From NCBI GenBank assembly GCA_018433885.1, contig JAHDQK010000003.1:62001-126000 (forward strand): a stretch of 64,000 nt of DNA, given 5' to 3'. Position 1 is the first letter of the stretch; each line of letters opens with the position of its first letter. Made by a program: the position numbers and the translations under genes. Below the pieces are notes generated by a model. It had not been told where the DNA came from and made no database searches. It saw only the letters and a program-made list of their open reading frames with translations. This stretch comes from Candidatus Cloacimonadota bacterium. GTDB taxonomy: Bacteria; Cloacimonadota; Cloacimonadia; Cloacimonadales; Cloacimonadaceae. Positions 1 to 64,000 of this stretch are shown here, piece after piece.

Positions 1-980
1 GGCTCCTTCATGGTTACTACTACTTCATCCAGACGATCCCACATGGTATAGGCATAGTCCAAAGTAAGGGTCAGGTTGGGGATTCTGGTAGAGGCAAAAC
101 CGATGCCGAATTCTGCCGGAAGCTTCAAAGTGGCGTCGATATCAGATTTTCCACCCAACACATCCGGAGCTACCGGGTTTCCCAAAGAATCTACTGACGC
201 TGGTTTCCAGAGTCTTACGGTAGCGTCGCCTTCCATATCTATGGAAGAAGGCAGCTTGCCGGAGAGCCCGATGGACATACACCAGGTGGGTTTGAACATA
301 ATGCCCATATTGGCGCCAAAACCCATTCCGCTGCCGGAAAGTTCAGAGCTGATAGGCAGATACATATAGCTTGCACCCAAAGCCGGATTGTACTTCAGTT
401 GTCCGAGTTCCATCGTTCCATACATCGCGCTCAAACCTGCTCCCACCGAGAGATTCGGTAAAAGCTGATAGGCAACTGTGGGGTGGACATCAACCACGGC
501 AATGCTACTCAGCATCTCTTCTTCAGGGAAGCCTGCGGCATACACAAACGGAGTTCCGGGAAGTTCATAGGCATCCCAGGTGGTGCCCAAACCATAAGGC
601 ACATAAACGCCCAAACCGTATTTCAGGCGGGAGTTTTTGGTCATGGTGAGAAAGGCATTGGGGAACATACGCAGGCTTTTTTCGGCCTCATATTCCTTGG
701 CGCTGTATCCGGGATTTGTGGTAACGGCAGTGCCGGAAGGATCCCATTTGGCAGACGGCATAATGAAAGTACCACCCAAAGAGACGGAATTTTCATTCAT
801 AAAGCCCAAGCCGGCAGGGTTCCAATACATGGCACTGGCGTCGTCGCTCAAACCACGGAAAGCACCGCCCATGGAGGTGGCACGGGAGCCCACTCCGGTG
901 AGGGCAAAACCACCGGCAAAAAGTTGCCCGGCGATAAGCGCCATACACATCAGAATCGTGATGTTGCGAATTTGCTTCAT
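1..980 (-). CDS. OmpP1/FadL-type outer-membrane protein, 3' end outside window
   Basis: Reading leftward from the ATG at 980-978, 326 codons stay open to the window edge, so the C-terminus is missing. The start has an AAGGAG-type ribosome site (ataAGGAGaatagctATG). Residues 1 to about 24 are a signal peptide: a short basic start, a hydrophobic core, then QLFAGGFA. The mature N-terminus has the family hallmark GSRATSMGGAF, then SDDASAMYWNPAGL, typical of the OmpP1/FadL/Toluene_X porins that let hydrophobic compounds cross the outer membrane. The rest is rich in Gly, aromatic residues and short alternating strands, as expected of a beta barrel. The substrate cannot be read from sequence. The gene stands alone and is transcribed away from hppA. 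Confidence 0.85.
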   Translation of the reverse strand, partial: MKQIRNITILMCMALIAGQLFAGGFALTGVGSRATSMGGAFRGLSDDASAMYWNPAGLGFMNENSVSLGGTFIMPSAKWDPSGTAVTTNPGYSAKEYEAEKSLRMFPNAFLTMTKNSRLKYGLGVYVPYGLGTTWDAYELPGTPFVYAAGFPEEEMLSSIAVVDVHPTVAYQLLPNLSVGAGLSAMYGTMELGQLKYNPALGASYMYLPISSELSGSGMGFGANMGIMFKPTWCMSIGLSGKLPSSIDMEGDATVRLWKPASVDSLGNPVAPDVLGGKSDIDATLKLPAEFGIGFASTRIPNLTLTLDYAYTMWDRLDEVVVTMKE

Positions 981-1034
981 AGCTATTCTCCTTATAATTG
1001 CCGATATCCTCGGCAGTTCGAACTATGTAGTTGA

Positions 1035-1063
1035 ACGATATTCAAAGCGCCCAATCCCGTCAA
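1035..1063 (-). promoter_or_regulatory. Sigma-70-like promoter of the FadL-type gene
   Basis: On the minus strand TTGACG (1063-1058) is followed by a 17-nt spacer and TATCGT (1040-1035), about 55 nt upstream of the ATG at 980. The -35 matches consensus at five of six positions and the spacing is ideal. Seen by eye only. Confidence 0.5.
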
Positions 1064-1200
1064 GATAAATCTTCGGAAATTTATCAACAAGCCCCAGATC
1101 AACGCGGGATATTCCGCAAATAATACCTTGACGCGTACGCAAATTCCAGATTCGCTATCCCCAACGAAGAATCATTATCCACAATGGGAGGATAAATCTG

Positions 1201-1400
1201 ATGAACGACCTTCAATACCGTCTAATTAAATTCTTTGGTTCGATTTTGATCGGCTTGGAATCTTCAACTTGATCCTGAAATTTATCGAAACCGACGCAGC
1301 CATCGTCAACGGCTTCAAGATTGCCGGGGTGGTGGGGATAGCGCTTGCGCTGTGCTTTTTTGTATATCTTGCCGTGTTGTGGTTTAAAGCCAAGAAATAG
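1201..1400 (+). pseudogene. Frameshifted small membrane-protein gene
   Basis: An ATG at 1201 has a strong ribosome site (GGGAGG about 10 nt upstream) and opens a frame reading MNDLQYRLIKFF, which stops at 1272. The next frame (codons starting at 1260) continues from about the same point as IFNLILKFIETDAA, then a clear membrane segment (GVVGIALALCFFVYLAVLW) and a basic end FKAKK with a stop at 1400. Joined by a -1 shift near 1256-1262, the two halves make one plausible protein of about 66 residues. No classic slippery heptamer is visible, so a decayed gene or a sequencing error is more likely than programmed frameshifting. The flanks 1064-1200 and 1401-1479 hold no other gene that I can see. 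Confidence 0.4.
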
Positions 1401-1479
1401 CCGGAGGTAGATGGCACGCCGCAATCTTTGCCTGCTTCCGAAACGGTTCTGTGGCGCGAAATCCGCTTGAATTGGGGCA

Positions 1480-1589
1480 TATAATCAAAAAAGAAATTGA
1501 CAAAATAAAAGTGCTTGCAATCAATGGCGATATATGGAATTTATTATCCTATATGAACTTATCCCCCCAAATACGACATGGAGGTATAT
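1480..1589 (+). promoter_or_regulatory. hppA leader: promoter-like boxes and ribosome site
   Basis: The AT-rich stretch before hppA contains a perfect TATAAT (1480-1485) without a good -35, and a TTGACA (1497-1502) with only a weak -10 (ATCAAT at 1520-1525). GGAGG at 1580-1584 lies 5 nt before the ATG at 1590 and fixes the hppA start there rather than at the in-frame ATG at 1578. Confidence 0.3.
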
Positions 1590-3920
1590 ATGCCGCAGCT
1601 GCCGCCAATATGGTATTTAGCGCCTTTAGGAGCTATTTCTGCGCTTTGCTTTGCCTATTTCTTTTACCGTAAAGTCCGGGCGCAAAACCCCGGAAACGAT
1701 CGCATGCAGGAGATTGCAGGCCATGTGCGCGAGGGCGCATACGCCTATTTGCTCCAACAATACAAAGGTGTGGGCATCTTTTTTGCCGTCGCCCTGGCGA
1801 TCTTCCTCTTTTTGGCATACGGATTGAGGGTTCTGGACCCCATGATCCCCTGGGGCTTCCTCAGCGGTGGATTGATGAGCGGTCTGGCTGGCTTTATCGG
1901 CATGAATACCGCCACCATGGCTTCCAGCCGGACGGCGCAGGCGTGTTCCGAGAGCTTGAATAAAGGGCTAAAGGTGGCGTATCGCGCTGGCGGTGTGATG
2001 GGATTAACCGTGGTGGGGCTGGCTTTGCTCGATATGTCCGCCTGGTTCTTCATTTTGAATCTTATGGATTATCCGCTGGAAAAGATCGCGGTGGTGATGC
2101 TCTCCTTCGGGATGGGCGCCAGTTCACAGGCATTGTTTGCGCGGCTGGGCGGAGGTATATATACCAAAGCGGCGGATGTAGGCGCAGACCTGGTGGGCAA
2201 AGTGGAAGCCGATATTCCGGAAGACGACCCCCGCAACCCTGCCACTATCGCCGACAACGTGGGCGACAACGTTGGTGATGTAGCCGGAATGGGTGCAGAT
2301 CTCTATGAATCCTATGCCGGGAGCATCCTGGCGACAGGCGCGTTGGGGATGAGCGCGGTGCTTCAGCTATCTGCCACAAACCCCGCAATGAACAGTTTTA
2401 TGCTCAGTTTTATCGCCGCTCCGCTGGTTTTGGCGGGGCTGGGGGCACTGCTCTCCATCTTTGGCATCTTCATCGTTTCTACTAAAGAGGACGCTGGCAT
2501 GAAGGAACTGATGGCGGCTTTGAACAAAAGTGTGTATCTCAGCTCGATTCTGATCGCAATTGCCTCCTTCTTTGTATGTAAAGCGCTTCTCCCGGGGGAA
2601 TACTATCTGGGAATCTTTCTCTCCTCAGTGGTGGGTTTGCTGGCTGGGATCCTGATCGGTCACACCACCGAGCTGTGGACCTCACATTCATATAAAGCCA
2701 CCCGCAACATCGTGAAACAGGGCGAATATGGCTCTGCGACCGTGATTCTGGAAGGATTCAGCGTGGGCATGCTCTCTACGGCGATGCCAGTGATCATCAT
2801 CGCCGCTGGAATCATGATCTCGTTTTTGCTTTCCGGAGGATTTGAGCACGTGGAGCTGGGTCTATATGGAATCGGTTTTGGGGCTGTGGGCATGCTCGCC
2901 ACCTTGGGTGTAACCCTGGCGATGGATGCTTTTGGTCCGATCGCGGATAACGCGGGCGGCAATGCGCAGATGTCCTATCTACCCAAAGAAGTTCGCGAAC
3001 GCACAGACAGCCTGGATTCTGTGGGAAACACCACTGCCGCCATCGGCAAGGGTTTCGCCATCGGTAGCGCGGCTTTGACGGCAATGGCGCTCTTGGCAGC
3101 GTATCTGGAAAAAGTGCGCGATGCCTATGCCATGATGGGCAAGAGACTTGGCGAAGTGCAGCAATTGACCATCAATTACGGAAGTGTGAGCGAGACCGTG
3201 GATGCGTCCATTGCCAGCCTCACCCAGTTTATCAGCTACTACCAGATCAATCCGCTCAACCCCAAGTTTCTGGTGGGGATATTCATTGGTGCGATGGTAG
3301 TATATGTGTTTTCCGCCCTCACCATCAAAGCGGTGGGCAAGGCTGCCGGCCTCATGGTAAAAGAAGTCCGGCGCCAGTTTACCACCATCCCCGGCATCCT
3401 GCAAGGTAAGACCAAGCCGGATTACGCTCAATGCGTGAGGATCTCCACGATCGGAGCCCAACAGCAGATGGTGCTGCCGGCGATTATCGGCATCGCCACC
3501 CCGGTGGTGGTTGGCATTATCCTTGGTGTGTCCGGCGTTTTGGGGCTGTTGATCGGTGGGCTAACCACCGGATTTGTAACCGCTGTGATGATGAACAACG
3601 CCGGTGGTGCTTGGGACAACGCCAAGAAATATGTGGAGACCGGACAAGGCGGCGGCAGCGGTTCCGCGGTTCACAAAGCCACGATCGTGGGCGACACGGT
3701 TGGCGATCCCTTCAAAGACACAGCCGGACCCTGCATCAATATCCTGATCAAGCTGATGAGCATGGTTTCCATAGTGTTTGGCGGATTTGTAGTTACCTAT
3801 TCCCCGAAAATCGAGGCTCTATATACCCCGAAGCCCAAAAGTATCGAAGTGCCTCAGCCTGTTCCCGCCGATACCACTGAGACTTTCGTTACACCGGATT
3901 CCACGATCATAGTGTACTAA
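1590..3920 (+). CDS. hppA: Membrane-bound K+-dependent ion-pumping pyrophosphatase
   Basis: This is a 776-residue integral membrane pyrophosphatase that hydrolyses PPi and pumps H+ or Na+ across the inner membrane. The ATG at 1590 is chosen because GGAGG lies 5 nt upstream. The family's substrate motifs are all present: [20 protein letters not shown] (about residue 205-225), [12 protein letters not shown] (about 445) and [14 protein letters not shown] (about 700). [10 protein letters not shown] (about 478) has Ala where K+-independent enzymes have Lys, so it should be K+-dependent; many of that class pump Na+. The rest is about 16 hydrophobic segments. A tail after the last membrane segment is Pro/Thr-rich. 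It leads a compact operon, with ispG starting 3 nt after its stop. Confidence 0.95.
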
Positions 3921-3923
3921 ACC

Positions 3924-4982
3924 ATGCTAAACCCCCGCAAACCAACCCGTAGCCTGCAACTGGGCAATGTCCAGATAGGCGGAAATGCCGCCATCAGCAT
4001 CCAGAGCATGCTGAATGTGAAGACATCGGATGTATCCGGAGCCAGCGCGCAGATCAAACGTTTGGTCTCGGCGGGTTGCGAGATCGTCCGCTTCTCTGTG
4101 ATGGATAGCGCAGATGCCGCTGCCATCGCACTTCTAAAACGAGAGTTCCCGGAGGTCCCGTTGGTGGCGGATATTCATTTTGATTACAAGCTGGCGTTGG
4201 CAGCCATCGCCGGGGGCATTGACGGCCTAAGGATAAACCCCGGCAACATCGGCTCCCGCGCTGGGGTGGAAAGCCTGGTGGCTGCGGCGAAGGAACGTAA
4301 AATCCCCATCCGCATCGGGGTAAATAGCGGTTCTCTGCCCAAAGATCTGCTGGAAAAATATGGTCATGGCACCCAAGCCATGGTGGAAGCGGCTCTATCC
4401 CACGTGAAGATCTTGGAAGACCTTGGTTATCATGAAATCAAGATCTCAGCCAAGGCATCGTCTCTGCCTCTGATGATCGATAGCTACCGCGAACTCAGCG
4501 CGCGTTGCGATTATCCCCTGCATCTGGGAGTCACCGAGGCAGGCACGCTACTCTCCGGTAGCATCAAGAGCGCGATGGGACTGGGCATCTTGCTGGCAGA
4601 AGGTATTGGAGACACCCTGCGGGTCTCGCTTACAGACGATCCTGTTCAAGAAGTATATGTAGCACGCCAAATCCTGATCGGGCTGGGTCTGCGCAAAGGT
4701 CTGCAGATCGTATCCTGCCCCACCTGCGGGCGCACCCGCATCGATCTCATCGGGCTGGCGCAAAAGGTAGAACTCGCCCTGCGTGAATTTGCCGAAAAAG
4801 AACTTACCATCGCTGTGATGGGCTGTGCGGTCAACGGACCGGGCGAGGCTCGGGAAGCTGATTTTGGAGTGGCAGGCGGCAACAAAGAGGGGCTGATCTT
4901 TGCCCGTGGCGAGATCATCAGAAAAGTTCCGGAAGAAAAGCTCCTGGAATCCCTGATCGAAGTTATCCGGGAACGGATCTGA
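3924..4982 (+). CDS. ispG: 4-hydroxy-3-methylbut-2-enyl diphosphate synthase (IspG/GcpE)
   Basis: A 352-residue [4Fe-4S] enzyme of the non-mevalonate isoprenoid pathway, which converts methylerythritol cyclodiphosphate to HMBPP. It has the N-terminal TIM-barrel signature (IQSMLNVKTSDV), then HFDYKLAL and GLRINPGNIG. The C-terminal cluster domain has the three expected cysteines: CPTC (C265, C268) and C301 in MGCAVNGPGE, which also carries the conserved glutamate. The length is that of the short bacterial form without an insert domain. It starts 3 nt after hppA, and the next gene's ATG lies 1 nt after its TGA, so the four genes are very likely co-transcribed. PPi made by isoprenoid synthesis is a substrate for HppA; that link is inference. 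Confidence 0.95.
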   Translation: MLNPRKPTRSLQLGNVQIGGNAAISIQSMLNVKTSDVSGASAQIKRLVSAGCEIVRFSVMDSADAAAIALLKREFPEVPLVADIHFDYKLALAAIAGGIDGLRINPGNIGSRAGVESLVAAAKERKIPIRIGVNSGSLPKDLLEKYGHGTQAMVEAALSHVKILEDLGYHEIKISAKASSLPLMIDSYRELSARCDYPLHLGVTEAGTLLSGSIKSAMGLGILLAEGIGDTLRVSLTDDPVQEVYVARQILIGLGLRKGLQIVSCPTCGRTRIDLIGLAQKVELALREFAEKELTIAVMGCAVNGPGEAREADFGVAGGNKEGLIFARGEIIRKVPEEKLLESLIEVIRERI

Positions 4983-4983
4983 G

Positions 4984-5505
4984 ATGCTGCTCAGGATGTT
5001 TTTCACCTTCCTCAAGATCGGTGCGTTCACCATCGGCGGCGCTTATGCCATGATCCCTCTGATCAAGCGGGAGGTATGTGAAAAACATGCTTGGATCACC
5101 GAAGAAGAGTTTATGGACGGTCTGGCGGCGGCACAAAGCTGCCCGGGACCTATCGCGGTAAACATCAGCATCTATACCGGCTACCATGTTCGAGGCAAAG
5201 CGGGGATGGCGGCTGCCGTGCTTGGCACCATCCTGCCTTCCACCGTCTCCATCATCATCATCGCCATGCTGTTTCGCGAATATGCGGATCAGGCTATTGT
5301 GCGCCGCGCCTTCACCGCGCTAAATCCTGCTGTGGTTGCGCTTATCGCGGTACCCCTGATCCAGATGGCAAAGAAGAGCGGACTCTCGCTGAGAAATGCC
5401 TGGTTTCCGCTTGCCATCGCGCTTGCGGTGGGGCTGTTAAATATCTCACCAGTATATCTGATCCTGCTCACCATCGCCTATGCCGTCCATGAGGCAAGGA
5501 AATGA
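4984..5505 (+). CDS. chrA: Chromate transporter family, first half-size subunit
   Basis: A 173-residue membrane protein of the CHR family. It opens with the family's N-terminal pattern (LRMFFTFLKIGAFTIGGAYAMIPL), then the conserved EEFMDGLAAAQSCPGPIAVN segment, and about five hydrophobic helices. Half-size members are encoded as adjacent pairs that together equal one long ChrA, and here the second half follows with a 4-nt ATGA overlap. The family exports chromate in the studied cases; in an anaerobe without other chromium genes the true substrate is unknown. The gene begins 1 nt after ispG. Confidence 0.85.
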   Translation: MLLRMFFTFLKIGAFTIGGAYAMIPLIKREVCEKHAWITEEEFMDGLAAAQSCPGPIAVNISIYTGYHVRGKAGMAAAVLGTILPSTVSIIIIAMLFREYADQAIVRRAFTALNPAVVALIAVPLIQMAKKSGLSLRNAWFPLAIALAVGLLNISPVYLILLTIAYAVHEARK

Positions 5506-6026
5506 TGTATCTGCAGATGCTTTTCACCTTTTTCAAGATCGGTCTGTTCAGCTTTGGTGGAGGTTACGCGATCCTCGCCATGATCCAGCAGGAAGTGGTG
5601 ATCAATAATCCTTGGCTCACCGAAGCAGAATTTATGCAGGTAGTGGCGATCTCTCAGATGACTCCGGGGCCGATAGCGATCAATGCCGCCACCTTCATTG
5701 GCTATCAAAAAGCGGGTATCTTCGGCTCCCTGCTCTGCACTTTTGGGGTGATCCTCCCCTCGCTGATCATCATGATGATCATCACCATCAGCTATCTTAA
5801 ATTGCGCAAACTCGGGTGGTTTATCCAGATCTTCAAACGTCTGCGCTTGCTCTCCGTAGGTTTGATCGGCGCGGCTTTGATCATGATCATGGGAAACGCT
5901 GTGAAGGATTTGTATTCTGTGGGGATATTCCTGGCGTGTTTCCTGCTTACCTGGCGGTTCAAGCTGAATCCCTTCACCATGCTAATCGCCGCTGCCATCT
6001 TTGGGATGATCTTCGGGACTATCTGA
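5502..6026 (+). CDS. chrA: Chromate transporter family, second half-size subunit
   Basis: A 174-residue partner of the preceding gene, from the ATGA overlap at 5502. It repeats the family pattern (LFTFFKIGLFSFGGGYAILAMI; LTEAEFMQVVAISQMTPGPIAIN) with five or six membrane segments. The two proteins are clearly related copies, and the pair is expected to assemble in antiparallel fashion. No terminator is visible between its stop and the convergent thioesterase gene (6027-6126). Confidence 0.85.
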   Translation: MMYLQMLFTFFKIGLFSFGGGYAILAMIQQEVVINNPWLTEAEFMQVVAISQMTPGPIAINAATFIGYQKAGIFGSLLCTFGVILPSLIIMMIITISYLKLRKLGWFIQIFKRLRLLSVGLIGAALIMIMGNAVKDLYSVGIFLACFLLTWRFKLNPFTMLIAAAIFGMIFGTI

Positions 6027-6126
6027 ACCGATCCTACAAAGCGTCTTTGCCATCTTCTACGCATAGTGACGTAATCTCAACGTGGATAGCGTGAAGTCCA
6101 GCGTTTAGATTGGGAAGCTTAGTTCA

Positions 6127-6531
6127 TCACTGCCTTTCCAGAAACTGATCGAAATGATCCGTTAGCTCTTGAGACAGCCGTTTTGCTTTGCCGTCAGCGG
6201 CATAAACGAGGGTCAACATCGCCCGCAGGCACAGCTCGCCGTTCTGGTTATACACTTCCTGCTGCCAAAAGCCCTTGAGGCGGCTGGTTTTGTAGAACCA
6301 GCTTTTCACGGTAACGATCTCTTCCAGTTCCGCCGCCTTGATGTAATCCAATTCGCAACGTAGTACAAAAAACTGTACGCCCATCTCCTGGAGTTTGCCT
6401 ATCGGCATTTCCATCGTTACCAATGCCTCACTGCGAGCCGCTTCCAGTAGCATCAGATAGTTGGCATTGTTCATATGCCCGTAGATGTCGCATTCGTAAC
6501 CGTAGATTTTCTTTTGGAATGTAAAGATCAT
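6127..6531 (-). CDS. Hot-dog acyl-CoA thioesterase, YbgC/FadM type
   Basis: About 134 residues from the ATG at 6531, chosen because AAGGACAGG lies just upstream; a longer frame opens at 6588 but its extra 19 residues have no ribosome site and look non-coding. The 4HBT signature is clear: Y-x-CDIYGHMNNANYL with the catalytic Asp in the DxxGHxNN loop, then LEAARSEAL, and a C-terminal RAMLTLVYAA-DGKAKRL strand. The family hydrolyses acyl-CoA thioesters in the cytoplasm; chain length cannot be told. It is divergent from the YfhO-type gene, sharing an 81-nt intergenic region. Confidence 0.85.
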   Translation of the reverse strand: MIFTFQKKIYGYECDIYGHMNNANYLMLLEAARSEALVTMEMPIGKLQEMGVQFFVLRCELDYIKAAELEEIVTVKSWFYKTSRLKGFWQQEVYNQNGELCLRAMLTLVYAADGKAKRLSQELTDHFDQFLERQ

Positions 6532-6612
6532 GACCTGTCCTTTTGTTTTTGCTTGACCGATAGAGCCTGAAAAATAAGCTGGACGCAAATATCGGTTTTG
6601 AACAGAGGTATT

Positions 6613-9087
6613 ATGAGCCAGAAAAAAGTCAACCCAAAAATGAGACCAGTTGCTCCCGCACCAGAAGCAACTCCGGCATTACGTATCAACGAGAAGTATC
6701 TGCCCTGGATCCTGGTGGCGCTACTATTCATCTTGGTAAGCGGACTTTACTTCCCGGTAGCCTACCGTCATCTGGAACCTCAAGCGAGCGACATCAGCCA
6801 ATGGCGTGGCGCAGCGCAAAGCATCATCGAATACAATAAAAACAACGCCGATCACGCTCTCTGGACCCAGAATATGTTCTCCGGAATGCCATCCTATATG
6901 ATCTCTTTCCCAAACCGATATCCCTTCTTGGAGAACATCAGCAAAGTAACCGACAAGGTGATCAATTGGCGCATCTTGCTGCTCTTTATAGGTGGATTGG
7001 GTGCTTTTGTGTTGATCCTGCATCTGGTAAAGGATCCTTATATCGCCTTCTTTGCCGCGATCGCGTTTATCTTTAGCTGCCATTGGGTTGGGCTGTTGGA
7101 GATCGGTCACAACACGAAGTTCCGGGCGATCATGTGGATTCCTTGGGTGATGTGTGGAGTGATGTATCTGTTCAAGCGTCCCGGCTTCCTGTCGTTGGGG
7201 CTTCTGGCAACTTTCCTGATCGCTCAATTGCGCGAAAACCATCCGCAGATCAGCTACTATCTCTACCTCCTGATCGGTATGTATTGGCTATGCCGGGGCA
7301 TCGCCGCCATCAAACATAAGAAATTATCTCCGTTTTTAATCTGGTCTCTGCTTTTGGTGGTGGCGTTTTCGCTTACCGCTCTGGCAGTGATGAATCCCTA
7401 TCTCAGCACCATGGAATATAGTCATCATACTCAGCGAGGTGGCGCAGAGGGGCTGGATAAAGCTTACGCTCAGGGCTGGAGTTTCCATCCCAAAGAAATC
7501 CTGGGCTTCATCATCCCGGATTTTTGGGGCGGCATCAACCAAACCTATTGGGGTTATATGCCCTTCACGCAGATATATAATTACTTTGGCATCGTGGTGC
7601 TGGCGCTGGGCGTGCTCGCGCTTTGGGGCAAACGCAAACGGCTGGCGCTCTTCCTCTGGCTTAGTAGCGCGGCATTTACTCTGATGAGCTTTGGTAGCTC
7701 CACTCCCGCGCTATCGGATCTGTTCCTGAACTATCTGCCCTATTTCAACAAGTTCCGCGTGCCCTCGATGACCCTCACCATCGTGCAATTCAACGCCGTA
7801 ATCCTGGCAGCATTGGGCATCAAAGATGTCCTGGACAACACGGGGGATCCGCTGTGGCAGAAACGTTATCTGCGCCTGTTTTGGATCTTTGGGGCGATCT
7901 TCCTGCTATGGACAGTAAGTGCAAAGAGCATCTTTGGCGGTTTGCCCTTCACCACTGCCACCGAACAGATGCGCTATCAACAGGCAAATGCGCTCTCCCA
8001 ATTGCAACCCGTGATTGATATGCGGCTGGATATGCTGGTAAAAAGCGGAATCATGGCGCTCATGCTGCTCACCGTAAGTATGGGCTTGATCTATCTGAAG
8101 AGCATCAAACGCCTGAAAGCCGCGCCGTTTATCCTATTCATCACCTTGGTGACCTTCATCGATCTCTGGATCTATACCGGCAAGCACCTCAAAGACCTGC
8201 ACCCCGTCCAAATGCGTGAAGTGAATTTCCGGATGCAGGATTTTGATGAATTCCTTATCAAGAACTCCGATAACACGCGCATTTACCCATTCAATACCGG
8301 CCGCATCAGGAGTGCCGGCGAGTGGGCGTATTATCACCAGAGCATCGATGGATATTCCGCCGCGAAACTAAAACGCTACGACGAACTGCTCAGACTAATA
8401 AACGGCACCCAAAATCAAGACGGCGAGTTCATCCGCTATCTACGCGGAGTGTTTCAGGACATCCCGGAAGAGCGTCCCACTCCCGTGCTGGATATGCTTT
8501 CCACCAAATACATCATCGTGCCGGATTCCCTGCCCTACGCTTCGCTCTTGCAGAATCTGCGTCCAGTGTTTCAAAACGATAGGCTCTCCATCTATGAGAA
8601 CCTGAAAGCTCTACCCCGGGCATGGTTTGTTCAACAAACAAGAGTTTCCAGCGGAACCGAGGAAACTCTGCAACTCCTGCAGGATCTGCAGTTTGATCCC
8701 GCTAAAACCGCGATCTTGGAAAGCCCAATCGATGGAATCTCTGCCCCGGATAGTGCCAGAGTGATCCAGACCAGCGCCGAAATGCACTCTCTAACTTATG
8801 ACGTATTCACGGACAAAGATGCCCTGTTGGTGACCAGCGAGATCTACTATCCTGCCGGTTGGAAGGCATATTTGAACGATGTGGAGACAGAAATTTACCC
8901 GGTGAACCATGTGTTACGCGGAATCAAGATCCCCGCGGGAAAACATCAGTTGCGCATGGAAATGGCACCGGAAAGCTATAAGACCGGAATCCGCCTCAGC
9001 CTTGCCGGCATCCTGATCACCCTGATTGCCGTGCTTTTCGGCGCGGTTCAGTATTTCCGCAAACCACACAACGAAGATATAAACTAA
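6613..9087 (+). CDS. YfhO-type polytopic membrane protein (GT-C-like)
   Basis: About 824 residues. The ATG at 6613 is preceded by AGAGGT at the right distance; an in-frame codon at 6598 is less likely. After a short basic start there are about 12 hydrophobic helices to residue 510, then a soluble domain of about 270 residues and a last membrane segment near the C-terminus (IRLSLAGILITLIAVLFGA). The first periplasmic loop (PVAYRHLEPQASDISQW) and the C-terminal 'SEIYYPAGWKAYLNDVE' with 'VNHVLRGIKIPAGKH' are typical of YfhO-family proteins. Relatives are GT-C-fold membrane glycosyltransferases implicated in lipid or teichoic-acid glycosylation. The substrate here is unknown. lepB follows after 15 nt. 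Confidence 0.8.
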   Translation: MSQKKVNPKMRPVAPAPEATPALRINEKYLPWILVALLFILVSGLYFPVAYRHLEPQASDISQWRGAAQSIIEYNKNNADHALWTQNMFSGMPSYMISFPNRYPFLENISKVTDKVINWRILLLFIGGLGAFVLILHLVKDPYIAFFAAIAFIFSCHWVGLLEIGHNTKFRAIMWIPWVMCGVMYLFKRPGFLSLGLLATFLIAQLRENHPQISYYLYLLIGMYWLCRGIAAIKHKKLSPFLIWSLLLVVAFSLTALAVMNPYLSTMEYSHHTQRGGAEGLDKAYAQGWSFHPKEILGFIIPDFWGGINQTYWGYMPFTQIYNYFGIVVLALGVLALWGKRKRLALFLWLSSAAFTLMSFGSSTPALSDLFLNYLPYFNKFRVPSMTLTIVQFNAVILAALGIKDVLDNTGDPLWQKRYLRLFWIFGAIFLLWTVSAKSIFGGLPFTTATEQMRYQQANALSQLQPVIDMRLDMLVKSGIMALMLLTVSMGLIYLKSIKRLKAAPFILFITLVTFIDLWIYTGKHLKDLHPVQMREVNFRMQDFDEFLIKNSDNTRIYPFNTGRIRSAGEWAYYHQSIDGYSAAKLKRYDELLRLINGTQNQDGEFIRYLRGVFQDIPEERPTPVLDMLSTKYIIVPDSLPYASLLQNLRPVFQNDRLSIYENLKALPRAWFVQQTRVSSGTEETLQLLQDLQFDPAKTAILESPIDGISAPDSARVIQTSAEMHSLTYDVFTDKDALLVTSEIYYPAGWKAYLNDVETEIYPVNHVLRGIKIPAGKHQLRMEMAPESYKTGIRLSLAGILITLIAVLFGAVQYFRKPHNEDIN

Positions 9088-9102
9088 GGAAACAAAGACC
9101 CC

Positions 9103-10023
9103 ATGAAAGAACGCTTGAGAATAGTGAAGAACAAAGAAAGCCTGGCAAACATGCCCAGCCGCAGCCCCCTGCCCGAGGGTAAGAAGTTTCACAGACGAAA
9201 ACCGCAGATTCAGGACTGGGCGGAAGCAATCCTGTTTGCCTTCGTAGTGGCAATGATCATCCGTAACTATACCTTCCAGAACTTCATGATTCCCTCTTCT
9301 TCGATGGAAAAAACTCTGCTCACCGGAGACTTTCTGGTGGCAAACAAGCTAAAGTACTATTTCACAGATCCCAAGCGCGAGGATATCGTGACCTTCCGCT
9401 ATCCCAAGATCGAGGAAGGAACTCCCGAGCATCCGGATTATAAGAACCAATTCATCAAGATCTTTCACCCCATTTACATCAATAAAGCCAAGGCTTTTTC
9501 CATGGTTCCGCCCTTCACCGCATTTCACCTTAGCTACTATGCCCGCAAGAACGTGGTGAAGCGCGTGATTGGCATGCCCGGAGATACCATCGAGCTTAGG
9601 GATAAAATCGTCTATGTGAACGGCGAGGAGTTCACTCGCGGTTACGAATGTTATGGCGAAGCCTATCCCAGCCCGCCGCTCTCCCCCCGCTTGGTCACGG
9701 AACGCACCCTCAAACCCGGCACCTTAGACCCCATAAGTATGTCTGATTGGTACGAACCCTACCGGGCTGAGACAGATTCCAGCTCCACCAACCTCCGCTA
9801 CAACCGAGATTGGTTTGGCCCCATCAAGGTACCGGAAGGCAAATACTTCGTGATGGGAGACAACCGGGATGTGAGTGAAGACAGCCGCTATTGGGGCTTT
9901 TTGGAACGCACCGACATCACCGGATCGCCCTGGCTGATCTTTTGGTCCAAAGGCATCGAATACAATAAGCTTTACGACACTCCGCACATCCGGTGGAACA
10001 GGATCTTCCGCTTGGCCAAATAG
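9103..10023 (+). CDS. lepB: Signal peptidase I
   Basis: A 306-residue type I leader peptidase. A basic cytoplasmic tail (about 35 residues) precedes one membrane anchor (residues 38-55, AEAILFAFVVAMIIRNY). The catalytic Ser is S67 in IPSSSMEKTL and the general base is K153 in NVVKRVIGMPGD; box E is FVMGDNRDVSEDSRYWGF. An insertion of about 60 residues lies between boxes C and D-E, so it is longer than the minimal enzyme. It cleaves Sec signal peptides on the periplasmic face. It is downstream of the YfhO-type gene, and its last 31 nt overlap the GTG start proposed for hemW. Confidence 0.95.
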   Translation: MKERLRIVKNKESLANMPSRSPLPEGKKFHRRKPQIQDWAEAILFAFVVAMIIRNYTFQNFMIPSSSMEKTLLTGDFLVANKLKYYFTDPKREDIVTFRYPKIEEGTPEHPDYKNQFIKIFHPIYINKAKAFSMVPPFTAFHLSYYARKNVVKRVIGMPGDTIELRDKIVYVNGEEFTRGYECYGEAYPSPPLSPRLVTERTLKPGTLDPISMSDWYEPYRAETDSSSTNLRYNRDWFGPIKVPEGKYFVMGDNRDVSEDSRYWGFLERTDITGSPWLIFWSKGIEYNKLYDTPHIRWNRIFRLAK

Positions 10024-11108
10024 GCCTGTATATCCACATCCCTTGGTGTCTGCGCCGCTGCGGATATTGCAATTTCTTTGCCAGGGACTTTCGCAGGCAG
10101 GATTTTGAGGCTTATTACAATACTCTCCTGCGGGAAAAACAGCTATACCAAGAGCGTGGCATTCCTGCTCTTGATTCCGTCTATTTTGGCGGCGGCACTC
10201 CCTCGCTGCTCAGTGGATCGCAGATCTCCGGCATCCTGAAGGACTTGCCGCTTTCCCCCAATCCCGAGATCACCCTGGAAGTGAATCCCATCCAGATCAC
10301 TCCAACCTTTGTGCGTGAACTTGCCACTACTTTCGTCAACCGCATCTCCTTGGGCGTGCAAAGCATGAATGATGAAGACCTTAGCTACCTGGGCAGGCGG
10401 CACCGCGCTGCGGACATCGCTCCCAAAGTGCAAATGCTAAGAGATAGTGGCTTTACAAACATCTCCGCGGATTTCATCTACGGCATACCGGGTAGAACAG
10501 AGGAGGTTATTCGCCGGAGTCTGGAACTGCTGCTTGCCCTCCCATTCACGCATGTATCCTGCTATTTGCTTGAACTATATGAAGATACTCCCTTGGGGAA
10601 GGATGCGGACAAGCTGCCTGGAGATGAAGCTTGCGAGGCTCAATATCACATGATCCGTAGCCTACTTTCAGAGCATGGCTTTGCCCAATACGAGATCTCA
10701 AATTTCGCCCGACCGGGGAGTGAATCCCGCCATAATCTACTTTATTGGGAAGGATCCAGCTACCTGGCGTGGGGAGCTTCCGCGTGCGGATTTTATCGGG
10801 GATTGCGCTACCAGAACCCTGCGGATATCGACAAGTATCACGAATACATCACTGCCGGCAGAATCTATGGCGATCTGGATCCGGATGCCGATGAGATCAA
10901 GGATTATATAATGATGCGTCTGCGCTTAAGTAAAGGCTTCGATCTGCAAGAGTTTAGCCTACGCTTTCAACAGGATTTCCTCGCCCAAAGAGAGCAGGCG
11001 GTTACCCGGCTTGTGCAGCTGGGAATGCTGATCCGAGACAAACGCACCCTGCGTCTTTCCCCCCAAGCCATGTTCATTTCAAACGCCGTGATCGCGGAGC
11101 TTCTGTGA
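9993..11108 (+). CDS. hemW: HemW-like radical SAM protein
   Basis: About 371 residues from a GTG at 9993. The radical SAM [4Fe-4S] motif is C19-x3-C23-x2-C26 right at the N-terminus (YIHIPWCLRRCGYC), followed by VYFGGGTPSLL, SLGVQSMNDEDL-LGRRH and a C-terminal HemN_C-like wing. Family members without coproporphyrinogen oxidase activity act as haem chaperones (HemW); size and motif layout fit these better than HemN. The GTG lies 31 nt inside lepB and has no obvious ribosome site; no ATG exists between it and the cysteine motif, so the start is uncertain. Its TGA overlaps the next gene's GTG (GTGA). Confidence 0.85.
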   Translation: MEQDLPLGQIGLYIHIPWCLRRCGYCNFFARDFRRQDFEAYYNTLLREKQLYQERGIPALDSVYFGGGTPSLLSGSQISGILKDLPLSPNPEITLEVNPIQITPTFVRELATTFVNRISLGVQSMNDEDLSYLGRRHRAADIAPKVQMLRDSGFTNISADFIYGIPGRTEEVIRRSLELLLALPFTHVSCYLLELYEDTPLGKDADKLPGDEACEAQYHMIRSLLSEHGFAQYEISNFARPGSESRHNLLYWEGSSYLAWGASACGFYRGLRYQNPADIDKYHEYITAGRIYGDLDPDADEIKDYIMMRLRLSKGFDLQEFSLRFQQDFLAQREQAVTRLVQLGMLIRDKRTLRLSPQAMFISNAVIAELL

Positions 11109-11824
11109 AACTGAGGGATTTCCTGCAGATGATGCGGGATTTGCTTGATGATACAAGCTTTAAAGACCACAGCTACCTCGTGGGCGGGGTAGTGCGGGAT
11201 CACCTTTTGGACAAGGATGATTTCTATGATTTTGACCTCGCTGTAGAGCAGAAGTTTGGTGGGCTGAAACTCGGCGCCTATCTCGACCATCGCCTTAACC
11301 CAAGATCCTACGAGGTGTTCCCCCGTTTTGGCACTGCCCGCATGGATTTAGGCGAGATCAAGCTGGATTTTGTAGAGACCCGCCGCGAGCGTTATCAACC
11401 CGGCAAACGCTTCCCCCGCATCCAGTTCGGCACCATCCACGACGATGTCTTGCGCCGGGATTTCAGCATCAACTCGCTATATCTGGAGCTTTTTTCCCAG
11501 AAGATCATTGACCCCAGTGGCATGGGGCTCCGCGACCTGAAGGATGGCATTATCCGCACTCTGCGTCCTGCGGATAAAGTGCTCTCGGAAGACTACTTGC
11601 GCATCCTACGTGCCATCCGTTTTGCGGCGTGTCTGGATTTCCGGCTGCACCCGGAGGTGGAACAAGCCATCATCCGCTACGCCCCCAAGTTAAAACGCCT
11701 CAGCGCCACCGCCATCGGCCGGGAGATCCGTAAAATGAAGGATTGTGGAGCCTGGGATGCCGCTGGTAGCTTGATGCAAGAACTGGGCTTCGATTTTGCC
11801 CTGATCGAACCTGATGAAAGCTGA
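11105..11824 (+). CDS. cca: tRNA nucleotidyltransferase/poly(A) polymerase head, short
   Basis: A 239-residue class II nucleotidyltransferase from a GTG at 11105. The catalytic head is intact: LVGGVVRDHLL (27-35), the metal-binding DxD as Y-D42-F-D44, a basic RRERY loop, and motif B VLRRDFSINSLY, then the neck with EDYLRILRAIRFA. Family members that build or repair the CCA end usually have about 400 or more residues; the body and tail that hold the tRNA are missing. The coding sequence stops exactly where the island begins, so it may be a 3' truncation or a genuine short form. It overlaps hemW by 4 nt. Confidence 0.75.
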   Translation: MKLRDFLQMMRDLLDDTSFKDHSYLVGGVVRDHLLDKDDFYDFDLAVEQKFGGLKLGAYLDHRLNPRSYEVFPRFGTARMDLGEIKLDFVETRRERYQPGKRFPRIQFGTIHDDVLRRDFSINSLYLELFSQKIIDPSGMGLRDLKDGIIRTLRPADKVLSEDYLRILRAIRFAACLDFRLHPEVEQAIIRYAPKLKRLSATAIGREIRKMKDCGAWDAAGSLMQELGFDFALIEPDES

Positions 11825-12034
11825 TATAAACTGACACCCAAAGCTGCAAGTTGTGACACAAGGGGAAAGTGGAGATAAGGCTTTGATTGGTGGCGAGATA
11901 CGATGGACTGGCTTTGGAAATGTCCAAGTGCCTATTTGGACGTATTTGGACTGTTTGCTGACACTATTACTGCAAATTAGCGAGGCGTTTGGACAGGCTT
12001 TGGAAAGAGCAGTTGGGAAAATGGAACTTTGAAA

Positions 12035-12370
12035 TTAGAAAAAGCGCAATTGGAGTGCGATTGTGCCGATCAGGAAAGCTCCGTAATTCCAATCCGAGTC
12101 TAAAACAAGAACCGGGTAGTCTATATTAAATGGTTGGAGGATAATCTGTTGCCTGTGGTGGTTGATCTGCACCTTTTTGATAGTGAAACCATCGTCAGTC
12201 CTTACAACTGCAATTTTCTCGTCTGCATCTTCCCAACTCTGATTGCTCTTGATGACCACAATGTCCTGATGCTGGATTACGGGCTCCATGCTCTGCCCAT
12301 TTACTTGAAAGACAGTGTATTGCTTGGGGTTCCCGGGTAGGAATGAGACAGGCAATTGGATCTGACCCAC
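12035..12370 (-). pseudogene. S24/LexA-type peptidase domain fragment
   Basis: 111 codons on the minus strand, opening at a GTG (12370) immediately preceded by an in-frame TAG and no ribosome site. The protein is the C-terminal autoprotease domain of LexA/CI/UmuD-type proteins: QVNGQSMEPVIQHQDIVVI carries the catalytic Ser, and GFTIKKVQI supplies the Lys of the dyad. The N-terminal DNA-binding half of a repressor is absent. It ends near the left edge of the island and abuts another coding fragment. It could be a stand-alone UmuD-like gene, but remnant is the better reading. The interval 11825-12034 to its left holds nothing I recognise. Confidence 0.55.
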
Positions 12371-12374
12371 CTAT

Positions 12375-12512
12375 GTATATCTGGAAGCCCTGGCTTCGAT
12401 CGGAGCAATTGAGAAAGAGGATGGTTATTACAAGATAATCACTAAGGACTGTGTCTGGGCTATTGGAACGAATATCAAAAAGGGGATATTGAAATTCAGC
12501 ATCACGGAGTAG
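12375..12512 (+). pseudogene. C-terminal fragment of an unknown gene
   Basis: A 46-codon open stretch with coding character (YLEALASIGAIEKEDGYYKI ... GILKFSITE, stop 12510-12512) starts without a usable initiation codon, 5 nt from the S24 fragment on the opposite strand. It looks like the tail of a gene whose front was lost. I cannot name the family. Confidence 0.35.
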
Positions 12513-12570
12513 CCTACGATCAGAATTCTCAGTTCTCTATCAGCGAAAAGGCCGTTCAGATATTCTGATT

Positions 12571-12879
12571 TTAGTGCCCCAAGGTACTATAACCCTTTAT
12601 TAGTATGCTTTTAGGTTTTACTGGATAGGCTAGTACTTTGAGACCTGTATAACGACGTACGAGACTACCAATGTAAGGATTTACATGTCTATCATTAAGA
12701 GAGCCATTGGGCAGTTTGATCCATGTTTTGTATTCTCGCCTGTGCTTGTTTTCAATCTCCACAAAAACTTGATCAATGATGTCCTTGGGGTAGTGGCCGT
12801 TTGCCTTTTCAATATCCGTAACGATCTTCTCTACCAAGTTTTTGATTTCAGCTAAGTAGGTTTTAGGTATGGCTGACAT
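12571..12879 (-). CDS. Orphan 102-residue protein
   Basis: Starts at the ATG at 12879 behind an excellent ribosome site (AAGGAGG, 6 nt spacing) and a promoter-like pair further up, so it is very likely expressed. The N-terminal half is a predicted amphipathic helix (LAEIKNLVEKIVTDIEKANG), the centre is basic (NKHRREYKTWIKLPNG), and the C-terminal part (YIGSLVRRYTGLKVLAYPVK) looks like a small alpha/beta or winged fold. I recognise no family. It sits between gene debris and the ATPase-nuclease pair, in DNA clearly more AT-rich than the core. Function unknown. Confidence 0.6.
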   Translation of the reverse strand: MSAIPKTYLAEIKNLVEKIVTDIEKANGHYPKDIIDQVFVEIENKHRREYKTWIKLPNGSLNDRHVNPYIGSLVRRYTGLKVLAYPVKPKSILIKGYSTLGH

Positions 12880-12921
12880 TATTCCTCCTTATGTCCATAC
12901 GTTATTGGTTCTAAAATCGTT

Positions 12922-12950
12922 TATCTAATATACTTACACGTTATATGCAA
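12922..12950 (-). promoter_or_regulatory. Promoter of the orphan 102-residue gene
   Basis: Minus strand TTGCAT (12950-12945), 17-nt spacer, TAGATA (12927-12922), about 43 nt upstream of the ATG at 12879. Spacing is ideal and each box has four or more consensus matches. Confidence 0.45.
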
Positions 12951-13197
12951 TCTTATAACCGGTAACTCGCTTGTCACATTACATCACAACTTCTCAATCC
13001 GGTCTGGGTCTTGATCACAGGAACTTTTTTGCAGCAGGGCTGGTTAGGAAACCTAAACTTGTTACTGCCAATCATCGGACTAAAATTTAGTCCTGACACA
13101 AGAATATAATATATGGTAATCCCAATCCACTACAGATGCTGCCAGTCTATGAGGATTTTACAACGGCTCCAAAATATTTAAGCACTTGGCCGTAAAT
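12951..13197. other. Intergenic stretch with a near-perfect palindrome
   Basis: No gene is visible here. It contains an inverted repeat with 8-nt arms around a single base (GGACTAAA-A-TTTAGTCC, 13077-13093). It lies downstream of the nuclease gene on the minus strand without a T-run, so it is a poor terminator. It could be an operator or a hairpin. Confidence 0.3.
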
Positions 13198-13758
13198 CTA
13201 TCTCAGCTCGTTGAAAAATATTGACGACGTTGCCGTAGAAAATGTCCTTTCATAGTAATGATCTGGAGAATTACTGCTCCAATCCGCAGGCTTAGTGCTT
13301 GTTGGTCTTTTTGAAAGATGACCTCGTTTAAACAATATAAACCTTTCGTTTTTAACCTCATTCATTGATTTATTTCCAATAAAGACTTCTGCAAGGAGAC
13401 CACAGTACTTAATCAAGCATTGTGATGCCTTGAATTGAACCTTTGGTTTACTCCCTGGTTTGGTTGACTTCATCTCTATGTAATAAACGTAATTGTCACC
13501 ATTCTCTTCTACAAAAAGAACGTAATCACATCTTGATAACTCACCTTCTTTGCCAGACAGAAGACATTTTTTTGGGATAAATTCATCCAGTTTTACTGCC
13601 TTACTCGTTGAAGGTACATTACTGATTGTGACTTTTTTCAACTTGGCATTCTTACTCACTTCCTTCATAACAATGTAATACCTCCCATAGTTGTTCTTTT
13701 GAGGTTCTACTATGACATTCTCTACGAATAACTTGGATACTAGTTCTACAGGACTCAT
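13198..13758 (-). CDS. PD-(D/E)XK-type nuclease partnered with an ATPase
   Basis: A 186-residue protein whose ATG shares one base with the stop of the upstream ATPase (TAATG), so the two are translationally coupled. A restriction-endonuclease-like core is visible: a strand with D78 (ELSRCDYVLFVEE), a strand with E95-x-K97 (YVYYIEMKST), and a following helix with Q113 (QFKASQCLIKY). This D...ExK...Q spacing is that of the PD-(D/E)XK superfamily; catalysis is inferred. The N-terminal 60 residues are beta-rich and Lys-rich. In this context it is probably the effector of an ATPase-gated defence pair. I do not recognise a named system. Base composition is low in G+C. Confidence 0.65.
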   Translation of the reverse strand: MSPVELVSKLFVENVIVEPQKNNYGRYYIVMKEVSKNAKLKKVTISNVPSTSKAVKLDEFIPKKCLLSGKEGELSRCDYVLFVEENGDNYVYYIEMKSTKPGSKPKVQFKASQCLIKYCGLLAEVFIGNKSMNEVKNERFILFKRGHLSKRPTSTKPADWSSNSPDHYYERTFSTATSSIFFNELR

Positions 13759-15143
13759 TAGAGTTCTCCATAAAACAGGCTATCTTGTATCTCATTCATT
13801 TCATTAATAGTATTGTCAAAACTATCTAGCTCAAATCCGAAGCCATTGAATTCTGCTTTCTGAAATGTATTGCACCTAGTACGTCTAGTTTTACCTTCCA
13901 GCAATACTGGTTGAACTGATGCGATATATACTGAAACACGGTTTCTACTCAGCATATGAGTCCTATCATATCCATATTTCTGAAAGTACTGGAGCTGTTT
14001 GTCTCCTGGGATAGATTGCATTAATATGATATTGTTTAGCTCCTTAACAATGTAATCGCTGTGAGTTGTTACATAAACCTTGATGCCAATATGCACTAAC
14101 ATCGCAAACAATTGCATTAGTTTCCTTTGGTTTTCTGGGTGAAGATTTAGTTCTGGCTCATCTATCATTAGGAGATCACCTTTTTCAGCTACGTGCTTCA
14201 GATAGATAACCAAATCTATTAAAGATCTTACAGAACTAGAACTCTCGTTGATTTTTAACCTAAGCCTTTTATTTGCAATTGGAACATAGTACATTGAATT
14301 CTTTGAGTAAATGACATCTCCGCCCATAATACTAAACAAAAATTGGATAACATCTGGGTGTTCTCTTAGTACATAGCTCTGAGATTTGATTGATTCTTTT
14401 ATCTTGCGCACCGAATCCACTGCCCGATTTATTGGAATTGCATAATCCGTATTCACTTTTCGAAGGATCTCAAATGGATCTAGATCTCCTTCACTTTCCT
14501 TTAGTGTGTCTAGAAGTCTGTTACGTGCAAAATCAAGCTCTGCCTGAAATATCTCTATGCCTGTTCTTTCAGCAACTAAAATAACAGGATTCGGGAAAGT
14601 GTTTTTAAAGACGATTTTTTTTAAAGCAAAGCTAATTGACCTCTGTAGAACCCTGGACGGAATCTCTATTGCGCCCTTGTCTACAAGTAGTGAAACTGCA
14701 ACGACATCACTGTTTTTATCCTTGTGGATTGAAAATAAATTGACCTTGTTTGAGCCTGTTGTTTGATCGTATATATCCAGTGGTTTAATGTCATCATTAG
14801 TAAGAACAATTCGTAACGTGGCTTTAGTTAAGGATTCCTGATCAGAGGAGAATACTCTCTGAATCAACGGGTCAAATTTCTTGCATGCAACATCAACAAA
14901 ATGTTGTGCCTTGTTCACCAATTCAGTAATTGGCACGATGACATTTCCAGAATCTAGAAGGGTATTTATAATGTTATGATTTACCTCAAGTTCATATGCC
15001 TCCCACCAATAAGACAGGAATCCAAAGACCGTATAAGTAGCATAGGTTTTCCCTGTATTATTCTTTCCGCAAACTACCGTAAGATCAGATAGTTCAATGC
15101 TCGCACACTGCAAAGCACCCAAGTTCTCTAGTTTAAATACCAT
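13758..15143 (-). CDS. OLD/ABC-type AAA ATPase of a two-gene defence pair
   Basis: About 461 residues from the ATG at 15143 (GGGAGG just upstream; the in-frame TTG at 15155 lies within that ribosome site). Walker A is CGKNNTGKT (about 25-33). The second half has an SSSSVRSLI signature-like stretch, Walker B LLMIDEPELNLHPENQ and the H-loop VYVTTHSDYI, as in the ABC/SMC-like AAA_15/AAA_21 ATPases of OLD-type defence proteins. Unlike OLD and GajA there is no C-terminal TOPRIM nuclease; the nuclease is instead the next gene. The sampled G+C is about 33%, against 58% in the core. The family senses or processes DNA in several antiphage systems; the trigger here is unknown. Confidence 0.75.
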   Translation of the reverse strand: MVFKLENLGALQCASIELSDLTVVCGKNNTGKTYATYTVFGFLSYWWEAYELEVNHNIINTLLDSGNVIVPITELVNKAQHFVDVACKKFDPLIQRVFSSDQESLTKATLRIVLTNDDIKPLDIYDQTTGSNKVNLFSIHKDKNSDVVAVSLLVDKGAIEIPSRVLQRSISFALKKIVFKNTFPNPVILVAERTGIEIFQAELDFARNRLLDTLKESEGDLDPFEILRKVNTDYAIPINRAVDSVRKIKESIKSQSYVLREHPDVIQFLFSIMGGDVIYSKNSMYYVPIANKRLRLKINESSSSVRSLIDLVIYLKHVAEKGDLLMIDEPELNLHPENQRKLMQLFAMLVHIGIKVYVTTHSDYIVKELNNIILMQSIPGDKQLQYFQKYGYDRTHMLSRNRVSVYIASVQPVLLEGKTRRTRCNTFQKAEFNGFGFELDSFDNTINEMNEIQDSLFYGEL

Positions 15144-15190
15144 GTATCCTCCCAAACTTTCTAAGCTTAGAGTCGATTAATCTATATGTT

Positions 15191-15220
15191 ACTGTATTTT
15201 GAGCGTTGCATATATGTCAA
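15191..15220 (-). promoter_or_regulatory. Promoter of the ATPase-nuclease pair
   Basis: Minus strand TTGACA (15220-15215), an 18-nt spacer and TACAGT (15196-15191), about 48 nt upstream of the ATPase ATG. It is divergent from the promoter of the HTH gene, so the two transcription units share one control region. Confidence 0.5.
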
Positions 15221-15255
15221 GCAACATTTAAAAGCAGTTTTGGTATCTTTATGCA

Positions 15256-15283
15256 TTGACACAAATCCCTCTCCCCGTATAGT
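15256..15283 (+). promoter_or_regulatory. Promoter of the HTH gene and probably the ssp operon
   Basis: TTGACA (15256-15261), a 16-nt spacer and TATAGT (15278-15283): one of the best sigma-70-like matches in the window. It lies about 90 nt upstream of the HTH gene's TTG start. No equally good promoter is visible in the 93 nt between the HTH gene and sspB, so the operon may be read from here. Confidence 0.6.
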
Positions 15284-15301
15284 TGGTTTTGTTCGATTTT
15301 G

Positions 15302-15331
15302 TCCCATTTTATCATAATGTCGAAAGTGGGA
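15302..15331 (+). promoter_or_regulatory. Inverted repeat in the HTH-gene leader (possible operator)
   Basis: A 9-bp stem with one G-U pair (TCCCATTTT at 15302-15310 against GAAAGTGGGA ending at 15331) lies just after the expected transcription start and before the HTH gene. It could be an operator for that protein or an mRNA hairpin. Confidence 0.3.
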
Positions 15332-15373
15332 TAAATCAATGTATATCAGAACCATAGTGCAAGGAGTTGGAGA

Positions 15374-15568
15374 TTGGAAGATAGGTGGTTATCCGTTGAA
15401 GATGTGAGTATCTACCTCGGTGTGAACAGGGAGACTGTGTACAAATGGGTCAGTGATAGAGGATTACCCGCACATAAAATTGGCAGGTTGTGGAAATTTC
15501 GCAAAGCTGATGTGGAGAAATGGGTAGAGCAGTTTTCCAATACAAAATATAAGCCATCCAATAGTTAA
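15374..15568 (+). CDS. Excisionase-family helix-turn-helix protein
   Basis: A 64-residue protein from a TTG at 15374 with AAGGAG (15361-15366) 7 nt upstream. It has the excisionase/MerR-like fold pattern WLSVEDVSIYLGVNRETVYKWV, then a wing LPAHKIGRLWKFRKADVEKWV. Members of this family bind DNA as small regulators or recombination directionality factors. No integrase is in the window, so a regulatory role at the head of the ssp operon is the better guess. It sits between divergent promoters and 93 nt before sspB. Confidence 0.8.
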   Translation: MEDRWLSVEDVSIYLGVNRETVYKWVSDRGLPAHKIGRLWKFRKADVEKWVEQFSNTKYKPSNS

Positions 15569-15661
15569 ACAGATAATCCGACTTACACAGAATCAATAAT
15601 GGAAAAGCATATATTAAGCGCACTATGCAGATACAGAATAAAGGTATGAATAAGGAATTGA

Positions 15662-16549
15662 ATGAAAAATAGAAAACCGAAATTCTCCGGGCACCAGACT
15701 TTTGTGACACGTTACGGATGGATCGAGAAGGGATATAGATTTGTAAGGGACGGCAGAAGCTTTGGCAGCCAGGACGCCATTGTGGACCTGGGTGTTGGCA
15801 AGAACATGGTGGAGAGCATTCGCTATTGGGTTGAGTTAACCGGAGTCACTGAGTCTGGAGCTACAAGCGAATTTGGAACGAAACTGCTGGACGAGGATAC
15901 TGGTTGGGACCCATATTTAGAAGATAACAATTCCTACTGGCTTCTGCACTGGAAACTGAACACCCACCCTGATTACATACACTCTGGGATGATTTTGTAT
16001 TCCCATTTGCGGAAACCTGAGTTCAATAAAAGAGACGTTATAGATGCCGCCATCAGGCTACTAGATGCACATGGCAAAAAAAGCCCCGCAGACAGCATTC
16101 TGGCCAAAGACATCGATTGTTATTTACGGTTGTACGCCGGAACCAGAAGGTCAATCAATAAACAAAAGGATGAGAAGATTGGCAGCCCCTTTCAGGAGTT
16201 GAACCTGATCCAGTCAGTAAACGACAGCGATCTGTACAACTTCAACATCGGAAGCAAAAGCAACCTTGCCCCTGAGATCATTGGTTACGCTCTCTGGGAC
16301 TACATGAGCAGACAGAAAAAAATCGCTATCACCATTAACGAAGCCATGTACCGTGAGTACAGTCCGGGGCAGATATTCATGCTGGATGAGAATACGATCG
16401 TGGAAGCCGTGGAACAGCTAAGTAACGAACCCAAATGGTCAGAGGCCTTTGGTTTCAGCGAGGCTGCGGGAGTTGCCCTAATCCACTGCAATCTTGTGGA
16501 AGGAAATGATATCCTGGATCACTATTACAAAAAGGCTGTGGAAGCATGA
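15662..16549 (+). CDS. sspB: DUF4007 protein SspB, phosphorothioation nickase
   Basis: A 295-residue DUF4007 protein, the family of SspB, which is described as the DNA-nicking component of the SspABCD phosphorothioation system. The family opening is plain: KFSGHQTFVTRYGWIEKGY, GVGKNMVESIRYW, then LDEDTGWDPYLEDNNSYWLLHW and a C-terminal HTH-like end. It starts at ATG 15662 behind AAGGAATTGA. Its TGA overlaps the ATG of sspC (ATGA), the first of a chain of short gaps and overlaps down to 36337. Context with a P-loop ATPase, a PP-loop enzyme and a cysteine desulfurase supports the Ssp rather than the Dnd assignment. Confidence 0.85.
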   Translation: MKNRKPKFSGHQTFVTRYGWIEKGYRFVRDGRSFGSQDAIVDLGVGKNMVESIRYWVELTGVTESGATSEFGTKLLDEDTGWDPYLEDNNSYWLLHWKLNTHPDYIHSGMILYSHLRKPEFNKRDVIDAAIRLLDAHGKKSPADSILAKDIDCYLRLYAGTRRSINKQKDEKIGSPFQELNLIQSVNDSDLYNFNIGSKSNLAPEIIGYALWDYMSRQKKIAITINEAMYREYSPGQIFMLDENTIVEAVEQLSNEPKWSEAFGFSEAAGVALIHCNLVEGNDILDHYYKKAVEA

Positions 16550-19500
16550 AGACGCTGGTCAATGAATATGTTGGCGTAGCTTCACGCTTTACCCGGTCTG
16601 TTAACCTTAATGCCGACTACAGCAGGGAAACCCAGGACTACGGATACATCGTCACCGGAAATGTGCTCTCTTCTTTAACCCAAATCCTCTCCGGACTGAT
16701 CAAGAAGGGTGGACAGAAGTCGTATTGCCTGTTTGGCTTATACGGATCTGGTAAATCAGCTTTTGCGGTATACTTGGCTCAGCTTCTCTCGATGGATAAC
16801 GGGCAGGGGCAGAAAGCACGGGAACTGCTAAGAGGCAAAGCCATTGATCCCAAGATTGAGAACTTCCTGACTGATAGAAACAAGTCCTCTTATCTTCCGG
16901 TCTTGGTAACCGGCAGACGCAGACCTATAAACCAACTGGTCATGGAGAGTGTGATCGAGGCTCTGCGTCAGCTCCCAGGCAGGAAAGACAACCTGGAACT
17001 GCTCAACGAGCTTGAAGAGCAGTTGAAAGCTGAATTATGGCATGATTCCCAGATTGTGCTGCAAGCCATGGATAAACTGGGTATTGCGTCAAAAAAGGCG
17101 GGTTTTGCGGGTGTCCTGCTGATAGTTGATGAAGCCGGCAAATCTTTCGAGTACGCACTCAGCGACCGGGAGGGCGGAGATGTGTTCATCCTGCAGGAAC
17201 TGGCTGAACATGCGGAAAGGCTGAGCAAGTATTCCATGCTGTTCGTTATTACTTTGCACCAGCAAATGGATAGCTACAGCGAGCTACTTTCCCGGACCAA
17301 CAGGGCTGAGTGGGCAAAAATCCAGGAACGCTTCGCAAACATCCGTTTCGCAGAACCTGCAAGCAGCACGATACAGATGCTGGCCGAGGCAATAAAACCC
17401 CTAAAAAGTGCCCCAAAGGACGTTAAACAGGCTCTTGAGCGGGTAATCAAGAACCTGCTGAAAATGGAAAGCATAATCCCACCTGGTCTCACTCACGAAT
17501 CATTTGCAAAATCCGTTCATAAAGCTTGGCCGATTCACCCCACACTGTTGCTTGCTCTGCCGTACATTTTCAGGAGATTCGCACAAAATGAGCGTTCGAT
17601 TTTCTCATACTTAGCCAGCGAAGAGTATGCCGGATTCCAAAACTCGATCCGGGAAAACGTGGTTGAAGACGATCATGGTTTCATCCGGATCAAAGACATC
17701 TACGATTATCTGCTATCAAACTACGAGATAGGGCTATCCCGAAACCCGCATTCAAAGAAGATGCTGGAAGCCAATGACGTGATCAACAGCAGGTCCCGGT
17801 TAACGGAGACCCAAACCTATGCCTTGAAAACCATCGCGGTATTGAACTCACTGTCCGAGATCAGCCCACTCAGAGCTACTAGGGATATGCTGGAACTCTG
17901 CCTACCGCAGAGTGCTGAGATCGAAAGCCTACTTCAGAGCCTGGTTGAGCAATCATTGATCACTTTCCGCAAGCTTGACAGCAGCTACCGCATCTGGGAA
18001 GGCAGCGATGTAGACTTGGAGGAACGCCTTAATGAAGCCAGGAGGCACTTGCACTTTGATACGCAGTTGTTCCTGGATACCATAGGCAAACACCTTAAGC
18101 AAAAACGTATGGTAGCCCGACGGCACAGCCTTGTAGCCGGAATGATACGCCACTTCTCGATAGAATACTCGGACAGTTTAACTGATGCCAGCAGTATGCT
18201 GGAGCGGGAACTAGCGGAAGGAGCCTCAGGCCTGGTTATGGTTCTGATACCTAACGAGCATTTCTCAAATCTGGTTGAGGAAGTTCAAGCAGTCACAAAG
18301 AAAAACCCCCAACTATTGGTTGCGATTCCCAGGCAGATGGACAGCTTGAGCGGGGTTGTGAATGAATTGGCTTGTCTGAAGTGGGTAGAAGAGCACACAG
18401 ACGAATTGAGGGATGACCGCATTGCCCGCCGCGAACTGAACCTGAGGATATCCGCCTACGAACAGGAACTCAGCAAAAGGGCATATACCATCATTGATCC
18501 CAGGCCAAATCCCCTGGGAAATGAGTGCCTGTGGTTCTGGCTGGGAGAACAGCAAGAAGCGAGCAATCCTGTGGATGTCAGCAAATTGCTCTCCAAGGCC
18601 TGTGACGTTCTCTTTCATAAAAGTCCGGTTCTACGTAACGAACTCATCTCCAGGGATGATATCTCAAGCGCCGCATCAGCAGCCCGCAGAACTCTGATGG
18701 AACTGATCCTGACGAATCCCGATCAAGAAACCCTTGGTATGACAGGGTACCCACCGGAAAGAAGTATCTACGAATCCATCCTCAAAGCCTCCAGCATGCA
18801 TGTGTATGATGAGAAGCTCGCATGCTGGAAGTTTCAAGCACCTCCGAATGGCAACTTCGTAAACCTGCGCCCTGCTTGGCAGCTGATTGAGAAGAGCGTT
18901 TTCAATGATAAGCTGGAAGAGATGGAACTCACAGATATATACGCCAAACTCAGGAAGGCGCCCTTTGGCCTGCCGGAGGGGATATTCCCAATCTTGATAA
19001 CAGTTTTTTTCGTAGTGCACCAGGGAGAAGTGTTTTTGTACCGGGAGGGAACCTTTTTACCAGAACCTCAACCCGGCCATTTCGACCTTTTGCAAAGGCG
19101 CTTGGATCTGTTTTCGATAAAGGGTGTGAGACTTGAAGGCATCACCCTCAGAATAGTGGAAAGACTGGCCGGTAGCCTTAATACAACTCCCAAGATAGCT
19201 TCAGTAGTCAGGGCTTTGTACAGAAGCTTCTCTTCATTACCCAATCTTACTTTGAAATCAGGAAGAATTGCCGATCCACAAGCCCTGCAGGTTAGAGAAG
19301 CTTTCTTGAATGCCGGTTCTCCCGAGAGCTTGCTGTTCAAAGAGCTACCCCGGTGCTTTGGGATAGAGATTGTAGGCTCCAAACATGCTTCAGCCGATGA
19401 TTTTGACGCCTATTTCAATGGTTTGAATGGAGCCTTGCAGCATTTGGCAAGACACGCGCAGGAAGTCCTCTCTGTAGCCAGAGACAAACTTCTCACAAGC

Positions 19501-19941
19501 TGCGAATTGGATATTGGAGAGACCGGTTGGCTGGAGTTGGAGGATCGCTGTAGAGTGCTGGCAGACAGGATTAACCACAGTGAACTGACACCCTTTATCA
19601 ACAGCGTCTTAAATGGCGCCAGAGAAAATCACGATCCCACTCCAGCTCTATCCAACGTGAGTAAGAGGTCATTTGAACAATGGCTGGATTCGGATATCGA
19701 CAGATTTGAAGGATTGGCCAGGGGGATGGGAGATCTGTTCCTCCATTACTGGAACAGCTTTGGATCGCTAAAGCCGGAAAACCACAATGGAAAAACCGAG
19801 CAAGCATCCATGTTTCGACAGGAGATTCGGAACCAGATCTCCAATATGAAAAGCAATCTACCCATAAATGAGATCCGCAGAATAATCCAGGAACTGCTGA
19901 CGGAACTGCAAGAGGATGAGGACACTAATGGCAATGACTAA
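16546..19941 (+). CDS. sspC: Large P-loop ATPase SspC
   Basis: A 1131-residue cytoplasmic protein. Walker A is GLYGSGKS (64-71) and Walker B is LLIVDEAGKS (191-200), followed by an AAA-like sensor stretch (LFVITLHQQMDSY). The long C-terminal part is helical without a recognisable enzymatic motif. SspC is the ATPase of the SspABCD modification machine and is thought to power or gate DNA handling with the SspB nickase. It overlaps sspB by 4 nt and is followed 22 nt later by sspD, whose ribosome site is GTGGGGG. Sampled G+C is 47-53%. Confidence 0.85.
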   Translation: MKTLVNEYVGVASRFTRSVNLNADYSRETQDYGYIVTGNVLSSLTQILSGLIKKGGQKSYCLFGLYGSGKSAFAVYLAQLLSMDNGQGQKARELLRGKAIDPKIENFLTDRNKSSYLPVLVTGRRRPINQLVMESVIEALRQLPGRKDNLELLNELEEQLKAELWHDSQIVLQAMDKLGIASKKAGFAGVLLIVDEAGKSFEYALSDREGGDVFILQELAEHAERLSKYSMLFVITLHQQMDSYSELLSRTNRAEWAKIQERFANIRFAEPASSTIQMLAEAIKPLKSAPKDVKQALERVIKNLLKMESIIPPGLTHESFAKSVHKAWPIHPTLLLALPYIFRRFAQNERSIFSYLASEEYAGFQNSIRENVVEDDHGFIRIKDIYDYLLSNYEIGLSRNPHSKKMLEANDVINSRSRLTETQTYALKTIAVLNSLSEISPLRATRDMLELCLPQSAEIESLLQSLVEQSLITFRKLDSSYRIWEGSDVDLEERLNEARRHLHFDTQLFLDTIGKHLKQKRMVARRHSLVAGMIRHFSIEYSDSLTDASSMLERELAEGASGLVMVLIPNEHFSNLVEEVQAVTKKNPQLLVAIPRQMDSLSGVVNELACLKWVEEHTDELRDDRIARRELNLRISAYEQELSKRAYTIIDPRPNPLGNECLWFWLGEQQEASNPVDVSKLLSKACDVLFHKSPVLRNELISRDDISSAASAARRTLMELILTNPDQETLGMTGYPPERSIYESILKASSMHVYDEKLACWKFQAPPNGNFVNLRPAWQLIEKSVFNDKLEEMELTDIYAKLRKAPFGLPEGIFPILITVFFVVHQGEVFLYREGTFLPEPQPGHFDLLQRRLDLFSIKGVRLEGITLRIVERLAGSLNTTPKIASVVRALYRSFSSLPNLTLKSGRIADPQALQVREAFLNAGSPESLLFKELPRCFGIEIVGSKHASADDFDAYFNGLNGALQHLARHAQEVLSVARDKLLTSCELDIGETGWLELEDRCRVLADRINHSELTPFINSVLNGARENHDPTPALSNVSKRSFEQWLDSDIDRFEGLARGMGDLFLHYWNSFGSLKPENHNGKTEQASMFRQEIRNQISNMKSNLPINEIRRIIQELLTELQEDEDTNGND

Positions 19942-19963
19942 TAAACAACCGTGGGGGTCATAG

Positions 19964-20779
19964 ATGGAAAACAAGGTTAGACACATACTGGCACTATCCG
20001 GAGGCAAAGACAGTTCCGCACTTGCCATATATATGCGCAGCAAGGGAATAGATATGGATTATGTGTTTTGCGATACTGAGAAAGAACTTGACGAGACATA
20101 TGAATACATGAACAAGCTTGAGGCGTATCTTGGGAAGAAAATCCACTATTTAAAGTATGCAGATGGTTATGGTTTTGACGATATTCTAGAGATCAAGAAT
20201 GGCTTTTTACCTTCACCTGAGTCAAGATGGTGTACTGATTACTTAAAACTGAAACCTTATGAGAGGTTCATAGGTAATGATGAGGTCATCAGTTATGTAG
20301 GCATACGGGCTGATGAGGCCCAGAGGAAAGGATATATATCGACCAAACCAAATATCAGAACGGTGTTTCCCTTTATCGAGGATAACATCGGCAAAGAAGA
20401 GGTGTATCGCATCCTTAAAGAATCCGGCCTTGGAGTTCCCAGCTATTACAACTGGAGATCACGCTCCGGCTGCTATTTTTGCTTTTTCCAGCAGAAAAGG
20501 GAGTGGATAGGACTCTACGAAAACCACCCCGATCTATTCAAGAAGGCGGCAGCCTATGAAAAGATAGGCGATGGCCCCCGTGACACCTATACCTGGAATC
20601 AGGGTGAAAGCCTATACGACCTGATCAAACCTGAGCGGATCGCACAGATAAAGTCAGATTATATCAAGCGCCAGGAAAGGGAAAAGAGCAGGTTTTCTGC
20701 CAAGCAAAGGTTGGTGGATGTCTTTGACGATACTGAGTATGAGAGCCCCGATAAGGCATGCCTGATCTGCCATCTTTAG
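19964..20779 (+). CDS. sspD: PP-loop sulfurtransferase SspD (PAPS reductase-like)
   Basis: A 271-residue protein of the PAPS-reductase/ATP-pyrophosphatase family. The PP-loop SGGKDSS is at 12-18, followed by a strand ending YVFCDTEKELDETYEY and the RWCTDYLK motif of these enzymes. Further cysteines (GCYFCF and a C-terminal ACLICHL) could bind an iron-sulfur cluster, as reported for DndC. SspD activates DNA for sulfur incorporation using ATP. A 3-nt gap separates it from the cysteine desulfurase that should feed it with sulfur. Confidence 0.85.
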   Translation: MENKVRHILALSGGKDSSALAIYMRSKGIDMDYVFCDTEKELDETYEYMNKLEAYLGKKIHYLKYADGYGFDDILEIKNGFLPSPESRWCTDYLKLKPYERFIGNDEVISYVGIRADEAQRKGYISTKPNIRTVFPFIEDNIGKEEVYRILKESGLGVPSYYNWRSRSGCYFCFFQQKREWIGLYENHPDLFKKAAAYEKIGDGPRDTYTWNQGESLYDLIKPERIAQIKSDYIKRQEREKSRFSAKQRLVDVFDDTEYESPDKACLICHL

Positions 20780-20782
20780 ATT

Positions 20783-21919
20783 ATGATTTACTTAGATTAT
20801 AGCGCCACTACGCCATGCGCCCCACAAGTCCTGGCTGCCATGGCACCCTACTTTCGTGACCGTTTCGGAAACCCCAGCAGCTCTCACGCATTCGGCAGGG
20901 AGGCAAAGGCTGCGGTGGAAAAAGCGAGATTGCAGCTTGCCGAGTTTGTCGGTTGCGGTCCCGGTGAAATAGTTTTCACCTCAGGAGCTACAGAAAGCAA
21001 TAACCTGATCTTCTTATCCTTATTGCTGGACGTAAAAGAGACAAGACGAAAGATCGCAGTGTCCGCAATTGAACACAAATCGGTGCTGCTTCCAGCCAAA
21101 AACCTCGGCACACGAGGTTTTGATCTAACCTTGCTGCCTGTTACCAGTAATGGAATTGTGGATATCAACGTCGCCCGAAAATTGATCACGGAAGATACAG
21201 CCTTGGTTTCCGTGCATACTGCCAACAATGAGATAGGCACCATACAACCTGTGAAGGAACTGGCAGAAATCGCCCATCGGGTTGGAGCGAAGTTTCATAC
21301 CGATGCCGCTCAAGCACTTGGGAAAATGCCCTTCGATGCTCAGCAATTAGACTGTGACCTGGCATCTTTTAGTTCCCACAAAATTTACGGCCCCAAGGGC
21401 ATTGGTGCTCTCTATATCAGAGGTGGGAGCCGTAAATGGCCTTGGGATTATCCTCTATACGGCGGGGGACAGGAATCGGGTATTAGACCAGGAACTTACA
21501 ATGTTCCAGCTATTGTTGGTTTTGGGGAAGCTTGCGATATAATGAGTCTTAATTGTAGTCATTTCCTTAGAAAGCTATCCAGTTTGACACAAGCATTCGA
21601 GAAACTGCTTTCTGCCCAACATAGTCCTTTTCTGATTCACTGCCAAGAATCACCCAGAATCGGTGGTTTATCTAGTATTTATTTGAATTCGCCAAAGGCA
21701 GAACTGATTTTAGAGCATCTTTCTGGAGTAGCCATAAGTAAAGCTTCGGCATGCAACTCAAGTTCATTGGAGAAATCCCATGTTATTCAAGCTATCAATT
21801 CAGACTATTCATTGTCAGATAAAACAATAAGAGTTTCATTTGGTTTGGAAACCGATGATTCTAATGTCGCAGATCTTTTTAATGATCTGATGAATTCAGT
21901 CCAGGTGATTCACAAGTGA
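20783..21919 (+). CDS. sspA: Cysteine desulfurase SspA (NifS/IscS/DndA-like)
   Basis: A 378-residue PLP enzyme that takes sulfur from cysteine. It has the family opening YLDYSATTPCAPQV, TSGATESNN, the PLP-site strand FHTDAAQALGK, the PLP lysine in SSHKIYGPKG, and the active-site Cys in the ASACNSSS loop followed by KSHVIQAI. It is encoded within the operon, whereas many Dnd and Ssp loci rely on a housekeeping IscS. From about 21530 to its end sampled G+C falls from 48% to about 35%, so the C-terminal third and the start of sspF appear to share a different history from the front. Its stop overlaps the GTG of sspF. Confidence 0.9.
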   Translation: MIYLDYSATTPCAPQVLAAMAPYFRDRFGNPSSSHAFGREAKAAVEKARLQLAEFVGCGPGEIVFTSGATESNNLIFLSLLLDVKETRRKIAVSAIEHKSVLLPAKNLGTRGFDLTLLPVTSNGIVDINVARKLITEDTALVSVHTANNEIGTIQPVKELAEIAHRVGAKFHTDAAQALGKMPFDAQQLDCDLASFSSHKIYGPKGIGALYIRGGSRKWPWDYPLYGGGQESGIRPGTYNVPAIVGFGEACDIMSLNCSHFLRKLSSLTQAFEKLLSAQHSPFLIHCQESPRIGGLSSIYLNSPKAELILEHLSGVAISKASACNSSSLEKSHVIQAINSDYSLSDKTIRVSFGLETDDSNVADLFNDLMNSVQVIHK

Positions 21920-24198
21920 GATACAATGGAGGAATGGTGATAGAAGAATTCTCAAAGTTAATTCATGGTCTTAGAAAAGACCAGCATTACAAGCCGCACA
22001 AACATATTTGTATGCTTGCAGCCATTATATACCTTGAAGAAAGAGAATTTTCCGAGAATAGGATACATTATAACGATGCCTTTAAGAGAATCTTTAGCTC
22101 ACTATTTCTGAAGTACTCAAAAGATGATGATAGGGATAGGTCTTATAACCCCTTTTTCCATTTACGATCATTACCCATATGGATTCTAGTCCCAAATCTT
22201 GGAAGAGAAAAGGAACTTGCTGAATCGACATCGATAAGCGGGCCATCTCATTTGATTACACTCGTCTCGTACGCTCATTTAAGAGATGAAGAATTCAACT
22301 TCTTAAAGATGGCAGAGCAAAGAAAAATCGTTAAACAGATTATTATCGACATATTGAGAGATTATGCCAATAATGATATCGATCAAGAACAACCTCAGAA
22401 TAGTGAGGGGGATAACGCACGAGGTGATTCAGTCTTGTTCTGTGATTATTTAAGTTCTCTGATTAGTACAAACATCTTCAATGAAAACGCCATAGCGGAA
22501 GCACAAGCTGTAAATCCACTCTTTGGGACCATTCACACGACGCACCCGCTAGTGCATATACTGGACAAGGAGTTAAGACAGAAAACAGGCAAGCATGTCA
22601 TTCTAACAGGACATGCCGGCGATGGCAAAACAACTATTGCAGTAGATATCATCAAACAATTGCGAGGCTTGCCGCTCTCTACCATGCTAGAAAAGCCGCT
22701 TAAAAGGCGAGAGGAAATTGAAGAGCACCGACTAAGCATCATCAAAGATTTCAGCGAGCGAGAAGGAAAAGCGGACCAAACCTTGATCGAAGAATTGAAA
22801 GCCGGACAACGCAGATTCATGATCATTTCTAACACAGGAACGCTGTTGGATTTCTTCAAGGGGAACGCACAGGCCTGGCAAATCAATTCTGTTGAGGCTG
22901 AGAGCAGGATATTGACAGCGATTAGCCAGAAGAAAGGTGCCGCTGAAGTGGAATTTGCGGGAGTGGAGTTCATCGTTTACAATCTGGCCTATATAGACAA
23001 TCTAAAGCTGGCAGAAAATATCTTTACGAGGATGCTGGAGCCCGAAAATTGGATAGGATGCGGTTCCTGCTCACGAGAGAGTTTCTGCCCCGTAAAGCAT
23101 AATGTGGAACTAATCCGTTCTGCCCAGGAGCAGGTGACACATAGGCTGTTCTTACTTTACAGGCGCTTGTATGAGTATGGCACCAGGCTAACCATCAGGC
23201 AGCTTACATCTCACTTGGCCTACATCATCAGCAGCGGGATCAATGCCGCAAATGTACACAAGAAGATGTCGCAGATGAAATCCGAATACCTTTTCTTTAA
23301 CAGGTTGTTCGGTGATGACGGTAAGAGCCCAGATGTCGCCGCAAGCGAGATGAAAGCGATTGTGGAGCTGAAACGGCAAAGCCTGGGCACCATATTCAAT
23401 TCCGGCATAGAGATGAATCTCTGGCTTAAGCCATCTGTTCATGGCACAATCAGGGTGCTACCTGCGGTTAAGGAGCTGTTTTCCGATATGCGCAAGAAAG
23501 GAATGGCATCCCTTACTGTAAGCGGAGCCGGATCTACGCCTGAGCAAGCCCGCAGACAATTGCGCAGACTCCTTTATTTCTTTGTGAACGATGAGGTTGC
23601 TGACTCCCAAGTAATGATCGATTTTCTAAACTCACCCAATATCTTGTATTGGCAGGAATGGCAACAGAAAGGGTCAGTATTGGATAAAGCATACCGTGCC
23701 AAATATACGAACATGGTCTTCCATGTTATACAAGAGCATTTTACCGGTGTGAGGATGCCGGAAGGCATGGGCACCCAAGACAGTAGATTGTACATCACAT
23801 TGTCCCGCAAGCAAAGCGAAGTACGGCAAAGCGCCCAGATCGTGATAGCCGAATTGGACTGGTCTCAGAGCGTGATTCTGGAACTTGATAGATCAAGCAA
23901 CGCGGCCGGAGCGGAATACGTTGAACTTGCCTTAAAAGGTCAGGGAGTGCTTAAGGGAGTAACTCTGAGGCTGGGCTTACCGTTTTTGGATTACGTAACC
24001 CATAGGCATTACGGTGAGATCGGAAACCTCTTGAACGCCGCATATAAAGAGCGGTTGGAGCATTTTAAGCTACAGGTGCTCAAGAAAACCGCCTCCCTAA
24101 ACGACGATATGATGCTGGTCAGACTACGCAATGACAACAGATTCAAGAGACAGAAATTCAGCATTAGCGACCAAGCAGTGGAGGTGTTTGATGTCTAA
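21916..24198 (+). CDS. sspF: SspF/DptF-like ATPase with extra N-terminal PT-reader-like domain
   Basis: A 760-residue protein from a GTG that overlaps the sspA stop (GTGA); an ATG at 21934 is possible but sits almost on its GGAGG. From about residue 195 it resembles DptF/SspF: Walker A GHAGDGKT (232-239) in ILTGHAGDGKTTIAVDI, and a Cys-rich stretch (IGCGSCSRESFCPVKH) that may bind metal. Residues about 10-130 look like the N-terminal domain of proteins named phosphorothioated-DNA-binding restriction endonucleases: YKPHKHICMLAAII, ENRIHYNDAF and NPFFHLRSLPIW. The DNA for this part is about 33% G+C at points sampled, against 50% for the ATPase. SspFGH is the restriction arm. Confidence 0.75.
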   Translation: MRYNGGMVIEEFSKLIHGLRKDQHYKPHKHICMLAAIIYLEEREFSENRIHYNDAFKRIFSSLFLKYSKDDDRDRSYNPFFHLRSLPIWILVPNLGREKELAESTSISGPSHLITLVSYAHLRDEEFNFLKMAEQRKIVKQIIIDILRDYANNDIDQEQPQNSEGDNARGDSVLFCDYLSSLISTNIFNENAIAEAQAVNPLFGTIHTTHPLVHILDKELRQKTGKHVILTGHAGDGKTTIAVDIIKQLRGLPLSTMLEKPLKRREEIEEHRLSIIKDFSEREGKADQTLIEELKAGQRRFMIISNTGTLLDFFKGNAQAWQINSVEAESRILTAISQKKGAAEVEFAGVEFIVYNLAYIDNLKLAENIFTRMLEPENWIGCGSCSRESFCPVKHNVELIRSAQEQVTHRLFLLYRRLYEYGTRLTIRQLTSHLAYIISSGINAANVHKKMSQMKSEYLFFNRLFGDDGKSPDVAASEMKAIVELKRQSLGTIFNSGIEMNLWLKPSVHGTIRVLPAVKELFSDMRKKGMASLTVSGAGSTPEQARRQLRRLLYFFVNDEVADSQVMIDFLNSPNILYWQEWQQKGSVLDKAYRAKYTNMVFHVIQEHFTGVRMPEGMGTQDSRLYITLSRKQSEVRQSAQIVIAELDWSQSVILELDRSSNAAGAEYVELALKGQGVLKGVTLRLGLPFLDYVTHRHYGEIGNLLNAAYKERLEHFKLQVLKKTASLNDDMMLVRLRNDNRFKRQKFSISDQAVEVFDV

Positions 24199-25798
24199 CT
24201 CAACCTTTCCTTACGATGCCAAATCGGAACAAGCATACAAGAGCAATCCTGCCATAAGGCTTTTTGGAAACAGATTTAGTACTGACCAGACAAGTTTAGA
24301 ATTGTTGGGCGAATTCTTACTGATAACTACTTCTGTAAAGGAGATCGAGGGCAAAGAACTGAGATCAGCTCTTCCCCCTTTGGATGACATCCATTCTTGG
24401 AGCAATTCCAAGTTAAAATACTCCCCAAAAATCAAATTGAATCTTAAGCTGTTTGCTTTCTTAAGTTCATCCAGACTGGATTCAAGACACCTTACCCACA
24501 TAGAGCATTACACCCAGCTAATACAGGAACTCAAAAAAAGAATCAAGGTAGATAGCAATGATAAGACTCAGGTAGTAAAGACACTTGAGAATTTACTACT
24601 TGGCTTTCAGGGTGCAGGAACAAGTCGAACATGGTGTGCACAGTCATTTATTCCCATTAGTCGTGGCCTAGTTGCTGGTGAAGCTATCTGGAATGAAACA
24701 AAGGCTAAAAGTCATTATGCAGAATCTTGGAGCTATGTTCTCGATAATGCCAAACTTTACTTTTCATTGAATAAACATAGATTCTTAGCAAGAGGAGGAG
24801 AACTCCTGTATCTACAGATATGCAATGCAATGAAGCAAAGCCCGGATGCAATACAATCCTGGAACCAGGAAGCAAAACTTGAATTCAGCACAGAAGAGTT
24901 AGAGCCGGGAAAGTTGCTTAACAGTTTGGAGAGGGGGCTGGCAAATTTTTTTAGCGCTTGTCCTAAGTTTATCGATGACCTGGCTGAGTTCATCGATGAC
25001 AAGCTAGATCCTGAAACAGCCGCAAAGACAGACATGCACGAACAGCAACCGAGGTTTGTAGAAGCCGGTTGGTGCAATAGCGCAACCTGGCAGGAAGGCT
25101 ACCTGTTGGCAGTGGAAATGAACAGAATATTGTCATCCGGCCTGGATGTGATGGACAGCGTTTACTACCTAGAGACCTTATTCATGCTGCATACCCTGAG
25201 GAATCTAATCATGCAGAGCTCCAGGTGTTTAAGCAATGGAGAAGCAAAATGGCCTGGCTACTATATGGCTATAAACAGGTCTGACGAGGAGAATGGGACG
25301 CTCAAGCGGATATCGCATCAGAGCCTCAAAAACATCGAAAAAACCATCTATATGGCTATCCGCTCGCATATGCAGGATACGGATATAGTTCAGGATGAGA
25401 AGATCCTCAAAGAAGCCGATACACGTTCCGGGCACAAGTTTTTCTTAAAAATGGCAAAGCAAGCCGGTTTGGTGATCCCCAAGCGGGGTGCTTGGGCTCG
25501 ATTTGTTTTAACTCCCCAGATACTCAGGGTGCTGGTAACTACCATTGTGCCGCAGCAGGGGAGGATAACATATGAAACATTTAAACAATTGATTAGAGCG
25601 AGGTGGGGCATGGTGTTTGACGAGGATGGATTTGGCGAGTGCTGCGAATGGCTGGGGGTGGAAAAGGTATATCTTTCCAGCGATACAGATGCCTGGCTAC
25701 TTGAAATGCTGGCAGAAAGCGGCCTCCTGATGCATTTGTCGGACTCCTGCGCCTTGGTGTTGCACCCCAACCAAGGGAATGATGGAGCTGGATCATGA
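24191..25798 (+). CDS. sspG: SspG/DptG-like restriction subunit
   Basis: About 535 residues from ATG 24191, which has GGAGGT upstream and overlaps the sspF stop by 8 nt; a frame opening at 24131 is inside sspF and is not used. No enzymatic motif is visible. The protein is soluble, mostly helical, with a short acidic segment in the middle and a winged-helix-like end. Identification as SspG/DptG rests on position between SspF- and SspH-like genes and on size, not on a motif. Sampled G+C is about 33% near 24550 and 53% near 25650. Its TGA overlaps the next ATG. Confidence 0.65.
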   Translation: MSNSTFPYDAKSEQAYKSNPAIRLFGNRFSTDQTSLELLGEFLLITTSVKEIEGKELRSALPPLDDIHSWSNSKLKYSPKIKLNLKLFAFLSSSRLDSRHLTHIEHYTQLIQELKKRIKVDSNDKTQVVKTLENLLLGFQGAGTSRTWCAQSFIPISRGLVAGEAIWNETKAKSHYAESWSYVLDNAKLYFSLNKHRFLARGGELLYLQICNAMKQSPDAIQSWNQEAKLEFSTEELEPGKLLNSLERGLANFFSACPKFIDDLAEFIDDKLDPETAAKTDMHEQQPRFVEAGWCNSATWQEGYLLAVEMNRILSSGLDVMDSVYYLETLFMLHTLRNLIMQSSRCLSNGEAKWPGYYMAINRSDEENGTLKRISHQSLKNIEKTIYMAIRSHMQDTDIVQDEKILKEADTRSGHKFFLKMAKQAGLVIPKRGAWARFVLTPQILRVLVTTIVPQQGRITYETFKQLIRARWGMVFDEDGFGECCEWLGVEKVYLSSDTDAWLLEMLAESGLLMHLSDSCALVLHPNQGNDGAGS

Positions 25799-28700
25799 AA
25801 TACATTGCGCGTTCGTTCAAAGATTACATCACAGGTAGGATAGAATCCCAGCTTCCTTCCATGGAATTGGGCGGGAAAATGATCTTCATGGTGGAAAGCA
25901 TCCCGGAAGATCTGACGATAGCTACTGCAGACCTTATCAGCAGTTTCTTACATAATATTGCTGATACCAATGTACTGATCAAAGTCGCCAGAACACTAAC
26001 CGATGAATGGTCAGACGAGGGCAGGGATAAGGCTGATAAGGCCGGGTGGTTGACCTTTCTGGACAATCTAGCTTATTACCGCAATGAGCCTATGCCCCCT
26101 GATAAATATAACGTGATCATCCTCTATGGGTCTGATGTGGTCACTGATTCCGCCAGTCTGGCAGATTTCAACCTTTGTAGTTTGAAGTTTGTTTGGGAAA
26201 CGGGAATGTCTCGTAGTTTCAGTCAGTGGGTTGTCGATAAACTTAGTTCCAGCGGCATAGATTTTTACAACAAAGCAGACATGCTGGTATTTGATAACAT
26301 CCTCTACCCTATCATCGAGCAGGGTAGGGCGGACCTGATATCCCTCAGCAAGTGGCTGGAGCGCTTGGACCTATCATACTGTGACAGCGTTCCGACAGTG
26401 TTAGAAGTGGTTTTGACGAAGCTACGGGATTTCCAACTACCCAATTTCACCAGCTTTCCCTATACTAGAAAAAACAAGAAATTCAATCCGTACGTCTATA
26501 AGGCTATTGAGTTCTTTAACTACACCATGTTCATTGAGGAAAACCAGAAAAGGAAGGCTGTAAAGGCCATTGATGGGATACTCGAAGCCATCGAGACCGG
26601 AGAAGAGGGATGGGAAGACCTGGAAAATGAACAGATTCGAGGCGCGTACAGTAGCGGAACGGAATTCTTGGGCGGGATGAAGAACTACGTCCTGACTGCT
26701 GACCAAGAGGAGAAAGAAAAGCTCCTGGAAAGCGATTTCGTCTTCATCTTGGACAAGATCCTGAAATTCAAGAAAAAGCAGGAAAAGAAGAAAACTAGCG
26801 TGAAGAGCCTGGAAGGAAGCCCGGTAGAAATTGTACTGACAGCCATGTGGGACAGTCTCTCAGAGTTTTCAAAGTCAAAAGATTATGGTAGCGTGGAAGA
26901 TCTAAGCAGGATAGAGATAACTGCTGACCTGTTCAAACATGACATGGAGTGGGATGACAGCGAGGGAGACTATTCCACCCAGGATGTCTCAGAACTGGCA
27001 AGAGAGTTCTTGCACAGGCTCATTGGCGGATTGGACAGCTTTATCATACAGCATACCTGCCTTAAGAACAAAGATGGCCTAGAGATTGAGATTCAGTGCA
27101 ACCTGGACAGCGATGAGATCAAATTCCGCTATAGCAGGACAGCGATCTCCGAACTGGTTTTCAGCGTGAACCTTTATGCACAGGAAGACGAAAAGCCGCA
27201 GGAAAGAAAATATGCCTGGAAACTGCCCTCCAACCATAGCTATCGCCTGGCAACAGATTTGATCAACATGGCCGCCGATGAATTGGATAGGCCAAACCAT
27301 GCGCTGGTATTACCCTTCTTCCACCTTCCCTATTATGACGAGATTCTTAAGACTTCATCCAATGACGAGCTGCGGAGGGTCTTCCTGCACAGCTTGAGAG
27401 ACTCTGCTTCAGAAGGGTCTTTCCTGAGAAATCTGTTGTCTGGGACTTGGCTGAAACATGACGATAGACTATTGCCCCATTATAGGAATCTTGCCGAGAA
27501 ATACCACCTGTTTATCAAAGCTGCCAAGAAAAGCGGATTGATCGCAGCTTTGACAGACACCTCGGTTTGGGACGTTCTGAGACAGCATTACGAAGAGGTG
27601 TTAGACCTGATAAGCACTCAGGAAGAGATGCTGAAATCTCCGATGGCTGGAATGATGCTAAGAGCATTTATGGTGATAAGAGAAAGAGAGAAAGATGGAA
27701 ATGAAGCATGGTATAGTGAGGCTTACGAGAAATCAGGGATCATCACGGTGCTTCACCCGTCTCTGCTGGAAATGCTGCAATCCCAAGTAGTTTACCAAAA
27801 CTCCTGTTTCAATTATGCCGTGAAAGCTGAAACCGAAAAAGACAAGAGGCGGGATGCCTTCAAAAAACACATTTGGCAATCCTATCTTGACCTTTCTCAT
27901 ATCAGAACACCCATAAACTGCATTCTGATCGATGATGGGCTCAATCTGAACACCAACGTTGTGGGGCATGAACTGATCCACAAAGTAGGTGATCCAATTG
28001 ATGGAGATGACCTAAAATCGACCAGGCTGATGCTGGGGATGTCTGATGAAAGCGATGATGAAATAGGCGATGTGAGCGATGCGGACATGTTCTTGGAAAC
28101 CCGGGAATCCAAACTGCTCAACAACCTCCTGTTAGACTATTTCAGGCTGCATCCCCACGCCAGGGATGGACTGAACTTAGCCGTTTATAGAAACCAGGAT
28201 ATTCAACCGATTATCGCAGCCATACACGCTTATCTAATGAAGCTTTCAAACATAAAAGATCCGAATTACTACGTTATTAGAAATGAGCGCAATAAGCCCT
28301 ACAATATCAGTGTGAGTATTTTTACCGATTCTGCTGACGATAGCGGCATAGCCCGATGGATAGAGCTTTGGAGAGAAAGATGGGAAGCGGCTGAGACTGA
28401 AAGCAAATTCCAAGTATACCGCAACTGCAGGTTTTCCATTTCGCACCGATTGATCAATACCGCCGACCATAACTCATTCTTGAGGATGATCAACGATAAT
28501 TTCAGCACCGATGTGACCATCCTGTATGACATAATCGGGACAGGAAACATCGCCGATAAGTTTAAATCCGTCGATCCCATGGACATCCGAACTCACTCTC
28601 TCAAATACCCCATCCTGGAGAAAGCCGTAGCTACGATCGACAATCCCTCTGATGAGTTTAAACGCTTCAGGATTATAAGCAATAGGCAGTTCAGCATTAG

Positions 28701-31218
28701 CTCACGGTTAGCGGGTTGCATGCATGCCCTAAAAAGTGGCAATGCCCAAAAAGGCACGGTAGTAATGGGCACCGGAGATCTCAAGCCCTGGATGGACGTG
28801 ATCGGGGCGATCCACAGCAAGTCGGAGTGGGTGATCTGCATCGATCCTAGTGTGGATGACCGCCTGATACGAGATTCAGGCAAGAAAAGCGAGCTGCAGA
28901 GGGAGATTATTGGTTTCGGCTCTGGAGTGGGCATTTCAGGTGAAGAAAACTACACCATATCGACCGAGCACTTTTCACTAAATGACATCGAAATCAGGCT
29001 GAGAGCTTCCATCAAGCAACTGCTAGCAGACACTAAATGGACTGAGGAGGACTATCAGGCTGTAGCCAAAGGAACCATGAAAGTAGCCCAAGAATTGTCC
29101 GGATTGTCGTTGGTACGTGCTACAGGGGCGGCAGACCAGTATATCAGAGATTTCATGGCATATGCCCTCACCCGTAAGATCGTGGGCAGAGATGATACTA
29201 TGTTGTGTGATAATCTGGTGACTCTCGATGCATACAGGCATTGGTTCGACTTTGCGGAAAGCGGAGTAAGGCCAGATCTGCTGTGGTTAAAGGCGAACAT
29301 AGGCCAGGATAACCGTGTGCACCTGAACCTGCATCTGATTGAGTGTAAAATGGGTAATAAATCGGAAGAACTGCTGATTAAGGCCAAACACCAGATCAAT
29401 AACGGGTTGAGTGTATTGGTAAAGGCATTCAAACCGAATTTCCAGGAGCAGCAAAATCTCGACGACGATAAGCCTGATCGCCGCTATTGGTGGATGCAAT
29501 TACATCGCCTGATAGCTGCTAAGGCCAGGATAGACAAATATCACGAACAGCAGGTCATCTCAGCGTTGGAGAAACTAGCCGAAGGAGATTACGAAATATC
29601 ATGGAGCGCTTCCGTGATGGCTTTCTGGATAGATGATGAGCATGGCACAATCAAGAAATCAGGTTCCTGGAACAACAATGAGACTTCTACTGGCAAGGCT
29701 AATGTGTTTTCGATAGGCAGGAATTACATCAAGGTACTTGCTCAATCTACAGATGAAAACACAGGAGTAATTGCTGAATTTCTGGATGAGCCTCTTTCAG
29801 AGGATGACAATGTCATGCAACAAATTGAAGACATCGACCTCCCCCCTAGTCCGGAGGATGAAGACTTTCAACCCGGTGAGACTCTGGCAGATTGGGACGA
29901 TGATGAGCCTGAAGATGATGGAGGAGATACTACGCCTAATTGGGATGACGATACAAGCCCTGAGCCCCCTCAAGAGGAGTCAACGGAAGACCAGCCTGAT
30001 ACTGAGCAAGAGCAGGAGGATGAAGAAGGCCATCGGGAAGACGATGATATTGTGTTGCCCAAGATTCCTGAGAGGATTCTCCTGGGCAAAACCACAGGTG
30101 GCAAAGAAGTCTATTGGGAGTTTGGGCATGATAGCTTAGCAAACAGACATATGGTGATATTCGGCACATCCGGAATGGGTAAAACATACGCAATACAATG
30201 CCTTCTATGCGAAATGGCCAGGCAGAACCAGAACAGCCTAGTCATAGATTACACAGATGGCTTTGTCCCAAACAACATAGAGACTGCTGCAAAACCGATT
30301 ATTACTAGTGATGGACAGACGTTCATATACAATGATCCACTTCCTATCAATCCTTTCAAAGCTCAAGTCAGCGAACAGGATGGGATGAAATTCAAGGATA
30401 CTCCAATCACAATCTCAAAGCGAGTATCTTCAATTTTCAAAAACGTGTATGACCTGGGAACCCAGCAGCTTCCTTTCACTATTGAAGTCATTCAAACCGG
30501 TATTGAACGATATGGCGATGAATTCAATCTGGACAAGATGCTGGAGATGTTTTATGAATACCTCGATGACCCATTATACACAAAGAACACTGTCCAGACT
30601 ACTATCACCAAATTGAAACCGTTTATTACAAGCAAACCCTTTCTGGTCGACAGCAGGGAAATTGGATGGAATGAGCTGTTTGCAGATGAAGAGAATAGAA
30701 GCAGAGTCTTCCAATTCCATAAAGTTGACAAGCACTCATCGAGGGCTATCATAGAATTTGTTTTATGGGACCTTTACAACTACGTTAGCAGCTATGGTGG
30801 TAAGCATTTACCCAAGGTCGTTGTGCTAGACGAAGTTCAAAACCTAGATCTGGGACCAGACGCGCCAGTGGCAAAGTACCTTACAGAAGGAAGAAAACAT
30901 GGCCTGGCCTTGATAACAGCAACACAAACTGTTAAAGGAGTTGGCGGTGTCTCTGATGCAAAGGTCAGTAGGCTATTTCAAGCGGAAATGAAGCTATTCT
31001 TCAAGCCCACAGAGAATGAGATGAAGGAGCACGCTCAACTGCTTAACAATGCTATTAGCGATATTCCGGTGAAGGAATGGACAAATCGGTTGGCAAAACT
31101 CCAAAAGGGTGAGTGTTGGGTTTTGGGAAGGCACCTGGACGATCTTTCTGGAGAACTGAGATTGAAAGCACAGAAGATTCGCATCACCTCCCTTGAAGAA
31201 AGAGGTTTCCATGGCTAA
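25795..31218 (+). CDS. sspH: SspH/DptH-like nuclease-HerA translocase
   Basis: An 1807-residue protein, the longest in the window. The first 1100 residues are helical and unassigned. A nuclease-like core follows at about 1158-1185: GVRPDLLWL supplies an Asp and LHLIECKMG the ExK, the PD-(D/E)XK pattern. A very acidic linker (about 1345-1425) joins it to a HerA/FtsK-type motor: RHMVIFGTSGMGKTYA (Walker A about 1456), PKVVVLDEVQNLD (Walker B) and LALITATQT. DptH-type proteins have this motor; coupling to a nuclease explains restriction of unmodified DNA. It overlaps sspG by 4 nt and the next gene by 8 nt. Confidence 0.8.
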   Translation: MKYIARSFKDYITGRIESQLPSMELGGKMIFMVESIPEDLTIATADLISSFLHNIADTNVLIKVARTLTDEWSDEGRDKADKAGWLTFLDNLAYYRNEPMPPDKYNVIILYGSDVVTDSASLADFNLCSLKFVWETGMSRSFSQWVVDKLSSSGIDFYNKADMLVFDNILYPIIEQGRADLISLSKWLERLDLSYCDSVPTVLEVVLTKLRDFQLPNFTSFPYTRKNKKFNPYVYKAIEFFNYTMFIEENQKRKAVKAIDGILEAIETGEEGWEDLENEQIRGAYSSGTEFLGGMKNYVLTADQEEKEKLLESDFVFILDKILKFKKKQEKKKTSVKSLEGSPVEIVLTAMWDSLSEFSKSKDYGSVEDLSRIEITADLFKHDMEWDDSEGDYSTQDVSELAREFLHRLIGGLDSFIIQHTCLKNKDGLEIEIQCNLDSDEIKFRYSRTAISELVFSVNLYAQEDEKPQERKYAWKLPSNHSYRLATDLINMAADELDRPNHALVLPFFHLPYYDEILKTSSNDELRRVFLHSLRDSASEGSFLRNLLSGTWLKHDDRLLPHYRNLAEKYHLFIKAAKKSGLIAALTDTSVWDVLRQHYEEVLDLISTQEEMLKSPMAGMMLRAFMVIREREKDGNEAWYSEAYEKSGIITVLHPSLLEMLQSQVVYQNSCFNYAVKAETEKDKRRDAFKKHIWQSYLDLSHIRTPINCILIDDGLNLNTNVVGHELIHKVGDPIDGDDLKSTRLMLGMSDESDDEIGDVSDADMFLETRESKLLNNLLLDYFRLHPHARDGLNLAVYRNQDIQPIIAAIHAYLMKLSNIKDPNYYVIRNERNKPYNISVSIFTDSADDSGIARWIELWRERWEAAETESKFQVYRNCRFSISHRLINTADHNSFLRMINDNFSTDVTILYDIIGTGNIADKFKSVDPMDIRTHSLKYPILEKAVATIDNPSDEFKRFRIISNRQFSISSRLAGCMHALKSGNAQKGTVVMGTGDLKPWMDVIGAIHSKSEWVICIDPSVDDRLIRDSGKKSELQREIIGFGSGVGISGEENYTISTEHFSLNDIEIRLRASIKQLLADTKWTEEDYQAVAKGTMKVAQELSGLSLVRATGAADQYIRDFMAYALTRKIVGRDDTMLCDNLVTLDAYRHWFDFAESGVRPDLLWLKANIGQDNRVHLNLHLIECKMGNKSEELLIKAKHQINNGLSVLVKAFKPNFQEQQNLDDDKPDRRYWWMQLHRLIAAKARIDKYHEQQVISALEKLAEGDYEISWSASVMAFWIDDEHGTIKKSGSWNNNETSTGKANVFSIGRNYIKVLAQSTDENTGVIAEFLDEPLSEDDNVMQQIEDIDLPPSPEDEDFQPGETLADWDDDEPEDDGGDTTPNWDDDTSPEPPQEESTEDQPDTEQEQEDEEGHREDDDIVLPKIPERILLGKTTGGKEVYWEFGHDSLANRHMVIFGTSGMGKTYAIQCLLCEMARQNQNSLVIDYTDGFVPNNIETAAKPIITSDGQTFIYNDPLPINPFKAQVSEQDGMKFKDTPITISKRVSSIFKNVYDLGTQQLPFTIEVIQTGIERYGDEFNLDKMLEMFYEYLDDPLYTKNTVQTTITKLKPFITSKPFLVDSREIGWNELFADEENRSRVFQFHKVDKHSSRAIIEFVLWDLYNYVSSYGGKHLPKVVVLDEVQNLDLGPDAPVAKYLTEGRKHGLALITATQTVKGVGGVSDAKVSRLFQAEMKLFFKPTENEMKEHAQLLNNAISDIPVKEWTNRLAKLQKGECWVLGRHLDDLSGELRLKAQKIRITSLEERGFHG

Positions 31219-32056
31219 GAAAGAAGTCAATACACGCTTGCCCAGGAACTTCCACCGTACTTTCAAACCGGAGCGGCAATATATCAATGCAATTCTAAAG
31301 TTTGCAGCTGAAGGCCGATCTGGCGATGCTCAAGCAATTTCTGACAAGACAGGGATTCCCACTGGTGAGTCATCAGGAAAAGTGCTTCCAACGATAGATT
31401 ATTGTCAGGGAATGGGCTTGATAACGACTAAAAGAAAGAAAGATATGTTAATAAGTCCGGAGTTAACAGATCTTGGAAGAGTGATCCTGAAGGAAGACCC
31501 CTTTGTAAAAACTGATGTGAGCCAATGGTTATGTCATCTTAACCTGTGTAACAAGTCTACAGGAGCTGAGCTTTGGCACTTTGTGTTTTGGTCAGGTTAC
31601 CACAGCCTGGGAGATAAATTTTCGAGAAACGACCTGGAAAACATGCTGGAGTCTAAGTACGGTAGCAGTAATCGCAGTTTAATTGGGCCTCTTCTCAGTA
31701 TGTACGAGGATGAAGCGTCTTTTAAGGTTTGTGGCGCTTTTCAAGATGATGGCAAGATGATCACTCGTAAAAAGGCACCAATCAAAGACGATCTGGCCAG
31801 GGGTTATGGAGCGTGGATTATAAGTTCGATGGAACTCTGGTTCCCAAAGCAGAATCAGGTTTCAACCGCTGAAATCGAACAGAAAACAGGATGGCTGACG
31901 GTTTGCAGGTGGCTGGGACAAGGAATGTCAGATATACTCGATATGGTCGAGAGAAAGGGAATTCTTAGGGTGGACAGACACATGAATCCTTGGATTCTGA
32001 GCCCTATGAAAACGGCTAGAGAAGCATACAATCAAATGTTCGATGATATGATCTAG
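31211..32056 (+). CDS. Second, diverged SspB/DUF4007-like protein
   Basis: About 281 residues from ATG 31211 (AGAGG upstream), overlapping the sspH stop by 8 nt. It is not a copy of sspB but lines up by eye along most of its length: an N-terminal helix-turn-helix-like part (AISDKTGIPTGESSGKVLPT), then LTDLGRVILKEDPFVKTDVSQWLCHLNL, which matches sspB's DPYLEDNNSYWLLHWKLN, then a helical region with SLIGPLLSMYEDEASF, and a wing-like C-terminal third. With the ATPase that follows it forms a second B-C-like module in the same operon. The function could be target choice or sensing; this is inference. Confidence 0.6.
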   Translation: MAKKEVNTRLPRNFHRTFKPERQYINAILKFAAEGRSGDAQAISDKTGIPTGESSGKVLPTIDYCQGMGLITTKRKKDMLISPELTDLGRVILKEDPFVKTDVSQWLCHLNLCNKSTGAELWHFVFWSGYHSLGDKFSRNDLENMLESKYGSSNRSLIGPLLSMYEDEASFKVCGAFQDDGKMITRKKAPIKDDLARGYGAWIISSMELWFPKQNQVSTAEIEQKTGWLTVCRWLGQGMSDILDMVERKGILRVDRHMNPWILSPMKTAREAYNQMFDDMI

Positions 32057-32071
32057 GGACTGGAGGAAATA

Positions 32072-35000
32072 ATGATCTTAAAGGACATCGTAAAGTTTAG
32101 GGGAGATAAGCTCTTCAATGGAGCTGTAAACATCGATTGGTACATAAGTGATCCTGACAAGTCACGATTAGCGGCTGAAGCATTTGTTTTTCATGGACCT
32201 GCCTATCATGGTGTTTCTCAGGATGAAGTAGGATATACTCATGGTCACAAGCTAATTGATACAGCAAGCTTCACCAAGGCAATAGTGAAAAGATCTTATG
32301 GCCATGAAGATGTCCCGTTTACATTGGCCATAGCAGGATATGGAACCGGAAAATCACACCTTGGTGTTACAATCGCGGAGTTACTGAGTGCTCCTGTAGA
32401 CAACACCCCCGCTGACATCCTTGCCAATATTTCATCTGCCGATAAGCAGATAGGTGATGAAATTGGGCTTTTACTCGATGATGCCGATAAACCCTGTTTA
32501 GTCATTGCTCTTAATGGACTCACAAAATTCGACTTTATACATGGATTATCCAACCAGATCATACAAGTTCTACGCAGGGATGGACATGACGTAAAACCAA
32601 TCGAAGATCTAAGACCCAGATTCCAACAAGCAGTCAGGATGCTGAATTGGGTCACCAGCCCCCAGTTACAGGAGGAACTGTCCGAGATTTGTGGAGGTGC
32701 TCGCCCGGCGGATATCATAGCATTGCTGGAACAACAGGATGAGGCTACATACATCAATGTAAACAAGTTCTTAAGCAAACATGATATGCAGATTAGAAAC
32801 CTACAGGGTGAATCAGTACAAGAGCTGATCGGCAGAACTGTAGAAGTCTACTGTGGCGAAGGAAATCCATATCAGTCCCTTGTCATCCTGTTTGATGAGT
32901 TTGGAAAATATATGGAATTCGCCTCCACTCGAAGTCATTTAGCCGGAAGCGGGGTCCTTCAAGAGCTATTTGAAGCCATACAAGCCTACTCACCTAAGGT
33001 CTGTTTCGTGGGTTTTATCCAGTTTGAACTGAATGCATATCTTCAACGTATGGCTACTGAGCAAAAAAACGAGATGCAGAGATACATTAGCAGGTATCAA
33101 ACTGCTGATAAGCTTTATCTGTCTACTAATCTTGAAACGCTCATTGCCAATCTGATCGAAAAGAAGAATCCCCATTATTTAGATCAAATCTTTGAGGGGA
33201 AATCAGCCTTCCAAACTTCAAATCTTGAACGAACGAAGATCAATGAGTGGTTTCCTAGCTCAAAACATATTCAGGTCTGGAATGATGCAGACCTATTTCA
33301 TAAGATAGTTAGCAAAGGATCTTGGCCCTTATCAGCATACAGTGTGTGGCTCCTTTACTACCTTTCTGCGGTTGGAAGCCATTTACAGGAAAGATCTGCC
33401 CTGGCTTTATTGATTGAAGCTTTTAACCAGTATGAATCGAGCCAGATATCAGAAGACAAAGACTGGAGGATTGCCGCTGTAGACATGATGAGCAATTCTT
33501 TTATCCAAGAACTACTGAGTTCTGAAGAATCTGGAGCGCAAGGAACCATCATGCAAGCATACCAGACAGTCATGTCGAAGTATGCTACAAAGTATTCTAT
33601 AAATCAGATAAGGATTCTAAAAGCAATCGTACTTAGTTCTAAACTAGGCTTGGTAGCAGCAAACCGGGCGGATGCAATCGAAGCTCTAGAAGCTTTGACC
33701 AATATGGACAAGACTGTACTGGCTGCAGAATTACTAACTTTGCTTGATGAGTACAACGCCATAGAGTGGGATGAGGCATACAAAAGCTTTGATATTCTTA
33801 GTGACGCGCTTCCCAGAAGTCAGTTCATCAATCACATCCGGAGGCTTTCAGCCAGTTATGATGAAAACGCCCAGTCTCAGTTATTCGTATCTTCCATCAA
33901 GGATTGTTGTGATCTGATCAAAGATATACAGAGTGATTTTGCTGAAGAAAACAAGATCAGCACCCCTGAGTGGGCTTTTCAGGCAAAAGTGGCAAACCTG
34001 GACACATTGCCTCAGCAGATCATACTTGAGACTGACAGATGGTCAAAAGCAGAGAGTATTGATGATCCCAGGGGATCAGTTATCTATGTTTACCTAGGGG
34101 AAACTGCTGATATAGACTGCGTTTCTCGAGAAGCTCATAAACTTCTCAAATCAGCCGCAGAGTCACTCAAGGTTAAAGCCGTTCCAATATTATTGGTGTT
34201 TCTGTATGATGTTGAAGCGAAACTGGGGCAAGGACTCATCGAGTTATCTATCCTGGATTCCCTCTCCAACGAAGAACTAGCAAAATTCGGCAATCTTGTT
34301 GAATCACATCGCGTGAAAATCGAACGTTCTATACAAGAAGCTGTAGAAGCACTATTGAAAGAGAAGAGGTATATCTCGCTGGGCGGAAAGCAAATGGAAG
34401 GATTGAGACTGAGTAAGGCAGCAACAGAGCTGTTCAAACAAATCTACACTCATCCTATTCTGTTTCCTTTTGATGGCTTTGCCACCTCTAGAGGAAACGC
34501 TGCTGACACTTGTTCCATGCTGACCCGAGAATTGATGCACTCTACCCTGGATTATAGCACGGTAATGGCGAAACCGGTAAGAGACAAGAATAGGGCAAAC
34601 AGCGTTCTCAAAGATGCTTGGGGTATATTCTCTGCAAATGGGAAAATCAACAGACGGCCTACCAATAACATTCTAAAGAAGCTTTCGATCGAATGGGATG
34701 AGATACTACAAGAACGGATGCTGTCCTTGCGCGAAATGTATGACACCATGATCAAGCCGCCCTTTGGAGCTAATCTAGACTCAGCCGGATTATTCTTGAG
34801 CGTTTACATCTCCCCACGCAGCAATACCTTAAACGTGTTCATAAATCAGCAGTATACGACTGTCAATGGGTGGGCAGACGACAATCTTATCAGATCAAAA
34901 CACTTCAATCCGTCAATCATGGACGGTGCCTATCTGCTCCTTAGATCTGATGACACTTCTGAGTGGGAAAACCTCCTAGACGAGTGGGAGCAAGCAGAAA

Positions 35001-36337
35001 GCCACATAGCCCGTGTAGATTGCATGGAGCGATCTGAAGTTCTGAAAGAAAAAATACCCGTGCCGCCAGAGCTTTTTCATCGAGAGCAAAGACTGACTGA
35101 GCAAGCAAATGAATCAGCAAAGAAAATTGATGAAATGGAAGAAGCAAAAGACGATGCGGTAATGAGGATCAAGAATAATACCGAGAGTGGAAATGTTATC
35201 CCATTATCTTGGGGCTGCTCTTCTCTAAAGCGCTTAATAGCTAAGCTAGAATCTGAAAAACCTCTGTGGATAGACGAACAGATCGATGATATGCGACCGG
35301 TTCTGGTTGAAGGCAGACAGACTATTATCCAAGTGTTTCCGGATTGGCTTGCTCATATTAGCCCCAAATCCGAATCTCCTGATCATGTGGGAGAGTTTAA
35401 GCATCTGATGCTGAATAAGGTCAAACCTAATCTGGAGGATCTCGGACTTGATAATGAAGCCAGTAATCTTGATGCTCGAGTTAGATCATTGATTCGTCGG
35501 GTAGAAGATGTAGCCGAGGCTCGTAGATTGATTAGTGAGGTTGATAATTGGATACGAATCAGCCATGGTGTCCTTGGCACCAATAGACTCAAAGATATCA
35601 GGGTAGCCAAAGATGTGGCCAAAAGCTATGCCAGTAAGCTCAAGGGCATGTTTCAGAGAATCAACCTTAACGAACTGATAGTTTTAAGAAAAAGCCTAAA
35701 AGAATTCTATGATACGTTGACTAACTCTGAAAAGGAAATCACGAAAAGAGCGGATAAGGTATGGAAGTCTAAGATAACAACTGAGGATTCAATAGATGAG
35801 TTGTTGGAGGAACTTGATTCTCTCATCAGAGCCTACGATGGACTGGAATCTGACCTGGAAGACTTTCATATATTAAAAAAGGCGCTACATCAGTTTAAAC
35901 GATCATACGGTAGATTAAGCGACATTAACCTAACCTGGAGTTCTTTTGATACACTCTCTAAAGAAGTTGAACAAGAGACAGTCTCCAAGCTAGCTGAGGA
36001 TGAACTTCCATGGCCACCCGAAGATGTGATCAAGAACATTGTCAAAACTATATCTGATTATCGTAAACAACTTAGCAAGGAGTGGATAGATGAGATCCTT
36101 GCAATTGAACCGGATATTCCAGAAATGGATGTTGCATCGGCCAACCAACTCCAGAATAAGTTGTCTAGTCCGCCAGCTTATGTCACTGATGCACACCTGA
36201 AGAAGCTTGAGAAGGTAAGAACCACTCTCGAAAAAAGGCTAAGCGAGATCAAGATAGAGTGGCTAGTGGAGAGGTTTAAGGAACTCTCTGAAAAGGACAG
36301 AAAGAAGGTTTTATCCCTTCTTTCGCAACAACAATGA
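32072..36337 (+). CDS. Second, diverged SspC-like P-loop ATPase with coiled-coil tail
   Basis: A 1421-residue protein from ATG 32072 behind GGAGG. Walker A is AGYGTGKSH (88-96) and Walker B is LVILFDEFGKYMEF (about 268-281), placed as in SspC (DEAGKSFEY), and a similar sensor region follows (FVGFIQFELNAYLQRM). The C-terminal 400 residues are charged and heptad-like (for example ITKRADKVWKSKIT, DELLEELDSLIRA), suggesting long coiled coils. The family also resembles the large ATPases of BREX (BrxC/PglY). Nothing in it looks like a nuclease. It ends the operon; AAAGAAGG/CCTTCTTT (36301-36323) inside its last codons can form a hairpin but has no following T-run. Confidence 0.65.
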   Translation: MILKDIVKFRGDKLFNGAVNIDWYISDPDKSRLAAEAFVFHGPAYHGVSQDEVGYTHGHKLIDTASFTKAIVKRSYGHEDVPFTLAIAGYGTGKSHLGVTIAELLSAPVDNTPADILANISSADKQIGDEIGLLLDDADKPCLVIALNGLTKFDFIHGLSNQIIQVLRRDGHDVKPIEDLRPRFQQAVRMLNWVTSPQLQEELSEICGGARPADIIALLEQQDEATYINVNKFLSKHDMQIRNLQGESVQELIGRTVEVYCGEGNPYQSLVILFDEFGKYMEFASTRSHLAGSGVLQELFEAIQAYSPKVCFVGFIQFELNAYLQRMATEQKNEMQRYISRYQTADKLYLSTNLETLIANLIEKKNPHYLDQIFEGKSAFQTSNLERTKINEWFPSSKHIQVWNDADLFHKIVSKGSWPLSAYSVWLLYYLSAVGSHLQERSALALLIEAFNQYESSQISEDKDWRIAAVDMMSNSFIQELLSSEESGAQGTIMQAYQTVMSKYATKYSINQIRILKAIVLSSKLGLVAANRADAIEALEALTNMDKTVLAAELLTLLDEYNAIEWDEAYKSFDILSDALPRSQFINHIRRLSASYDENAQSQLFVSSIKDCCDLIKDIQSDFAEENKISTPEWAFQAKVANLDTLPQQIILETDRWSKAESIDDPRGSVIYVYLGETADIDCVSREAHKLLKSAAESLKVKAVPILLVFLYDVEAKLGQGLIELSILDSLSNEELAKFGNLVESHRVKIERSIQEAVEALLKEKRYISLGGKQMEGLRLSKAATELFKQIYTHPILFPFDGFATSRGNAADTCSMLTRELMHSTLDYSTVMAKPVRDKNRANSVLKDAWGIFSANGKINRRPTNNILKKLSIEWDEILQERMLSLREMYDTMIKPPFGANLDSAGLFLSVYISPRSNTLNVFINQQYTTVNGWADDNLIRSKHFNPSIMDGAYLLLRSDDTSEWENLLDEWEQAESHIARVDCMERSEVLKEKIPVPPELFHREQRLTEQANESAKKIDEMEEAKDDAVMRIKNNTESGNVIPLSWGCSSLKRLIAKLESEKPLWIDEQIDDMRPVLVEGRQTIIQVFPDWLAHISPKSESPDHVGEFKHLMLNKVKPNLEDLGLDNEASNLDARVRSLIRRVEDVAEARRLISEVDNWIRISHGVLGTNRLKDIRVAKDVAKSYASKLKGMFQRINLNELIVLRKSLKEFYDTLTNSEKEITKRADKVWKSKITTEDSIDELLEELDSLIRAYDGLESDLEDFHILKKALHQFKRSYGRLSDINLTWSSFDTLSKEVEQETVSKLAEDELPWPPEDVIKNIVKTISDYRKQLSKEWIDEILAIEPDIPEMDVASANQLQNKLSSPPAYVTDAHLKKLEKVRTTLEKRLSEIKIEWLVERFKELSEKDRKKVLSLLSQQQ

Positions 36338-36924
36338 CAAAATTAAGTCAACCCTTGTTAATCTCTCAAACCCATTGCACGTTGGCACGTTATCATTTAC
36401 TGCTGTCTTTGAGTCTACCTTATATCCTCTTGATAATGAAGCATCGAGAATTATCTCCAATCTTGATATGCTAAAGAGCGAAGCCTTTTCACTACTGAGC
36501 AGTACTTGATTCGACCAGCAAGATATCAGAGGCGTGTCTGACGTATAATGTGATACATGTCTACGAATAATCATGCTTGCAGATTTCGTGTCCCAATTTG
36601 CAATTATCGGTGACCTGATTTGCAGAAAGCCTGTCAAAAAATACCTAAAAGGGTCTTGGTAAGGATGAGTAACGATGCGACAGTTTGCAGTTTTCGCTGC
36701 ACAATTTGCAGATTTCGTTGTCACGTTGCACCTGATGAAAGCTGATCTTCTTGCCCCATCAGGCATTGAATACCGAGGAATTTCCTTGACATCCTCTGTA
36801 GCAAATATTTGGGTGTTTAGTTAAGACAATGCCTAATGGAATTCTCTTATGTGCTATCTACCCAAGCAGATACAGTAAAGCACAAAGAGGCCGATGCATC
36901 TTTGAAATTAACAAAGGACGATAA
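36338..36924. other. Island right edge: degenerate repeats, no clear gene
   Basis: 587 bp between the last island gene and the polysaccharide locus. A leftward open frame (36766-36311, 151 codons) is Cys/Ser/Thr-rich and looks non-coding. Three copies of TTGCAG(A/T)TTTCG occur at 36577-36588, 36685-36696 and 36706-36717, in a wider pattern of GCAAATTG-type words, so this seems to be a decayed short-period repeat. A TTGACA at about 36788 lacks a good -10. No integrase, tRNA or direct repeat matching the left edge was found by eye. Confidence 0.35.
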
Positions 36925-38169
36925 ATGCAACTCATAAAAGCTCTGTTGCGCAAACAAGCTGTGCGACAATTCATCAAATACATCATCGTGGGAACCATTG
37001 TGACCGGGATCGATATGATAGCCCTGCACCTCAGTTTCCGCGTGCTGACGATCCCGATCAAGATATCGGTGATCATCGGTTTTATGTGCGGCAATATCTC
37101 CAGCTTTATCTTCAATAAATACTATACTTTCCGCAATTTTTCCCCGGCGATCTTTCGCCAATATGCAAAGTACTTTATCACCAGCATGACCGGGCTGTTG
37201 TGGACCCTCGCGCTGATGACCCTGTTCTTTGAACACCTCAATCTCTTCTCTGGCATCACTCGCTATAACTACTTGCTGTGCAAGGCAATCGTGGCAGTAA
37301 TCGTGATGTTTTGGAACTTCATGATTATCCGCCACTGGACTTTGGCGGATTACACCCTGCCCTATCTGCCTTCCCTTGAAGATTACGGCAAAGAGAAGAA
37401 GTGCTTTTTGAGCGTGGTGATCCCCGCTTTCAATGAACTCGACCGCCTGCCCCAGACCTTGGACGACGTGTTTAAATGGCTGGAAAGCAAGAGTTTTGAT
37501 TACGAAGTTTTGGTGATCAACGATGGCAGCACAGATGGCATGGTTTTGCGTCTGAAGGAAGAGTTTAAGCATAAACCGGGATTCAAGATATGGTCTTTAC
37601 CCCAAAACATGGGCAAAGGCGCCGCCGTGAAAGAAGGGATGTTGCTCGCAGGTGGAGAGTATCGCCTCTTCATGGATGCCGATAATCAGATCCGCATCCA
37701 CGAACTTGATTCGTTCCTTAAAAAGGCGGATCCCCGGCGAGTGATAATCGGCTCCAAATATGCCGCCAGCGGTTCTCAAAAGGACGAAATCGCCTCCTCC
37801 CGCGTGTTTATCTCCCGTTTGGGAAACCTGATCATCAAGCTACTTTTGGGCTTGGAAATCGCCGACACCCAGTGCGGATTCAAGCTCTTCCCGGCTCAGA
37901 TCGCCGAATCCGTCTTCCGGATGCAAAGGCTGAAACGTTTCGCCTTCGATGTGGAGATCCTCAGCCTGGTGCAGCTCTTCAATATGGAGATCATGGAATT
38001 GCCCATCAAACTCTATCCCGCTTCCGAAAGCCGGGTGAGAACCCTGCGGGACAGCCTCAGCGTGTTCAGTGACCTCTTGGTCATCAAACTGAATATCTGG
38101 CGCAGACGCTATGGCTTGCCGGATCCCCACCGCGGGGCATCCGGGCTGAATTTGAACCGGGATCTATGA
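36925..38169 (+). CDS. GtrA-like membrane domain fused to GT2 glycosyltransferase
   Basis: A 414-residue fusion. Residues about 15-145 are a GtrA-type four-helix membrane domain (VRQFIKYIIVGTIVTGIDM, SFIFNKYYTFRNF, WNFMIIRHWTL). From about 158 a family 2 glycosyltransferase of the dolichol/undecaprenyl-phosphate sugar type follows: LSVVIPAFNELDRLPQTL, VINDGSTDGM, NMGKGAAVKEGM and the metal-binding DADNQ, then GSKYAASGS and DTQCGFKLF. It should make a polyprenyl-phosphate sugar at the inner membrane and perhaps flip it. In most fusions GT2 comes first; here GtrA is N-terminal. The next gene starts 1 nt after the stop. Confidence 0.88.
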   Translation: MQLIKALLRKQAVRQFIKYIIVGTIVTGIDMIALHLSFRVLTIPIKISVIIGFMCGNISSFIFNKYYTFRNFSPAIFRQYAKYFITSMTGLLWTLALMTLFFEHLNLFSGITRYNYLLCKAIVAVIVMFWNFMIIRHWTLADYTLPYLPSLEDYGKEKKCFLSVVIPAFNELDRLPQTLDDVFKWLESKSFDYEVLVINDGSTDGMVLRLKEEFKHKPGFKIWSLPQNMGKGAAVKEGMLLAGGEYRLFMDADNQIRIHELDSFLKKADPRRVIIGSKYAASGSQKDEIASSRVFISRLGNLIIKLLLGLEIADTQCGFKLFPAQIAESVFRMQRLKRFAFDVEILSLVQLFNMEIMELPIKLYPASESRVRTLRDSLSVFSDLLVIKLNIWRRRYGLPDPHRGASGLNLNRDL

Positions 38170-38170
38170 A

Positions 38171-39895
38171 ATGCTCCGCGCCCAGAGCATTCTGAATCTG
38201 GCATGTGCATTGATTCTTATTGCCTCAGCCCTCGTGGTTTGGCAAACCAACCGCCAAACCCGCTTCTGTTCAGACGACTATCTTTATAGCCACAAGTTTG
38301 ACCCCGCCTTTGTTTCGGATACCCCTGGCAACATCGATTATGCAAGAATCACCAGCCCCCGGGACTACGCGGAATCCCTCTCCCGGCTATATCTGACCCT
38401 TACGGGAAGGATCGTGCCCCATGCCATCCTACAGATAATCTTACTTCTGCCCGGCTGGATTTTTGACCTGTTGAACACCCTGCTGCTCTTCGGCTTGACC
38501 TATCTCTATTCCACCTGGTTTGCCGGCAGAAAACAGCCCTTGTGGCTGGCGTTTTGGCTACTTGCCACGATGCTCTGGTATCTTTCCATCACGCTCAGTA
38601 AACGTAACTTTTATCTACCCGCGTTCAGCATCAACTACCTTTGGACTCAGGTGATCGTCTTTCTGTTTCTGATCCCCTTCCGCAAGCTGATCCAAGAGGG
38701 AAATCGTGAGGGCGGAATCGCCAAAGCTCTTATCCTACTACTCTTTGGCATCATCGCCGGAGGCACAAACGAACCCACAGTTCCCGCGATTATGATGGCG
38801 ATGGGGGGCTGGGGATTTTTTGCCTTGCTCCGCTCCCGCCGGGATTTGCCGTTGTGGTTCTACGCCGGATTCTTGGGCTTGCTTACGGGTTTTGCCATCA
38901 TGTTTTTTGCCCCGGGCAACAGCGGTAGAGCGATGTATGAGAGTAGCAATTCCGGAGCGGGAGGAATCGGGTTCAACCTGGCAAATCTGAACTCGATTAT
39001 GCGAGATTTGCTGGCTTCCCTCCCCGTCATAATTCTGGGCATCTGGGGTTTGGCACGCCTGAAAAGAACGACCTTCTTTTTGCACTGGCGCATTTTGCTC
39101 TTCATCCTGCTCGCTTTGGGCGGAACGCTCTTCGCCCTCTTTTTTGCGCCGATCTATTCAAACCGGATGAGCATTCTCTATGCCGGCTTGGTGTTGATCC
39201 TGGGGATGTATCTCTTTACCCTGAGCCAAGGCAAAAACCCCATCATCATCGCGCTATTGATCTTGCTTTTCCTGATCCCATTTGGGTTTAGGCTGTGTGA
39301 AGACTTCCGCTGGGCAAACCACGTGGAAGGCGAATATCATCTCTTTGTAAACCAGATCAATACGTGTCCACAGGATACCTGCCTGGTTAACCCCCGCGCT
39401 CATGAAGAAACGCTCACCCGGGAAAACTGGGCAAAAGCCGTCGCCAGCTATTATGGCAAAGATTATCTGGGGCTGAAATCCTCCTTCCCTGCGCAAGTGG
39501 AAGATATCTGGCAAACGCCATCTTATACTCTGGAGGAGGCTAACGGCATCCGGATCAGCGGATTACGCTATGTGAATCAAGATCCCTACACCAGAATCTT
39601 ATACGTGATGGTAGCTCAGAATGATCTTGAACCCCTGCAAATTGATCTCAAAACGATCGACTTGCCGGATTGGGCGGAGTCTCTTGCTTGGGCGATGCCC
39701 CGGGAGGTTCTATACAGAGTTCTACCCACCGTGTTTAAGCACAGAGCTTTGGAAAACCGCAGTTACGATGAAGATACAATCTATGCTTTTGTGATGCCGG
39801 TGGATAACGGCAGGGACGACATCCTGGCGCTGGGCATTAAGGACAATGGCAAGATCCTGGGAAAATCATTCCTGCGGGATATCGAGTTTCGCTAA
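38171..39895 (+). CDS. DUF6056-like polytopic membrane protein
   Basis: A 574-residue membrane protein with about ten hydrophobic segments and a C-terminal soluble tail of about 180 residues. The first loop has RFCSDDYLYSHKFDP, with the DDY-x-Y motif of DUF6056/GT-C-type glucosyltransferase-like proteins. The pairing with a polyprenyl-phosphate-sugar synthase (1 nt upstream) suggests it transfers that sugar to a periplasmic acceptor, as in O-antigen or lipid modification; this is inferred from context. Its last 30 nt overlap the end of the convergent ligase gene. Confidence 0.65.
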   Translation: MLRAQSILNLACALILIASALVVWQTNRQTRFCSDDYLYSHKFDPAFVSDTPGNIDYARITSPRDYAESLSRLYLTLTGRIVPHAILQIILLLPGWIFDLLNTLLLFGLTYLYSTWFAGRKQPLWLAFWLLATMLWYLSITLSKRNFYLPAFSINYLWTQVIVFLFLIPFRKLIQEGNREGGIAKALILLLFGIIAGGTNEPTVPAIMMAMGGWGFFALLRSRRDLPLWFYAGFLGLLTGFAIMFFAPGNSGRAMYESSNSGAGGIGFNLANLNSIMRDLLASLPVIILGIWGLARLKRTTFFLHWRILLFILLALGGTLFALFFAPIYSNRMSILYAGLVLILGMYLFTLSQGKNPIIIALLILLFLIPFGFRLCEDFRWANHVEGEYHLFVNQINTCPQDTCLVNPRAHEETLTRENWAKAVASYYGKDYLGLKSSFPAQVEDIWQTPSYTLEEANGIRISGLRYVNQDPYTRILYVMVAQNDLEPLQIDLKTIDLPDWAESLAWAMPREVLYRVLPTVFKHRALENRSYDEDTIYAFVMPVDNGRDDILALGIKDNGKILGKSFLRDIEFR

Positions 39896-41194
39896 CCCAG
39901 ATTCCTTCACCATCAGGGCAAGAGTGATCCAAAACAGTAAACTGATCATGTATTGCTGAATAAAGATATCCGTGAGGCAGGAAAACAGTAGCGCCAACAT
40001 CCCCGTCCACACGCAAAAAGCCACCATATCACCCTGGGGGCTTATCGCTTTCCGGTAATAGCCAACTAAGCTCTTAAAGATGATCGCCAGATACGCCAGA
40101 GTACCAAACAATCCGATCTCCAACAGGAGGTTGATATATACGTTGTGCGCGTGTTGCGCGTAGAATATGGGCATCGGGATCACATCGTGGTAGATATCTT
40201 TCCAAGTGCTGAATCCGATCCCCGTTAACAGATTGTCTGCGATGATGAAAGCGGCATGATACCAGGCTATGAAACGGATCAGGATCGAGATATCGATCAT
40301 CGCCACCGCTGCTCCGCGGTTCATCATGGAGCTGGGAATCAACAGCGGGATCAGACAGATGGCAAGCAAACCCCAGAAGCGGATCCGGCGATATTTCAGG
40401 ATCAGCAGCCCCAAGCCAAAGACGATCGCCAGCATCGCAATCCGGGTGTAGGTAAAGAGCATCCCCAGAAAGATTATTACTGCCGCAAATATCCATAGCA
40501 GCCGGAAGCGCGTCACCTTGGCTTTGAACGCCAAAGCAAGACAGAAGAAGAAGGAAAGCGCATAGAAGCCATTGATGGTCATCGCATTCGACCATGTGGA
40601 ACCGATTCGTTTACCGGGATTCACCAGCGCAATGTAGATCCCATACAGCCCAACCAAAACCGCCACCAGGCTGATCACCCGCATCCAGGTATCCAGCGCG
40701 GGCCTATCCTTGCGGGTATTGGTAATCACCAAAAAACAGACCAGCGGAACCACAATCGTGGAGATGAAATACAAAATCCCGCCATCTACATAGGTCTTGC
40801 TCAGCGCGATCAGCCCAAATAGCGTAAGAATAAGAAAGCTAAAGGGATAGGATACTACGAACTCCCGCATGTTTTGATGATAGAGATCCGCGATCAGAAC
40901 CAAACACAACATCACCAAAGCGAAATGAAAGGTATATTCCATCGGCAGGATATAGATCAGGCTCAAGGGAATCAAGAGCCGGGGCAGGTTGATCCCTTTA
41001 AGTGACATCCAGAGTAGCCAGACCGCTCCCAGAACCAGGTAAACCGCCACCATCGCCAGGCTTTCCCCCTGAAGCGCGATCCCGATGCCCAAAGACATCG
41101 CCGCGATCAAAACGGAAACAATCGGTAAGATCAAGTTCCGCGAGAGTTTGCTGGTCATTGCGCCGCCAATCAAGCTTCTCTTAATCCCTTGCAT
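39866..41194 (-). CDS. O-antigen ligase/polymerase family membrane protein
   Basis: A 442-residue protein with about twelve membrane segments. The Wzy_C/O-antigen-ligase region is recognisable: IGSTWSNAMTINGFYAL, LFTYTRIAMLAIVFGLGLL, then the large periplasmic loop with GIGFSTWKDIYHDV and the conserved AQHAHNVYINLLLEIGLFG. It either joins polysaccharide to lipid A core or polymerises repeat units. Two starts are possible: the ATG at 41194, inside the wzz-like gene, and the ATG at 41158; neither has a strong ribosome site. It is downstream of and overlaps the Wzz-type gene by 14 nt. Confidence 0.85.
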   Translation of the reverse strand: MQGIKRSLIGGAMTSKLSRNLILPIVSVLIAAMSLGIGIALQGESLAMVAVYLVLGAVWLLWMSLKGINLPRLLIPLSLIYILPMEYTFHFALVMLCLVLIADLYHQNMREFVVSYPFSFLILTLFGLIALSKTYVDGGILYFISTIVVPLVCFLVITNTRKDRPALDTWMRVISLVAVLVGLYGIYIALVNPGKRIGSTWSNAMTINGFYALSFFFCLALAFKAKVTRFRLLWIFAAVIIFLGMLFTYTRIAMLAIVFGLGLLILKYRRIRFWGLLAICLIPLLIPSSMMNRGAAVAMIDISILIRFIAWYHAAFIIADNLLTGIGFSTWKDIYHDVIPMPIFYAQHAHNVYINLLLEIGLFGTLAYLAIIFKSLVGYYRKAISPQGDMVAFCVWTGMLALLFSCLTDIFIQQYMISLLFWITLALMVKESGLAKLDIPQE

Positions 41195-42374
41195 CCATAG
41201 CTGGACGGGTGATGCTCTCTTTCACGATTGCCAGAAACACTGCCGCCATAAAAGCTACGATCGTGCTAATAATGCAAATCAGCGCACGCCGCGGTCGAAC
41301 CCGGATTCCAGCCTCCCGGGGGTGATCCACTACCTCCAACCGAGGCATATTTTTCTGTTCTTCCAAAACCGCATTTTCATATTGGGGACGCACATAGTCG
41401 TAAACCACTGCCATCACGTCCGCTTGTATCTGGAGTTTGCTAAGTTTTGCGGATAGCGAGGGAATTCGCGCCAAATCCAGGCGAAACATCTGCGCTTCCG
41501 GGTTTGGGGATTTTTCCATATCCGTGATCTGGCGGGAAGTCTCGGCTATTTGTTTGTTGATCGCCATTACGATCGGGGAATCCGGCAGATAGTTTTCTTC
41601 TGCCAGAACCAGATCCACTTCCAGCTTCATTTTTTGCGCCAACAGCTCGCTGTATTGAGCGATCAGGTTTTCTGCCTGAAGGTCCAAATCCACTGCCCGG
41701 TGTTCGCTCTTAAAATCGCTGATTGCAGTTTGCAAAGAATCCATCGCCGCCCAAAGTTCGTTGATCCGATTCTCCAAAAAGATGCGCTTGTGCCTGCCTT
41801 TTGCCATGCGTTCATGCTTCAGATATTCGTCCAGGCGAGCAAGGTAGAACTCTGCGATCTCGCGGGAGAGTTGTTTGGATTTTGTTTCCACTCTTACCGT
41901 TATCAGGTAATTATCGTCATCATAGGAGATCTCCACCAGCTTCGGCAGTTTATCCAGCGCATCGTCCAGATTTACCATTTCATCCGGATCATCCAGCTTG
42001 AAGTAACTGATCAGATCAAAGCGGCGGATCACTTCTTCGGAGATGGTTCTGGAAGACAGGATATTCACGGAAATCATGGCATCGTTTTGAGCGCTTTCGT
42101 CCATCAGATCGCTGATCAGTTTGGACATCGTGGAACTGGAAACGCTAAGATCTATCTTTTTGTCGCTGAGCGCATAGAATGTGGTTTCAGAGCTCCAAAT
42201 CTCCGGTGTCAACAGGCTGTAAACCACTGCGGCTATCGCAGCCAGACTTACGATGATGAGGATCAAACGCCTGTTTTTGATAGCAACGCGGATGATCTCT
42301 TGCAGATCAAGCTCTTGAGCAAGATTGGTCTCGTAGTTCAAATATACTTCCCATATTTTTGCAGTTTGTAGCAT
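41181..42374 (-). CDS. Wzz-type polysaccharide chain-length determinant
   Basis: A 397-residue polysaccharide co-polymerase. The layout is typical: an N-terminal membrane helix after LDLQEIIRVAIKNRRLILIIV, a long periplasmic helical part (residues about 70-340) with coiled-coil character, and a C-terminal membrane helix preceded by VDHPREAGIRVRPRRALI. It lacks a cytoplasmic tyrosine kinase domain. The start is uncertain: ATG 42374 has a weak ribosome site, while an in-frame TTG at 42341 has GGGAAG just upstream. It forms a leftward pair with the O-antigen ligase. Confidence 0.85.
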   Translation of the reverse strand: MLQTAKIWEVYLNYETNLAQELDLQEIIRVAIKNRRLILIIVSLAAIAAVVYSLLTPEIWSSETTFYALSDKKIDLSVSSSTMSKLISDLMDESAQNDAMISVNILSSRTISEEVIRRFDLISYFKLDDPDEMVNLDDALDKLPKLVEISYDDDNYLITVRVETKSKQLSREIAEFYLARLDEYLKHERMAKGRHKRIFLENRINELWAAMDSLQTAISDFKSEHRAVDLDLQAENLIAQYSELLAQKMKLEVDLVLAEENYLPDSPIVMAINKQIAETSRQITDMEKSPNPEAQMFRLDLARIPSLSAKLSKLQIQADVMAVVYDYVRPQYENAVLEEQKNMPRLEVVDHPREAGIRVRPRRALICIISTIVAFMAAVFLAIVKESITRPAMDARD

Positions 42375-42461
42375 GAACTGATCTTAGCCCCGTTTTGTCA
42401 ACCAGAATTCTCAATGGCAATTTTGTGAAAATACACATCAGGATGTTTTATCCGCAATTAA

Positions 42462-42584
42462 CCCCGCCAGGGGCGACACCGATCATAGCGAGGGTGCGTA
42501 ATATAGCGAAGCCCCTCGTTCATGGCACCAACCACCCTAAAAGCCCTACATGTACGACACAAATTCACACAAAGCGGGGCTTTT
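42462..42584. repeat. REP-like intergenic element with hairpins
   Basis: The gap 42375-42808 holds no gene. It contains a G+C-rich element beginning CCCCGCCAGGGGCGACACC, a CGAGGG-type motif repeated in inverted form (AGCGAGGGTGCG ... GAAGCCCCTCG), and a hairpin with arms AAAAGCCC (42539-42546) and GGGCTTTT (42577-42584) around a loop containing the palindrome TACATGTA. This looks like a short interspersed repeat. An overlapping small open frame reads as non-coding. Confidence 0.4.
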
Positions 42585-42719
42585 CTGGCAACTCAATATC
42601 AACCACCTAGCTCACCCATTCCTCTCAGCAGTGCCCAAGCTTCCTTCGTGCAGTCCACTCTGTAACGAGCCGGCTTCGCCACAGTTTCCGTGAATGGGCT
42701 AGGATTTGGCAGATTTTGC

Positions 42720-42749
42720 TTGACATTATCATAGCTTGTGCGGGATAAT
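42720..42749 (+). promoter_or_regulatory. Promoter before the secreted 'AsnB-like' gene
   Basis: TTGACA (42720-42725), an 18-nt spacer and GATAAT (42744-42749), about 60 nt before the ATG at 42809. It probably drives the run of genes to 48004. Confidence 0.5.
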
Positions 42750-42808
42750 GGCGTAAACTATAGTATTATGAGTGCAAAACTAACAAAAAGGAGCTTCAGT
42801 TCGTTGTT

Positions 42809-44080
42809 ATGCGTCCCTTGCCCCATATCCTGAAGACAGCCATTCTGTCGCTACTGATCCTGCTTTTGGGCGGAGTGCTTGGTGCGGAGATCCTGATTCC
42901 GATGGACCGCAGCCAGAGCAATCACCTCAAGGCATATGGCGTCGCGTTTTATGGCCTGAAAGAGCAACAGGTGGTAAAGTGGCTACTGAACTACCGTGGC
43001 GGCAGCTTTCTGATGCCATCCTCCCCGGATATTATGGCGATCTGCAATATCCGCGGCGTTCGTTACGAAACTGTCAGTTCCGCCCAGGTTGCGGCGATTT
43101 ATCAGGAGATACAGGAAGCGAACATGGAGGCGGTAACGCTGGAGAAAGAGCCCAAAATCGGAGTTTATATCCCGCCCAACACTTTACCATGGGACGATGC
43201 CGTGAGCATGGCATTGGAATATGCGGAGATCGACTACGACAGGCTTTGGGACGATGAAGTGCTTTCCGGAAAGCTTAGCGATTACGATTGGCTGCACCTG
43301 CATCATGAGGATTTTACCGGTCAATATGGCAAATTCTATGGCTCCTATCGCCACACCGAGTGGTATCAGACGGATGTTCGCGTAAATGAAGCCATGGCTG
43401 CCAAACACGGATACTCCAAAGTATGGCAGCTCAAGCACGATGTAGCTTTCAAAATCCGCGAGTTCGTAAGCTCCGGCGGCTTTCTCTTTGCCATGTGTGG
43501 CGCCACGGATACTATCGATCTGGCGCTGGCAGCCCGTGGCATAGACGTGGTGGACGCCCTCATCGATGGTGATGGCATCGAGCCGGACTATATGAACCGC
43601 TTGAACTACGACCTCACCTTTGCCTTCGAGAATTTCCGGCTGAAGACAAACCCCTTTGAATACGAATTTTCGGATATCGATGCCAGCGATTATAGCAGAA
43701 TGCGCGGTGCGGAAGGAGACTACTTCCAGCTCTTCGATTTTTCCGCAAAATACGATCCCGTGCCCACTATGCTAACGCAATCCCACACCAATATCATCGA
43801 CGGATTTTTGGGGCAGACCACTTCGTTTTATCGCGATAAAGTAAAGAAAAGCGTGATCATCCTGGCGGAAGTGCCAAATCAAAGCGATGTGAAATACCTT
43901 CATGGCAACCTTGGAAAGGGTACCTTCACTTTTTACGGAGGACACGACCCGGAAGATTATCAGCATATGGTGGGAGATCCCGAGACAATTCTCGATCTGC
44001 ATAAAAACTCCCCCGGCTATCGCCTGATCCTGAACAACGTCCTCTTCCCCGCAGCGGAGAAGAAGAAACTGAAAACATAG
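42809..44080 (+). CDS. Secreted protein of the misnamed 'asparagine synthetase B' family
   Basis: A 423-residue protein with a signal peptide (hydrophobic core ILSLLILLLGGVLG, cleavage near residue 25). The mature start LIPMDRSQSNHLKAYGVAF and WLLNYRGGSFLMPSS match, from memory, a family often annotated as asparagine synthetase B in Bacteroidetes-like genomes. There is no glutaminase or PP-loop domain, so that name is wrong for function. HLHHEDFTGQYGKFYG and a later SGGFLFAMCGATDTIDLAL recall a Rossmann or GATase-like core; the Cys could be reactive. It probably acts in the periplasm; role unknown. The MlaD-like gene follows after 9 nt. Confidence 0.6.
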   Translation: MRPLPHILKTAILSLLILLLGGVLGAEILIPMDRSQSNHLKAYGVAFYGLKEQQVVKWLLNYRGGSFLMPSSPDIMAICNIRGVRYETVSSAQVAAIYQEIQEANMEAVTLEKEPKIGVYIPPNTLPWDDAVSMALEYAEIDYDRLWDDEVLSGKLSDYDWLHLHHEDFTGQYGKFYGSYRHTEWYQTDVRVNEAMAAKHGYSKVWQLKHDVAFKIREFVSSGGFLFAMCGATDTIDLALAARGIDVVDALIDGDGIEPDYMNRLNYDLTFAFENFRLKTNPFEYEFSDIDASDYSRMRGAEGDYFQLFDFSAKYDPVPTMLTQSHTNIIDGFLGQTTSFYRDKVKKSVIILAEVPNQSDVKYLHGNLGKGTFTFYGGHDPEDYQHMVGDPETILDLHKNSPGYRLILNNVLFPAAEKKKLKT

Positions 44081-44089
44081 GGCGGATTC

Positions 44090-44989
44090 TTGGCAAAATT
44101 TTATCAACACCTAAGAAGCACACGGATCAAGACGGGAATCTGGACTGTCCTGATCCTGATCATACTTGTTTTGGGTTACCTCTGGCTGAGTAATAAGATA
44201 AGCATGAAAAAACAGCAGTATCTGCGCGTGCTCTTCACCGAAGTAATGGGTTTGGAGACCGGGGATAAGATCATGTTCCGCGGCATGGAAGCAGGTAGGG
44301 TGAAATCTGTTCAGCTACATCCGGAAGGTATCGTGGTAATGGGAAAAATCTCCGCCGATATCCGCGTCCCGGTGGGTAGCAGATTCTATATTGAAGACAG
44401 TATTATGGGTAGCAAAAGCCTGAACATCCTTCCCGCAGAAACCACTAAATATCTGAACCTGCAAGATATTCAGCGGGGAGATACCCCGGTAAGCATGATG
44501 GCGATGATCTCTCAAGCAAAAGATATGCTTTCCCGGCTGGATACCATCCTGCGCGACATCGAAACCGAAGGCGGGATGATCGACCTCTCCGAAAAACTCG
44601 TGCGTAATACAGACGCCACTATGACGGAGGCGCGGCAAGGCATCGCCGGATTGCGCGCGGAATTATCCGTGATGATCGGCAAGGTGGAAGAGTTTACGGA
44701 CACCGCCGGACAAATCGCCCAAGAGAACCGGGAAAGCCTGAATAGCACTCTGAGCCTGGCTCCGGCTACCTTCAGCCGGATAAACTCCACCCTCGACAGC
44801 CTGCAAACGCTTTCCGCAAACCTGAATCGCAGCGCGGTCATGATCGCCGATGGTTCCGGCAGTGCCGGCAAAATCTTGAACGAAGACGATCTGTATCAAA
44901 AACTGATGATCTCCATAGACAACCTGGACGCCCTGATCGCGGATATCAAGGCAAACCCCCGTAAATACATCAAATTTTCGGTGTTCTAG
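44090..44989 (+). CDS. MlaD/MCE-family lipid-transport protein
   Basis: A 299-residue protein from a TTG at 44090. One N-terminal membrane helix (TGIWTVLILIILVLGYLWL) anchors a periplasmic MCE domain: FTEVMGLETGDKIMFRGMEAGRVKSV, then GSRFYIEDSIMGSKSLNI. The C-terminal half is helical, as in MlaD-type proteins that form hexameric rings carrying phospholipid between membranes. No MlaE or MlaF gene is adjacent, so partners must lie elsewhere. The next gene's ATG follows the stop directly. Confidence 0.85.
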   Translation: MAKFYQHLRSTRIKTGIWTVLILIILVLGYLWLSNKISMKKQQYLRVLFTEVMGLETGDKIMFRGMEAGRVKSVQLHPEGIVVMGKISADIRVPVGSRFYIEDSIMGSKSLNILPAETTKYLNLQDIQRGDTPVSMMAMISQAKDMLSRLDTILRDIETEGGMIDLSEKLVRNTDATMTEARQGIAGLRAELSVMIGKVEEFTDTAGQIAQENRESLNSTLSLAPATFSRINSTLDSLQTLSANLNRSAVMIADGSGSAGKILNEDDLYQKLMISIDNLDALIADIKANPRKYIKFSVF

Positions 44990-47900
44990 ATGAAAAAACT
45001 ACTCTTCGCTGTGATCCTCTTCAGTTATGGCTGGCTGCTCGCCGTGAGCTTCGGTCAGAACAAAGTAAACGCCACTCCCCAGGATTGGTCTGTAATCAAG
45101 ACCATGCACTTCGATATCTACTTCCCCAAGGGCGAGGATGATTTTGGCAAAACCGCTGCCTTGATGGCAGAAGATATCTATTATTATCTGAAGGATGACC
45201 TCAAATATCCCATCCATAGCCGCATCCCCATCATCTTCTACAGCACCCGCAATGAATTCCAGGTTACCAACATCATCTATCCGCTCCTCTCCGAGGGCGT
45301 GGGCGGGTTTACCGAAAGCTTGAGAAACCGTGTCGTGGTGCCCTTTGACGGCAGCTATAGCAACCTGGAAGAGCTCCTGGCGCACGAACTTACGCATGCC
45401 TATGTGAACGCTCTGGATAAACGCGTTACAAACGCCATCGAATCTCTGCGCCCCGCCAGCTTCCCCTTCTGGTTCTCCGAAGGGCTGCCGGAGTTCCTCT
45501 CCATCGGCGGTGAAGACGAATATAACAACATGTTCATCCTCGATATGGTCGTGAATGACGAGATCCCCAAACTGGATTACATCGATGGATACTTGGCATA
45601 CCGCCTGGGCGAAAGCTTCCTGAACTTCATCGAAGAGGTATATGGCCGCGAGAAGGTGAGCGAATACTTCTATTCTCTTAGAACAATGAACAACTTGGAA
45701 GAAGCTACCAAGCGGGTGTTTGGCATCAAGTTCGATGAGCTCCAGTCCCGCTGGAAGTTTCAGATGAAGAGGGATTACTATCCGCTGGTGAACCTTCACG
45801 ACATCCCCTGGGAAAAACATGAACGGCGCACCAAAAGCCAAGAAGATGGTTCCTACTTCAATTTCTCCCCCGTCTTCGCTCCGGATGGCAGCCGCTACGC
45901 CTATTTCTCGGATGCCGGGGCCCGCTACAGCATCTGGCTGGCGGGTACGCATGGCTTGGGGAAACCACGCAGAATTATCACCGGCGAAACCACCGGCAAA
46001 ATGGAAGAATTCTACTATATGCGCAGCAACCTGAGCTGGTTTCCGGATGGCAAACGCCTCGCCTTTGCCGCCAAAACTTCAGCCGGAGACCGCATCCACA
46101 TCCTGGACATAGATAAAAAGAAGATCGTGCAAAGCCTGGAGATCCCCGGCCTCCGCGCCATCTTCGAGATCGATGTCTCCCCGGATGGCTCGATGATCGC
46201 TCTCAACGGACAACACCAGATGCAGACGGATATCTTTGTCTATCATCTCGATACAAAAGAATTGCAACGCATTACTGACGATAGTTTCTACGACGCTAGC
46301 CCCGCTTGGGCTCCGGATGGCACAAAAATCGCGTTTTCCTCCGAGCGGGACGAGATTCCGGAATCTCGCCGCTATGGCTATTTTGCCAATTTCAGCTCCG
46401 ATATCTTTGAATACCGCTTTGCGGACGACAGCCTGATGCAGATCACCAAAGAACCTTTCAACTGCCTGCGTCCCTTTTATGTGAAGGATAGCGCGCATCT
46501 TGCTTTCGTGTCCGCCCGTAGCGGCCTCACAAACCTGGAGATCGTGGATCTGGAAAATAATCGCATCAGCCCCATCACCAATATCCTTTCCGGAGTATTC
46601 AACGCCGATATCTCTGCCGATGGCAATTACTTGGCTCTCTCAAATTACTTCGATGGTGCCTGGGAAATCTACTTCGAAAGTAGCCCGCTCTTGGACCTGG
46701 AATATCGGGATTACCCCGCCCCCACTCAGTATCATAAAGATGCAAACCTGTTGGATCGCATAGATTTCTCCCTCTTGGATTACTACGGAACCCGCCCCAA
46801 GGTGAAGCTAGCCCGAAACCCAGGACGCACAGCCAATACCCGCCGACCCATCATCAGCGGATTCGAGCCGGTGATCCCAGATACCAGCCTGATCGCAACC
46901 AACTTCTCTTGGGACGATCGTCCTTCAGAACCCTCCGAAAACCCGCCCCGCATCCAGAAATATCGCCCCAAATTCGCTCTGGATACTCTGTGGGGAGGGC
47001 TGGCATACAGCTCCACCTACGGCGCTATCGGAAGCGTGGAACTGGGGCTTAGCGACCTCATGGGCGATCACGGAATCGGCATCAGCGTGGGCATCGCGGA
47101 TAAACTGGAGAAAACCAATTTCGTATTCAGCTATCTCTATCTTAAAAACCGGATCGACCTCGGACTGGGAGTCTATAACCTCTATGACGAGGCGTATTAT
47201 CGCTATTACAAGCCTACCGGGAACGATTATGGAAGATTCCGCCAACGCCAGACCGGGCTCTACGCCCTAGCCCGCTATCCCTTCAGCCGCTTTTCCCGCC
47301 TGGAACTGGATAACATGCTCTTCGATTATGAAATGCACTGGGACTACCTGCCCCACCAAAACATCGATTCCAGCGATTGGATCAATAATGTGGATCAAAC
47401 CAGCACAGTAGCCTATGTTCCCGGCATCAGCCTCGTTTACGATAACGCGCGTTATGGCTCCACCGGACCTATGATCGGGTTCCGCGGCGTCTATAACATC
47501 AGCAAAAGCTTTGCCAAAAAGGATCTGGATTACCTTACCAACTATGTGGATCTGCGCAGTTATACCCTCTTCAGCCGCAGATATTCCCTTGCCTTAAGGC
47601 TCAATGGCGCCATCAGCACCGGCAGTAGTCCGGATTACTTCTCTCTGGGCGGCTACTATGGTGTTCGCGCCTTGGATCACAACCTGGCAGACCGCAAGAA
47701 ACTACTCGCCAGCGTGGAACTGCGCTTCCCGATGCTGGATTATCTGGCGATGGCGTTTCCCCTGCCTCTTACTCTGGGCAATATCCGCGGATCCGCTTAT
47801 GTGGATGCCGGTGCGGTTTGGGATCGCGATAAACACTTCCGGGGCACCAACAACGGCTTGCTGGAAGATATTAAAATGGGCTACGGTTTTGGCCCCAGGC

Positions 47901-48004
47901 TGAATATCGGCTACTTTGTCCTCAAGCTGGATGTTGCGTGGCAAACAGATCTCTCGCGCATCAGCAAACCGCAGGTCTATCTCAGCCTTACCGAAGATTT
48001 TTGA
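44990..48004 (+). CDS. Secreted gluzincin peptidase + TolB-like propeller + surface-antigen barrel
   Basis: A 1004-residue outer-membrane protein with three joined modules. After a signal peptide (1-22) comes a zinc-peptidase domain: LLAHELTHAY has H132-E-x-x-H136, and WFSEGLPEFLS a likely third ligand, as in the MA clan. Residues about 290-610 are PD40/TolB-type blades (FSPVFAPDGSRYAYF, LSWFPDGKRLAF, IDVSPDGSMIALN, PAWAPDGTKIAFSSERD). From about 660 there is a surface-antigen (Omp85/D15-like) barrel ending in a terminal Phe (YLSLTEDF), the usual outer-membrane insertion signal. It could process or display surface proteins. The gene continues the MlaD-like operon. Confidence 0.85.
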   Translation: MKKLLFAVILFSYGWLLAVSFGQNKVNATPQDWSVIKTMHFDIYFPKGEDDFGKTAALMAEDIYYYLKDDLKYPIHSRIPIIFYSTRNEFQVTNIIYPLLSEGVGGFTESLRNRVVVPFDGSYSNLEELLAHELTHAYVNALDKRVTNAIESLRPASFPFWFSEGLPEFLSIGGEDEYNNMFILDMVVNDEIPKLDYIDGYLAYRLGESFLNFIEEVYGREKVSEYFYSLRTMNNLEEATKRVFGIKFDELQSRWKFQMKRDYYPLVNLHDIPWEKHERRTKSQEDGSYFNFSPVFAPDGSRYAYFSDAGARYSIWLAGTHGLGKPRRIITGETTGKMEEFYYMRSNLSWFPDGKRLAFAAKTSAGDRIHILDIDKKKIVQSLEIPGLRAIFEIDVSPDGSMIALNGQHQMQTDIFVYHLDTKELQRITDDSFYDASPAWAPDGTKIAFSSERDEIPESRRYGYFANFSSDIFEYRFADDSLMQITKEPFNCLRPFYVKDSAHLAFVSARSGLTNLEIVDLENNRISPITNILSGVFNADISADGNYLALSNYFDGAWEIYFESSPLLDLEYRDYPAPTQYHKDANLLDRIDFSLLDYYGTRPKVKLARNPGRTANTRRPIISGFEPVIPDTSLIATNFSWDDRPSEPSENPPRIQKYRPKFALDTLWGGLAYSSTYGAIGSVELGLSDLMGDHGIGISVGIADKLEKTNFVFSYLYLKNRIDLGLGVYNLYDEAYYRYYKPTGNDYGRFRQRQTGLYALARYPFSRFSRLELDNMLFDYEMHWDYLPHQNIDSSDWINNVDQTSTVAYVPGISLVYDNARYGSTGPMIGFRGVYNISKSFAKKDLDYLTNYVDLRSYTLFSRRYSLALRLNGAISTGSSPDYFSLGGYYGVRALDHNLADRKKLLASVELRFPMLDYLAMAFPLPLTLGNIRGSAYVDAGAVWDRDKHFRGTNNGLLEDIKMGYGFGPRLNIGYFVLKLDVAWQTDLSRISKPQVYLSLTEDF

Positions 48005-48027
48005 TTATGATGATATAAGGAGAAAAC

Positions 48028-49506
48028 ATGAAGATTGATGTAACTCGCAAAGTACCGGAACACCCGGAAACCCTCATCCTTGTTTTGGATGAAGTGAGCA
48101 AGGTGAACGAGATAGAGATTCTGGACGACGAATTGCTGGATACCATAGAGCATTTTGTGAAGGCAGAGAGCTTCCTCTTTGATTTCGCGAATATCCGCTC
48201 CTTTACCCGCATGGCGGGCAAAAAGCCGCAAAACATCATCCTCGCCGGAGCCGGAGACAGAGATAAACTGGATTCCCAAAGACTCCGGAAAGTACTTGCC
48301 GGATGCCTGCGCGAAGCCATCCGCATGAAAGCTTTGCAAGTGTATCTGAATATCGGTTTCGAAACTGCTATCCCCGAGGCGGAGCTGGGTCACACCGTGG
48401 CAGAAGCGACCCTTCTCACAAGCTACAAATTCAACCGCTACCAAAGCCAAAGCAACGGTCATGAGCTCGAAAGCCTGCATCTGATCTACAACACCAAAAC
48501 CAACCGCCACTTGAATCGCGGCATTTTGGAAGGCAGAATCTACGCCGAAGCCACAAACCTCGCCCGGGATCTCGTGAACGAACCCCCCAACGTGATAAAT
48601 CCCGAAACCCTCGCTGATCATGCCAAGAAAACAGCGCTCCAATATGGATTCTCCATCGATATCTTCAGCATGGACAAAATCAAACGCTTGAAGATGGAAG
48701 CATTTCTCAGCGTGGGCAAGGGTTCCAAGACCGAACCCCGCCTGATCCTGATGCGCTACAATGGTAATCCGGATAAAAAGCATCAGCTTTGCGCTCTGGT
48801 AGGCAAAGGCCTCACTTTCGATTCCGGCGGATACAGCCTCAAACCCGCCGCCGGCATGGTAAACATGAAGACGGATATGGGAGGAGCAGCCGCGGTGATC
48901 GGTGCCATGGCAGCCATCGCCACCCTGAAACTCAAGGTGAACGTGCTGGGCGTGATCGCCGCCGCGGAAAACATGATCGGCTCAAATGCCTATCGCCCCG
49001 GCGACATCATCACCACCATGGCTGGAAAGACCATCGAAGTGGTAAACACCGATGCCGAAGGCAGACTTACCTTGATCGACGCCATCCACTATGCTCTGGA
49101 GAAGGAGAAAGCTGACCGCGTGCTGGATATCGCAACCCTCACCGGAGCCGCAGTTGCCGCGCTGGGCAAGGATTTCTCTGCAGTTTTGGGCAACAACGAC
49201 GCTTGGATGGAGCAGCTCCAGATTGCCGCCGATGCTTGCGGCGAGAGAATCTGGAAAATGCCCCTGCACGAGGATTATAAAGAACTGATCAAATCCGAAG
49301 TGGCAGACCTCAAAAACTCCGGTGGACCTCTTGCCGGATGCATCACCGCTGCCCTGTTCATCGGCGAATTTGTGCAGGATAAACCCTGGATTCACATCGA
49401 TATCGCTGGAAGTTCCAGCAAAGACAAACCCAGCGGAACAGATAACTTCGGTGCCACCGGAGTAGGCGTGAGACTCCTCACAAACCTGATCCGCAACATG
49501 GAATAG
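48028..49506 (+). CDS. pepA: Leucyl aminopeptidase (M17)
   Basis: A 492-residue cytosolic M17 aminopeptidase. The metal and catalytic residues are in VGKGLTFDSGGYSLKP, MKTDMGGAAAVIGAM and the signature NTDAEGRLTLIDAI. The N-terminal 170 residues form the divergent regulatory domain. ATAAGGAG lies upstream of ATG 48028. It removes N-terminal residues from peptides, fitting an amino-acid-fermenting life style. A strong hairpin follows 9 nt after its stop. Confidence 0.93.
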   Translation: MKIDVTRKVPEHPETLILVLDEVSKVNEIEILDDELLDTIEHFVKAESFLFDFANIRSFTRMAGKKPQNIILAGAGDRDKLDSQRLRKVLAGCLREAIRMKALQVYLNIGFETAIPEAELGHTVAEATLLTSYKFNRYQSQSNGHELESLHLIYNTKTNRHLNRGILEGRIYAEATNLARDLVNEPPNVINPETLADHAKKTALQYGFSIDIFSMDKIKRLKMEAFLSVGKGSKTEPRLILMRYNGNPDKKHQLCALVGKGLTFDSGGYSLKPAAGMVNMKTDMGGAAAVIGAMAAIATLKLKVNVLGVIAAAENMIGSNAYRPGDIITTMAGKTIEVVNTDAEGRLTLIDAIHYALEKEKADRVLDIATLTGAAVAALGKDFSAVLGNNDAWMEQLQIAADACGERIWKMPLHEDYKELIKSEVADLKNSGGPLAGCITAALFIGEFVQDKPWIHIDIAGSSSKDKPSGTDNFGATGVGVRLLTNLIRNME

Positions 49507-49514
49507 ACCATCTT

Positions 49515-49552
49515 GGGCATAGCTCTCAAGCCCCGCTGTGGGGGCTATGCCC
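49515..49552 (+). terminator. Hairpin between pepA and the zinc-importer genes
   Basis: GGGCATAGC (49515-49523) pairs perfectly with GCTATGCCC (49544-49552), with CCCC/GGGG pairing possible inside the loop. There is no T-run, so it could be a rho-independent-like stop, an attenuator or a repeat element. Confidence 0.4.
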
Positions 49553-49572
49553 CACCCTATTGGGAGAACTTA

Positions 49573-50496
49573 ATGAAAAGACCCAGCTTCTTGCTAATCT
49601 TGATTTTGACCTTGATTGCAGCCTGTAAAGCTCCTGTAGAGAAGAGTGCCGATGCCCTGCCTCTGATCATCACGTCCATATACCCCTACGAATTGCTCGT
49701 GAAACAGATGGTGGGAGACGCCATCGAAGTGCGCAGCCTGATCCCCGCGAACGCCTCGGTGCATTCGTTTAGTCCTCAACCATCTGATCTGAAAGATTTG
49801 CACAAGGCAGATCTGATCTTGATCAACGGCATGGGTTTGGAAGCGATGTTTGAACCGCAGCTTAATCAGCTGAAGGATAAGCTCTTGATCAGCGAAGATT
49901 TGCTAAGCGACCTCATCGCTCTGGACTCGCTGAACCAAGTGAGGGATGTCCTCATGCACAGCCATGAAGAAGAGGAAGAGCACCACCATCCCGGTGCCGA
50001 TCCGCATCTTTGGACTTCGATCCCGATGATGACCAAGCTGGCTACCAAGCTTCGCTCCGAGCTGGTGACCCGCTTCCCGGACGCCGCGCCGGTGATAAAC
50101 CACAATTTCGCTGAGATCGTAGAAGAACTTGCCCAAGCGCACGATAAAATCACCTCCGAGCGCAGTGCTTATCCCAAGCCCGCTTTGGTTACCTATCACA
50201 ACAGTTTCCACTATTTCACGCGGGATTACGACATCCTCTATCTGGGCTGGGTGCAGAGCTCTCCCGGCAAGGAACCCGGTGCCCGGGATCTTGCCAATCT
50301 GGGCGCAAAAATCCGTTCCCACAACGTGCGCCGCATCTTCATTGAACCCCAACAAAATCCCAAATCAGCGGAGGTTCTCGCCAAAGAATACAGGCTTGAA
50401 CTAGGCACTCTGGACCCCATCGGGGCATCGCTGAACGTATCCACGATCACCGAACTGATCCTGAAGAACTGGGAAGCCATGAAGCTGGCATTTTGA
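49573..50496 (+). CDS. znuA: Zinc/manganese-type ABC importer, binding lipoprotein
   Basis: About 307 residues from ATG 49573 (GGGAG upstream; a frame opening at 49513 crosses the hairpin and is not used). Residues 1-20 end in a lipobox (LILTLIAAC), so the protein is a lipoprotein. It belongs to the cluster A-I (ZnuA/TroA) binding proteins: ASVHSFSPQPSDLKDL carries the first metal-binding His, a His/Glu-rich loop (HSHEEEEEHHHPGADPHLW) supports zinc over manganese, and YHNSFHYFTRDY and EPQQNPKSAEVLA follow. ATPase and permease genes come next, in the same direction. Confidence 0.88.
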   Translation: MKRPSFLLILILTLIAACKAPVEKSADALPLIITSIYPYELLVKQMVGDAIEVRSLIPANASVHSFSPQPSDLKDLHKADLILINGMGLEAMFEPQLNQLKDKLLISEDLLSDLIALDSLNQVRDVLMHSHEEEEEHHHPGADPHLWTSIPMMTKLATKLRSELVTRFPDAAPVINHNFAEIVEELAQAHDKITSERSAYPKPALVTYHNSFHYFTRDYDILYLGWVQSSPGKEPGARDLANLGAKIRSHNVRRIFIEPQQNPKSAEVLAKEYRLELGTLDPIGASLNVSTITELILKNWEAMKLAF

Positions 50497-50526
50497 ACCT
50501 GATAACCGCATATCCAGGCAGATAAC

Positions 50527-51255
50527 ATGATCCAGATACAAGACCTGCAGTTCCGGATCTCCGGCAAAAGCATCCTGGAAGATATCAACCTGGAGATCCC
50601 CGATGGCGTGTTTGCCGCCATCATCGGCCCCAATGGCGCGGGGAAATCCACCCTGATCAAGCTGATCATGGGGCTTTTGGACATCCAAGAAGGCAAGATC
50701 ACCATCGACAACATTCCCCAGCATGAATGGCTGAAACACAGCGGCTTTGGCTATCTGCCTCAAAGAGAAGAGTTTGACCGCGCCTTCCCCGCCACCGCCC
50801 TGGACATCGTTCTGATGGGAATCGCCGGGAGCATCCCCCGCGGACGCCGTTGCACAGCGGAACACCGCCAAAAAGCACTCTCCGCCATGCAGGATTGCGG
50901 CATCTTTGAAAAAGCCAACAACCGCATCGGCAGCCTTTCCGGGGGCGAGTTTCAGCGTGTGATGCTGGCGCGGGCGATACTCTCCGATAGCAAATACCTG
51001 ATCCTGGACGAACCGGAAGCCGGCATCGACAGAGTGGGCGTCAGCAGCTTTTTTGAACTGCTTAAAATGCTGAACGATAAAGGCAAGACCATCATCACCA
51101 TCTCCCACGATCTGCATACGCTTAGCGATTACTGTAGCTTCCTGATCTGCCTGAATCGCCGCCTACACTGCCACAACCACGCGGAATTGGTGAATTCGGA
51201 TGTCATCCACAGAACTTTCGGCGAAGCTATCCGCCTGATCGAGAAGGACTACTAA
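50527..51255 (+). CDS. znuC: Zinc/manganese-type ABC importer, ATPase
   Basis: A 242-residue ABC ATPase. Walker A is GPNGAGKSTL, the signature is LSGGEFQRVMLARAIL, Walker B is YLILDEPEAGID and the switch His is in TISHDLHTL. It begins 30 nt after the binding-protein gene and its stop is followed directly by the permease ATG. It powers uptake of the metal delivered by the lipoprotein. Confidence 0.9.
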   Translation: MIQIQDLQFRISGKSILEDINLEIPDGVFAAIIGPNGAGKSTLIKLIMGLLDIQEGKITIDNIPQHEWLKHSGFGYLPQREEFDRAFPATALDIVLMGIAGSIPRGRRCTAEHRQKALSAMQDCGIFEKANNRIGSLSGGEFQRVMLARAILSDSKYLILDEPEAGIDRVGVSSFFELLKMLNDKGKTIITISHDLHTLSDYCSFLICLNRRLHCHNHAELVNSDVIHRTFGEAIRLIEKDY

Positions 51256-52044
51256 ATGCCTCTGTTTCTGATCACTGCGCTTTTGGGCGCGATACTCAGC
51301 GGAATATCGCTTGCCATCTTTGCTCCTTATGTAACCCTCAGGCGCATCTCGTATCTGGGAGAAGCGCTTTCCCACATCGCTTTTGCCGGGATCGCGATCG
51401 CCATCATCTCCGGGATGAACCTCACGCTGGGTGCGTTGATCTTTGTCTCGGCGGTTGCCATGGGCATCTCGTGGCTTTCGGAACACCACAAGATCCAGGA
51501 AGCAAATACCATTACGATCTTCCTTTCGCTATCGATGGCGTTGGGGATCATCCTGATCTCACTTTCCAGAAACTACAGCTTCGATCTTTCCAGTTACCTC
51601 TTTGGCAACGTGCTCTTGATCTCGCTGAGCGAACTTTGGATCCTGGGCGGGTTAAACGTCCTGAACATCGCTTTCGTGATCTTCTTCTACAAGGAGCTTT
51701 TTTACCTCAGCTACAACCCCGAGATGGCAAAGGTGTTCCGGATTCGCACACAGGGTGTGGACAAGATGTTCTACATATTATTGGCGGCGAATATCGTTTT
51801 CAACCTTAAGAGTGCGGGGATCATCCTCGTGACCGCTCAGCTTATCCTTCCCGCGGTGATTGCCTTCAATTTGGTGCAAAAATTGCACACTGCCATAATC
51901 ACGGCGGTGATAACGGCTATCATCTGCGCGATTGCCGGCTTTGCCGCGTCGTTTGCTTTGAACCTGCCCACCGGTGCTACGATCGTCGTCTGTCAGGCGC
52001 TACTGTATGCCTTAAGTTTCTTATTTAAAAGGAGATTCGATTAA
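51256..52044 (+). CDS. znuB: Zinc/manganese-type ABC importer, permease
   Basis: A 262-residue ABC-3-family permease with about eight membrane helices, opening FLITALLGAILSGISLAIFAPYVTLRRISYLGEALSHIAFAG, where LGEALSHIAFAG is the family's conserved metal-permease motif, and later SAGIILVTAQLILPAVIAF. It is immediately downstream of the ATPase gene, and the next gene starts 3 nt after its stop. Confidence 0.9.
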   Translation: MPLFLITALLGAILSGISLAIFAPYVTLRRISYLGEALSHIAFAGIAIAIISGMNLTLGALIFVSAVAMGISWLSEHHKIQEANTITIFLSLSMALGIILISLSRNYSFDLSSYLFGNVLLISLSELWILGGLNVLNIAFVIFFYKELFYLSYNPEMAKVFRIRTQGVDKMFYILLAANIVFNLKSAGIILVTAQLILPAVIAFNLVQKLHTAIITAVITAIICAIAGFAASFALNLPTGATIVVCQALLYALSFLFKRRFD

Positions 52045-52047
52045 CCG

Positions 52048-53049
52048 ATGTCCAAACGTTCTTTGATCCTGATCGCAGCCGCTATCTCGTTGCTTTTTGT
52101 AAGTGTGATGTGGCAATTTGCCGAACCAAAGATATATTCCTGGGCGGAACGCGTAGCCGCCACCATCCTCGGTAAACCGTTTAACCAGACTTCCACCCAG
52201 GATCCCCGCGGGATCCCAATGCAGATTTACAACACTGGTGAAACCCACTACAATCCGCTGTTCATCGCTCATGATGCCCAGGATGCCAATGTCTCCCGGC
52301 GCATGGGAGCGAAGCCGGACCGCTTTATCTTGCTTTCGGATTGGCTTCTGGAAAACATCGTGGAAATGGATTCCATCGCTCTGATCCAATATGATTTTGA
52401 TTACCCCAAATACAAGCAAAAAGCCCCGTGGTCCAGCGCCCTGACCCAGGCTGTTACGATGAACGCTATCGCCGCCAGAGCGGGAATGGAGCGGAATCTA
52501 CAGATGCTTAACCTTGCCCGCAAGATGCTGGAAAGCCTGAAACCGGGTGCGGCGGGTCTCTCCTACGCACTTTCCGATAGCGTAGTCTGGTTCATGGAAT
52601 ATCCCGCGCAAACTCCCTATTACGCCCTTAGCGGCATGCTCACCACCCTGCTGGAGCTATATTATTATTACGATCAAACCCGGGACCCTTTGGCAATGGA
52701 GCTCTTCAATCATGGCTACAATGCCGTTTTACAGAAACTTCCGGAGTTTGATTATCATGGCTATTCATATTACGACCTCAATGGCTCCAAAGCCGGCAGA
52801 GGATATCATCAGCGTCACATCAAACAGCTCGGCAGATTGATGGAGATTCGGGATCACAACGTGCTGCGTTACTATCGCAACCGTTGGCAACATGCGGATA
52901 GCTATCCCGTTCTTTGGCAGATGCTATTTAACCCCCGCCCAAAGCGCATCGCCGCCTTCACGCTTAGTTTTCTGGCATTGGCCTGCCTACTGTATCTCCT
53001 TTTAGCCGCGACCCAAAAAAGCGGGAAAATCGATCCGGAACATAGCTGA
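52048..53049 (+). CDS. Membrane-anchored D-glucuronyl C5-epimerase-like protein
   Basis: A 333-residue protein with an N-terminal signal-anchor (LILIAAAISLLFVSVMW) and a C-terminal membrane helix (FTLSFLALACLLYLLL). Between them is an alpha/alpha barrel-type domain that resembles the C-terminal domain of heparan/heparosan D-glucuronyl C5-epimerase: YNPLFIAH, LLSDWLLENI, APWSSALTQAVTMNAI, WFMEYPAQTPYYALSGML, LPEFDYHGYSYYDLNG and YHQRHIKQL. It may act on a surface polysaccharide in the periplasm. Substrate and activity are not shown by sequence. Its last 86 nt overlap the convergent DUF2156 gene. Confidence 0.7.
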   Translation: MSKRSLILIAAAISLLFVSVMWQFAEPKIYSWAERVAATILGKPFNQTSTQDPRGIPMQIYNTGETHYNPLFIAHDAQDANVSRRMGAKPDRFILLSDWLLENIVEMDSIALIQYDFDYPKYKQKAPWSSALTQAVTMNAIAARAGMERNLQMLNLARKMLESLKPGAAGLSYALSDSVVWFMEYPAQTPYYALSGMLTTLLELYYYYDQTRDPLAMELFNHGYNAVLQKLPEFDYHGYSYYDLNGSKAGRGYHQRHIKQLGRLMEIRDHNVLRYYRNRWQHADSYPVLWQMLFNPRPKRIAAFTLSFLALACLLYLLLAATQKSGKIDPEHS

Positions 53050-53893
53050 GTTTGGCTTGTCTTAGCCCTTCCAGCCCAATATCCTGTTCGCGGTTGATCC
53101 ATTTATAGCGTCCCTGAAGGTAGCGCGCAGTCTCCCAAGTGATGATCTGGGCAGAGCCTTTTTTATCCGGATCAAACTTCTCGAAATGCACCGTTGCCAT
53201 GTCGTCGGTTTGTCTGCTGAAGATGGAGTATGCCACGATCCGGTTGTAATAACAGATGATCAAACCCTCCACGGGAAGCTGGTTCCAGTTCTCCAGGGTG
53301 TTGGAGATGGCTTTGATCTCCGTCATCAGATAGATCCCCTCCGCGCTGCGTTCCCGCCGCCATTTGTGGGTAAATTGCAGGATATATTGCATCCGGTCTT
53401 CGCTGATTTTCAACACCTTATATTCCGGATACGCACGCCGGAACTGAGAGATCAGGTTTTTCTTCTTGGCAAGTTTCTTGCCGCTTAGGCTCACCATTTT
53501 TTCCACGCTGTAGATGTAATCCGCCCAATCCCGATCTTCAAACAGCTCAAACAGTTCGTTCACTTCAGGATACTTTTGGATGTATTCTTCGGGCACAAGG
53601 ATGATCTGCGCTTCATGGAAATAGGGGCGGAACATTTGCACCAGCTCTCTTAGCTCTTCTGGGCTCAGATATTCACCTACGGGAAACAGAATGTATTGAT
53701 ATTTGGGATTGAAGATCACCAATCTATCTTTGAAGATCAGATAATGGTTGTTGTAGATCTTGCCCCACACCATCAGATTGGTGATGGTATAGTCACAGTG
53801 TTCGCGGGGCCACTTTGCCAGATAGTCCCTTAGCATCAGGGTGTCCGAATACTCCAGAGCTATTAGCCCCGGCATCGAGAGGGTTTCTTGCAT
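52964..53893 (-). CDS. DUF2156/phosphatidylglycerol lysyltransferase C-terminal domain protein
   Basis: About 309 residues from ATG 53893, which follows AGAAGAG and the stop of the upstream gene (TAACGATG); a longer frame to 53998 runs through that gene. It is a double-GNAT-fold protein like DUF2156: HCDYTITNLMVWGKIYNN at the front, LAKKKNLISQFRRAYPEY in the middle, and the conserved INREQDIGLEGLRQAKLSY near the end. Relatives transfer aminoacyl groups from tRNA to lipids, but the stand-alone soluble form has no proven activity. It is probably co-transcribed with the GNAT gene. Confidence 0.8.
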   Translation of the reverse strand: MQETLSMPGLIALEYSDTLMLRDYLAKWPREHCDYTITNLMVWGKIYNNHYLIFKDRLVIFNPKYQYILFPVGEYLSPEELRELVQMFRPYFHEAQIILVPEEYIQKYPEVNELFELFEDRDWADYIYSVEKMVSLSGKKLAKKKNLISQFRRAYPEYKVLKISEDRMQYILQFTHKWRRERSAEGIYLMTEIKAISNTLENWNQLPVEGLIICYYNRIVAYSIFSRQTDDMATVHFEKFDPDKKGSAQIITWETARYLQGRYKWINREQDIGLEGLRQAKLSYVPDRFSRFFGSRLKGDTVGRPMPEN

Positions 53894-53895
53894 CG

Positions 53896-54315
53896 TTACT
53901 CTTCTGATAGTAGAAAGGGGGTGTAGGATTGCATCACAGAAAAGCCGAGCTTGCCATAAAACCGCTCGTAGCCAGGCTCGGAGATCAACCCGATCCATTG
54001 AATTTTATGCGCTTTCAAAAAACGCACAAGTTCGCGGATAATCCCTTTACCGATGCCTGCGCCGCGCTCTGGTTCCCAGACCGTTACATCCTGGATATAG
54101 GCGTCGCTCACCTTATCGGAAATAGCTCTGCCCATGCCAATGATCTGTTCACCTTTTTTGGCGATCACAAAACAAAAACTATTGGCTATGATGGCTTTAA
54201 CGGTATCCAGATACTCCGGATTTTCGTCCATCTGCCACCATCCTGCTGCCCGGTAAAGCTCCAGAATGCGGGCGTTATCGGCTTCTTTAACGACGTGATA
54301 GCTGATATCTTCCAT
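53896..54315 (-). CDS. GNAT-family N-acetyltransferase
   Basis: About 139 residues if it starts at ATG 54315 (AAAGGG just upstream); in-frame starts at 54327 and 54420 also exist. It carries the acetyl-CoA loop of GNAT enzymes (QDVTVWEPERGAGIGKGIIREL) and an end typical of the family (ISEPGYERFYGKLGF). The acyl acceptor is unknown. The DUF2156 gene follows 2 nt after its stop. Confidence 0.82.
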   Translation of the reverse strand: MEDISYHVVKEADNARILELYRAAGWWQMDENPEYLDTVKAIIANSFCFVIAKKGEQIIGMGRAISDKVSDAYIQDVTVWEPERGAGIGKGIIRELVRFLKAHKIQWIGLISEPGYERFYGKLGFSVMQSYTPFLLSEE

Positions 54316-54435
54316 GTCCCTTTCCATATTAATTTTTACTAATATAATATGCGTTTTGGAGCTTTTGGGCAATGCTTTTCTACGTGAAGAGGTAGAATTT
54401 CTCATTTGCGAAAGGATCATTCACAAAGGATATTG

Positions 54436-54622
54436 ATGAACATCCCCAACCCATTCACCAAAGAAATCGCAAAGCTTCTTTGATGCAGCGGACACCGCAG
54501 AGGCGCGGCATGGTGATTGCTTCGGGGAATGGGGGCTCAATGAATACCTGGAGATCAAAGCTGCATTGAAAAAAAAATATCATGATGATGTGCCCAAGAA
54601 TGATGCTTTGTGTCGCCCGTGA
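54436..54622 (+). pseudogene. Possible remnant of a small gene
   Basis: The gap 54316-54762 has an ATG at 54436 with AAAGGA upstream that reads MNIPNPFTKEIAKLL and stops at 54483; a second frame later reads NEYLEIKAALKKKY ... (54539-54622) across a run of nine A. These could be pieces of one frameshifted gene, or chance. A hairpin with arms ATGCGGA (54630-54636) and TCCGCAT (54661-54667) follows. Confidence 0.25.
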
Positions 54623-54714
54623 AGGGCTTATGCGGAGTTTGGGAATCTTCTGCCGGGGAATCCGCATCTTAGGTTAATGGGTTGTCTGCAAAGTTTTCTC
54701 TTGACACTATTTAG

Positions 54715-54743
54715 GTGACTGGAAAAGTGACATTCTGTATAAA
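54715..54743 (+). promoter_or_regulatory. Promoter of the ribosomal-protein/translation operon
   Basis: GTGACT (54715-54720), a 17-nt spacer and TATAAA (54738-54743), close to the rplM ATG at 54763. A better -35 (TTGACA, 54701-54706) lies too far from this -10. Confidence 0.4.
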
Positions 54744-54762
54744 AAACCGTAAAGGAGAATCG

Positions 54763-55191
54763 ATGAAGACCCTAACTCCAAGCCCAAGCGACATCACGCA
54801 AGCGTGGTATGTCGTAGATGCTACGGGGATGCCTCTTGGTCGGTTATCCACAAAGATTGCCACGATTTTACGCGGCAAGAATAAGCCATATTTTGCCACG
54901 AATTTGGATTGCGGAGATTACGTAGTAGTGATCAATGCGGACAAAGTTCGTGTAACTGGGCTGAAAGCCCTGCAAAAGGTTTATAAGACCTTTAGTGGAT
55001 ATCCCAGTGGCCTGAAAGAGATCCCGTATGCCAAGATATTGGAAGAGCACCCCGAGCGTATTATCGAGCACGCCGTAAAAGGAATGATGCCGAAGAATAC
55101 TCTGGGACGCGCAATGATGAAGAAACTGAAAGTTTACACAGGCAGCGAGCATCCGCACGAAGCGCAGAAGCCCGTAGCCCTGAGCCTGTAA
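54763..55191 (+). CDS. rplM: Ribosomal protein L13 (uL13)
   Basis: 142 residues from ATG 54763 with AAAGGAG upstream; the frame is open further up but without coding character. Typical motifs are WYVVDATGMPLGRLSTKIA, GDYVVVINADKVRVTG and the end GMMPKNTLGRAMMKKLKVY. It binds 23S rRNA early in 50S assembly. The usual partner rpsI follows 15 nt later. Confidence 0.97.
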   Translation: MKTLTPSPSDITQAWYVVDATGMPLGRLSTKIATILRGKNKPYFATNLDCGDYVVVINADKVRVTGLKALQKVYKTFSGYPSGLKEIPYAKILEEHPERIIEHAVKGMMPKNTLGRAMMKKLKVYTGSEHPHEAQKPVALSL

Positions 55192-55206
55192 GGAGAAAAG
55201 CAAGGT

Positions 55207-55593
55207 ATGCAAAACTTTGATGCCGTAGGAAGAAGAAAGGATGCCACAGCCCGGGTACGGCTTACTCCCGGCACCGGCAAGCGCATCATCAACAAAGTGC
55301 ACATGAAGAAATACCTGCAACGTGAGACTCTGGAAATGGTGGTGGAACAGCCGCTGCAGACCGTAGGTCTTTCCGAGAATTTCGACGTTTATGTAAACGT
55401 GACCGGTGGCGGCCTGAGTGGTCAGGCAGGAGCCATCCGACATGGCATATCCCGTGCTCTTTGCGAATATGACGAGAATTTGAGACCCGCCCTTAAGGCA
55501 CGTGGATTTCTCACTCGCGACCCCCGTATGGTGGAGCGCAAGAAATCCGGTCGTCCGAAAGCCAGAAAGAGATTCCAGTTCTCCAAGCGTTAA
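55207..55593 (+). CDS. rpsI: Ribosomal protein S9 (uS9)
   Basis: 128 residues, with AGGAG upstream. Typical sequence: [42 protein letters not shown] and the C-terminal [15 protein letters not shown] that reaches the ribosomal P site. It is paired with rplM as in most bacteria. Confidence 0.97.
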
Positions 55594-55787
55594 TGCTCCG
55601 GCTTTTGGGGGAAGCTGTTGGCTACCCCCGGCGAGATTATCGATGCGAAACAGAACCCTGGAAAATATCACTGGCACTCAAGCCAAAATAATCCTCCAAA
55701 GTGAGTTGCAAGGCGGTGAGGAGAAATCTCCTCTGAATTGCGTATATCCTTTGGCGGAAACCTTAACCGTAGATTAGGAGAAAATCA
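55594..55787 (+). promoter_or_regulatory. rpsI-rpsB spacer / rpsB leader with hairpin
   Basis: A 194-nt spacer without a gene. Directly after the rpsI stop, GGGGG (55607-55611) pairs with CCCCC (55625-55629), with AGC/GCT pairing inside. The rest, up to TTAGGAG before the rpsB ATG, could be a folded leader through which S2 controls its own operon, as in other bacteria; that role is inference. Confidence 0.35.
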
Positions 55788-56564
55788 ATGTCCGTAGTAT
55801 CTATGAAACAGCTTTTGGAAGCGGGTGTCCATTTTGGACATCAGACTTTCAAGTGGAATCCCAAGATGAAAAAGTACATCTTCATCAAACGCAATGGGAT
55901 CCACATCATCGACCTTAAGCAGACGGTCGATGCGATCAACGAAGCCTATCAGTTCATGAAAGAAGTAGCCAGCCGGCAGGAATATGTTCTCTTCGTGGGA
56001 ACCAAGAAGCAGGCTCAAAGCTCGATCAAAGAAGCGGCTGACAAGGCTGGTGTATTTTATGTGAACCAACGTTGGTATGGCGGTATGCTTACCAATATGA
56101 AGACCATCCGTCAGAGCATCGAAAAGATGAAATACTTCGAGGAAATCGAAGCTGATGGAACCCTGAACAGCTATACCAAGCTGGAAGCTCAGAAGATGAG
56201 ACGCTTGCACGACAAGATCGAGTTTTCCCTGGGTGGCATCCGCGATATGGACGCACTGCCCGGCGCGATCTTCGTAGTGGATACAGAATATGAAGATATC
56301 GCGATCCACGAAGCCCGGATCTTGGGCATTCCGATCATCGCCATGGTGGATACCAATTGCGATCCGGACAAAGTGGATTATGTGATCCCTTCAAACGATG
56401 ATGCTACCCGCGCGGTCGCGCTGATCGCAGACATCATGGCAAACGCCGTGTTGGAAGGCAGAGGCGCAGCCACGGAGGGTGCGGATGTATCCGCAGCCAC
56501 GGATAGCACCGAAGAGACAATCTCAGAAGAACCTGTAGCGGAAATGGCCGCTGCTGAACAATAA
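55788..56564 (+). CDS. rpsB: Ribosomal protein S2 (uS2)
   Basis: 258 residues beginning VSMKQLLEAGVHFGHQT, with KYIFIKRNGIHIIDLKQT, FVGTKKQAQ, NQRWYGGMLTNM and IFVVDTEYEDIAIHEA. The C-terminal 25 residues are acidic and Ala/Glu-rich, as is common. It leads the classic rpsB-tsf-pyrH-frr order. Confidence 0.97.
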   Translation: MSVVSMKQLLEAGVHFGHQTFKWNPKMKKYIFIKRNGIHIIDLKQTVDAINEAYQFMKEVASRQEYVLFVGTKKQAQSSIKEAADKAGVFYVNQRWYGGMLTNMKTIRQSIEKMKYFEEIEADGTLNSYTKLEAQKMRRLHDKIEFSLGGIRDMDALPGAIFVVDTEYEDIAIHEARILGIPIIAMVDTNCDPDKVDYVIPSNDDATRAVALIADIMANAVLEGRGAATEGADVSAATDSTEETISEEPVAEMAAAEQ

Positions 56565-56575
56565 TCACCAAATCA

Positions 56576-56604
56576 GCAACGTGCCGGGCTTTCCGGCACG
56601 TTGC
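56576..56604 (+). terminator. Perfect 12-bp hairpin between rpsB and tsf
   Basis: GCAACGTGCCGG (56576-56587) and CCGGCACGTTGC (56593-56604) around a GCTTT loop. There is no T-run after it, so it may be an attenuator or an mRNA processing/stability element between rpsB and tsf, where other bacteria also place a partial terminator. Confidence 0.6.
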
Positions 56605-56641
56605 CTTATGATCCCATAAATTCGTTTTAAGGAGTACAAAA

Positions 56642-57238
56642 ATGGCAGAGATTACCGCAACCATGGTAAAGGAACTGCGCGAGAGAACCGGAGTGGGCAT
56701 GATGGAATGCCGCAAAGCTCTGGTGGAAGCCGATGGCAATATGGATGGAGCGATCAAGTATCTGCGCGAACGCGGAATTTCCAAAGCCGAAGCCAAAAGC
56801 CTGCGCGAGACAAAAGAAGGTATCATCTACTCATATATTCATTTCAACGGCAAAATCGGCGTGATGATCGAGCTTAATTGCGAATCCGACTTCGTGGCTC
56901 GTACGGACGAGTTCAAGGCTTTGGCAGAAGAAATCGCCATGCAGATCGCCGCGACCAATCCGCTTGCCCTCACTGCGGATGCCATCCCCGCCGAGATCAT
57001 CGAGCGCGAGAAAGAAATCGCCAAAAACAAAGCTATCAACGAAGGCAAAAAGCCGGAATTCATGGATAAAATCATCGAAGGCAACGTCCGTAAGTATTGC
57101 AGCGAGCATGCTTTGATGGAACAGACCCTGTTCAGCGATGAGAAAAAGACCGTGAAAGATCTGCTTACCGATTCCATCGCCAAGACCGGCGAAAACATCC
57201 AGATCGCCCGCTTTGTCCGGTTCGCCCTGGGCGAATAA
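56642..57238 (+). CDS. tsf: Elongation factor Ts, short form
   Basis: 198 residues, much shorter than the 280-residue E. coli form and close in size to that of Thermus. The N-terminal signature is LRERTGVGMMECRKAL and the core has IHFNGKIGVMIELNCESDFVAR. It recycles EF-Tu. TTAAGGAG lies upstream of ATG 56642. Confidence 0.96.
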   Translation: MAEITATMVKELRERTGVGMMECRKALVEADGNMDGAIKYLRERGISKAEAKSLRETKEGIIYSYIHFNGKIGVMIELNCESDFVARTDEFKALAEEIAMQIAATNPLALTADAIPAEIIEREKEIAKNKAINEGKKPEFMDKIIEGNVRKYCSEHALMEQTLFSDEKKTVKDLLTDSIAKTGENIQIARFVRFALGE

Positions 57239-57258
57239 GATATTGCCTTAAACCAAGG

Positions 57259-57987
57259 ATGAACAGCACTTTCAAACCCGAAAAGATCAACCGCGTGATG
57301 CTGAAACTGAGCGGAGAAGTACTGGCAGGAAACTCCGGATTTGGTTTTGACGACCATGTGTGTGATCAGCTTACCGACGAACTGATTGGCATCAGAAATG
57401 AAGGCTATGGGCTCGCCATCGTGTTGGGCGGGGGTAATATCTTCCGCGGCGGCAAATGGAAAAACCAAAGCCTGAACCGAGTTACTCTGGATAACATTGG
57501 CATGCTGGCAACTATCCAAAATGCACTGTATCTATGCGAAATCCTTAGTGCCAAAGGCTGCGCCGCCGAGGTCTTTTCCAGCTTTGTGCTGGACAAAGTA
57601 GCCCGGCACTATAGCGCACCCAAGGTGCAGTGCGCCATGGCGGAAGGCAAAATCTGCTTTGTGGCGGGCGGTACGGGAAACCCCTATTTCACCACCGATA
57701 CCGCGGCAGTCTTGCGCGCGATTGAGTTGAAGCTGGATATCGTGCTAAAAGCCACCAAAGTAGATGGACTCTATACCGCAGACCCGATGCAGGATAAAGA
57801 TGCCAGATTCATCCGCGAAGCCAGTTTTCAGACTTGTCTGGAACAACGGCTGGGGGTAATGGATCTCACGGCGTTTTCCCTGGCAGCAGATAACGCAATG
57901 CCTATCAAGATATTCAATATGTCCAAAGCGGGAAACCTGAAAGCTGCTTTGCAGGATGCCGCGATCGGCACCTACATTCATCCCTAA
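57259..57987 (+). CDS. pyrH: UMP kinase
   Basis: A 242-residue hexameric-type bacterial UMP kinase that makes UDP. Motifs: MLKLSGEVLAG, IVLGGGNIFRG, FVAGGTGNPYFTTDTAAVLRA and ATKVDGLYTADP. The ribosome site is a short AAGG just before ATG 57259. It lies between tsf and frr. Confidence 0.97.
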   Translation: MNSTFKPEKINRVMLKLSGEVLAGNSGFGFDDHVCDQLTDELIGIRNEGYGLAIVLGGGNIFRGGKWKNQSLNRVTLDNIGMLATIQNALYLCEILSAKGCAAEVFSSFVLDKVARHYSAPKVQCAMAEGKICFVAGGTGNPYFTTDTAAVLRAIELKLDIVLKATKVDGLYTADPMQDKDARFIREASFQTCLEQRLGVMDLTAFSLAADNAMPIKIFNMSKAGNLKAALQDAAIGTYIHP

Positions 57988-58002
57988 GAGCGAGGTACAA
58001 GA

Positions 58003-58557
58003 ATGCAAGAACTAAAAAATAATGCCACGGAGAAGATGCAAAAGAGCTTCGAATCCCTTTTGCACCAATATTCCAAAGTGCGCACCGGCAGAGCCAGCGC
58101 GTCCATCCTGGACGACATCCGGATAAACTATTACGGACAGCCCACCGCCGTGAAGCAACTTTGCAATATCTCCATCCCGGAACCCCGCACGATCGTAGTG
58201 CAACCCTGGGATAAAACCACCCTTGCCGACATCGAAAAAGCGATCCTGGGGGCAAACATCGGCATCACCCCGGAAAACGACGGCAATGTGATCCGCCTGC
58301 CCTTTCAGCCCCTCACCGAAGATAAACGCAAGGAAATCGTGAAAAATCTGAAGAAGCTGGCTGAAGATAGCAGAGTGGCGATCCGCAATATCCGCCGCGA
58401 TGCCAATGAACAAGCCAAGAAGATGAAGAAAGACAGCGAGATCAGCGAAGACGACGAGAAGAAACTTCTCAAAGAAGTACAGGATCTTACCGACGATTGG
58501 ATCAAAAAGATCGACGAAGTGGAAAGATCCAAAGAAAAAGAGATAATGGAAGTGTAG
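58003..58557 (+). CDS. frr: Ribosome recycling factor
   Basis: 184 residues with family motifs KVRTGRASASILDDI, YGQPTAVKQLCNISIPEPRTI and IRNIRRDANEQAKKM. It splits post-termination ribosomes with EF-G. GAGG lies upstream of ATG 58003. A rho-independent terminator follows the stop and closes the cluster. Confidence 0.97.
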   Translation: MQELKNNATEKMQKSFESLLHQYSKVRTGRASASILDDIRINYYGQPTAVKQLCNISIPEPRTIVVQPWDKTTLADIEKAILGANIGITPENDGNVIRLPFQPLTEDKRKEIVKNLKKLAEDSRVAIRNIRRDANEQAKKMKKDSEISEDDEKKLLKEVQDLTDDWIKKIDEVERSKEKEIMEV

Positions 58558-58585
58558 CAAGATACACTCCCGACCGTATATACAT

Positions 58586-58616
58586 AAACCGGATCCTGAT
58601 GGGAACCGGTTTTTTT
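58586..58616 (+). terminator. Rho-independent terminator after frr
   Basis: AAACCGG and CCGGTTT arms around a 13-nt loop, running straight into a T-run (58610-58616). It is the clearest intrinsic terminator in the window and ends the translation cluster. Confidence 0.85.
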
Positions 58617-58682
58617 CAATAACGCGCAGGCGCGCAGGATTCAATAAAATAGCCTCGATACATAGCGCAATGAAAGGAGACC

Positions 58683-60065
58683 ATGAAGCGTAAGAACAGT
58701 CTGATCCACCGGGTATATTACACTTCGATCCGGGAAGGGATCTTTGCCCAAGTTTATGGCAATTTGGCACAGATCGGAAGCTCTTTCATCACCAAATTCC
58801 TGGTGCTTTTGGGAGCCACGCCTTTGCAATATAGCCTGCTTTCCGCTTTGGGTCAGATCTCGAACCTCTGGCAGCCGTTGGGAGTGGCGTTTTCGCACCA
58901 CATCCCCCAACGCAAGTGGCTCTGCGTATGGATCACGGCAGTGGGCAGGCTACTAAGCCTGTTCATGGGGCTGGCGCTGTTCTTCCCAAACTCGCGTCAT
59001 GGCATCTGGTTCATCCTGACCCTGCTCTTTTTCAGCGCGGGATTTCAGGCAACCGGAGCCAATATCTGGATCGCGTGGGTCAGCGACCTGATTCCGCTAA
59101 AGATCCGGGGACGCTTCTTCTCGTTTAGAAATCAGATCCTGATGATAGTGGGGCTTGTATTCAGCTACTGGGTAAGCTACCATGTGGATCTCTTTGAACA
59201 TCCTGACAAGGCGCAAGGCTATAAGAACCTATTGGGGCTTTCCAAGCTCTTTGTTCCGCAGAATCAGGTGTGGTTTTTGGCGATGGTTTTTGCGTTTGCC
59301 ACGGTGGTGGGGCTGATAGGGCTGGTAATGCTCTCGCTACAGCCAGAGCGGAAACGGCATCATCAGACGAGTAAAAGCCTCAAGGAAGTGTTTTTGGAAC
59401 CCTTCCGGGATAAGAACTTCCGGCTTCTATTGGTGTTTGGTAGCTGGTGGATGCTTGCCATCGGTGTGGGCAGCCCGTTTTGGGGACCCTTCATGCTGAA
59501 AAACTTACAAATGGGGCTCTTTGAAGTGCAGATGTACAACACTCTGCATATGGTTTCATCGCTCTTGGCGTTCAGTTTTTGGGGCAAGTTCATCGATCGG
59601 TTTGGCAACAAGACGGCGATGAAGATTTGCGTGTTTTTGGGCGGCTTGAACCCGCTGTTCTGGCTCTTTATGAGCGCGGGAAATTATGGCATCCTGTGGC
59701 TGGAAGGCATCTCCAGCGGCTTTATGTGGGCAGGCACGGGGATTATTACCACCAATTTTGTGCTCTCGATTGCACCTAAGCGAGGGGAGCAGGCTTATAG
59801 CGGAATCTACGCGGCTGTAACCGGAGTATGCATGATGAGCTCCACCCTCGCCAGCGGGATCTTCTATCCGGATAGCCTGGATCTCGGCTTTCGCACTCTG
59901 GATCCCGAACAGGTGATCTTTGGCATCGGAGCCATCCTGCGCTGGCTGGCAATCATCCCGCTGATGCTGGTGCGGGAGTTTCGCAGCGTTCCTCTGCGCA
60001 AAGCGATGGCGTTTACCCTCAGCCGGTTAGTGGGCTGGAGATTCCGGATGGGAAAACGCTACTAA
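58683..60065 (+). CDS. MFS-type transporter
   Basis: A 460-residue membrane protein with about twelve hydrophobic helices and a cytoplasmic central loop (PERKRHHQTSKSLKEVFLEPFRD). AAAGGAG lies just before ATG 58683. Its first helix region (FITKFLVLLGATPLQYSLLSALGQISNL) and WVSDLIPLKIRGRFFSFRNQI, which matches the loop-2/3 type motif, place it among major facilitator proteins. Substrate unknown. It stands alone after the terminator. Confidence 0.82.
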   Translation: MKRKNSLIHRVYYTSIREGIFAQVYGNLAQIGSSFITKFLVLLGATPLQYSLLSALGQISNLWQPLGVAFSHHIPQRKWLCVWITAVGRLLSLFMGLALFFPNSRHGIWFILTLLFFSAGFQATGANIWIAWVSDLIPLKIRGRFFSFRNQILMIVGLVFSYWVSYHVDLFEHPDKAQGYKNLLGLSKLFVPQNQVWFLAMVFAFATVVGLIGLVMLSLQPERKRHHQTSKSLKEVFLEPFRDKNFRLLLVFGSWWMLAIGVGSPFWGPFMLKNLQMGLFEVQMYNTLHMVSSLLAFSFWGKFIDRFGNKTAMKICVFLGGLNPLFWLFMSAGNYGILWLEGISSGFMWAGTGIITTNFVLSIAPKRGEQAYSGIYAAVTGVCMMSSTLASGIFYPDSLDLGFRTLDPEQVIFGIGAILRWLAIIPLMLVREFRSVPLRKAMAFTLSRLVGWRFRMGKRY

Positions 60066-60076
60066 GCGAAATAAAG

Positions 60077-60140
60077 GCTCTCTTTCAAAAAGGTGAGCTG
60101 CTTTGATCCAGAACCATCTCACCACTATTTGAAAGAGAGC
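60077..60140. repeat. Long imperfect inverted repeat after the MFS gene
   Basis: Outer arms GCTCTCTTTCAAA (60077-60089) and TTTGAAAGAGAGC (60128-60140) are perfect; inner arms GGTGAG (60092-60097) and CTCACC (60118-60123) pair too. It could be a bidirectional terminator, a structured RNA or a small mobile repeat. The rest of the gap (60141-60393) shows no gene; TTGACG (60345-60350) with TAAAAA (60368-60373) is a weak promoter for the next gene. Confidence 0.5.
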
Positions 60141-60393
60141 TCAAACCTTGCTATATACTAATATGATCCCGCTTTAACCCGGTAAAAACAGGCTGGGACA
60201 CTGGGGTTGATCTCTATGAAATTCTCTGAAACAAGCTACTTCGGGATTTAGTTTGATAAACCAGAACAGAAAGGTTTCGATATCCAGTTGGCTCTGTTGA
60301 ACGCGGATATTGCAGCTTTGCCAAAGGTAAAATACTTGACACACTTGACGATATAAACAGATTGGCGTAAAAAGGGAAAGAAGGAGCCTCAAG

Positions 60394-61245
60394 ATGCGAA
60401 AACTGATCCTGCTCATGATCTTGATCCTGCCGCTGGGTTTGCTGGCGCAGATGGATCCGGGAACCTACCTCAGAGACTATCTGCGCGTACGTTCGGATCT
60501 CAGCGGAAAGGATAGCGTGTATCACATTCAGGGAAAGGTATATAGCCTGATCCCCGGTGAAAAAAGCATGGAGCTCTTTGCCTACGACGCATTTCAGATC
60601 TCGCGGATTGTGGAAACCGAGACAGGATTTCGCCTGCTTGCCAGAGAAGCCGGAGTTTTCCGGGATCATCGCACCCGCCAGATCCTGCATTCTTGGCGCA
60701 ATCCCTTTACCCAGGAGACCTTGCCCATTATCCACATCTGGAACGATCCGGTGAACCAGGTGTTTGAATACGAAGCAAACACTCTGCCCTTTATCCGGCA
60801 GTTTCTGCCGTCCACCGAGCTGGAAGATAAAGTGGTGTATCACAGCGAGATATTCCCCTTCTATCCGCATGTTTTGCCCCGCAGATTGTTCGGGGAATAT
60901 GTACAGAGCGATTATTTCCAATCCGCGGAACTCCATGAATTCTCCGCAAAAAAAGCAGCTTTGGCGGATAGCCTCGCCAGCTGGGTGCCGGCTGAGGTTT
61001 CCTTCACCTGGATCGCGCCTTGGTTGCCCTTCATGAAGATGGGTGACCGCGAGGGGCAATTGCTCTTTGTATGCCGGGGAACCAAGCTGGAAGAAGGTTT
61101 TGCCGCTCTGCCGCAGGATCTTAAAGAATATGTGAGAACCACTAACCCGGCTTTCGCGGAAGCTCCCACAGAGTTTGCCGAGCCCAATATCAACCCCTGG
61201 AGCTATTTCCGGATGCTTCAGGAACCAAGCCTGGAAACCCGTTGA
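60394..61245 (+). CDS. Secreted DUF1838-like protein
   Basis: A 283-residue protein with a signal peptide (KLILLMILILPLGLLA, cleavage before QMDPG). The pattern YLRVRSDLSGKDSVYHIQGKVY, then FRDHRTRQILHSWRNPFTQE and IHIWNDPVNQVFEY, matches my recollection of DUF1838 (W-x-NPwT and NDPVN). That family has no assigned function. AAAGAAGGAG lies upstream of the ATG. obg follows 37 nt after its stop, perhaps co-transcribed. Confidence 0.65.
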   Translation: MRKLILLMILILPLGLLAQMDPGTYLRDYLRVRSDLSGKDSVYHIQGKVYSLIPGEKSMELFAYDAFQISRIVETETGFRLLAREAGVFRDHRTRQILHSWRNPFTQETLPIIHIWNDPVNQVFEYEANTLPFIRQFLPSTELEDKVVYHSEIFPFYPHVLPRRLFGEYVQSDYFQSAELHEFSAKKAALADSLASWVPAEVSFTWIAPWLPFMKMGDREGQLLFVCRGTKLEEGFAALPQDLKEYVRTTNPAFAEAPTEFAEPNINPWSYFRMLQEPSLETR

Positions 61246-61270
61246 GGATCCAGGAAAACCAGAACTTTGA

Positions 61271-63381
<2,111 letters not shown>

Positions 63382-64000
63382 CTACCGCATTTCTTCCAAA
63401 AGCCGCATAAATGCTTTGTTATGACGCTTTAAGATGCGCTCCACCATCTTGCCCGGAGGATGGATGATGCTCTGCCCTTCCCGGTTCACTCCCCCCACTT
63501 CGATCAACATCGCCGGAACCTCCAACGCGTGATAGAAGAAATTGCGCGCGGTTCCGATCCTGGAACTTGAGCCGCTTTGCACCGAGTAGGTGCCTCGATG
63601 ATAATCCCGGGGGACACTTCCGGCATAGAACTCTGCCAGTTGTTTCAAGCGGACAAATCCCGGGGGCTCACCCTCCACCACCGGCAGAAAGATGCGTTCA
63701 CTGAGGGCACCGGTGAGCGAAGAATGGTAGAAGATCGCCAGCTCGAAAGGTACCCTTCTGCCCAGCGTGATGATGCTCTTGATCTCCGCCTCAGATGCCG
63801 GAGCAGGACCCTTGTAGAAACTGCTCATGTGGTTAGTTTCCCCGTCCAGATCCCAAAAAACGGGGTAATTGCGGTTCAGATCCACCCCATCGCTGCGCAG
63901 ATCAAGCCTGCCGTTTCCATCCGTATCCCGGTTATTTTTGCGCTTGATGCGGCTAAGCCCCGCGCTTACCACCCGCCAACCCTCAGGATTCAAGCTGGGG
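63382..64000 (-). CDS. M14 zinc carboxypeptidase, 5' end outside window
   Basis: The frame is open to the window edge on the minus strand (PSLNPEGWRV near 63975-64000), so the true start lies beyond; a TTG at 63993 is not a start. M14 features are present: the PxLNPDG-like motif, GVDLNRNYP with the substrate-binding Arg, a third zinc-ligand-type His in IFYHSS, YKGPAPASEAEIKSI, and the catalytic-type Glu in AMLIEVGG. The first zinc-binding HxxE lies outside. About 206 C-terminal residues are visible. It is convergent with dprA. Confidence 0.85.
   Translation of the reverse strand, partial: PSLNPEGWRVVSAGLSRIKRKNNRDTDGNGRLDLRSDGVDLNRNYPVFWDLDGETNHMSSFYKGPAPASEAEIKSIITLGRRVPFELAIFYHSSLTGALSERIFLPVVEGEPPGFVRLKQLAEFYAGSVPRDYHRGTYSVQSGSSSRIGTARNFFYHALEVPAMLIEVGGVNREGQSIIHPPGKMVERILKRHNKAFMRLLEEMR

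Follow-up and report, generated by a model that had tools for sequence, protein, structure and literature searches.

Organization of the operon

The window, a stretch of 64,000 nucleotides from a Candidatus Cloacimonadota contig, contains nine co-directional genes that form one operon at 15662-36337 on the forward strand, in the order sspB, sspC, sspD, sspA, sspF, sspG, sspH, p2B and p2C (Table 1). Operons of the Ssp immune type mark the cell's own DNA with sulfur and attack unmarked DNA. SspA, SspB, SspC and SspD were named firmly by PADLOC, with one SspD and one SspA as a previous reading of the bare sequence (the sequence-only reading) had noted, whereas the matches of SspF, SspG and SspH were weaker and all partial. 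SspH, the third effector protein, has a HerA-type C-terminus, which made DndH its best-scoring model. The first start codon in the sspG frame is found at 24131; homologues start at 24191 in the SspG alignment.

Table 1. Genes of the operon and the evidence for their assignment
Feature	Coordinates	Strand	Evidence
sspB (modification side), DUF4007, 295 aa	15662..16549	+	Pfam DUF4007 1.8e-71; PADLOC SspB 5e-75
sspC (modification side), Orc/Cdc6-type ATPase, 1131 aa	16546..19941	+	PADLOC SspC 1.4e-273
sspD, PAPS-reductase-like sulfurtransferase, 271 aa	19964..20779	+	PADLOC SspD 8.7e-109
sspA, cysteine desulfurase, 378 aa	20783..21919	+	PADLOC SspA 1.4e-125
sspF, pair-bearing subtype, Walker A GHAGDGKT	21916..24198	+	PADLOC SspF 1.3e-32
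sspG, pair-bearing subtype	24191..25798	+	PADLOC SspG 1.3e-17, C-terminal part only
sspH, PD-(D/E)xK-like motif and C-terminal HerA/DUF87 translocase	25795..31218	+	DndH 5.3e-55; SspH 5.6e-16; DUF87 2.9e-9
p2B, second DUF4007 gene (P0008), 281 aa, SspB fold	31211..32056	+	Pfam DUF4007 1e-8; predicted structure; profile comparison
p2C, second SspC/BrxC-like AAA+ ATPase gene (P0009), 1421 aa	32072..36337	+	PADLOC SspC 1.6e-13; profile comparison; predicted structure

The Walker A motif of SspF was kept in 51 of 53 homologues. The PD-(D/E)xK-like motif of SspH consists of P1160-D1161 and E1183-C-K1185; the E-C-K part was present in all 49 homologues and the D in 48 of them, and the HerA motor was conserved as well. 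Because of this conservation the cutting and pulling parts of the system probably reside in FGH, with SspH as the probable nuclease-translocase.

The ATG of p2B at 31211 precedes the end of sspH at 31218, giving an overlap of 8 nt. The p2C ATG (32072) lies beyond a gap of 15 nt from the p2B stop (32056) and immediately follows a GGAGGA sequence. The sequence-only reading had described an extra module at 31211-36337 fused to the end of the operon. Its coordinates, overlap and gap were confirmed; the genes are adjacent, co-directional and overlapping, but not fused. The G+C content of the operon (0.43-0.49) is below that of most of its flanks (about 0.50-0.55), and the genes on its 3' side appear unrelated. 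Promoter and terminator scans gave matches at chance level. A promoter-like match, TTGACA-16-TATCAT, lies within sspH at 30725-30752 (+), about 460 nt 5' of the pair; matches of this kind are about as numerous as expected by chance. Adjoining the operon at 13198-15155 (-) are two genes, an AAA_15/AAA_21 ATPase and a partner, that match the PADLOC candidates PDC-M47 A/B (6.7e-159 and 1.8e-24) as well as PD-T4-4 A/B.

Identity of the second DUF4007 protein and the second ATPase

Pairwise BLASTP of the two proteins against the operon's own copies was weak (5e-4 for p2B and SspB, 0.025 for p2C and SspC), too weak to decide on homology, which was therefore judged from profiles and structures. p2B exceeded the Pfam DUF4007 cut-off (35.1 bits against 27, E 1e-8) and also matched the PADLOC SspB models. 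Profile comparisons gave E 6e-20 for p2B with modification SspB and E 1e-33 for p2C with modification SspC. The AlphaFold2 model of p2B (pLDDT 94, built with 26 sequences) had the solved SspB structure 6juf as top match in the PDB (E 2e-7, TM 0.69) and as the sole match below E 0.001, so that the structural relation to DUF4007 on which the sequence-only reading had staked its proposal is present. For residues 1-1060 of p2C, modelled with pLDDT 86 and pTM 0.52, the top match was BrxC (9zll, E 7e-10), followed by ORC. Its Walker A (GYGTGKSH, 89-96) and Walker B (ILFDEFGKY, 272-280) motifs are essentially invariant among 60 homologues. In the family scan, p2B and p2C matched no nuclease family and showed no sensor domain.

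As judged from these profiles and predicted structures, p2B and p2C are homologous to SspB and SspC, in agreement with the layout read earlier from the sequence. They also recall BREX: the p2C model best matches BrxC, and the DUF4007 family of p2B has been described as BrxA-like (PMC12839542). The window operon, however, contains no BrxB and no methyltransferase, and PglZ and BrxL were not found in it by Pfam and PADLOC scans.

Recurrence of the gene order

Scanning 84,980 species genomes for relatives of p2C yielded 80 loci in Desulfobacterota, Bacillota, Chloroflexota, Verrucomicrobiota, Acidobacteria, Bacteroidota, Spirochaetes and other phyla. Many come from metagenome-assembled genomes, and E-values of the collection scan relate to candidates only. 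Being seeded by p2C, the scan shows where this type of ATPase occurs and not how often FGH is without the pair. When the genes were labelled with profiles derived from the proteins of the window, sspH was the next gene before p2B in 74 of the 80 loci, a recurrence that exceeds chance. The two genes directly abut in 69 of these 74 junctions (-185 to +38 nt, the large overlaps partly reflecting the choice of the first start codon), with a mode of -8 as in the window, whose exact 8-nt overlap was seen in 26 loci. Other genes intervene in the remaining five, HEC-01-like in two and BrxD/BrxH-like in three Thiocapsa loci. Among the six loci without the sspH-p2B order, four are truncated by contig ends, sspH is missing from L087, and L090 belongs to the PglZ-BrxL type; L087 is the only evaluable locus with the pair but with neither FGH nor PglZ-BrxL.

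The modification genes sspB-sspC-sspD stand before F-G-H wherever upstream DNA was fetched, including loci of Desulfobacterota, Verrucomicrobia, Spirochaetes, Firmicutes and Thiocapsa; some Bacillota have a long version of SspD. A search with the window's SspD detected this protein in 37 of 50 carrier genomes. The survey that the sequence-only reading had proposed thus shows the pair beside phosphorothioate (PT) genes and not mostly apart from them. In L036 the modules are rearranged, F-G-H-p2B-p2C being followed by D-B-C-A, and the pair remains with FGH.

In a small converse sample of 502 genomes, window-type SspG was detected in 3 of 247 Desulfobacterota and 2 of 255 Clostridia, and all five genomes contained p2C; an additional p2C sits at the end of its contig, where p2B follows sspH. 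This co-occurrence is supportive but not strong, since at least three of these five were already among the carriers from the p2C scan, two of them as sample centres. Every FGH of the window type that was examined has the pair.

In two Desulfobulbaceae loci (L061:7312-9137 and L082:4649-6444; the family scan covered L061), the sspH-p2B junction is the exact insertion site of HEC-01 A/B-like genes, which encode an AAA_21 ATPase and a DUF4276 protein. In Thiocapsa (L056:1705-8733, also L057 and L077; the family scan covered L056) this place is taken by three BrxD-like ATPases, a BrxHI/SngC-like helicase and a further protein of 269 aa.

Canonical SspFGH loci

The SspABCD-SspFGH system of Vibrio anguillarum FF-93 has sspBCD(A) followed by F-G-H, and the window shares both the modification genes and the ordered effector genes next to them. 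The canonical effector, however, consists of three genes without partners, whereas the window type has the pair after sspH, and canonical SspH is annotated as FtsK/SpoIIIE, whereas SspH of the window is a DUF87/HerA protein with DndH as best model. The second DUF4007/ATPase pair was absent from six canonical loci (L130-L133, L142 and L143), which are found on plasmids of Agrobacterium, Azospirillum, Hymenobacter and Chlorohelix and in two Gammaproteobacteria; the latter two were the full-length matches used (L109/L142 and L110/L143) from a PADLOC SspH search of Gammaproteobacteria that otherwise gave mostly FtsK-like noise. Since these loci have no pair and their SspG and SspH match the window-type profiles at only about 32-108 bits, FGH falls into two subtypes, pair-bearing and canonical. 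Damage by FGH to DNA lacking phosphorothioate has been shown only for FF-93, and canonical SspFGH of this strain protects without a second pair (PMC8092258); FGH therefore need not require it.

Relatives of the pair beside PglZ-BrxL

In Thermomicrobium roseum and Pseudanabaena galeata, the genes downstream of sspB-sspC-sspD encode, in this order, a second DUF4007 protein, a small protein, a second ATPase, PglZ, BrxL and a cysteine desulfurase. A second pair adjoins PglZ-BrxL also in L090. As in the window, these Ssp/BREX type-4-like loci combine the modification genes with a second DUF4007 protein and a second ATPase of 1400-1800 aa, but their pair is split by the small gene and followed by PglZ-BrxL, whereas the window pair is preceded by FGH. 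The PglZ-side proteins align with p2B and p2C over nearly their full length (E 8e-30 for DUF4007, E 8e-65 for the ATPase). With group sizes evened, p2C matched the PglZ-side second ATPase at E 4e-46, whereas their matches to modification SspC had E 3e-9 and 1e-21; the corresponding DUF4007 values were 2e-29 between the second proteins, and 7e-12 and 1e-22 against modification SspB. The unrooted ATPase tree placed p2C, the PglZ-side second ATPase and modification SspC in one clade each and does not give sister groups; the profile scores suggest that p2C and the PglZ-side ATPase are sisters. By sequence comparison, the closest relatives of the pair outside FGH loci are the second DUF4007 and ATPase pairs of Ssp/BREX-4-like loci.

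Among the PADLOC models, none fits the second ATPase of PglZ-type loci, and a BREX survey gives type 4 one DUF4007 protein and one BrxC (PMC12839542). L008:11206-26769 and L010:11019-29613 are Ssp/BREX type-4-like loci with two DUF4007 and ATPase pairs. On an Annamia plasmid (L009:2507-15295), such a locus has a fragmented second ATPase whose pieces are separated by transposase-like open reading frames.

The window operon shares the PAPS reductase, DUF4007 and a BrxC/SspC-type ATPase with BREX type 4, but lacks its PglZ and BrxL. With the HerA/FtsK capture and BRC systems (PMC10853773, PMC12839542) it has in common a HerA motor, an Orc/Cdc6 ATPase and a tandem wHTH protein; as described, however, these systems are without SspBCDA plus FGH, and BRC has PglZ, DUF6079 and a STAND NTPase, whereas none of the nine operon proteins matched PglZ or DUF6079 in the family scan. 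The pair matches no named system in the open-access literature, as the sequence-only reading had supposed. PglZ-domain open reading frames are present on other contigs of the window's genome; on contig G000:C84 (L149:7977-12577) one of 823 aa adjoins a BrxL-like open reading frame of 692 aa, probably as a separate BREX locus.

Probable assignment of the pair to the effector module

Distance matrices of full-length proteins from 14 genomes revealed two co-divergence blocks, one of p2B, p2C, SspF, SspG and SspH (r 0.81-0.96) and one of SspB, SspC and SspD (r 0.78-0.91), with correlations of 0.57-0.75 between them. The pair correlated with F/G/H at r 0.86-0.96 and with SspB/C/D at 0.60-0.74. When genomes were bootstrapped, the difference (versus SspC and SspD) was positive in 98.6% of draws; its interval, 0.008-0.68, is wide and almost reaches zero at the lower end. 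SspC was labelled with seeded profiles, an iterative SspC profile having drifted into p2C. Joint transfer of the gene block could account for part of the co-divergence between pair and FGH, and the defence genes that separate sspH from the pair in Thiocapsa, L061 and L082 also speak against a dedicated tie. Together with the gene order and the arrangement in L036, the tracking of F/G/H supports the link of the pair to SspFGH that had been among the proposals of the sequence-only reading.

From the computed homology, operon conservation and co-divergence we infer a targeting or licensing role. With some reserve, the pair is probably a paralogue of SspBC on the restriction side, an ATP-driven DNA-scanning or licensing unit devoted to the FGH effector of its own operon. 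We favor this assignment because the pair combines an ATPase and a DNA-binding fold without a nuclease, because the cutting and pulling parts lie probably in FGH, and because BrxC sets a precedent: it is a DNA-binding protein that, through BrxB, enters ATP-dependent complexes with the PglZ nuclease (PMC13326643). p2B, an SspB/BrxA-like tandem helix-turn-helix protein, would scan DNA, and p2C, a BrxC/ORC-like AAA+ protein, would assemble on DNA under ATP control; together they would load or license FGH for DNA without the phosphorothioate mark. SspBC would play the same part for SspD on host DNA, the system then having two parallel targeting pairs, one that marks and one that attacks.

An unlikely alternative is that the pair is a regulator or sensor that keeps FGH inactive on the sparsely marked chromosome until a phage signal frees it, with no loading on DNA. 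Precedents exist in BREX, where BrxA inhibits DNA binding by BrxC and BrxB competes with BrxC self-association (PMC13326643); FGH alone is toxic when PT is absent (PMC8092258), and the co-divergence of pair and FGH fits equally. Against it stand the lack of a sensor domain in the family scan and the control of canonical FGH without a pair.

That the pair uses the shared SspD and SspA to place PT at another motif, a second specificity as raised by the sequence-only reading, appears distinctly improbable. Its fold and ATPase homology to SspBC, the single SspD and SspA of the operon and the retention of D83, H96 and Y158 in p2B are in line with such a function. The divergence of the pair, however, tracks F/G/H more than SspB/C/D, gene order holds it with FGH (L036 included), and related pairs adjoin PglZ-BrxL. 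In addition, although p2B shares the fold of modification SspB, the protein that nicks DNA for PT insertion, it has lost the R17/W20/K23 signature, defined in this analysis, which is near-invariant in modification SspB (26-27 of 28) and replaced by E/Y/A in most of the 80 p2B proteins. Taken by itself, this change would indicate only that the two DUF4007 groups face different constraints.

The sequence-only reading had also considered a nested defence of its own. We give very little credence to this, or to a hitchhiker merely on the shared transcript: the sspH-p2B junction does host other defence genes, but such inserts occur in only five loci while the pair accompanies every window-type FGH examined, no nuclease family was matched in the pair, and L087 alone has it without FGH or PglZ-BrxL. 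A functionless relict of an ancestral Ssp/BREX-4-like locus in which FGH replaced PglZ-BrxL would fit the related pairs beside PglZ-BrxL and the missing PglZ of the window operon, but is scarcely credible given the essentially invariant Walker motifs of p2C and the intact pairs in many phyla.

Returning to the restriction-side assignment, the pair would in the relatives serve PglZ-BrxL instead of FGH. More tentatively, and with doubt slightly outweighing confidence, PT systems may be able to run two AAA+/DNA-reader pairs, the attack-side one being an exchangeable adaptor for unrelated effectors, either the FGH nuclease-translocase or PglZ-BrxL. If true, this would explain the reading of sparse marks and give Ssp-FGH and type-4-BREX-like systems a shared architecture, linking two effector types regarded as separate. 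A restriction-side copy of the marking pair would be a concrete candidate reader for self and non-self where few sites carry sulfur. Defence catalogues miss this recurrent part: PADLOC has no model for the PglZ-side ATPase and labels p2C only weakly as SspC.

Variants among the surveyed loci

In L091:3821-7927 (-), the locus covered by the domain scan, SspF is N-terminally fused to a NERD nuclease domain and protein kinase domains in a PglW-like manner; long sspF genes also occur in L094, L103, L108 and L145. The pair ATPases of L028 and L029, from metagenome-assembled genomes labelled Syntrophaceae and Bacteroidota, are near-identical (branch lengths <0.001), which may reflect recent transfer or mis-binning.
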